Virus record (IMG/VR): IMGVR_UViG_3300020204_000228 | Coordinates: 1-31,448 of that record | Direction: 5' to 3' (one strand) | From: a virus | Length of the DNA stretch: 31,448 nt | Part shown: positions 1-31,448 of the stretch, one piece after another | Position numbering within the stretch: the stretch's first letter is position 1 | How the letters are laid out: each line of letters starts with the position of its first letter | The notes under the pieces: model-generated | Databases searched by the model: none | Seen by the model: the letters and a program-made list of their open reading frames with translations, nothing else | Told to the model about the DNA's origin: nothing | Position numbers and translations under genes: made by a program

Positions 1-1
1 G

Positions 2-181
2 ATGCCCCCCAACTTCTGCCAGAATGAGGTGAAGGGTCTCATGTTCTCTTTTCTCGACAGGTGGTGGGATCCGGTGGGGACTGTTACGGGGGGAATCTGG
101 CGTCGGGGTCGGATGGGGTCATTTTGGGGGGTCGCCGCCCGTATAGTTTGGGCATGGGTAGACATAAAAAGAAAATCATAG
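2..181 (+). CDS. Possible 3' end of an upstream gene (partial, unknown)
   Basis: Frame 2 is open from the window edge to a TAG at 179-181. It translates as a Trp- and Arg-rich peptide of about 60 residues (…FLDRWWDPVG… then …VAARIVWAWVDIK…), which looks more protein-like than the Gly-rich product of frame 1 over the same bases. It would end 28 bp inside the Cas12-like gene if that gene starts at ATG 154, an overlap of a kind common in this window. No family is recognised. The piece may be only a chance open frame in GC-rich sequence, and the real start, if any, lies outside the window. Confidence 0.3.
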   Translation: MPPNFCQNEVKGLMFSFLDRWWDPVGTVTGGIWRRGRMGSFWGVAARIVWAWVDIKRKS

Positions 182-2247
182 ATGACCGCAGGCTTGGACG
201 TCTGATTGCAGGGTTAGCTGGTGTGGAGTCACCCCGTGATGGTGGTGTGGTTGAGGTTTGGAACTCAGACCAGGGTGCCCCGCCGGGCGCTGGGGAGACG
301 ACAAAGGAACGCCGGGCAAAAAATAAGAATTCTTCAGAACCACTTCACAAATCGATGATTCTGCCGATCCATCCGGATGCAGCTGCGGTGAAATGTCTGC
401 AAAACAGGGAGCTCGCATGCGCGCATGTCTACAAAACTGCGGTTGACCAGTTGAACCACCACTGCAACCTTGCAAATGGGTCCCAGGAGCGGCAGAATGT
501 CCTGTACGCAGGGGCATCGGGTGTGTCGGGGGCCGCAAGAAAGGTTGAGGTTGACAGGTGGAAGGGGATGGTGAGGCGCAGGAGAGAGGTTTCTGGGTTG
601 ATACGCACCGCACGGCTGGCGGGGGATGTGGAGGGGGTGGAAAAACTTGAGAGGGAGCGGACGAAAATTGACGAGGGGTGCCGTCGGCTGGGGGATTCAC
701 TCTTCGGTGGGAAGGTGGGGGGTGGAGCGGGCGCGGACACGCCGCTCGCCGCCGCATTCGAAGAATTTCGCAAGAGGTGGGGCTCGTACAAGGGGAATAC
801 ACACTATTTCACCAGGGCGCTACTGCGTGGTAAACGTTGGTGTGAGGTCGAAGACCACGTGTGGGGCCTGCATGATGATGGGGCGGGTGGTGACATCCTC
901 GACGGGTGGGTCGGAGCTCACCTCTCCCCAACAAATGTGTGCGAAATTGCAAAGGAGGTGGGTAAAAATTTCTCAAACGGCATCCGGAACAGCGGTCACG
1001 GAAACCGTTTCCGCCTGCGTCGGGGAGGACGCAGACATCGGTGCGGCACTGGCGACAGGACAACCTCTCTGAACGGTGGGAGGCTTGTTTTGATGAGTGA
1101 TGGAACATTCTACCTCCTTGTGCGGAGGAGTGGTGCCAGCAGAAGGATCATCGGAGACCGGCCTGAGAATGTTCACAGGATCAGGTGTTCCCTGAGGGAT
1201 CCACGGCAGGACAAAGGAAGGCAGCGCGACGATCTGGTACACATCATCAGGGACAGGGAGGTTGTGAGCAGGGTGCGTGCGGTCATGCCAGTTTTTCATC
1301 GCGGGCTGTGGTATGTGCACATCCTCTACTCATGCAGAAAGTTGCGTGACAGGGAAAATCTTCTCCCTGGATGCACCGTTGGTGTTGATCTGGGTACTGA
1401 AACCGTCTCGGTAAACATTGTTGATGATTCGACTGGTCTCACTGTGTTCGCCGGAAAATTATCAACCGTTGAAGAGTGCAGAGGACGCGAGAGGCGGCTG
1501 CTGCGCCAACAAAAGAGGTTCAGCGAGGGGTGTCGTCTCCGAGCAACAGAGTTGGGGATCATCCGCGAAGGTGGTGCGTGGGGGGAGGGCAAACGCCTGC
1601 AGCGTAAGTTTTGGACCGCGAGAGTGAGAGATGTGCATCGCAGGATGAAGAGGACAGAGGGTCAGATCGTAGAGGCCAGAAAAAACCTCCGCAACAGGGT
1701 TGCAACCTTCATCGGCTGCATCGGCGGCCGTCTGTTTTCGGAGGGCGGAGATGTTGCGGGCTGGGCAAAAGACCACGGACGCGGCGTGGAGCGCGGTTCT
1801 CCTGGGGCATTCAGAAACGCAATGTTCGTAGCTTCAAACAGATGCGGAAGGAGATCGATTGACCTGAGAAAAAACCCCATGAAGGTTTCAGAGGGGCATC
1901 TGTATCTGGTTGATCAGAAAAAATACAGAGCAACTGGCACAGATATTTTTGAGAAGAACCCACGACGTGCGTATACTAAGTTGGGGGCAGACGTGAGGGA
2001 AATTGTCAGGAACGGTGTGACCGTTGACAGAGACCTCTATGCTGCTCTCAATCTTTCTCATCCGAATATCGACGGTACAAAAATCAACAGGGATGCTGCA
2101 ATGAGAGATTTCAAACACCTCTACTGCGGCACCGACCCAGCTTGTGATGATGGGGGTCGGCAGGGACCTGTCTTTGGAGGGGTCATCCCATTCGGGAAGT
2201 TCGTGCAGATCATAACCGATTTGCACAAAAAACTTTCTGCGGGGTGA
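154..2247 (+). CDS. cas12: Compact type V (Cas12-like) CRISPR effector nuclease
   Basis: Predicted RNA-guided nuclease of 697 aa, lying 158 bp upstream of a CRISPR array on the same strand. A TnpB-like N-terminal segment begins near residue 67 (MILPIHPDAAAVKCLQN). The split RuvC domain is visible: RuvC-I VGVDLGTETV (Asp about 412), a basic bridge-like helix (RVRDVHRRMKR), RuvC-II RLFSEGGDV (Glu about 530) and RuvC-III VDRDLYAALNLS (Asp 625/627). Between motifs II and III only one Cys is present, so the usual four-Cys zinc ribbon is missing. ATG 154 (MGRHKKK) is preferred over the longer frame from GTG 61, whose extra residues are Gly-rich. A start at ATG 352 is also possible. Size and lone-effector context fit the phage-borne families Cas12j (CasPhi) and Cas12l (CasLambda), but the subtype cannot be fixed by eye. 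No Cas1, Cas2 or Cas4 accompanies it. Confidence 0.85.
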   Translation: MGRHKKKIIDDRRLGRLIAGLAGVESPRDGGVVEVWNSDQGAPPGAGETTKERRAKNKNSSEPLHKSMILPIHPDAAAVKCLQNRELACAHVYKTAVDQLNHHCNLANGSQERQNVLYAGASGVSGAARKVEVDRWKGMVRRRREVSGLIRTARLAGDVEGVEKLERERTKIDEGCRRLGDSLFGGKVGGGAGADTPLAAAFEEFRKRWGSYKGNTHYFTRALLRGKRWCEVEDHVWGLHDDGAGGDILDGWVGAHLSPTNVCEIAKEVGKNFSNGIRNSGHGNRFRLRRGGRRHRCGTGDRTTSLNGGRLVLMSDGTFYLLVRRSGASRRIIGDRPENVHRIRCSLRDPRQDKGRQRDDLVHIIRDREVVSRVRAVMPVFHRGLWYVHILYSCRKLRDRENLLPGCTVGVDLGTETVSVNIVDDSTGLTVFAGKLSTVEECRGRERRLLRQQKRFSEGCRLRATELGIIREGGAWGEGKRLQRKFWTARVRDVHRRMKRTEGQIVEARKNLRNRVATFIGCIGGRLFSEGGDVAGWAKDHGRGVERGSPGAFRNAMFVASNRCGRRSIDLRKNPMKVSEGHLYLVDQKKYRATGTDIFEKNPRRAYTKLGADVREIVRNGVTVDRDLYAALNLSHPNIDGTKINRDAAMRDFKHLYCGTDPACDDGGRQGPVFGGVIPFGKFVQIITDLHKKLSAG

Positions 2248-2405
2248 TATCCAAAAATATCTCCTGAAATACCCAGCTCTGGAAACTGCACGCCTCTTTT
2301 TTGGATCCACATGTGGCATCAGCCTGTTTGTGGACAACATCAAATGGTTGCAGGGTAAAGCACTCCACACACGTGGGGTGCCCGCTAGGGCATTACCCAT
2401 CTTAT
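2248..2405 (+). promoter_or_regulatory. CRISPR leader with an imperfect hairpin
   Basis: This 158-bp stretch separates the effector stop from the first repeat and has no open frame of note. At 2376-2398 GGGTGCCC and GGGC-ATT-ACCC can form an 8-bp stem with a 3-nt bulge and a GCTA loop, ending 7 bp before the first repeat. A second, competing pairing is possible between GGGTAA (2353-2358) and TTACCC (2393-2398). It is the leader by position, because the decayed repeats are at the opposite end of the array. No convincing -35/-10 pair was found, so the array may be co-transcribed with the effector. Confidence 0.5.
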
Positions 2406-3291
2406 GGTGTCAACACCCGTCAAAAAATGGGTGATCACAACCTCTCCCACCCCCAGGGCTCAAAGAGCTGTGGTGTCAACACCCGTCAAAAAATGGGTGA
2501 TCACAACAGATGAGCTGGGAAAGATCTAGAAGTCTAGGGTGTCAACACCCGTCAAAAAATGGGTGATCACAACCGATGAGTGTGCGGCAGCCATCACGAT
2601 CAAGGTGTCAACACCCGTCAAAAAATGGGTGATCACAACTGAGTTGCCGAGTCTCAGGGTTGAGGTGTCAACACCCGTCAAAAAATGGGTGATCACAACC
2701 TCGTGTACCTGCATGATGCCTAGCTGGTGGTGTCAACACCCGTCAAAAAATGGGTGATCACAACCTACTTGGAGGTGCTCCAAATCTGTATTGGGTGTCA
2801 ACACCCGTCAAAAAATGGGTTATCACAACCATGAACACCTGTCGGAACGCCAGCTAAAGGTGTCAACACCCGTCAAAAAATGGGTTATCACAACAGTATC
2901 TCTCTGAGCGCCAGCTCAAGGTGTCAACACTCGTCAAAAAAAATGGGTGATCACAACATTTGGGTAAAGGTGTCAACACCCGTCAAAAAATGGGTGATCA
3001 CAACTAAAAGCAAGAGCGGTTCCATCACGATCTAGGTGTCAACACCCGTCAAAAAATGGGTTATCACAACTAATAGCGGTTAGGTCGAGCGCGTGGGATG
3101 GTGTCAACACCCGTCAAAAAATGGGTTATCACAACTTCGCAAGAACCTCCTGGTTGAAGCTGCTTGGTGTCAACACACGTCAAAAAATGGGTTATCACAA
3201 CGGTCGCCAGTCCTCGGTGTCAACACCCGTCAAAAAATGGATCATCACAACATCACAACTCAACACAAGTAAAAAAATGGATCATCACAAC
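2406..3291 (+). CRISPR. CRISPR array, 14 repeats of 36 bp plus one decayed repeat
   Basis: Repeats start at 2406, 2472, 2538, 2604, 2664, 2729, 2794, 2859, 2920, 2969, 3035, 3100, 3166 and 3216. The unit begins GGTGTCAACACCCGTC, continues with an A-run and ATGGG, and ends TGATCACAAC. CACCC and GGGTG inside it can form a stem-loop. Repeats 7, 8 and 11-13 read TTATCAC where the others read TGATCAC. Repeat 9 has two extra A and a C-to-T change; repeat 13 has one C-to-A change; repeat 14 has GATCATCAC. A 15th copy at about 3259-3291 has lost its 5' end. Spacers are mostly 24-30 bp, with two very short ones of 11 bp (2958-2968) and 14 bp (3202-3215). Decay at the right end places the leader at the left, next to the effector gene. 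Confidence 0.97.
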
Positions 3292-3789
3292 ATCACAAAT
3301 AATCACAACAACATAGCACCAAATCATGTGGTGTTGGACAGGGACGAACTGGCCGAGGCATATAGCCTTGCCCAACGCAGGATGGATGGCGTTCAGAAGA
3401 TGGGGTTGCTCGACAAACACGGAGCAGCTGGTCACAAGAACTCAGAATACCACATCCTCGGGGCAAAAGGCGAGATTGCCTTCCGCAAGTTCATCGGATC
3501 TTCGGATCCTCTGACTGTCAACACATTCAGGTCTACCCCAGATGTGAGAAATTATGAGGTCAGGACCAGGAGCAGGGATGATTTTGACTTGATCCTGCGG
3601 AACGACGATTCGGACCACAAAATTTATGTTCTGGTGGTTGGTGATGGGTGCAGATTCAGGGTGGTTGGCTGGCTGCGTGGATCAGAGAAGTATCCACATG
3701 GTCAGAAGACATACGGCGGCAGGCCGCCAGCATGGTTCGTACCACAGAGTGCCCTCCACGACATGTCTGAACTGCCCACTGACGGTTAA
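3277..3789 (+). CDS. Unknown protein, possible PD-(D/E)XK-like fold, starting in the decayed array end
   Basis: About 170 aa. The frame is open leftward through the array, but protein-like sequence begins near VVLDRDELAEAYSLAQRRM. Candidate starts are ATG 3277, inside the decayed last repeat, or GTG 3328/3331; none has a clear ribosome site. The core shows GAKGEIAFRKFIG, then PDVRNYEVRTR, then IYVLVVGDGCRFRVVGWLRG and PPAWFVPQSAL. This layout (GxxGE, D, then E-x-R and a Gly-Trp strand) is one I associate with phage and metagenomic hypothetical proteins, and it recalls restriction-like nucleases with the usual Lys replaced by Arg. The nuclease reading is an inference. Its position right after the array suggests co-transcription with it, but it does not look like a known Cas protein. 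It ends 4 bp from the convergent neighbour. Confidence 0.7.
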   Translation: MDHHNITNNHNNIAPNHVVLDRDELAEAYSLAQRRMDGVQKMGLLDKHGAAGHKNSEYHILGAKGEIAFRKFIGSSDPLTVNTFRSTPDVRNYEVRTRSRDDFDLILRNDDSDHKIYVLVVGDGCRFRVVGWLRGSEKYPHGQKTYGGRPPAWFVPQSALHDMSELPTDG

Positions 3790-3793
3790 TTTG

Positions 3794-4393
3794 TCAAGAG
3801 TTATGATCACCCATATCTCTGCGTTTAGACTCCCACTGTGCCTGTGACTGTATTTCTGTGTTTGGATCGTTGACGAGGTATTTCACATGGAGATCTGATA
3901 TATCTTTCCCGAAATCGCGTATCCCTATGAATCTCACATACGGGTTTGGGTGAAAGGCGGTGAGTGCAAGCAGTCTTTTGAATTTGGGCTTGTCTCGCTG
4001 TTCTATGCGTAGTTTATCTACTGCGGCCTCTCCCTGTAGCTGGAGATTTTCTGACACTCTTTTTGTTCCGGTTGCCCTTTCTTTCTGCATCTCTCTGAAA
4101 ATATGTACAGCAAGGGCGTCCATACCCGCCTCCTCAAGCCGCAACCGTTCAGGATAAAGCTTGGTTACGCCCTGTGCTTCTTGGAGGTTTGTGTCTCCGT
4201 ACTCCTTGATGGCTTCTCTTTCTCCTTCTGGATACAGGTCGAGCAGTGTATGCTCTCTGGTTTCGTCTGCCGGTTTTTTTATGATTTGGAATTTTGACAG
4301 GTTGAAATTCATGTGCGGTTGGGTCTTTTGGCGTGTGCGGTTGGACGCAGAACTTCCTTTACCCGCTCCTACTATTGACCATACTTTTTTCAT
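3794..4393 (-). CDS. Unknown protein, 199 aa
   Basis: It begins MKKVWSIVGAGKG and starts in an ATGA overlap with the stop of the 2OG oxygenase gene, so translation is probably coupled and this is the last gene of the leftward set. The middle is charged and helical (for example PEGEREAIKEYG and RLRLEEAGMDALAVHIFREM). The C-terminal part (FHPNPYVRFIGIRDF… then KYLVNDPNTE) resembles one or two HEAT/LRV-like helical repeats. No family is recognised. The last codons (MGDHN) are encoded by an inverted 15-bp near-copy of the CRISPR repeat end. It is convergent with the gene ending at 3789. Confidence 0.75.
   Translation of the reverse strand: MKKVWSIVGAGKGSSASNRTRQKTQPHMNFNLSKFQIIKKPADETREHTLLDLYPEGEREAIKEYGDTNLQEAQGVTKLYPERLRLEEAGMDALAVHIFREMQKERATGTKRVSENLQLQGEAAVDKLRIEQRDKPKFKRLLALTAFHPNPYVRFIGIRDFGKDISDLHVKYLVNDPNTEIQSQAQWESKRRDMGDHNS
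3800..3814 (-). repeat. Inverted partial CRISPR repeat (15 bp, 14 matches)
   Basis: Read on the minus strand this is ATGGGTGATCATAAC; the array repeat ends ATGGGTGATCACAAC. It lies about 510 bp beyond the last array repeat, in opposite orientation, inside the last codons of the 199-aa gene. By rough count a 14/15 match to this segment is unlikely by chance in a window this size. It could be an anti-repeat, a relic of array rearrangement or a binding site. No longer complementarity to the repeat was seen. Confidence 0.6.
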
Positions 4394-4944
4394 TGTATTT
4401 CCTTATTTTTGTTGAAACCCCAAAAACTAGCAAGAGTATATCTAGTGTTTCCTTTTAGTTCGGTAACACCATGTCTGTGATTACAATCACCCAAATGCAT
4501 TGCAACTGTTCCTGCCTTTGGTGTTACTTCAAAATTGTGTTCTGTGTAATATGTTTTACCACCCTGATAATCGTCATTTAAATAAATTACACAACCAAAA
4601 TATCTTTCACCAAATAACTTATGCTGTTCTTCATTATCAGACATATCATCACAATGTGGAATCTGTTTCATTCCGTCAAACCAACGGACAACATCTAAAG
4701 TATCTGGATATACTTTTTCTTCCAAATTATATTCATTGTGAAGTGTTATTTGTAATCTTGAAATAATTTCTTTACACAACTCTTTAATGTTTTTTGGCAA
4801 ATCTCTATAATTTATAGTTCTTTTGTCCCAAAAATTATTTGGAATTGGTCTCCACATATCTGTGGTTTTTGCATAATTTAATAGTGTTTCACATTCACTC
4901 TTACTCAAGAATCCATTAATTGTTTTCGCTTGAAATTGTTCCAT
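4390..4944 (-). CDS. 2OG-Fe(II) oxygenase, prolyl-4-hydroxylase type
   Basis: 184 aa, about the size of a single oxygenase domain. Enzymes of this fold use 2-oxoglutarate, O2 and Fe(II) to hydroxylate proteins, nucleic acids or small molecules. Visible metal ligands are the HxD motif in KQIPHCDDM and a distal His in CNHRHGVTEL, followed by the 2-oxoglutarate-binding Arg in GNTRYTLASFW. The core strand FGCVIYLNDDYQGGKTYY is typical. The N terminus (FLSKSECETLLNYAK) matches the start of the family. It overlaps the DUF6065-like gene by 29 bp upstream and the 199-aa gene by ATGA downstream. The sequence is clearly AT-richer than the flanking genes, which suggests separate acquisition. The substrate is unknown; in phages such enzymes often sit near structural or modification genes. 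Confidence 0.9.
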   Translation of the reverse strand: MEQFQAKTINGFLSKSECETLLNYAKTTDMWRPIPNNFWDKRTINYRDLPKNIKELCKEIISRLQITLHNEYNLEEKVYPDTLDVVRWFDGMKQIPHCDDMSDNEEQHKLFGERYFGCVIYLNDDYQGGKTYYTEHNFEVTPKAGTVAMHLGDCNHRHGVTELKGNTRYTLASFWGFNKNKEIQ

Positions 4945-5764
4945 TATTTATTTCCTTTCTATGGAAGGGACACCCATTTATTGATCTTTGGTGATTTTCA
5001 AATTTTTTCTTTGAATCCATACTCTCAATGCCCTTAGTGTATAAGGAATGATTGGAGTTTGCATCATACTTAATTTCTTCTCTCTTTTGTGCCCAACTTC
5101 TATGTTCTTTTGCAAAATCAGAGTTTGGATCTTCTCTTTGATCTATTGCATCAAATGATTCAAGATAATATCTTGGAATTGGAAAAATCGTAGCCAGTGG
5201 TTCTCCCCTGAAAAACTGGACAGTTTCGTTGGGTTTTGTCAATTTCCAATTCAATGTAAATGTATAAGGAAGCCAATCAGTTTCAACTATTGCCTCAAGT
5301 GCTTGGGCGCCATGTTTAAAATGATTTGTTGGTCCTTTTACAAATAGGTTATGTCCTTCGGATGTTCTAAAAATAAATCCAAGATATGAAAATGTTACTA
5401 TACCATTTCCAAAGTGAGAACTTATAGAATTTTTTTTGATGAAGGTATTATCTTCTTCACTTTCTATACAGAAATTAAATTTAATGGCATTTTGATATCC
5501 AATATCTCCATTCCATGTTGCGTCAAAAGATATTGGATTTAAAATCTCCCACCCAAAACCATTTGCAACACTCAAAGGCAAGCAACGATATGCATGACCA
5601 TTGTTGACATCCATCCATCCTCTTTTTTTTTCTGGTAAAGATACAATATAAGGACATTTTCCTTCGGGATTTTCTTCTGACATCAATCTAACTATAGTTT
5701 TATCTTTATTCATATCAATTATGTAGGATATGCCAGCAAACTTAGGACTTAGGATTCTCCCCAT
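4916..5764 (-). CDS. DUF6065-like protein
   Basis: 282 aa. Recognised from its conserved pattern: GWEILNPISFDATWNG, SHFGNGIVTFSYLGFIFRTS, LFVKGPTNHFKHGAQ, VETDWLPYTFTLNWKLTKP and FFRGEPLATIFPIPR. This fits the DUF6065 family, which is found in phages and bacteria often beside 2OG-Fe(II) oxygenases; that is family knowledge from memory. Its function is unknown. The gene overlaps the oxygenase gene by 29 bp and the upstream thermonuclease remnant by 16 bp, so the two enzymes are probably made together and may act in one modification step. It shares the AT-rich base use of the oxygenase. No signal peptide or membrane segment is visible. Confidence 0.75.
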   Translation of the reverse strand: MGRILSPKFAGISYIIDMNKDKTIVRLMSEENPEGKCPYIVSLPEKKRGWMDVNNGHAYRCLPLSVANGFGWEILNPISFDATWNGDIGYQNAIKFNFCIESEEDNTFIKKNSISSHFGNGIVTFSYLGFIFRTSEGHNLFVKGPTNHFKHGAQALEAIVETDWLPYTFTLNWKLTKPNETVQFFRGEPLATIFPIPRYYLESFDAIDQREDPNSDFAKEHRSWAQKREEIKYDANSNHSLYTKGIESMDSKKKFENHQRSINGCPFHRKEINNGTISSENN

Positions 5765-6159
5765 CTTTCTTTTTTATTTTTCGCTTCTATACGCACTTGA
5801 TCTAACAAAGTAAAGTCTTTTGCTTTGGTTTCTCCCATGTATCCCCAAGCATAGCCTTCATTTATCATCAAAGAATTCAAAGACGCACTAGACGAGTCTG
5901 AGTATATCTCTACAAGCATTCGACCGTACTTGTCGTCTTTGGTAGTGCGGGCCCACCCAATCTTTGCTTCGATCAGGTCGCCCAGCTTGTTGCCTGCTTC
6001 CTTCAGCCAGCCTGTTTCTTTTCCTATTCGTCGCCATCCAGATTGTGATAATTTGTGTTGCATGTAGATTGCCGATGCGGAAAAAATTGATGTCGTTGGC
6101 GACATTCCAACGGAGGAAGATCTCTTCTCTTCCCCTGATGAGCTGACGATCCCACCCAC
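5749..6159 (-). CDS. Chimeric protein: W..IG...GWLK motif fused to a thermonuclease C-terminal half
   Basis: 136 aa from a GTG start with GAGGG upstream. The C-terminal half (TTKDDKYGRML, INEGYAWGYMG, TKAKD) is the second half of a staphylococcal-nuclease (SNase) domain and closely resembles the intact copy at 28315-28713. The first half of that domain, which carries the VDGDT metal-binding Asp and the RLxGID-PE active-site segment, is missing. In its place is a Ser-rich stretch and LSQSGWRRIGKETGWLKEAG, a motif also present in the adjacent 41-aa protein. It should have no nuclease activity. It may be a gene remnant or a repurposed fusion. It overlaps the next gene by 16 bp, so it is still part of the leftward operon. 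Confidence 0.7.
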   Translation of the reverse strand: MGGIVSSSGEEKRSSSVGMSPTTSIFSASAIYMQHKLSQSGWRRIGKETGWLKEAGNKLGDLIEAKIGWARTTKDDKYGRMLVEIYSDSSSASLNSLMINEGYAWGYMGETKAKDFTLLDQVRIEAKNKKERWGES

Positions 6160-6219
6160 GTCTGATATCCCTCGCAGCTTGTCAGGGTCGAAATTAAATT
6201 TCCCTCGTGGTGTCTGTGT

Positions 6220-6345
6220 TTATGGATCCATCGGGCGGTGATCACCTGCCCCTTCGGAAGAAGTCTTCAGCCATTCGGCCTTCATGCCGATCTGCTGCCA
6301 CTGAGATTTTGACATTTTGATTTGCGTGTGTGTGTTCCTGTTCAT
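6220..6345 (-). CDS. Small 41-aa protein with W..IG....WLK motif
   Basis: The ATG at 6345-6343 overlaps the TGA of the large upstream gene (ATGA), a classic sign of translational coupling. The product begins MNRNTHTQIKMSKSQWQQIG and continues MKAEWLKTSSEGAG to a TAA at 6222-6220. Its core S-x-S-x-W-x2-I-G-x4-W-L-K matches a segment of the next gene downstream (SQSGWRRIGKETGWLK), so the two are probably related. The next gene is in the same frame after the TAA but has its own GTG and ribosome site. Function unknown; no membrane segment. Confidence 0.6.
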   Translation of the reverse strand: MNRNTHTQIKMSKSQWQQIGMKAEWLKTSSEGAGDHRPMDP

Positions 6346-8093
6346 TTTTTATTGCGGGAATCGAGAATTTCTTGCACCCGCTCCTCGTTGGTCTTGCCAG
6401 TGAATGGCTGGTATTGCGCCTCCATCCTGCCCACGATGTCACTCAGGTCGAACCCTGGTATCCGCTCTCCACGAAGCCTGTGGCGCTCCATGAGTTCCTG
6501 ATGGGTTGGAACGCCTGGCTGCTCGTGCATATCAATAAAGTTGACCTGGTAGCCATTTTCGATGGCAGCCTCGACATACGGCCTCATCCGCTCCAGCAGC
6601 AGGTTGGTGGCATCGATGAACACATGGTCAACACCGCGTTCCATGGAACGTATGGCGTTCTGCAGATTTTCTGCATGGATCACCCCAAGGATCTGTGGTT
6701 TGAATTCGTATGTGCCATCTGGGTGCTCGTCAGTTGGGGCGGTCATGTGGGCATCGTCGGGACAGTGTATGACGGTTGATGCGCCCGCCTCGCCAAGTTC
6801 GCGTGCCATGCGCCTGCAGAGTGTGCTCTTCCCATAGCCAGTCACTCCACGCATGATGTGCATGGTTTTCTTGGGCAGCTGTGAAGACTGTGCCTTCTTT
6901 GTTCGCTGTCGTTTTGTGGGAGAGACATCTCCGTCGTCCATACGATCACCGGGGACTCTCTGGAGACTCTCGTCCAACCCCCATGGACCTGCGTGTCCGT
7001 ATCTTTTAATCATTTTGCCCACATCTTCTATGGTGTACCTTCGATATGCGCCCGCCTGATCCTTCCTTATCCCGCCGAGCGCATGATAAATCTGACATGG
7101 CATGGTGATGTTTTTGCCGTTCGACATGTCGATGCACACATCTTCAGAGTTCTCGATCCAGGCGTGAGGGAACCTGTGCCCACTTGCACCCCCCCTTCCC
7201 CACACCAGACCATGAACCAGCATGTCTCCGCTGTGACCATCCATATGCCTCTTGACAATAGCATTGATTGTGGCAAGGAAGCAGTCTCCCCCTCCTTCTG
7301 TCCACGCATCAGCCGTCTTGATGCTCGATGGTTCATGGTGTGACACTTTCGTTTTCTTAAAGAAAACCGGAGGCGCCCACATGACCTTTCTCGGGATCCT
7401 GCTGGCGATTTCCTGAATTCTGCTGCGGGGGGCCTTGCCTGTGATGGCGTTATATTGGGCGTGGGTTCCTGTCCACACAATATTGAACACATCCAAGCCT
7501 TCATGGGTCACACCAATGATACGGTCATTGTTGGGCAACTTGATGGACGTTATGTTATTGCCCGCGCTTGAGAAGGGGAACTTCTCCAGCCGGAGCGGGG
7601 TGTCTCTCTGAGGACACTCACCCAGCCATTCTAGCGGTGTCCTGTCCCCGATCTTGGTGTTCAGCCACTGCAGCACATCGGGGTTGATGTCCTCTTCTGC
7701 CATCTGTGCGATGGTGACGGTGGTCTGCCTGCTCGGTTCCTTGCCATTCAGGCATGGCTTGGTCTTGGTCCTTTTCTCCTCAGGAGATGCCCTCAGCCAC
7801 CAATTGTTATTGGGAATTTTATAATTTATCAGATCATCTTCAGAGACACCCTCATCTCTCATAACCTCCCTGACTACATCAAGGGCCCCTTCCATATCAC
7901 CCGTCTTCGCAATCTCTTTTGCCTCCACGAGTTTCGGAAACTCAGAGGACAGCATATCTATGCTCCTTGCAGCCCCGTTTGGCTCATTAAGGGTGGGATT
8001 TACTCTTTTTTCAAAAACCCAGTAGATCCACAAGAGGGCATGTCGTCGGGCATGTTTTTGTTCTTGATCCATCATTTCTATTTTATGAACCAT
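6342..8093 (-). CDS. Transglutaminase-like cysteine domain fused to a P-loop (N4BP2-like) kinase
   Basis: 583 aa from ATG 8093, which has GGGAGG upstream; an earlier ATG at 8114 is less likely. Middle domain: GGGDCFLATINAIVKRH, then LVHGLVWGRGG, HRFPHAWIENS and VCIDMSNG. The Cys, His (HAWIE) and Asp order, with gaps of about 40 and 13 residues, is that of transglutaminase-like proteins. C-terminal domain: Walker A GVTGYGKST, then CPDDAHM, GVIHAENLQNAI, HVFIDATNLL and YVEAAIENGYQVNFI, the layout of N4BP2-like polynucleotide or zeta-toxin type kinases. The N-terminal 250 residues are unrecognised. The linker (SPTKRQRTKKAQSS) is basic. It is the first gene of the leftward set and is divergent from the endolysin. 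The pairing of the two domains is unusual and the substrate is unknown. Confidence 0.8.
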   Translation of the reverse strand: MVHKIEMMDQEQKHARRHALLWIYWVFEKRVNPTLNEPNGAARSIDMLSSEFPKLVEAKEIAKTGDMEGALDVVREVMRDEGVSEDDLINYKIPNNNWWLRASPEEKRTKTKPCLNGKEPSRQTTVTIAQMAEEDINPDVLQWLNTKIGDRTPLEWLGECPQRDTPLRLEKFPFSSAGNNITSIKLPNNDRIIGVTHEGLDVFNIVWTGTHAQYNAITGKAPRSRIQEIASRIPRKVMWAPPVFFKKTKVSHHEPSSIKTADAWTEGGGDCFLATINAIVKRHMDGHSGDMLVHGLVWGRGGASGHRFPHAWIENSEDVCIDMSNGKNITMPCQIYHALGGIRKDQAGAYRRYTIEDVGKMIKRYGHAGPWGLDESLQRVPGDRMDDGDVSPTKRQRTKKAQSSQLPKKTMHIMRGVTGYGKSTLCRRMARELGEAGASTVIHCPDDAHMTAPTDEHPDGTYEFKPQILGVIHAENLQNAIRSMERGVDHVFIDATNLLLERMRPYVEAAIENGYQVNFIDMHEQPGVPTHQELMERHRLRGERIPGFDLSDIVGRMEAQYQPFTGKTNEERVQEILDSRNKK

Positions 8094-8175
8094 TTTGGTA
8101 CGCCCTCCCACCAAGGCAATCCTTTTGGTGATTTACCACATCCTTCTTTGGAGGTTCAGAACCCCATGTGCCGAA

Positions 8176-9014
8176 ATGAATGGCATGGAAAAGAACTGGT
8201 ATGGGCATGCAAAAGAGGCAGGCATCTTGGCACCGCTTGGGCTGGCAGCAGCGCTGGCAATGGGTGGTTCAGTTTCTCAATCTGATGGGGCTCAGCCTGG
8301 TGAGGCTCAGGCGCCCGTTCAGGTTGCGGCTTCTTCATTTACCCCATCCCCGAAATTTTTGGAGACCCTTGAGAGACACGAGGGCTTCAGCCCAAAGACA
8401 TACAGAGACAGCAGGGGCGTGTTGTCCGTGGGTATTGGATTCAACCTGGAGCGCAAGAATGCTGCAGACCTGCTGATGGCAGCAGGTCTTGATGCAGAGG
8501 CTGTGATGTCTGGTCGGAGACCGATCACGAGAGAAGAGGCATGGAAACTTGCCAATGCAGATTTGAAGACTGCAATTGCCGACGCCAGAAATTTGTTCAG
8601 GAACTTTGATTCCCTCCCGGAGGGCATTCAGGAGGTTCTGGTGAACATGTCATTCAACCTTGGTGGCCACAAACTTTCAGGCTTCAAGAAGATGCGCGCC
8701 GCTGTCGAGGCTGGCGATTGGGCTGCTGCGGCAGCCGAGATGGAAAAATCCCAGTGGAGGGGACAGGTGAAGGGTCGAGCAGTCGAACTGGTGGCCCAGA
8801 TGCGTGCTGGCGGTCAGACGGCCGCCACTGAAGACCCACAACCTGAGACGAAGGAAGAGGTTGGCGACAACACTGTTGTCGTGAGGCAGGGTCAGACGCT
8901 CTCGGGAATTGCACGGGAGCACCTTGGTGACCCGCGCAGGTGGGTTGAACTGGCAAGACTCAACGGCATCAAAGACCCAACCGGCATCAAGCCAGGTCAG
9001 AAGGTGAGAATCCG

Positions 9015-9018
<4 letters not shown>
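8176..9018 (+). CDS. Endolysin: GH24 lysozyme with C-terminal LysM
   Basis: About 280 aa. It cleaves the peptidoglycan glycan chain, at lysis or during infection. After a short start with the motif MEKNWYGHAKEAG comes a hydrophobic run (ILAPLGLAAALAMGG) that may act as a signal or signal-anchor sequence. The GH24 domain follows: LERHEGFSPKTYRDSRG then VLSVGIGFNLE. Glu and Asp of the E-D-T triad are in place; Ser replaces the third residue of T4 lysozyme. VLVNMSFNLG and MEKSQWRGQVKGRA are typical of the family. The C terminus is a full LysM (VVRQGQTLSGIAREHLGDP … GIKPGQKVRIR) that binds cell-wall glycan. The start is uncertain: ATG 8176 or 8185, with GGAGGT at 8150-8155 somewhat far away. Its stop overlaps the next ATG (ATGA). 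Confidence 0.92.
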
Positions 9019-9665
<647 letters not shown>

Positions 9666-9672
9666 TATCCCC

Positions 9673-10332
9673 ATGCAAGTTCGTGGAACTGCGAGGCAAG
9701 ACGGCTTGAGATCATCAGGGACAGATGTCCAGGTTCAATTCGGCTGGTACAGACAGGCCAAGCTTGGCACGCATGACGGGACAACACTGGGGCTCTGTGG
9801 TCATAAGATTGCCATGGAAGATGGTTCGAATGCCACCCCTGAAGTCTTGATGAAGGCGTTGGAAGCTTGGAATACCGATGTTCGCTTGCAGGCAGCAGGC
9901 CACCGCAATGCAACCGCTGAAGTCTTGATGAAGGCGTTGGAAGATGGGTATGACGGTGTTCGAGTGGCTGCAGCATCCAACCGCAATGCAACCACTGAAG
10001 TGCTGATAAAGGCATCGAAAGATGATAGCACGACGGTTCGATGGACTGCAGCATGCCACCGCAATGCCACCGCTGGGATTAAGGCGGAATGGGTGATAAA
10101 TGCTTTAAAAAGTCGTTCAAGGAGTGAAATATTCGCTTTCTTTCAAGATTTGGAATTTAATCGTGGTGAATTTATAATGAGTGATTTGATCAGACTCATC
10201 ATCACGGACAAGCGTGTTGATCTGGGTGGTCTGGATATGTTTCAGGAAGCTGTACAAGATTATAAGTTTGACAACCCCATAGTGAGCAGGATGATCAAGC
10301 GCGAAAAGATGTGGAGGAAGACAGATGCCTGA
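9673..10332 (+). CDS. Solenoid repeat protein 1 (HEAT/LRV-like), tandem paralog
   Basis: 219 aa, the shortest of three tandem paralogs. Shared parts: the N-terminal segment GWYRQAKLGTHDG and GHKIAMED, then 26-residue repeats of the form [13 protein letters not shown]…VRxxAAxxR (about four here), then a C-terminal domain ([45 protein letters not shown]). The repeats suit a helical solenoid used for protein binding. The 5' end differs from its paralogs: the ATG at 9725 that lines up with their start is out of frame, so the gene must use ATG 9673 or another start and gains about 20 odd residues (MQVRGTARQDG…). Its stop overlaps the next start by 8 bp (ATGCCTGA). Function unknown; context suggests tail or host-surface work. 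Confidence 0.75.
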   Translation: MQVRGTARQDGLRSSGTDVQVQFGWYRQAKLGTHDGTTLGLCGHKIAMEDGSNATPEVLMKALEAWNTDVRLQAAGHRNATAEVLMKALEDGYDGVRVAAASNRNATTEVLIKASKDDSTTVRWTAACHRNATAGIKAEWVINALKSRSRSEIFAFFQDLEFNRGEFIMSDLIRLIITDKRVDLGGLDMFQEAVQDYKFDNPIVSRMIKREKMWRKTDA

Positions 10333-11278
10333 TCTTGTTGGCTGGTACAGACAGGCCAAGCTTGGCACACATGACGGAGAAACACTTGGGCTCTGTGGTC
10401 ATAAGATTGCTATGGAAGATGATCCAGCGCGATTACTTGCTGCAGCCGCATATTTGCCTCCCAATGCCTCCGAACATGTGCTCATAGAGGCATTGGGACA
10501 CGAAGATGAATATGTTCGCCGAAGGGCAGCATCCCACCGCAATGCCACTCCTGAAGTCTTGATGGAGGCGTTGGGAGATAGTGATTTGTCGGTTCGCTTC
10601 CATGCAGCACGCAACTCCAATGCCACCACTGAAGTGCTGATGAAGGCATTGGAAGATGAGAGCGCAACGATTCGACAGACTACAGCAGAAATTCTGACTG
10701 CCACCCCTGAAGTCTTGATGAAGGCGTTGGAAGATAGGGATCCCCATGTTCGCTGGCAGGCAGCATTCAACCGCAGAGCAACCACTGAAGTCCTGATGAT
10801 GGCGTTGGAAGATATTGATTCGGGTATTCGAACGGCTGCAGCATCCAATCGCAATGCAACCGCTGAAGTCTTGATGAAGGCGTTGGAAGATATGAGTTAC
10901 TGTGTTCAGGCGGCTGCAGCATCCAACCGCAATGCAACCACTGAAGTGCTGATGAAGGCGCTAAAAAATGAGCACATAAATATTCAAATGTCTGCAGTAT
11001 ACCACCCCAATACCACCGTTGGGATGAAGGCGGAATGGGTGATAAATGTTTTAAAAAGTCGTTCAGAGGGTGAATTGTACCTTTTCTTTCGACAGTTGGA
11101 ATTTCATCGTGGTGAATTTATAATGAGTGATTTGATCAGACTCATCATCACGGACAAGCGTGTTGGTTTGGGTGAACTGGATCTGTTTCAGAAAGCTGTA
11201 AAAGAAAGTCATTTTGATAACCCCATAGTGAGCAGGATGATAGGGATCGAAAAGAATAAGAGGAAGACAGATGCCTGA
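10325..11278 (+). CDS. Solenoid repeat protein 2 (HEAT/LRV-like), tandem paralog
   Basis: 317 aa, starting [18 protein letters not shown] in an 8-bp overlap (ATGCCTGA) with the previous stop. It has about eight 26-residue repeats, for example [20 protein letters not shown] and [20 protein letters not shown], the first ones being more divergent (PARLLAAAAYLPPNASEHVL). The C-terminal domain matches the two paralogs ([38 protein letters not shown]). The conserved Asn-Ala-Thr turn, Leu pattern and Val-Arg pair resemble leucine-rich-variant or HEAT repeats. No catalytic motif is seen, so a binding or scaffold role is likely. Differences in repeat number among the three genes show active expansion and loss. 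Confidence 0.85.
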   Translation: MPDLVGWYRQAKLGTHDGETLGLCGHKIAMEDDPARLLAAAAYLPPNASEHVLIEALGHEDEYVRRRAASHRNATPEVLMEALGDSDLSVRFHAARNSNATTEVLMKALEDESATIRQTTAEILTATPEVLMKALEDRDPHVRWQAAFNRRATTEVLMMALEDIDSGIRTAAASNRNATAEVLMKALEDMSYCVQAAAASNRNATTEVLMKALKNEHINIQMSAVYHPNTTVGMKAEWVINVLKSRSEGELYLFFRQLEFHRGEFIMSDLIRLIITDKRVGLGELDLFQKAVKESHFDNPIVSRMIGIEKNKRKTDA

Positions 11279-12191
11279 TCTTGTTGGCTGGTACAGACAG
11301 GCCAAGTCTAGCACACATGGCCTCACTGGAGAGGAGAAGACCCCCCATTGGGAGGGACTGTCTCGTCAGGGATATAGGTTTCATCACGCATCGGGTACAC
11401 ATGACGGGACAACACTGGGGCTCGGTGGTCATAAGATTGCCATGGAAGATGATCCGAATGCCACCCCTGAAGTCTTGATGAAGGCGTTGGAAGATACGGA
11501 TTGGAGGGTTCGTGCGAACGCAGCAATCCACCCCAATGCAACCGCTGAAGTCTTGATGAAGGCGTTGGAAGATACGGATTGGAGGGTTCGTGCGAACGCA
11601 GCAATCCACCCCAATGCAACCGCTGAAGTCTTGATGAAGGCATTGGAAGATTTTACCGATCTTCCCTGGCAGGCAGCAAGCCACCCCAATGCAACCGCTG
11701 AAGTCTTGATGAAGGCGTTGGGGAATGAGAGACCCCTTGTTCGAGAGGAGGCAGCAGGCCACCGCAATGCAACCGCTGAAGTCTTGATGAAGGCGTTGGA
11801 AGATGGGTATGACGGTGTTCGAGTGGCTGCAGCATCCAATCGCAATGCAACCACTGAAGTGCTGATGAAGGCATCGAAAGATGATAGCACGACGGTTCGA
11901 TGGACTGCAGTACGCCACCCCAATGCCACCGTTGGGATGAAGGCGGAATGGGTGATAAATGTTTTAAAAAGTCGTTCAGAGGGTGAATTGTCCCTTTTCT
12001 TTCAAGATTTGGGATTTCATCGTGGTGAATTTATAATGAGTGATTTGATCAGACTCATCATCACGGACAAGCGTGTTGATCTGGGTGGTCTGGATATGTT
12101 TCAGAAAGCTTTAGAAGAAAGACATTTTGATAACCCCATAGTGAGCAGGATGATCAAGCGCGAAAAGATGTGGAGGAAGACAGATGCCTGA
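11271..12191 (+). CDS. Solenoid repeat protein 3 (HEAT/LRV-like), tandem paralog
   Basis: 306 aa, starting [12 protein letters not shown] in the same 8-bp overlap as copy 2. It has an insert of about 30 residues after the N-terminal motif ([20 protein letters not shown]…) that the others lack, then about six or seven repeats, two of which are exact DNA copies. Repeats [20 protein letters not shown] through [12 protein letters not shown] are almost identical in DNA to those of copy 1 (9897-10055 against 11757-11913), which points to recent gene conversion or duplication. The C-terminal domain is shared ([19 protein letters not shown]). Its stop overlaps the tailspike start by the same ATGCCTGA, tying the solenoid genes to the tailspike operon. 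Confidence 0.85.
11467..11640 (+). repeat. 78-bp perfect tandem duplication in solenoid gene 3
   Basis: Two successive 78-bp units (26 codons) starting at 11467 and 11545 are identical, and the identity runs on into the start of a third unit at 11623. The encoded unit is [13 protein letters not shown] followed by [13 protein letters not shown]. The absence of silent differences implies a very recent duplication. Confidence 0.93.
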
Positions 12192-14598
12192 TAGCGTTAG
12201 GATATCTGGTCTCGACTACACGGTTCCGCTCACCAACGCTGACCTGCCCACTGTCACCCCTGCGGCCCCGGCGGCAGGGGCAGTTGCAAGGCAGATAGAT
12301 GGGAAAATCAGAGACTTCATATCGGTGAAGGACTATGGTGCGGTTGGCGATGGCCTGACTGACGACAGGGCTGCCATCCAGGCTGCCATGAATGCCGTTG
12401 GCGCCACAGGAGGAACCCTGTTCTTCCCGCAAGGCGTGTACAGCATGAGGACGCCTGGTGGTCAAGGTACGACCACATGGAGTCACTGCATCAATGCAAC
12501 TGTGGCGCTTGGCAAGGACATTTTTATTTTGGGCGAGGGCGCGACCATACGATGCGACTGGAACCCGCCGTCAGGGAGTCCAAGGGGCACACAGATAGAA
12601 ACTTTATTTCTGCTCAACACTCAGGGGGGATTCACCCTGCTTGAGGGGCTGACTTTTGACGGCAACAACTTGGCCATATACTGCTGCAGAATCAACGATG
12701 GATCAGGTCACCCTGTAAACAATTCTAATGACCCATACGGCAGGGGAGAGATCACCGTCAGGAGCTGCAGATTTCTGCGTGGATTCAAAAAGAGAACTGG
12801 CTCTGCAGACCTGTCCCAACTTCCCACCCGATCGGATGGTCAAGGGAGTACTCATGAGAACATCGCGACAGGTGAAGCAACTGGAATGACGATCTATTGC
12901 TGCTGCAAGTCTGTCGTGGTGGACGGTTGCGTGGTCGCCGACATCAGCAGGGAGAGGGGTGCAGGAACACCCTTGGTCTATGGCAGTTGCGGGATCATAA
13001 TACAGTCATTTGGCACAACCGAATCGGGTACCGTCACCTACTATCCTCCACGGTGTGTGAGCGTCACCAACTGCCACTTCTCAAACATCACCAGTGAAGA
13101 ACCAGCCGATGTTGACACGGCAGTTCAATGGCCGGTAGATGGTGGATGGGTCACATGGCTAGACAACGTAAAGAGATCAAGGAATGTTGACTGCGATGGT
13201 CTCAAGATTTTCGGAGGTCAGCCAGATCCCAACGGGTTAGAGGAAACAACGAGAGACTATGTCAGGACATCGGCCTCCATCGTTGGGTGCAGTTTTGTAA
13301 ATTGTCGAGGCAGAGACATCAGGATACAAAACGATGAGACTGTCGCAACAGGCAACACAAGCCATCTGTACGTCAAGCCCATCTTGGGTGGTGGAACCAG
13401 GTTCAACTTCGAGACCGGTTGTGGGATATGTTCAAACAACATATTTCATTTTGAAGAAGCCAAAGATGCTTCAGGCAACAGAATGGGGGATGGCAACCCA
13501 TTCTGGGACGAGAACGACAGCGGTTGGTCAGGGCCTGCGAAGAGTTCCGGAACAGTCATAAGCTTCTACACTGGAAGTCCTCGGATCAGGGCAATTACCG
13601 TGAGGGATAATCATGTTTTCAACAATGTTGACCCGGGTATGGGCAAGATTGGTTGCTTTCTTGACGGTTCTGAAGACATCAACTTCCCCAATCCCAAAAA
13701 GAAAGTCTTGATGGGAACCGTCGTTGGCAACAAGGTGGTTGGTCTGGGCGCCATGAAGTATTTTTCATGGATTACGTCCCGCACCAGCGCAAGTGCTGCA
13801 CCTGAATGCTATTGGAATTTTTGTGAGAACATGTGTAACCAGATTGAAAACGCATTTCTCGCAGGACAAGGTGGATCCTTCTCGGTGAACTCGATAGTTT
13901 TGAGAGGAAATGTTCACTCGGGCACCGCTCCACAAGTTGTCAAGCACTTTGTGAATCCAACACCAACAACATCGGCAGGCTCCGTGTACAATGCGGGCGT
14001 AATAGTGCCATATTTTGCCAATGTTTCCGCAAGGGATAATGTGGGAATAGGCTTGCCATTCCATTCACGATCGGGCTCTAGCAGCAATTGCGTCACACGA
14101 ATGTCATCTTTCGGAGATCCCTCTGCTGAAGGAGGGGTGGTGTCTGTCCAATCTTCTCCGAGACTCAACAGCGGCGGCGGCGCAGATGGTCCCTACCCCC
14201 TAGGCAGCGCCTATAAATTCCCGGCCAGAGGATTCGACATACGTGGAAGAACCTTCATGCTCACCTCGAACTTCAACATCAATGCCAGCATGATGTTCAC
14301 CACCGATGGCAACAAGGTTATACCGATTGGTCGAACCACCGCGACGCCCGTAAGTGGTCAGCCAGGATACCAAATAGACATACACCCAACCCTTGTAGAT
14401 ACGACGGCATCGCAGGCTCGTCCATATCCGGACGCCGGTAGATTGCTGATATACATTACTCTTGAATATGATTTAGAAGCCATAGAGGCTGGAGCGCTGA
14501 GCACAACGAAATGCTCACATGTGAATATAGCGAACAATCTTGATTCTGCCAGCTCCACCACTCAACCCAGAATTTTCACCCTCTTTGGATTCGGTTGA
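12184..14598 (+). CDS. Tailspike 1, pectate-lyase-like beta-helix protein
   Basis: 804 aa. The start MPDSVRISG lies in an 8-bp overlap with solenoid gene 3. Residues about 40-90 carry the classic head of the pectate lyase 3 superfamily: [20 protein letters not shown], then [11 protein letters not shown] and [12 protein letters not shown] long stretch of short beta strands with Asn and Cys turns follows ([49 protein letters not shown]), as in right-handed parallel beta-helices. The C terminus ([21 protein letters not shown]) matches that of tailspike 2. Such proteins sit at phage tail tips and bind or cut surface polysaccharides; the exact glycan and the catalytic residues cannot be read. It is probably a trimer, as is usual for the family. 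Confidence 0.85.
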
Positions 14599-14608
14599 TG
14601 GAGGCAGC

Positions 14609-17600
14609 ATGCCAGAAGAACTGACGGATAATGGCTCTGGAGACCACAGACCAGAAAACATAAGAAGAGACGGTCAGATTGACATCATCAGGCCTCTCGT
14701 CAATGCAGACCTCCCAATGACCGCAAGGGCAGGGGTTGTCAGAAGGTCGATCAGCCAGAGGCTTGGCGACTTCATATCCGTCAAGGATTTCGGGGCAAAA
14801 GGCGATGGATCGACAGATGACAGACTTGCCATCGTGGCTGCACTTGAAGCCCTCGGAGGTATTGACAGTCCATCAAGAACGCTGTATTTCCCACCTGGTG
14901 TTTACATGCTGAACAGTGTCAGGAGGACGGTGGCGCAGCAAGTTGCGGATCCATCTGGGGGTGTTGCCGACCCAAGGCAGGTTGTGGTGTCTTTAGACAA
15001 CCCCAGCAAGCCCTCAGGAAGGGGTACCAGGATATTTGGTCATGGAGCCACCATCAAGTGTGGTTTCCAGTTGCCCAATCCGGTTCTTGCTCTCGACCAG
15101 CTCAACGCGGCCACCCCATACTCGATGAGTCAGGTGTCAACCATGATAATGTTGGTCAATGGGGGAGGAGATCTTCTCATAGAGGGTTTGAAAATTGATG
15201 GGGACAACAGGGCCGGAAACGGCTTGCTGATTCAAGACCAATACGGAGGCACGCAAAGTGGGTCTGGCATACAGGGGCGTGGAAGGATAACCATAAGAAG
15301 TTGCCAGTTCGTAAACATGTATACCAGAAGGATTCCCTACAACACCACCACAGATCTCACCCTGAATACGACAGCTGGTTCAGAGAGCCCGATTGTGCAG
15401 TCCAACGACTCGTCCAGGCATCCGGTTGGCGGATCTGTTGGGTTGAACATATACACATCGTCTTCAAATGTCGTTGTGGATGGCTGCGTTGTGAAAAATA
15501 TTGGCAGAGATCCTTTTGGTGGCGTCACGACCATCTCTGGTTGCCACGGCATGGTGATATATGCAGCTGCAGTTGGAGGAACCGAAACTTCAAGCGCCAG
15601 CAACCATTCGCTCTACTATGTTTCAGTGAAAGACGGCAATGATACCAACAGTGGAACCATCGGCTCCCCCGTGAAGACACTGTCAAAGGCAGCAACTCTT
15701 GCCCGTCAAGACACCAGCGGGAAAGAGATCCACATTCTCATACGCGGTGGCGAGTACAAGATGCTTGGCACCCTTGCAAATCCCGTCTTCTACCTGAATC
15801 AGGACGACAGCGGCAGGGCGGGCAAAAAGATAGTGTACAAAGCCTATGGCAACGAAGAGGTGGTGATCACAGGCTCAGAAAAGATCAGCCCCTCGGCATT
15901 CCGACCACTCAATGAGACTCAAGACGCCACTGTGTGGAACAAGATAAAACCCGATGTCCGCCCCAACATCATGGTCGCTGATCTCAGCAGTTTTGACTTG
16001 GGATTCACGCCGCCAAGTGTATGGAATGGAGGGGGCAATGGCAGTAGTGTTGGGTACGTTACCGACCTGCCCGCAATACCCGAGTTGTTCTTCAACGACA
16101 AGAGGATGACAGTTGCCAGGTGGCCCAACATTGTCACCCCTGAAAGAAACGGATATACATCTGAAGACTTAGCATATGTCGAATCGGTTGTCGAACGTGG
16201 CACATCAGGGATCTATGCAGCAGCTGTTTGGACAGAAAATTCCTCCACAACTCCATCAGGCGCACCATTCGTCGATGGAATTTTTGAATATCCAGCCTCC
16301 TACGACAGCGTGGTGAGCCGTTGGACATCTGCAGTGGCTTCGGGAATATGGATCCATGGTTTTTGGAGGTTTGATTGGGCAGACGAGGTCTACAGGGTGG
16401 TAAACATCAACACGACATCACGTCATATAACTGTGAGATCTGGGAAGAGTCAATATGCGCTGCAGGAATACACGATGTGCGATCCAGATGGAACCCCAAA
16501 CCCAGAAGGCTCTTACTTCTCATCGCCAGGCAAACGCAGATGGTATGCATTCAATCTTCCGGAAGAGCTTGACGCACCTGAAGAGTATCTCATTGACATC
16601 GCCGAGAAGAAGTTGTACTTCTACCCTCCGCAAAACATACATGCAAATTCGTCCATAAGACTTTCACACCGAGCCGCAGGAGGCCCAACCGAGAAGGGAG
16701 AAAGTCTCTCAGCAGACCGCGCAACTACCAACAGAACGGAATCCGGATTGCCCGGCGGTGATGATCCGATTTTCCCGTATCCTGGATGGGCTCCAGGAAC
16801 TTCGACAGATGTTTCGCTTCCACTAACCCAAATTAAGCACTTTTGGAACACTCGAGACATACTCAAGTCACTTTTCAAGTTTCACAAGGTGAAAGATGTG
16901 AGCATAGAAGGCTTAATATTCAGGGATTGTACTGGCTCGGGTATCGAACTCAACATGTGCGAAAGCATCACCATCAACAAATGCAAAGTCTTCAACATGC
17001 GCAGAGATGGGATTGCGGCCATGGGCGGCAAGAATGTGACCATTCAAAAATGTGAAGTGTATGATATCGGCAGAAGTGCAGTCATCAACACTGGAGGTAA
17101 CAGGCAGACATTAACGGCCGCAAATAAGGTTGTGACCGAGTGCTCCATAAAGAGATGGGGGAAGCTGAAACCAAACGAGACTGCGGGACTGATAATGAAC
17201 GGAGTTGGAAATAAAGCATCTAAGAACCTTTTTTCCGATGGAAACACAGCAATACTGTGCTATGGAAATGATAACATCATAGAGTTAAACCATTTCCATA
17301 ATCTTTTGGCCGATGTGGATGACCAGGGCTGTATTTATAACGGCGCAAACATATCCAATATAAACAATAAAGTAAAGAATAATTTCTTCAACAACATTGT
17401 CAAGAGGCTTTCTGACGGGCTGCTCTATCCTAGTTGCGAAACATACACGGGCATCACCATCGGTGTCTACTTGGACGGCAATAACAGCAACCAGACCATT
17501 TCTGAAAATGTGTTCTATGGCTGTAAAACTGAATTTGGTGCAGTGTTTTTCAATGGAGGTGTTTTCAACACCGTCGAAGACAATATATTTGTTGAATGTG

Positions 17601-19918
17601 GCGCGGCATATGGGTCAACAAATTACAGCACACAATATTGGCAAACTTTTTTAAACAGTCAAGGCGATGTAATATTCAACAAACAAAACTACGGGTGGTT
17701 TGAAGACGGACAAGGCACAGAACCTCCTAGAATAGTTGGGTACAGTCCCTACAACTGGGTGGTCAGCAGCAATGGGCAGATGTTTTTTGTTTCTGAAGAT
17801 TGGAAGGGGGTCATGAACACCGTAGACATACGCACACCAACTTATCAATCAAAATACCCCCAACTTGCGACATTTATAGAGGAACACGAAGGTAATCCAA
17901 GGCTTGTTCCTTCTCAAATCCCTTACATGAAAAATACGGCGAACAGGAACGTCATTGTCAACTGCACGAATGCAAACCATCAAGAGAACAGGGAAGAGGA
18001 GGGATTTGCTACAGTTGGCGGTTGGGTGGTGACAAATCAAACGACGAATCTTGATCAGGGGATTTTTGTCAATCCAAATGCCAAAAATTTCAAATTGACA
18101 CCTTCTGGGTTGGCCGACGTCCGCGCAGCGGTCGGACAGGATTTCCCCGACATACCTTTTGAAAGCATACCAAAAGTTGATTATGTCCCTGAAAAGTATA
18201 GCAATATAGTTGATTATCAAGGACAAAAAACAGTGACGGTCAGGAACTGCCACATTGAGAACGTTTACAACAAGGACGGGTGGGGTAATTACGAACCACT
18301 CACCACGACTCAAGCAATCATTGGCGAGGTTTCATTGGAAGCCATCGGCAATCCAGGTTCATCTGTTGTGTGGATCCCATCTGGGACTGGGGGTTACTGG
18401 GCATCGGCAAACACCGATGCGGATGGAATACTCGTATTCGCAGGAGATAGGAGGATCACTTCGGGGTTGGAGGAGTACGACAACTGCTCCGCATCCATAG
18501 TGGGAAACCACTTTGTAAACTGCAAGGGGAGAGATGTCAAGGCACAAATGGAAGAAGTTGTAATACAAGCCAACATAAGCCACAACTCCATCAAGCCAGT
18601 TGAAGGCGGCGGAAACAGAATGAATTGCCAGATAGGATGTGGTCAGGTGTGCGATAACATATTCCATTTTGAAACTGCCAAGTTGCAAAGTGGAGCTATT
18701 GAAGGCGACGGCAATCCATTCAGCGACATTCCTGGTGATCGCTCGTGGGGTAATCCTAGTATTTATGAACAAGTTGATTTATATAACAGCAGAATATCTG
18801 CTGGAACCTCTGTGATAAGTTTTTACGCAGGCAGAAGACTTCCAAGGAATCGCGGCATAACAATCACAGGCAACCATGTGTATAACAATGTCTCGGGTAC
18901 TGGTGGATATTTGGGCAATCTTTTTGTATCCACCGAAGGCACAACCAATTCTGACGGCACACTCAATCCGGCTCCAACATTCCCGAATGAGCCGAAGCCT
19001 GTTCTCTGCTCTGTATCTCAGAACAAGATGGTTGGCAGAGTGGACTCTCAATCTCAAATGTTCGGACATTTGGGTACTCGTGGAACTGGTACGCAGTCTT
19101 CAGAAGTTCCTGTTACTCCCGTCTACTACATCATCAATGACAACATGATGAATAATTTGCTGTCTGGTAATGAAACTTCTCCAGGATTCCCAACAAGCAC
19201 TTTCTTGTCGTTTGCTGACGGTTCCGCCAATAGAAACTTCGTAAAATGCGATGGGAATGTCCATGCCAGAATAGGTTCGCAGCATCCAAGGGTTGCGGCA
19301 AGAAGACCAAACAACAATAATTTAGATTTTACCTATGATGGCAATCTGTCAGCAACGGACAACAGAAACATCTCCTCGCCATACTATTCCAGGTCAACTT
19401 CCAACACATCATTCGGCTCCAGAATAGAGACATTGGCATCTTCTGATGGGGAGTCGGATGGTGTCAGGGTGAGGGGATTCTTGAAAAATTCTAACCCAGG
19501 AGGGGACGCAAATTACGGACGAATTCTTCTGAAAGGTATGGATAGCGACCCACTCTCCTGCATAGTGATGATGAGCACAAAAGATTGGTGGGAACAGGCG
19601 GGTGGCGTGTTCTTCGTTTCTGGAATAGCGATGTCCGATGGGACATGTCTACATCCTATCAACAGCGCTGGTGCATCAACCGTTGGCGGACTTCTCGTTT
19701 TCAGCAAAACAATATTTTCTGGAACCTCACGCCCTCCATCTGTAGATGGCAAGGTTGTCTTGTGGCTTTCGCAAGAGCAAGACGCCGATGCATTGTCTGC
19801 AGGCGCCAACACCTCATATCTTGCCAGCAATCCGGCATTCTACCTGAACTTTATCAACAGACTTGACGACACATCACCGTCGGTTTCAAGACGGTTCACT
19901 TTCTCCGTGTTTGGCTGA
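14609..19918 (+). CDS. Tailspike 2, giant beta-helix protein with inserted second beta-helix domain
   Basis: 1769 aa from ATG 14609, chosen because GGAGG precedes it at 14600-14604. N-terminal part (ISQRLGDFISVKDFGAKGDG, STDDRLAI, TLYFPPGVYML) and C-terminal part (NRLDDTSPSVSRRFTFSVFG) are homologous to tailspike 1. Between [12 protein letters not shown] and VTVRNCHIENVY, about 15600 to 18222, lies an extra domain of some 870 residues. It begins SLYYVSVKDGNDTNSGT and contains VKTLSKAATLARQ, IRGGEYKM, DDSGRAGKKIVYKAYGNE, KRMTVARWPN and strands such as CESITINKCKV, a pattern typical of right-handed beta-helix polysaccharide enzymes of bacteria. It thus seems to be one tailspike carrying two helix domains, perhaps for two glycans. 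It overlaps the convergent metallopeptidase gene by 23 bp. Confidence 0.85.
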   Translation: MPEELTDNGSGDHRPENIRRDGQIDIIRPLVNADLPMTARAGVVRRSISQRLGDFISVKDFGAKGDGSTDDRLAIVAALEALGGIDSPSRTLYFPPGVYMLNSVRRTVAQQVADPSGGVADPRQVVVSLDNPSKPSGRGTRIFGHGATIKCGFQLPNPVLALDQLNAATPYSMSQVSTMIMLVNGGGDLLIEGLKIDGDNRAGNGLLIQDQYGGTQSGSGIQGRGRITIRSCQFVNMYTRRIPYNTTTDLTLNTTAGSESPIVQSNDSSRHPVGGSVGLNIYTSSSNVVVDGCVVKNIGRDPFGGVTTISGCHGMVIYAAAVGGTETSSASNHSLYYVSVKDGNDTNSGTIGSPVKTLSKAATLARQDTSGKEIHILIRGGEYKMLGTLANPVFYLNQDDSGRAGKKIVYKAYGNEEVVITGSEKISPSAFRPLNETQDATVWNKIKPDVRPNIMVADLSSFDLGFTPPSVWNGGGNGSSVGYVTDLPAIPELFFNDKRMTVARWPNIVTPERNGYTSEDLAYVESVVERGTSGIYAAAVWTENSSTTPSGAPFVDGIFEYPASYDSVVSRWTSAVASGIWIHGFWRFDWADEVYRVVNINTTSRHITVRSGKSQYALQEYTMCDPDGTPNPEGSYFSSPGKRRWYAFNLPEELDAPEEYLIDIAEKKLYFYPPQNIHANSSIRLSHRAAGGPTEKGESLSADRATTNRTESGLPGGDDPIFPYPGWAPGTSTDVSLPLTQIKHFWNTRDILKSLFKFHKVKDVSIEGLIFRDCTGSGIELNMCESITINKCKVFNMRRDGIAAMGGKNVTIQKCEVYDIGRSAVINTGGNRQTLTAANKVVTECSIKRWGKLKPNETAGLIMNGVGNKASKNLFSDGNTAILCYGNDNIIELNHFHNLLADVDDQGCIYNGANISNINNKVKNNFFNNIVKRLSDGLLYPSCETYTGITIGVYLDGNNSNQTISENVFYGCKTEFGAVFFNGGVFNTVEDNIFVECGAAYGSTNYSTQYWQTFLNSQGDVIFNKQNYGWFEDGQGTEPPRIVGYSPYNWVVSSNGQMFFVSEDWKGVMNTVDIRTPTYQSKYPQLATFIEEHEGNPRLVPSQIPYMKNTANRNVIVNCTNANHQENREEEGFATVGGWVVTNQTTNLDQGIFVNPNAKNFKLTPSGLADVRAAVGQDFPDIPFESIPKVDYVPEKYSNIVDYQGQKTVTVRNCHIENVYNKDGWGNYEPLTTTQAIIGEVSLEAIGNPGSSVVWIPSGTGGYWASANTDADGILVFAGDRRITSGLEEYDNCSASIVGNHFVNCKGRDVKAQMEEVVIQANISHNSIKPVEGGGNRMNCQIGCGQVCDNIFHFETAKLQSGAIEGDGNPFSDIPGDRSWGNPSIYEQVDLYNSRISAGTSVISFYAGRRLPRNRGITITGNHVYNNVSGTGGYLGNLFVSTEGTTNSDGTLNPAPTFPNEPKPVLCSVSQNKMVGRVDSQSQMFGHLGTRGTGTQSSEVPVTPVYYIINDNMMNNLLSGNETSPGFPTSTFLSFADGSANRNFVKCDGNVHARIGSQHPRVAARRPNNNNLDFTYDGNLSATDNRNISSPYYSRSTSNTSFGSRIETLASSDGESDGVRVRGFLKNSNPGGDANYGRILLKGMDSDPLSCIVMMSTKDWWEQAGGVFFVSGIAMSDGTCLHPINSAGASTVGGLLVFSKTIFSGTSRPPSVDGKVVLWLSQEQDADALSAGANTSYLASNPAFYLNFINRLDDTSPSVSRRFTFSVFG

Positions 19919-20765
19919 GAGCTCGGACCGAAGATCTTATCAGGGATTCGCATCTGATGATGTATCTTTTAAGCAGCAGGTCAAATGCGCTGTCTGATAT
20001 CCTGTACTTTTCTTTTTTAGGTAGGGAATCTATTGATATGTCGTGTGCTTCCATGGCTGGCTTGAGCACAGACCACCACCTTGAATCTTCCGTTAGTGTT
20101 TTCGTACCCATCTTGCGATATAACTTCATCTGGTCCGCAAGTCTGCTCTTCGCGGCAGATACAACGTTGTTTTCAGCCATAGTCATGTCTGATCCATTTG
20201 AAACCATGCGCCTCCATGTCGATATCGCATCATCGGCATTCTGCATCATCATGACATGGAACTCAACATGTAGAGATCCCTGATCTGGGTCTGCAAAGGT
20301 GCTCATGGCCCTTGGCAGGCTGCCATCAGCTGTCCCCCTCACCACTTCAGCATCAGTCATGCTGTCGAAATCTACATCTGTCCTCATCCTTGCCCTGTGT
20401 ATCTGGGCAGCATGCACCAACTCATGAAACAGAACATACCTGTACATGTATGATTTTTTTGCGCTGAGAGATGATGACATACACACGGCCGTGGATGCCG
20501 CAGGGACATCGTCTCTCCTATTTTCAGGAGAGACCGAGTGTTTCGCCACCGCATGGTCAACAGCCATGCCCAAGGCAGGAATTTTGGTCCCGTTGTAGAC
20601 CACCACTGGCCACCCGAATATGGTCACTTTGAATGATGGCAACATATGGAGTGGCTGTCCAGTAAACCTAATTGCATCATTAATGGCACGCGAAACTTCG
20701 TCGAATATTCTGCGGTCGCCTTTTGTTTGCGCAGATTTTGATAGGTTTCTGTACCAGTTGGGCAT
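19896..20765 (-). CDS. HExxH zinc metallopeptidase-like protein
   Basis: 289 aa, starting MPNWYRNLSKSAQTK. The zincin signature is in YVLFHELVHAAQIHRARM at about residue 113; the two His bind zinc and the Glu is the catalytic base. A third ligand could be the Glu of LHVEFHVMM, but that is a guess. No signal peptide is seen. The ATG overlaps the methyltransferase stop (TAATG) and is preceded by AGGAG, so the two are translated together. Substrate unknown; roles in virion maturation or attack on a host protein are both possible. The N-terminal NWY motif is shared with other genes of the window. It is convergent with tailspike 2, with a 23-bp overlap and no terminator visible between them. Confidence 0.75.
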   Translation of the reverse strand: MPNWYRNLSKSAQTKGDRRIFDEVSRAINDAIRFTGQPLHMLPSFKVTIFGWPVVVYNGTKIPALGMAVDHAVAKHSVSPENRRDDVPAASTAVCMSSSLSAKKSYMYRYVLFHELVHAAQIHRARMRTDVDFDSMTDAEVVRGTADGSLPRAMSTFADPDQGSLHVEFHVMMMQNADDAISTWRRMVSNGSDMTMAENNVVSAAKSRLADQMKLYRKMGTKTLTEDSRWWSVLKPAMEAHDISIDSLPKKEKYRISDSAFDLLLKRYIIRCESLIRSSVRALSQTRRK

Positions 20766-21442
20766 TATTTTCTCCTGAACAGCATGACCGAATCATGCAT
20801 CCCAAACCACTGTGGTATTTCAGCATGACCTGCGATTGTCCAGTTGTTGTTGATCTCGCGCCAAAATTGTGGTGATCCAGTGGCTCCGCCCTCACTCTCG
20901 CCCACAAAAACTATCTTGTCACCTTTGAAGTTTCTGACAGCAGATGCCTGCCAATCGGCATCGCCCGAATCTTCTAAGTAGGGCCACACAAGCATGAGGG
21001 TATCGCCAGTTTCTGACCTAGAGGCATGCTCCTCTCCGCTCATCTTCTCAACCGGGTCGTAGACATGCCCATCTCGATCTGCTTCATTATCCCAGTTTTT
21101 GAAGAAATGGTTCTCATCGGGAGGATTTGGATCACTCGCTTCCACCGAAGCGCCCTCATCCCTGAGCAACTTTGCCCACAGACCGCGACCTGCGCCTATC
21201 TCTATTATCTTTCCGCCAGAAGACCATTTAACTATCTGCCTAATGACCTCTCGAGTGGGTACTGCCCAACTCATGCTGCGGGTGAATTTTGATCTCCTGG
21301 TGTACTCATCTGCCAACGAAATATGACGTGGACCAGTAGGGTGTTTTCGTGGCCCCATTGCTAATATCTTGTCGTATAGATCTTCAACACGATCTGATTC
21401 AGATGCAGCCTTGAACCAGTTTGTTAAATTATTTTGCACCAT
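20765..21442 (-). CDS. Class I SAM-dependent methyltransferase
   Basis: 225 aa from ATG 21442 (MVQNNLTNWFKAASESD); an upstream ATG at 21472 would add ten residues. Motif I for S-adenosylmethionine binding is KIIEIGAGRGLWAKLLRDEG with the acidic end of the next strand in VEASDPNP. Later parts fit the Rossmann fold: TLMLVWPYLED as strand 4, and KIVFVGESEGG. No catalytic motif such as NPPY for DNA amino methylation is seen, so the substrate is open. The N-terminal NWF motif matches other genes here. The downstream metallopeptidase is coupled by TAATG. Confidence 0.8.
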   Translation of the reverse strand: MVQNNLTNWFKAASESDRVEDLYDKILAMGPRKHPTGPRHISLADEYTRRSKFTRSMSWAVPTREVIRQIVKWSSGGKIIEIGAGRGLWAKLLRDEGASVEASDPNPPDENHFFKNWDNEADRDGHVYDPVEKMSGEEHASRSETGDTLMLVWPYLEDSGDADWQASAVRNFKGDKIVFVGESEGGATGSPQFWREINNNWTIAGHAEIPQWFGMHDSVMLFRRK

Positions 21443-21630
21443 GGTACTACGATTCCGATCTATATGGATCATTTACAGATATGCTATGTATGCACCTGTT
21501 GGCTATAAAACGCTTACTGCTGACCTACAAAAACACCTACAGGATGGGCGTTGCATCATAAAAACACCCATACAAATGTGGCGAACCCCCTTTCAGGATG
21601 CCACCGCAACCAACGAGTTCATCTGGTTGT

Positions 21631-21888
21631 TCAGTTTTTCTTCGGGTGCGTCTCTTCGAGCTCCGCCATCCTGCGCTCGTCTTTTGCGAAAGCAATTCTA
21701 TATGCGCGAAGAATCAATCTTTTCGGCTCATCCGGCAGCAGTCTGAAAGCATCGAATATGTTTCTAGTGTAGATGTTGCCTAATTTTTTGAATATCATGT
21801 GCGTCACGCGCTCCTCAGCCTTCTTCTTTTCTGATCTAAGCTTCGCATCATCAGACACTTTCTTGTTTTTGTTCTTCTGGTTCGGCAT
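21631..21888 (-). CDS. Unknown small basic helical protein
   Basis: 85 aa from ATG 21888, which has GGAGG five bases upstream; an ATG at 21900 would add four residues. The N-terminal third is very rich in Lys and charged residues (QKNKNKKVSDDAKLRSEKKK), followed by helices (RNIFDAFRLLPDEPKRLILR). It could bind nucleic acid, but no known domain is recognised. It lies 19 bp after the next gene upstream. The 188 bp between its stop and the methyltransferase start (21443-21630) hold no gene and no clear promoter; a weak hairpin (TGGGCGTT with AACACCCA near 21545-21573) is the only structure seen. Confidence 0.6.
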   Translation of the reverse strand: MPNQKNKNKKVSDDAKLRSEKKKAEERVTHMIFKKLGNIYTRNIFDAFRLLPDEPKRLILRAYRIAFAKDERRMAELEETHPKKN

Positions 21889-21907
21889 TTCTGCCTCCAT
21901 CTTTTTG

Positions 21908-22135
21908 TTATGCGACTACCTTGCCCGCCCACGGAAACGCTTTCCATTCCTTGAACGTGGTCACGTCCAAGTCAAACAACATCTGCATGAACCTCGCAGC
22001 GGCACGATTTGCTTGCTCATGATTTCCACCTTCATCCTGAAATGGCATTGCCACATTGCAATGCCAACTCCACGCATAACTGTGGTCCTCTTGAATCGCC
22101 TTCTTCAACGCCTCGAATGCTTCTTTCGTGTCCAT
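21908..22135 (-). CDS. Small phage protein with YAWSWHCNVAM motif (unknown function)
   Basis: 75 aa from ATG 22135 (MDTKEAFEALKKAIQEDHS); a longer frame from 22198 has an Ala-rich head and no ribosome site. The core DHSYAWSWHCNVAMPFQDEG with AARFMQMLFDLDVT is a pattern I know from hypothetical proteins of many phages. The conserved Trp, His and Cys could bind a metal, but no role is known. It sits in a run of short leftward genes. Confidence 0.65.
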   Translation of the reverse strand: MDTKEAFEALKKAIQEDHSYAWSWHCNVAMPFQDEGGNHEQANRAAARFMQMLFDLDVTTFKEWKAFPWAGKVVA

Positions 22136-22226
22136 GTAGTCTCTACATTCACCGCCGCATAACAAAAAATCAATCGGAGCGGCGGCAGCGACGCGCATTG
22201 ATTTCGGGCGATCACTCGCCGCCCAG

Positions 22227-22460
22227 TTATTTTGAGCATTGGTTGATGCTCTGGAGTTGAACTATCTTTCTTGACTGCCTCTTGATGATCTCGTTCATGA
22301 TCGAGAATCTCATGGATATCAATTTGAGGAGAGCTTTGACATTCGGATCTGCAGACAGTTCTTGATGATGAGAAATGGCATCGTGAAGAACTGTGAGAGC
22401 ATCTCCTGTGCACACTCTATCAAAATCTATCTCCCCATTCCAGGCATTCATCCACGTCAT
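22227..22460 (-). CDS. Unknown small helical protein
   Basis: 77 aa (MTWMNAWNGEIDFDRVCTGD…), rich in predicted helix (ALLKLISMRFSIMNEIIKRQ). It starts 9 bp after the stop of the previous gene in the same direction. A second ATG four codons in (MNAWNGE) has GTGG just upstream and may be the true start. No family recognised. A competing frame at 22105-22413 is Ser/His-rich and judged a shadow. Confidence 0.5.
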   Translation of the reverse strand: MTWMNAWNGEIDFDRVCTGDALTVLHDAISHHQELSADPNVKALLKLISMRFSIMNEIIKRQSRKIVQLQSINQCSK

Positions 22461-22469
22461 ATAAGATCT

Positions 22470-22976
22470 TCACTCATAATCCTGGTTGTCGTCCTCTTCG
22501 TCCCTGTCTTCGTGATCGCTAAACCTCTCAATTGGATTCCCATACTGATCGGTCAAGACAACGCTTGGGTGTAGATCAGCCGTCTCGGAACTGTATGTTA
22601 AGGCACGCTTGTGCAGTTCTAGGTCGGTCTCTCTGATGTATTCAACATAAGAAGCATAGAGACTTATGGTCGATGAGATGGTCAGACTGTCCCCGTGTGA
22701 AAGATATATGCCCTTGGTTGGCGGATCTCCAGAGCCCGTCAACAGAAAACCTACACCTAGACCCGGCATCGTGTCTTCTAGATGTTCGTTAATGGTTGTT
22801 TCTCCATCAACAAAAAGCATTTCATCTTCCTTTTCAGATGAGGTATTATCAGGGTTCTCTAGTTCGTTCGGTTCAATCGGGAGTTCAAAATCCCGAGGAA
22901 GATGCTCTTCTTCGTTTGGCTCTTTGGTCATGTGTGGAACCTCCACACACTTTGTCGGCCTAATCGTCCTGCTCAT
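22470..22976 (-). CDS. Unknown acidic protein
   Basis: 168 aa from ATG 22976 (MSRTIRPTKCVEV), chosen because AAGGAG lies 8 bp upstream; the frame is open to 23054. It is strongly acidic at both ends (NEEEHLPRDFELPIEPNELE and HEDRDEEDDNQDYE) with a Gly- and Ser-rich centre (GLGVGFLLTGSGDPPTKGIY) that may form strands. There are no Trp and few Cys. It could be a disordered decoration or DNA-mimic protein, but this is only a guess from composition. It is divergent from the gene at 23078. Confidence 0.6.
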   Translation of the reverse strand: MSRTIRPTKCVEVPHMTKEPNEEEHLPRDFELPIEPNELENPDNTSSEKEDEMLFVDGETTINEHLEDTMPGLGVGFLLTGSGDPPTKGIYLSHGDSLTISSTISLYASYVEYIRETDLELHKRALTYSSETADLHPSVVLTDQYGNPIERFSDHEDRDEEDDNQDYE

Positions 22977-23023
22977 AGTTGCGTCTCCTTCGTTTCTTGT
23001 GCCCATTTTTGCCGTTTTTCCCC

Positions 23024-23043
23024 TGCAGGCCAATGCAGGCCAA
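23024..23043. repeat. Perfect 10-bp direct repeat in a divergent promoter region
   Basis: TGCAGGCCAA occurs twice back to back between two divergent genes (starts at 22976 and 23078). A tandem decamer with one-turn spacing would place two protein contacts on the same DNA face, so it may be an operator. No regulator is known. Confidence 0.5.
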
Positions 23044-23077
23044 TCATACGACATGACAGGCGTAAGATTCTGGGGTC

Positions 23078-23506
23078 ATGAAGAACACAGCACACAACAA
23101 TCGTAGCAAGAAGACTAACGTGACCGTCAAATCACTTAGGCAACTGAAAGGCAGATGTGTCGTCAGCCAACCTCACACCAGCACCTGGAAAATCCTGACA
23201 GGTTCCGTGACTTCGAGGCGACCTCACGAAGAAGAAGAAGAAGAAGAAGAAGAAGTTTCCATGCATGCCATCACTACAGACGGGGTGGCGGAAAATAACC
23301 ACATCTGCCTCCGTAAGATGGTACTAGAGGCTCGTGCCCGCGAGGGGGAGAGGATCCTGCATGCGGCCCGATTCCAAGAAATCTTGACAGAAGCCCTTGA
23401 CAAGATTGAGGTTATAATCGTAGGCATGTCTCCGAATGACACTAGGGTTGCCAAGGTTATGGGTATCATCTCTAGAGCAAGGCACATGTCTCAAGAGGTC
23501 GGATGA
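23078..23506 (+). CDS. Unknown protein with poly-Glu tract
   Basis: 142 aa. The basic N-terminal part (NNRSKKTNVTVKSLRQLKGR) is followed by nine Glu coded by a GAA microsatellite, then a helical C-terminal half (LRKMVLEARAREGERILHAA, ILTEALDKIEVIIVG). No family recognised. Its stop overlaps the start of the SET-domain gene (ATGA), so the two are translated together and may work together. The start has only a weak ribosome site (GGGGT). Confidence 0.6.
   Translation: MKNTAHNNRSKKTNVTVKSLRQLKGRCVVSQPHTSTWKILTGSVTSRRPHEEEEEEEEEVSMHAITTDGVAENNHICLRKMVLEARAREGERILHAARFQEILTEALDKIEVIIVGMSPNDTRVAKVMGIISRARHMSQEVG
23228..23254 (+). repeat. GAA trinucleotide microsatellite coding for nine Glu
   Basis: Nine GAA units in frame, with no GAG mixed in. 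Like the GAT tract at 9435, this is a slippage-prone site that changes protein length without changing the frame. Confidence 0.92.
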
Positions 23507-23976
23507 CCCTGTTGGTGGTAAAAAGCCTTGTGAACTGGTTCATGAAGGCTTCAAAAAACCACGGAGTAACCCTGCATTCAGGTATGATATGCAAAAGGTC
23601 TCCCATACATGGTGTGGGAATTTTTGCTCCCCAAAAATACAGCAAGGGAGATGATACATACGAGATCATCTGCCCATGTGGTGACGACAGTTGCAGGACA
23701 GAAGCATGTAGGCTCACAAACCACAGCAAAGATCCGAACATGTTTCTGGACCGAAGGGGTGACTCAGTGTGGGCCGTCGCAAAAAAGGAAATACCATGTG
23801 GCGAGGAGTGCACCATAGACTACAGGTCAGTCATGCCCATATTGACCACTGGCAGACCCATTGGGGCAGGCAGGATTTTGAGACAGACTCCAGGAGTTGG
23901 AAGACTAGTCAGGGACGAGACTGGCTTGACGCTTCTTGATCAGCTTCAGGCGATTGAGGCTGGTCACTATCGGTAG
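23503..23976 (+). CDS. SET-domain protein 1
   Basis: 157 aa. SET domains transfer methyl groups to protein Lys. Visible signatures are SPIHGVGIFAPQKYSKGD (N-terminal SET motif), LTNHSKDPNMFLD (NHSxxPN, S-adenosylmethionine and active site) and KKEIPCGEECTIDYRS (GEExTxDY, with the active-site Tyr). An unusual Cys cluster, CPCGDDSCRTEAC, lies just before the NHS motif and could hold a metal ion. The N terminus MTLLVVKSLVNWFMKASKNH carries the NWF motif shared with other proteins here. It is coupled to the upstream gene by ATGA. Its 3' end overlaps a convergent gene by 68 bp. The target, phage or host protein, is unknown. Confidence 0.8.
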   Translation: MTLLVVKSLVNWFMKASKNHGVTLHSGMICKRSPIHGVGIFAPQKYSKGDDTYEIICPCGDDSCRTEACRLTNHSKDPNMFLDRRGDSVWAVAKKEIPCGEECTIDYRSVMPILTTGRPIGAGRILRQTPGVGRLVRDETGLTLLDQLQAIEAGHYR

Positions 23977-24337
23977 GATATTCTTCGGGCTCTGCCATCT
24001 TTATGCCCTCGTCCTCCATGTACCCATAAAGAATTTTACATGCCTCGGTTACTAGCGCCCAGAGTTCATGCGGGTCTCCCTTGCTGAGTGACTTGTCATA
24101 ATGCTCTGATGCTTTTGCAAGTGTGATCAGAGCCCTAAAAGAGGCATCCTTAAGCCTCTCAAACCTGCCCTCAAACTTGGTTCTTGCGTCAATGGCTCGA
24201 GCACAAGCCCTAACCACCTCGTCTCTGAGTATCCTTATTTCCTCGTGTGCTTCTTGGAGGAGTTGCCTGTTGTGCTGATGAGGATTCATCAGTTCTGCTC
24301 GAAGCCTATCAAGTATGTGAGTTTTTGCTCTGTCCAT
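23909..24337 (-). CDS. Unknown coiled-coil protein
   Basis: 142 aa. Residues 15-60 form a likely coiled coil (HNRQLLQEAHEEIRILRDEV) and the C terminus is acidic and Pro/Ser-rich (EPEEYPTDSDQPQSPEADQE). The middle (LYGYMEDEGIKMAEP) is unremarkable. No ribosome site is visible; TATAGAAT sits directly before the ATG, so a leaderless transcript is possible. It is convergent with, and overlaps, the SET gene by 68 bp. No family recognised. Confidence 0.6.
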   Translation of the reverse strand: MDRAKTHILDRLRAELMNPHQHNRQLLQEAHEEIRILRDEVVRACARAIDARTKFEGRFERLKDASFRALITLAKASEHYDKSLSKGDPHELWALVTEACKILYGYMEDEGIKMAEPEEYPTDSDQPQSPEADQEASSQSRP

Positions 24338-24409
24338 ATTCTATACCAAATTAATCATTTATCACAGAAATTCCATCCGTGAAATTTTAAGATTTCACCC
24401 GCCGACACT

Positions 24410-24541
24410 CTACCGTTTCTTGCCATACAACCCACGAAAAATATTGTTTGAATTTTCAAATTTGCCATAAAGGTTTTCGATAGGTATTTTCATGATGATC
24501 ATCAGCGATGCAAGAGTTGCACTTTTATGGTCGTCACTCAC
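24410..24541 (-). CDS. Putative 43-aa protein coupled by GTGA
   Basis: The GTG at 24541-24539 overlaps the TGA of the upstream gene (GTGA), the same coupling style as elsewhere in the window. The product begins VSDDHKSATLASLMIIMKIP and ends NNIFRGLYGKKR before a TAG. It has a short hydrophobic patch (LASLMIIM). No family recognised. The 70 bp between it and the next gene hold nothing clear. Confidence 0.4.
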   Translation of the reverse strand: MSDDHKSATLASLMIIMKIPIENLYGKFENSNNIFRGLYGKKR

Positions 24542-24843
24542 GGTCGTATCGACATCATCCTTTTGATGTCTGCACGAAGAGATAAATTCTGATCTTTTAT
24601 CTCCTGGATTTCAATGCGCAGCATTTCTGCTTCCGATTTGTGCCTGTCTAACTCTGAGAAGAGAAAATCACATGCGTGTCTTGAGGACATGGGTTCATGT
24701 CCTCTTTTTTGAGCCTCAAGCCACAACTGGCTTAGGATCCTGTTAGGAGTTCCAGGTTCGGCAATGTCCTCCCACATCCTCACCATAGAGCGCAAGACTA
24801 CATTCTCTTTATCTGCATCTTCCGCTGAACGCTTGATATTCAT
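24538..24843 (-). CDS. Unknown coiled-coil protein
   Basis: 101 aa. The C-terminal half is a clear coiled coil (SELDRHKSEAEMLRIEIQEI, then KDQNLSLRADIKRMM). The N-terminal part (ENVVLRSMVRMWEDIAEPGT) is helical. No family recognised. AAAGAG lies upstream of the ATG. It is followed by the GTGA-coupled small gene. Confidence 0.55.
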   Translation of the reverse strand: MNIKRSAEDADKENVVLRSMVRMWEDIAEPGTPNRILSQLWLEAQKRGHEPMSSRHACDFLFSELDRHKSEAEMLRIEIQEIKDQNLSLRADIKRMMSIRP

Positions 24844-24901
24844 AGATTCACTCTTTTCATTCGATTTTTTAATCCTGGAAAGTTCTGCAACCGCATGCGG
24901 T

Positions 24902-25087
24902 CTAATCTATCGATGAATGCAAACTGCATGATCCTAGCCAGTTAGAAACGATAAGTGCAACGAAGATGATGGAAAATATTGTCAACAAGATAACACTCAA
25001 GTTCATTGTCAAGCAAGATCCAATGAAGAAACTACGGCCGATGGAGTTACGAATCCTCCTGAAGGCTATTGTTGTGCACGCATTCAT
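24902..25087 (-). CDS. Small membrane protein, one helix
   Basis: 61 aa from ATG 25087 (MNACTTIAFRRIRNSIGR), or six residues longer from a TTG at 25105. A basic N-terminal half precedes a strong hydrophobic segment (NLSVILLTIFSIIFVALIVS), so it should be inserted with the N terminus inside. Possible roles include a lysis accessory or host membrane modulator, but size and shape alone cannot decide. It starts 24 bp after the previous gene. Confidence 0.5.
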   Translation of the reverse strand: MNACTTIAFRRIRNSIGRSFFIGSCLTMNLSVILLTIFSIIFVALIVSNWLGSCSLHSSID

Positions 25088-25111
25088 CTTCCTGAGAGCA
25101 TTCAATAGTTG

Positions 25112-25288
25112 CTACCTGTCATTTTCACCACCGTTCAGGAGGTTGAAAACTTCGTACACAAGCCCGACAAGACCCGTCAGTGAGCCTTCGCCTGTCTTCT
25201 CGTCGTAATAGCCGTCACAATCGAATTTTTCGAGATATTCTAGGATGTCAACATCGGAGAACAACCTGTTTGCATGTTCATTCACCAC
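25112..25288 (-). CDS. Unknown small acidic protein
   Basis: 58 aa from GTG 25288, chosen because AGGAG lies just upstream; the frame is open to 25342 but that part reads as a shadow of the neighbour. The product is acidic (FSDVDILEYLEKFDCDGYYD) and ends in a helix (VGLVYEVFNLLNGGENDR). It overlaps the previous gene by 11 bp. No family recognised. Confidence 0.5.
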   Translation of the reverse strand: MVNEHANRLFSDVDILEYLEKFDCDGYYDEKTGEGSLTGLVGLVYEVFNLLNGGENDR

Positions 25289-25568
25289 TATTGATTCTCC
25301 TCTCCAAAAGTCTGATCTTCCTAGTGAGCCGCACAAGTTCATCTATTGCCTCATCCACAATGATCTGATCCATGGTGGACATGACCAAGTTATGCCTGTA
25401 TGACTTCAACTTTTGTAGCGTGATGACGTCAGACCCGATAACAGACTTGTTCAAAATCCTGATTTCTTCCGCCGCAGAGATGAGAACATCTCGGTCGCCG
25501 CTATCAGGCATGACACAGCCTTCAATTTTGGCGATGATAGACTCTATCTTTTCTGCGAGACAGGTCAT
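25278..25568 (-). CDS. Unknown small helical protein
   Basis: 96 aa (MTCLAEKIESIIAKIEGCVM), almost fully helical, with a charged C-terminal helix (DEAIDELVRLTRKIRLLERR). No family recognised. It starts 55 bp after the recombinase stop and overlaps the next gene by 11 bp, so it belongs to the same leftward run. Confidence 0.55.
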   Translation of the reverse strand: MTCLAEKIESIIAKIEGCVMPDSGDRDVLISAAEEIRILNKSVIGSDVITLQKLKSYRHNLVMSTMDQIIVDEAIDELVRLTRKIRLLERRINSGE

Positions 25569-25623
25569 TGATCAAGAGGATTTTACGCTCCTGAAGGCGG
25601 TAGTCGAGAGATATTGTGACAAA

Positions 25624-26490
25624 TCAATCCATGAATGAAGCAGCCATTTTGGCCTCCTCGTCATGAATTCTGCGGTCGTATCTGACTGTTGTCTGCGGGT
25701 TTGAGTGGCCAGCCATCTTCATGGCAACAGAGATGTCTACCCCGCCAAGCCACTCTCCGATGGCGGTACGCCTCAGGTCGTGTGGCGTAAACGACACCCC
25801 GGCCTTGGCCGCCACCCTGCGGATTATCTTGTTGATGGCTCGGCTAGTTATAGGTCTGTGGTACCTCACAAAGGCTCCACACTCGTGTGGGAGGATATAG
25901 AAGCCATCCCTGTCTCTTCCCCTAACGGACAGGTATGCCAGGAGGTCGGCACTTGCCTTCTCTCCAAGAGGAACCTGGCGCCGCCTGCCACCCTTGCCTA
26001 TAACATTCACATGGGACATGTCAGGCGAAAAGTCCGTGGTTCTGAGGACTGTCACCTCAACCCTCCGTAGACCCGCCAGGAGCAGCCTCACCACGGCCCT
26101 ATCGCGAAGACCTTGGTGGCCATCCCCGCACGCCTCGATGATCTTGTACCTGTCCTCGCGATCCACATGGCGCCCGCACGGGGGGGATGCCGGGCGGCTC
26201 CAGCGGAGGCTGGTGACCCTCTGGAGGTCTTCGTGGCTCTTGAGACCAAGACGCCAGCATTCCCTGATGACCTCCCTGACAAAACTCATCTCTTTGGCAA
26301 CCGTTGCCTGTGACTTACTATGCCCTAGGTGTGATGCTAGCCTGCTGAGGTCATCAACCCCCACCATGTGCCATGCTGCCGCCCCCTCCCCAAAAAGGAA
26401 GACCTCTGCCGACCTGATTGATCCTGAAGCAGAAACCTTAGACAGTGGTGCAAGTCTACTGAGCCAAGATTCGACTGGGTTCTTGTCCAT
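25624..26490 (-). CDS. int: Tyrosine recombinase (phage integrase family)
   Basis: 288 aa, the normal size for a Xer/integrase-type enzyme. The N-terminal SAM-like core-binding domain spans about 1-100 (SRLASHLGHSKSQATVAKEM). The catalytic domain shows the active-site set: first Arg in LLLAGLRRVEVTVL, Lys in VIGKGGRRRQVPLG, HxxR in FTPHDLRRTAIG, His in MAGHSNPQTT and the nucleophile Tyr in VRYDRRIHD. It cuts and rejoins DNA through a phosphotyrosine link. It may integrate the phage, resolve multimers or invert a segment; no attachment site was identified beside it. Residues SWLSRLAP near the start recall, but do not fit, the shared aromatic motif. Confidence 0.93.
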   Translation of the reverse strand: MDKNPVESWLSRLAPLSKVSASGSIRSAEVFLFGEGAAAWHMVGVDDLSRLASHLGHSKSQATVAKEMSFVREVIRECWRLGLKSHEDLQRVTSLRWSRPASPPCGRHVDREDRYKIIEACGDGHQGLRDRAVVRLLLAGLRRVEVTVLRTTDFSPDMSHVNVIGKGGRRRQVPLGEKASADLLAYLSVRGRDRDGFYILPHECGAFVRYHRPITSRAINKIIRRVAAKAGVSFTPHDLRRTAIGEWLGGVDISVAMKMAGHSNPQTTVRYDRRIHDEEAKMAASFMD

Positions 26491-26511
26491 TCTGTTTCCT
26501 GATAGTTAAAG

Positions 26512-26772
26512 TCATTCGGATATGTGCCACAGGAGGTCGTCCATCCACTGGTGTTTCAGCCTACAGGCTTTGTACTCAGTTGTCAACTTCAAATTCTGCC
26601 TAATCTTGTTCATCTGCTTTGCCTCGTGCTCAGCAGCCTTTCGAGACCTAAAGACGAGATACCTACAACCCATGCCAGGAATGGAATCCTGAAGAATGAG
26701 TACATTCCCATGTTTATCCTGCTCTCCGCAGATGACGACCCATGATTCAGGCGGCAGTCTTCCTTCGGTCAT
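26512..26772 (-). CDS. Unknown small protein
   Basis: 86 aa (MTEGRLPPESWVVICGEQD…). The first half looks like beta strands (NVLILQDSIPG, CRYLVFRSRKAAEHEA) and the second is a basic helix (KQMNKIRQNLKLTTEYKACR). It sits 21 bp upstream of the recombinase and 37 bp after the previous gene in the same direction, so it could be a small partner of the recombinase such as an excisionase. That idea rests on position only. Confidence 0.55.
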   Translation of the reverse strand: MTEGRLPPESWVVICGEQDKHGNVLILQDSIPGMGCRYLVFRSRKAAEHEAKQMNKIRQNLKLTTEYKACRLKHQWMDDLLWHISE

Positions 26773-26809
26773 GAGGTCATCTTACGACCTCAACGCCCTG
26801 CTGTCAAGA

Positions 26810-27733
26810 CTATTCTCGGTTGGCGGTTGGGTCGAAACCAACAGGCTGGTTCATGATTTTTTCAGCTTGTTCCACAGATGCTGCAAGATTGCGTGGGTGT
26901 AGAAGTTGCTTATTCCTCATGGCTTGTGTGATGAGTTGAAACAACTCTAAGTATCCATCTCTTTCCATCATTTTGAATATTATGTTACCTCTACCCCAGT
27001 TTTGACTCATTCTGCCATAACCTGCGGGCTGACTATAGGCATCCCCTCTGAGTTTTTTCAAACGCTTCAATGCCTCAGCCATCTCATGAGCTTGAGCTTC
27101 AAGCCACTTCCTATTCCTAGACTCGCTTGGCTTTCCTGATTCAAGTGCCTTTCTGCCCACCCTTGCCCAGGACCTCACCATCCCTCGCAACCTTTCCTCT
27201 ATGCGACGGTACTCTAGGCGTTCCGCAGAACTTCCTGACTCAACAAATTGGGTATAATTCACTGAGGCAGCACTCGGATTTTGCCTCTTCACAAAGCGCT
27301 CTCTAGTGGGGTCGTAAATGGCATCAGCATTGGCACTTTGCGCCCCCACTGATGAATCTGGTTTTATCTTGAACTGGAATGGTCTCTTCCCAAAATACAT
27401 GGTGTTGTCAACATTTTCTCCAATCCAATCGTTGATGACTTTAAACCTTGGATCTGTTTCAGGTATGTTGATGAAAACGGTGGTGTCTACATCGCTCTTG
27501 GGGGTGTATTGGAAAGTTACTGCTGCTCCGACGATTTCATAATGCGTGATCTTGACCCCGGGATGTTCTTTTGACAGGTATGACGATATGGTGGAGAGAC
27601 CGCGCTGGATGTTATGTAACACTTCAGTCTTTAACTTCTCTGTTCCCGGCTCAAATACATCACTCAAATTGCTACTGGGACGATCAACAACACCAGCCAA
27701 TTTACCAGTTAGTCTAAAAATTGGCTTTTTCAT
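26810..27733 (-). CDS. Nucleotidyltransferase-like protein
   Basis: 307 aa from ATG 27733 with GGAG at 27744-27741. The N-terminal half has the pattern of a minimal nucleotidyltransferase of the polymerase-beta superfamily: HYEIVGAAVTFQY then SDVDTTVFINIPE. The usual Gly-Ser is Gly-Ala here, and the Asp-x-Asp metal pair is in SDVDTT. The C-terminal half is helical and basic (EERLRGMVRSWARVGRKALE, MAEALKRLKKLRGDAYSQPA) with an NWGRGNIIFKMMERDGY segment. I recall similar SDxD proteins in other large phages. The substrate, such as RNA, protein or a small molecule, is unknown. It is divergent from SET protein 2, and the region between has promoter-like elements. Confidence 0.65.
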   Translation of the reverse strand: MKKPIFRLTGKLAGVVDRPSSNLSDVFEPGTEKLKTEVLHNIQRGLSTISSYLSKEHPGVKITHYEIVGAAVTFQYTPKSDVDTTVFINIPETDPRFKVINDWIGENVDNTMYFGKRPFQFKIKPDSSVGAQSANADAIYDPTRERFVKRQNPSAASVNYTQFVESGSSAERLEYRRIEERLRGMVRSWARVGRKALESGKPSESRNRKWLEAQAHEMAEALKRLKKLRGDAYSQPAGYGRMSQNWGRGNIIFKMMERDGYLELFQLITQAMRNKQLLHPRNLAASVEQAEKIMNQPVGFDPTANRE

Positions 27734-27746
27734 GCATTGCTCCGAG

Positions 27747-27853
27747 TATAATTATACAATTTTTTACCATGCTCCTTCATGGGAATGTCACTGCGTAATT
27801 ACAGTATCGTGCATGTTCATAAGGTTTTTTCGACTTCTACCGTATAATTATGT
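27747..27853. promoter_or_regulatory. Divergent promoter region with two GTATAATTAT motifs
   Basis: Between the divergent starts at 27733 and 27854 the decamer GTATAATTAT occurs twice, at 27747-27756 (as part of the palindrome GTATAATTATAC) and at 27842-27851. Each contains a perfect TATAAT. For the leftward gene it lies about 18-23 bp before the ATG, upstream of a GGAG. For the rightward gene the TATAAT at 27843-27848 lies only 5 bp before the ATG and no ribosome site is present, which fits a leaderless transcript. No good -35 was found for either, so a phage-specific or extended -10 promoter is possible. Confidence 0.5.
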
Positions 27854-28231
27854 ATGTGGCTGATCAAGACATCGATAGACAGGTCTAGTATTCACGGATT
27901 TGGTTTGTTTGCTCAAGAAGATGTGCCTGCTGGCGCACTGATTTGGCGCAGGAACCCGTCCATCGACATCAAGGTTGAGTGGAGCGATCAGGTGATAAAC
28001 TCCATGCCGTCGCATGTCGCAAAGTCAGTTAGGTTAAGAAGTTATGTTGACCATTCGACAGGCGTCAGAACCTTCGGGATTGACGGCGATGCATTTGTGA
28101 ATCATCAAGACATCCCAAATGTTGTGTTTGATTCAAATGGAGATGGCTATGCCTCAAGGCGCATAATCATCGGAGAAGAGATCACTAACAACTATCAGGA
28201 CATAGATCTCTCTTTTTCCCCTCTGCATTGA
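27854..28231 (+). CDS. SET-domain protein 2
   Basis: 125 aa. A second, more compact SET protein. Visible motifs are SSIHGFGLFAQEDVPAGALI, then DAFVNHQDIPNVVFD (NH-x3-PN) and RRIIIGEEITNNYQD (GEExTxxY, with the active-site Tyr). It would methylate Lys in a protein. It differs from SET protein 1 by lacking both the Cys cluster and the N-terminal aromatic motif, so the two probably entered separately. The ATG has no ribosome site but a TATAAT just upstream (see the divergent promoter). It ends 83 bp before the convergent thermonuclease. Confidence 0.75.
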   Translation: MWLIKTSIDRSSIHGFGLFAQEDVPAGALIWRRNPSIDIKVEWSDQVINSMPSHVAKSVRLRSYVDHSTGVRTFGIDGDAFVNHQDIPNVVFDSNGDGYASRRIIIGEEITNNYQDIDLSFSPLH

Positions 28232-28240
28232 CATCTAACT

Positions 28241-28263
28241 TGCGCATGATAGGTGCATGCGCA
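28241..28263. terminator. Hairpin between convergent genes
   Basis: TGCGCATG (28241-28248) and CATGCGCA (28256-28263) form a perfect 8-bp stem with a 7-nt loop, 9 bp after the stop of SET protein 2 and 52 bp beyond the convergent thermonuclease stop. There is no strong T-run on either side, so it may work as a bidirectional terminator or as an mRNA-stabilising hairpin. Confidence 0.5.
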
Positions 28264-28314
28264 GGTCACCGATGGGAAACTTTCACACTTGCCTCAAGTA
28301 TGGCTGCAGTACCG

Positions 28315-28713
28315 TCAGGAGCTTGCAGATTTGCGCAACTCCTTCAATCGAGATAAGTCTTTTACTTTGGTTCTGCCATTATATGCCCAGGCATAGCCAA
28401 GTTTTACCATTATGTCATTAATGACTTCTCCAGTGGACTCACTTATAATGCCGAGCAACCTGCCATATTTATCATCTTTGAATGTCCTGATGACCAAATT
28501 GTCCTTATGTTTTTCAATCCAAGATGTAAGAAATACCTTGGACTCTTCACTCATAGACTTTTCTTCTAGGTTTTTTGAATGAGTTTCAGGGGTATCAATC
28601 CCGTGCAAGCGGATTCTTTGTTTGCAAAATACGCCAAATCCAAGATCCATAGTGCAGTCGAGGGTGTCTCCATCCACAACCTTTTCGACAGAACTAATTT
28701 TATATTCGTACAT
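28315..28713 (-). CDS. Thermonuclease (SNase family), complete
   Basis: 132 aa, the size of one SNase domain; a Ca-dependent nuclease for DNA and RNA. Active-site elements are all present: VVDGDTLDCTMD (metal-binding Asp), RIRLHGIDTPETH (catalytic Arg, Asp and Glu) and FKDDKYGRLLG (second Arg). GYAWAYNGRTKVKD is the family's C-terminal motif. No signal peptide is visible, so it acts inside the cell, perhaps in host DNA breakdown, or leaves only at lysis. A half copy of the same domain is at 5749-6159. The gene is divergent from the 317-aa gene. Confidence 0.9.
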   Translation of the reverse strand: MYEYKISSVEKVVDGDTLDCTMDLGFGVFCKQRIRLHGIDTPETHSKNLEEKSMSEESKVFLTSWIEKHKDNLVIRTFKDDKYGRLLGIISESTGEVINDIMVKLGYAWAYNGRTKVKDLSRLKELRKSASS

Positions 28714-28784
28714 AAAGAGTATTACTTGTCTTTGTTTGGTATGTCCTCTGAAGGTGTAAAGGTTGATTTGGGAGAAAAATAATC

Positions 28785-29738
28785 ATGCCGAATGTGGTAT
28801 CAGACAATCTGCAGAGCAAGCATGCTGACATATTCTTACATGAGGTGTCAAAGAGGTTACCACCACCAAGCTTAAAAGCCATAACAATGCTATTAAATAC
28901 TACCGATCAGGAACTCAGTACTAGACCTGACCCTCCAAATGTCAATGTCGAGTTAAAAAACATAATCATGAATGCTCTTGATGAGGCCTACATGGCATAT
29001 CCAGCTCCTCAACTCATTAATCACAAATCATCTGATTTACTGATAAAAAATCACATTATGTTCGTAATATCCCGTTATGGTTTAACACAAACTTCAGAAG
29101 ATAAAGTGAGCCGTCAGGTGGATGAATTGGTCACGAACTTCGTCTCTAAAATAACAGGAAAAAAAGGTACCAGCCGTGACCAAGCAATTAAAACTATGAA
29201 CGAGCAATTTGACAATGTGTGCAAATCAGGACGAGATTCAGATTGGTACATCGATTTTATTGGTCATTTAGTAGATTTTCACGATGTCCTCTGGGTAAAA
29301 AAAGAATGTTTTGAACTGTTAGTCAATGCTTTGGAGGAAATAGGTTGCCCGGAATTTTTGCGTAGATACCCTAGCCAAGGGCAACATTTGATAGCAACCA
29401 TAGTAGATGCACTCAATAACAATGCAACCCTGCCACCCAAAATCCTCAAGGAGGCGGTCATGATGATCAATTCTGATCCCAGTCTCGCACGCACAATTTA
29501 TGATATCTTTGGGGTGCGAGGTTTCAAAAATCCTAGCTATATGGTGAAGCGGCAGATGGACACATTGCTGACATCGGTTGCACTTTTAGGGGAAGAACAG
29601 AGCAGAGATGTTCTGTTTTCGATATCCGAAACATCTCAAGCACTTAACAATACACAGTTACAACAACTAGAATCTGGATATCTTATAGACTCCATAACGG
29701 GGAAACTTTACGATCCAAATAAATCCAATAGCCCATAA
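28785..29738 (+). CDS. Unknown helical protein, 317 aa
   Basis: It starts MPNVVSDNLQSKHADIF with GGGAG upstream. The whole protein reads as helices with regular hydrophobic spacing (VDELVTNFVSKITGKKGTSR, IATIVDALNNNATLPPKILK, ECFELLVNALEEIG). No catalytic motif, signal peptide or membrane segment was seen. The base use is AT-richer than that of the tailspikes. It is followed after 34 bp by the DUF5856-like gene on the same strand, so they probably share a transcript. No family recognised. Confidence 0.7.
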   Translation: MPNVVSDNLQSKHADIFLHEVSKRLPPPSLKAITMLLNTTDQELSTRPDPPNVNVELKNIIMNALDEAYMAYPAPQLINHKSSDLLIKNHIMFVISRYGLTQTSEDKVSRQVDELVTNFVSKITGKKGTSRDQAIKTMNEQFDNVCKSGRDSDWYIDFIGHLVDFHDVLWVKKECFELLVNALEEIGCPEFLRRYPSQGQHLIATIVDALNNNATLPPKILKEAVMMINSDPSLARTIYDIFGVRGFKNPSYMVKRQMDTLLTSVALLGEEQSRDVLFSISETSQALNNTQLQQLESGYLIDSITGKLYDPNKSNSP

Positions 29739-29772
29739 AAGGACGGCATTGGAAAAGATCTAAAATAATACC

Positions 29773-30147
29773 ATGAACATGATATCTACATTCTTGTGCA
29801 TGCAGTCACAGATAAAAGTTTGGCATTGGCAGACGCAGTCTTATGCCGAGCACAAGGCACTTGGCAAGTTGTACGAAACACTAGATCCACTTGTAGACGA
29901 CTTCGTGGAGACCTTTGCAGGCGTCTCAGGAGTACCCAAGACCAAGGATTCTTTCCGAACTGAGTGCACAAATCACCCAGGCTCTGATGCCATCATGAAT
30001 TACCTGACAGAAAAAGTAGAATGGCTCAATGGCGAGTTACCATCACAGATATCTCAGGTTTCTGGAGAAAGATCAGACCTGATGAACATCATAGACGAAA
30101 TGGTGGCAGCCATAAATAAGACAAAATACCTACTGCGACTGAAGTGA
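29773..30147 (+). CDS. DUF5856-like, ferritin-fold protein
   Basis: 124 aa. The pattern QSQIKVWHWQTQSYAEHKAL, GKLYETLDPLVDDFVE and FAGVSG matches DUF5856, a ferritin-like family seen in phages and large eukaryotic viruses, as I recall it. Conserved HW and EH pairs resemble metal ligands of four-helix Dps-like proteins, but iron storage has not been shown for the family to my knowledge. The real start may be an internal Met (MQSQIKVW), since homologs begin near there. It is followed by a likely terminator at 30166. Confidence 0.7.
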   Translation: MNMISTFLCMQSQIKVWHWQTQSYAEHKALGKLYETLDPLVDDFVETFAGVSGVPKTKDSFRTECTNHPGSDAIMNYLTEKVEWLNGELPSQISQVSGERSDLMNIIDEMVAAINKTKYLLRLK

Positions 30148-30165
30148 CCGCAGTTTGAGGTTCGG

Positions 30166-30194
30166 GCGCATTAGAATGATGTGCTAGTCTTTTT
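30166..30194 (+). terminator. Probable rho-independent terminator
   Basis: GCGCAT (30166-30171) and ATGTGC (30179-30184) form a 6-bp stem with one G-U pair and a 7-nt loop, followed by TAGTCTTTTT. It lies 18 bp after the stop of the DUF5856-like gene, just before the convergent gene ending at 30198. Confidence 0.45.
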
Positions 30195-30197
30195 ACA

Positions 30198-30554
30198 TTA
30201 AGTTTCTGATGAAGACCATACATCAAACATGGCAAGCGATGGGCTTTTCCCGACACCCATGATGCTTGAATGTTCATTCGAGCAAGATATACTGAAAAGG
30301 ACTACCTTATTTCCATCGACCTGTTCGATACTGATCTTTGTCCACATCCTTCTAAGGGCGGAAAGCATTTTGCCAGATATGGCCTCTTCGGCTTCAGAAA
30401 GTGATATTTTAGACCTGAAAGAACCGTGATGCCAGCACCACCCGTCATCACATCTGATAAGCTTGTATTTCCCAGCAGTTGGTTGCAGGAATGGGAAGTC
30501 TTCCCAGAGCGCAAGAGCACGTGCAGCTATTTCCCTATCAACCTGAACCATCAT
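30198..30554 (-). CDS. Unknown protein, 118 aa
   Basis: It starts MMVQVDREIAARALALWEDF at ATG 30554, overlapping the upstream gene by 17 bp; the open frame goes on to 30770 but that part is a shadow of the neighbour. It has a Trp/Cys/His patch (LIRCDDGWCWHHGSF), a helix (SEAEEAISGKMLSALRRMWT) and strands (NKVVLFSISCSNE). No family recognised. It is probably co-translated with the upstream gene. Confidence 0.6.
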   Translation of the reverse strand: MMVQVDREIAARALALWEDFPFLQPTAGKYKLIRCDDGWCWHHGSFRSKISLSEAEEAISGKMLSALRRMWTKISIEQVDGNKVVLFSISCSNEHSSIMGVGKSPSLAMFDVWSSSET

Positions 30555-31038
30555 GCTTGAACATGACCATGACAGAGTCTTTTTTACACTTATCGCTCCT
30601 CGAATAGTTCCATTTGTCGACAGACTTGACAATACCAACTCCAGGTATGCGAGAACCGACTCGAATGGTTGGACCATCTTCAAAGTCAACGAAATCCACA
30701 GCGCCAGTTTCTGTGTTGGTGGAGAAGCGCATGAAAGCCGACTCTCCAGTGATGCTTGCTCTTCTATCATCTATCATGCGCAAAAATCTTTCTGCGCCAT
30801 ACCTGCTCCTGAACTTGATCTCTAGATTTTCATCACAAACCTTCTTCGCCCCCTTGCGGGAGATATTGCTCTTCAGCCCTTTGAAACATGATGAGGCTGG
30901 CGTTTTCGCAGACTCTGACCCCCGTGCCTTACGACTAGCCAAGTCTTCTAATGATCGACTATGGGATGATGATGGCGACTTCCTCTTCGCTGACTTCGAC
31001 GATTTTGGAGATGCTGTTTTGCGTGCCTTTTTATTCAT
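30538..31038 (-). CDS. Unknown protein with basic, Ser-rich N terminus
   Basis: 166 aa. The first 70 residues are Lys-, Arg- and Ser-rich and probably disordered (MNKKARKTASPKSSKSAKRK), a composition suited to binding nucleic acid. The C-terminal half looks folded (FRSRYGAERFLRMIDDRRAS, GPTIRVGSRIPGVGIVKSVD), with strands that could form a small barrel. No family recognised. It follows the tRNA-Leu on the same strand by 27 bp, so the two may share a transcript. Confidence 0.6.
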   Translation of the reverse strand: MNKKARKTASPKSSKSAKRKSPSSSHSRSLEDLASRKARGSESAKTPASSCFKGLKSNISRKGAKKVCDENLEIKFRSRYGAERFLRMIDDRRASITGESAFMRFSTNTETGAVDFVDFEDGPTIRVGSRIPGVGIVKSVDKWNYSRSDKCKKDSVMVMFKHDGSG

Positions 31039-31065
31039 TTCTACCCTTATTGTTCACACGTCAAA

Positions 31066-31150
31066 TGTCGGTGACAGGAATCGAACCTGTACAGCTTTTG
31101 AGGCCGGCGAATTTTAAGTCCGCTGCGTCTGCCAGTTCCGCCACACCGAC
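31066..31150 (-). tRNA. tRNA-Leu (anticodon UAA)
   Basis: An 85-nt cloverleaf. The acceptor stem pairs GTCGGTG with CACCGAC, followed by discriminator A. The D arm has GGCGGAACTGGCAGACGC, as in bacterial tRNA-Leu. The anticodon loop is CTTAAAA on a stem GCGGA/TTCGC, giving anticodon TAA. A long variable arm (CGGCCTCAAAAGCTG region) marks a class II tRNA. The T arm reads ACAGGTTCGATTCCTGT. CCA is not encoded. It would help read UUA codons, useful where phage and host codon use differ. Confidence 0.95.
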
Positions 31151-31163
31151 ATTTTCCACGACA

Positions 31164-31193
31164 ATCATACGCCTTGTGAAGTCTTGTATCCAA
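31164..31193 (-). promoter_or_regulatory. Candidate promoter for the tRNA-Leu
   Basis: On the minus strand TTGGAT (31193-31188) and TATGAT (31169-31164) are separated by 18 bp, close to sigma-70 spacing, with five of six -10 bases matching. Transcription would start just upstream of the tRNA 5' end at 31150. The -35 is weak. Confidence 0.4.
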
Positions 31194-31226
31194 AAGTAGT
31201 CGAAAAACATGCTGAAGGAGGTAACC

Positions 31227-31370
31227 ATGGAATACCTTATGTTGGCTGAAAATTCCACTTCTAGTGTCTTGGGAACGGTCTTCTACACCATATGCATATT
31301 TGTTGCAGGTGCAGTTATAGGTCAGGGCTTGTGGAAGTGGGTACAAAAGTTCTTGCCCTGGAATAAGTGA
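31227..31370 (+). CDS. Small membrane protein, 47 aa
   Basis: ATG 31227 follows a near-perfect ribosome site, AAGGAGGT at 31214-31221, the best in the window. The product begins MEYLMLAENSTSSV, has one hydrophobic helix (LGTVFYTICIFVAGAVIGQG) and ends LWKWVQKFLPWNK, a Trp/Lys-rich amphipathic tail. Topology should be N terminus out, C terminus in. Strong translation of a one-helix protein would suit a holin-like or membrane-modifying role, but nothing in the sequence proves it. It is divergent from the tRNA-Leu. Confidence 0.75.
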   Translation: MEYLMLAENSTSSVLGTVFYTICIFVAGAVIGQGLWKWVQKFLPWNK

Positions 31371-31372
31371 TG

Positions 31373-31443
<71 letters not shown>

Positions 31444-31448
31444 ACCTT

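What the first reader, a model, noticed from the sequence alone, without database searches (positions are those of the whole stretch)
154..3291. Self-contained compact type V CRISPR unit on a phage, lacking adaptation genes
A roughly 700-aa RuvC effector sits directly upstream of a 14-repeat array on the same strand, with no Cas1, Cas2 or Cas4 in the window. Phage-borne Cas12j and Cas12l have this layout. The repeat and protein do not let me assign a known subtype by eye, so it may be a divergent member or a new one.
Basis: partly seen in the sequence, partly recalled or inferred. Interest (0 to 1): 0.85.

Follow-up and report, generated by a model that had tools for sequence, protein, structure and literature searches.

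The report
Orphan phage-borne compact CRISPR nuclease unit
A virus of bacteria, known only from assembled environmental DNA, carries what looks like a small RNA-guided DNA-cutting system, one nuclease gene next to its own list of target snippets; the nuclease resembles no named CRISPR subtype closely and probably acts against competing viral or host DNA.

Summary
A 697-codon ORF (154-2247, +) lies 158 bases upstream of 14 repeats of 36 nt (2406-3251), same strand. The protein is a very divergent TnpB/Cas12-superfamily member: weak hits (PHROG transposase 1e-6, NCBIfam TnpB 2.5e-5, PADLOC Cas12u3 0.015), no Pfam or PDB sequence hit. Three RuvC acids can be aligned (D412, E530, D627); the TnpB zinc ribbon is missing. 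All nine variable sites in the gene among related contigs are third codon positions, eight synonymous, so the protein is under selection. Cas1, Cas2 and Cas4 gave no match in the phage fragments searched. Only contigs of the same virus carry it; my searches found no other relative and no convincing target. Two spacer pairs share in-register 3' halves; one pair differs only at synonymous codon positions, as if copied from homologous protein genes. The gene's 3' end forms a 32-bp RNA hairpin. I read it as a functional phage type V interference unit and candidate new subtype; activity, PAM and targets are unshown.

The parts
154..2247 (+). effector gene, 697 aa, TnpB/Cas12 superfamily (alternative GTG start at 61)
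   Evidence: family hits; all 9 variable sites at third codon positions, 8 synonymous
1387..1389 (+). D412, RuvC-I acid in GVDLG
   Evidence: aligned with TnpB-like proteins; position
1741..1743 (+). E530, proposed RuvC-II acid in LFSEGGDV
   Evidence: one search aligns it with the TnpB glutamate; searches did not
2032..2034 (+). D627, RuvC-III acid in VDRDLYAALN
   Evidence: not so aligned
2172..2258 (+). 32-bp RNA hairpin across the stop codon of the effector gene
   Evidence: fold -38.7 kcal/mol; 100-nt window at 2181 z -4.65, lowest of the plus-strand scan
2248..2405 (+). structured stretch between gene and array, presumed leader
   Evidence: z -2.4 alone, z -4.0 with the first two repeats
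2406..3251 (+). CRISPR array: 14 repeats (13 of 36 nt, one of 38), 13 spacers
   Evidence: repeat hairpin -11.6 kcal/mol, z -2.4
2574..2603 (+). spacer 3, shares its last 13 nt (12 of 13) with spacer 10
2830..2858 (+). spacer 7, last 20 nt match spacer 8 at 16 of 20, differences synonymous in one frame
2895..2919 (+). spacer 8
3005..3034 (+). spacer 10
3260..3291 (+). degenerate 15th repeat, array tail
   Evidence: family D2
3328..3789 (+). next gene after the array, phage family of unknown function (start uncertain)
   Evidence: PHROG 18407, E 6e-27; no Pfam match
3799..3814 (-). inverted copy of the repeat's 3' part (94% of 16 nt), also the last codons of the minus-strand ORF 3794-4393
   Evidence: inverted repeats I3 and I4

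Best explanation
A phage-borne, single-effector type V CRISPR interference unit. Shown: an intact TnpB/Cas12-like gene, kept by selection, directly upstream of an array of hairpin-forming repeats that hardly varies. Inferred: gene and array are read from the same strand; repeats fold into short hairpins that the effector (or a host RNase) uses to cut out crRNAs with the repeat handle 5' of the guide; the effector works without a tracrRNA and cuts matching DNA with one RuvC site. Targets are most likely protein genes of competing phages or of the host, because spacer pairs look copied from homologous coding sequences. With no adaptation genes in sight, new spacers would come by recombination or by host adaptation proteins.
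For: Layout and repeats. Superfamily hits in three libraries over residues 341-543. Triad alignable. Third-position-only variation in the gene. Repeat hairpin. In-register 3' similarity of spacers: the best tail was reached in 1 of 20,000 shuffles and the second best in 0 of 20,000; four random changes are synonymous in some frame in 126 of 20,000 trials, as they are for spacers 7 and 8. Cyanophage CL131 has the same plan (PMC6293099, passages).
Against: No relative, so no tree. The TnpB signal is weak and below curated cut-offs: blastp best E 0.024 in a set of nine TnpB-like proteins, and PHROG 506 by another tool gave 0 of 3 records of this virus. E530 is aligned as catalytic in one of three alignments. 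No structure. No convincing target: whole array against phages no match, plasmids E 10 only, 5 of 13 spacers singly at chance level, a 20-mer of spacer 3 only in the same virus, 11 of 13 spacers tested against own genome pieces without match. No promoter excess (2 sites, shuffles mean 3.0). Short spacers and altered late repeats could mean decay.
Confidence: 0.77

Rival explanations
1. A TnpB-type transposon nuclease that merely sits beside a CRISPR array of other origin; it uses its own 3'-end RNA (omega RNA) and the array is a passenger or a decoy for host CRISPR.
For: Best-scoring families are TnpB. The lowest z of the RNA scan covers the gene's 3' end, where TnpB guide RNAs lie (recalled).
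Against: 697 aa against 378-500 aa for seven phage TnpB-like CDSs, although an eighth, of a Cylindrospermopsis phage, has 668 aa. No zinc ribbon. No tnpA noticed by eye (not searched). Array next to the gene in 10 of 10 contigs.
Confidence: 0.13
2. A silencing or decaying unit: the effector binds crRNAs but does not cut, as in V-M (PMC12669027, passages), or the system is being lost.
For: The RuvC-III motif has Y where the aligned TnpB-like proteins mostly have N. Repeats 9, 13 and 14 and the tail copy are altered, and four of 13 spacers are short.
Against: All three acids alignable. Variation only at third codon positions. The hairpin arms ACCCGT/ATGGGT are exact in 11 of 14 repeats and differ by one base in the other three (by eye).
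Confidence: 0.08
3. A divergent member of an existing phage subtype (Cas12j or Cas-lambda) whose sequence signal has faded. Not exclusive with the best explanation.
For: Size (697 aa against 737 and 747 aa, PMC11641405 passages), phage carrier, hairpin repeats, no adaptation genes found.
Against: No match in PDB chains at E up to 10; PADLOC gives only Cas12u3 and Cas12f at 0.015-0.066. I held no reference sequence of either family, and do not know from my calls whether PADLOC models them, so this is not excluded.
Confidence: 0.2

Closest known systems
Type V-U2 (Cas12u2, C2c8) system of cyanophage vB_AphaS-CL131
   Same: Phage-borne TnpB-like effector with the array just past its 3' end, 36-nt repeats, uneven spacer lengths, repeat hairpin with a 6-nt loop, no other cas genes seen around it (PMC6293099 passages).
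   Different: 466 aa with zinc ribbon against 697 aa without; different repeat sequence; no significant similarity (blastp E 3.2 in a two-sequence set); Cas12u2 profile E 3e-158 against no match.
Cas12j (Cas-phi, V-J) and Cas-lambda of phages
   Same: Compact single effectors of phages that process their own crRNAs (PMC11641405 passages); the last point is untested here.
   Different: No detectable similarity in the libraries searched; not compared directly.
TnpB of IS607 and IS200/IS605 elements
   Same: RuvC-I region and triad.
   Different: Longer, no zinc ribbon, CRISPR array beside it; far below curated cut-offs.
Cas12u3 / Cas12f (V-U3, V-F)
   Same: Best PADLOC matches, in the RuvC-I region.
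   Different: E 0.015-0.066 only. A phage TnpB-like protein (L078) scores 2.7e-84 on Cas12u4 in the same run, so these profiles do not separate CRISPR effectors from TnpB.

Membership tests
Type V CRISPR-Cas (any) | single RuvC effector of TnpB/Cas12 descent | tested here: met
   scores weak and below curated cut-offs, and one search found no PHROG 506 match
Type V CRISPR-Cas (any) | CRISPR array next to the effector | tested here: met
Type V CRISPR-Cas (any) | crRNA-guided DNA binding or cleavage | not testable with these tools
   needs experiment
V-U2 / C2c8 | match to the Cas12u2 or V_cas_c2c8 profile | tested here: not met
   none listed at E up to 10; the CL131 control matches both
V-F / Cas12f, Cas12u3 | significant profile match | tested here: not met
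   E 0.015-0.066
V-J (Cas12j) and Cas-lambda | sequence clade membership | tested here: inconclusive
   no PDB match, no such PADLOC match; no reference sequence compared
V-J (Cas12j) and Cas-lambda | crRNA without tracrRNA | tested here: inconclusive
   best duplex in the 2.2-kb flanks equals the mean of 20 shuffles; stronger ones lie at 851 and L008:9501, untested; inverted repeat copy at 3799-3814
TnpB of IS200/605 or IS607 | C-terminal zinc ribbon CxxC-CxxC | tested here: not met
   no cysteine between residues 564 and 658
TnpB of IS200/605 or IS607 | curated NCBIfam cut-off | tested here: not met
   23.4 bits against 350; 20 against 100

The most novel reading that the evidence does not exclude
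A separate capture of a TnpB-type nuclease by a CRISPR array, seen so far in one virus: a new type V subtype whose zinc ribbon is replaced by a segment without cysteines, and which still carries a structured RNA at the gene's 3' end where TnpB keeps its guide RNA, that is, a form between TnpB with its own RNA and crRNA-only Cas12.
Probability: 0.3. Interest if true: 0.75.

Novelty: new variant of a known kind. Interest (0 to 1): 0.6.

Why it matters
About 50 separate unions of TnpB-type nucleases with CRISPR arrays have been inferred and more are expected (PMC12669027, passages). Phage type V units without adaptation genes are no rarity in themselves: a landfill survey found a type V homolog in 114 of 450 CRISPR-bearing viral elements (PMC12607003, passages). 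What would matter here is a compact effector with no close relative, a possible small editing nuclease, and spacer pairs that seem to follow homologous target genes without any Cas1-Cas2 in sight, which makes the origin of phage spacers testable.

Tried and rejected
Tried without result: AlphaFold2 on the single protein (mean pLDDT 37.5) and on its C-terminal part with two TnpB-like rows (34.1); no fold search was run on such models. Relatives by protein, by exact and relaxed repeat, by RuvC-I and RuvC-III codon patterns: only the same virus, TnpB-like proteins (L078, L079, L092) and unrelated proteins. A profile of the C-terminal part with three TnpB-like rows finds TnpB, Cas12f, Cas12p and other chains in the PDB, but the TnpB rows drive it, so I do not use it. 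Rfam gave only a tRNA and one sub-threshold match, E 0.77, in the array.

Rejected: chimeric spacers made by recombination inside the array. I first read the shared 3' halves this way; for spacers 7 and 8 the differences sit at every third base and are synonymous, which points to coding targets. For spacers 3 and 10 there is one difference in 13 and no frame can be chosen.

Rejected as evidence: spacer 12 against a Synechococcus phage sliding clamp (22-nt match at 95.5%, E 0.2; 22 of 30 over the whole spacer) and spacer 3 against a T7-like RNA polymerase gene (17 nt, E 2; 23 of 30). With five spacers searched, such hits are expected by chance. TracrRNA: the best duplex with the repeat in the 2.2-kb flanks (-27.6) equals the mean of 20 shuffles; duplexes of -32.8 at 851 and -34.8 at L008:9501, just upstream of the window, were not tested against shuffles.
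Full report
What is there. The window is a 31,448-base virus record. An ORF of 697 codons starts at ATG 154 and stops at 2247; an in-frame GTG at 61 is possible. From 2406 to 3251 lie 14 copies of a repeat, GGTGTCAACACCCGTCAAAAAATGGGT(G/T)ATCACAAC, 36 nt (38 in one copy), with 13 spacers of 11 to 30 nt; a 15th degenerate copy ends at 3291. The first six repeats are identical and copies 13, 14 and the tail are altered, which fits a leader on the gene side; copy 9 is altered too. The repeat RNA folds into a 7-bp hairpin with a 6-nt loop and three outer pairs (-11.6 kcal/mol, z -2.4); the T variant is weaker (-8.5, z -1.7).

The same virus elsewhere. Ten other contigs in the virus collection carry the locus, with protein identity shown as 100%; the DNA alignments I saw, for five of them, are at 99.8-99.9% over about 12 kb. 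That they are the same virus is my inference. The array is identical in 9 of 10 and differs by one base in the tenth. Seven contigs cover the whole gene and three part of it. Nine sites in the gene vary; all nine are third codon positions in the frame of ATG 154 and eight are synonymous. Without selection about a quarter of changes would be synonymous (recalled), so the protein is kept by selection. This is the best evidence that the gene is real and in use. Between 1393 and 3088 no site varies, against 11 in the first 1,392 bases; I cannot tell whether this is a sweep or shared history.

What the protein is. It matches PHROG 506 transposase (E 1e-6), NCBIfam IS607 TnpB (2.5e-5) and guided TnpB (3.3e-4), and PADLOC Cas12u3 (0.015), all between residues 341 and 543. 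Both NCBIfam scores are far below the curated cut-offs. Pfam gives none at E up to 1 and PDB sequences none at E up to 10. Against this, a search of three records of this virus with PHROG 506 by another tool gave 0 of 3, and blastp in a set of nine phage TnpB-like proteins reached only E 0.024. In the ten-sequence alignment the RuvC acids line up: D412 in GVDLG, E530 in LFSEGGDV, D627 in VDRDLYAALN. In two smaller alignments E530 was placed elsewhere, and in one of them D627 too, so E530 is likely, not proven. The zinc ribbon of TnpB is absent; there is no cysteine between residues 564 and 658.

Controls. The effector of cyanophage CL131, described as type V-U2 (PMC6293099, passages read), scores 3e-158 with PADLOC Cas12u2 and passes NCBIfam's C2c8 cut-off, so the libraries do see a known phage system and this protein lies far from it. 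The same run shows a limit: a phage TnpB-like protein, L078, scores 2.7e-84 on Cas12u4, so these profiles do not tell CRISPR effectors from TnpB. Phage and plasmid records have no match at E up to 1. The scans need short exact peptides or DNA words, so distant relatives may have been missed.

Adaptation genes. Cas1 gives no match in 6 of 6 records of this virus, Cas4 and Cas2 none in 3 of 3, while 9 or 10 of 14 control genomes ring. The records are fragments.

RNA around the gene. A plus-strand scan of 100-nt windows (220 in the first 4.4 kb, 449 beyond) gave the lowest z, -4.65, at 2181; the next, -4.58, lies in the array, and the lowest beyond 4.4 kb was -3.8. A 32-bp hairpin spans 2172-2258 across the stop codon. 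By stem length alone it is not unique in the window, and the first 4.4 kb were sampled more densely. It could be an RNase III processing site, an mRNA 3' end, or a remnant of a TnpB-type guide RNA; without relatives I cannot choose. No tracrRNA anti-repeat stands out in the 2.2-kb flanks; stronger duplexes at 851 and at L008:9501 were not tested against shuffles. An inverted copy of the repeat's 3' part at 3799-3814 is also the end of a minus-strand ORF. Promoter-like sites are no more frequent than in shuffles, 2 against a mean of 3.0 in 1-4500.

Spacers. Spacers 7 and 8 match at 16 of their last 20 bases; the four differences lie at third bases of one frame and both read L-S-E-R-Q-L. Spacers 3 and 10 match at 12 of their last 13. 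Such 3' tails were reached in 1 (best) and 0 (second best) of 20,000 shuffles. Four random changes are synonymous in some frame in 126 of 20,000 trials. So at least one pair looks copied from homologous protein genes at the same site. No spacer has a convincing match: none of the 11 spacers of 24 nt or more in the virus's own pieces, none for the array in phages, E 10 only in plasmids, chance level for five of 13 spacers searched singly in phages; a 20-mer of spacer 3 occurs only in this virus. The other spacers were not searched singly in any collection.

Reading. The evidence fits a phage type V interference unit: an intact selected effector, crRNA-like hairpin repeats, guides that look drawn from real genes, no adaptation module found. 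Known phage type V systems share this plan, and the current classification expects many further TnpB-CRISPR unions (PMC12669027, passages). The review PMC11656645 (passages) describes phage CRISPR units that act against host defences or rival viruses; by analogy I expect the same here. Cleavage, crRNA processing, PAM and targets are inferences. I file it as a new variant of a known kind and a candidate subtype. It fails the V-U2 and V-F profile tests; Cas12j and Cas-lambda could not be tested directly.

Noticed in passing
window 1-1392 against 1393-3088: Eleven variable sites among ten contigs of the virus in the first 1,392 bases, none in the next 1,696, which hold the 3' part of the gene and most of the array.
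   Followed up: partly
window 3794-4393 (-): The last codons of this ORF (..MGDHNS) are an inverted copy of the CRISPR repeat's 3' part; perhaps a relic of array rearrangement.
   Followed up: no
window 9577-12191 (+): Three neighbouring paralogous proteins built of repeats such as [17 protein letters not shown] with a shared C-terminus, HEAT-like by eye.
   Followed up: no
window 5749-6159 (-); L008 6879-7352 (-), 7417-7695 (-); L040 16029-16805 (+): Several otherwise different ORFs of this virus share a stretch like LSKSDWLRIGREFG..A, mostly near the N-terminus; possibly a targeting tag (by eye).
   Followed up: no
window 27854-28231 (+) and 25624-26490 (-): A SET-domain protein (Pfam E 2e-9) and a phage-type integrase (Pfam E 4e-23).
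   Followed up: partly
L105 2669-4675 (-), MH636380.1: A Cylindrospermopsis phage protein of 668 aa annotated as transposase matches PADLOC Cas12u2 (E 4e-49) but stays below NCBIfam's C2c8 cut-off; the repeat search of the 9 kb read showed no CRISPR-like array.
   Followed up: partly
L041 4084-9186 (-) and 9183-11033 (-); L042 3137-5879 (+): Two long cysteine-rich proteins with intein-like (Hint) stretches, and tandem RCC1-like repeat proteins, both by eye.
   Followed up: no
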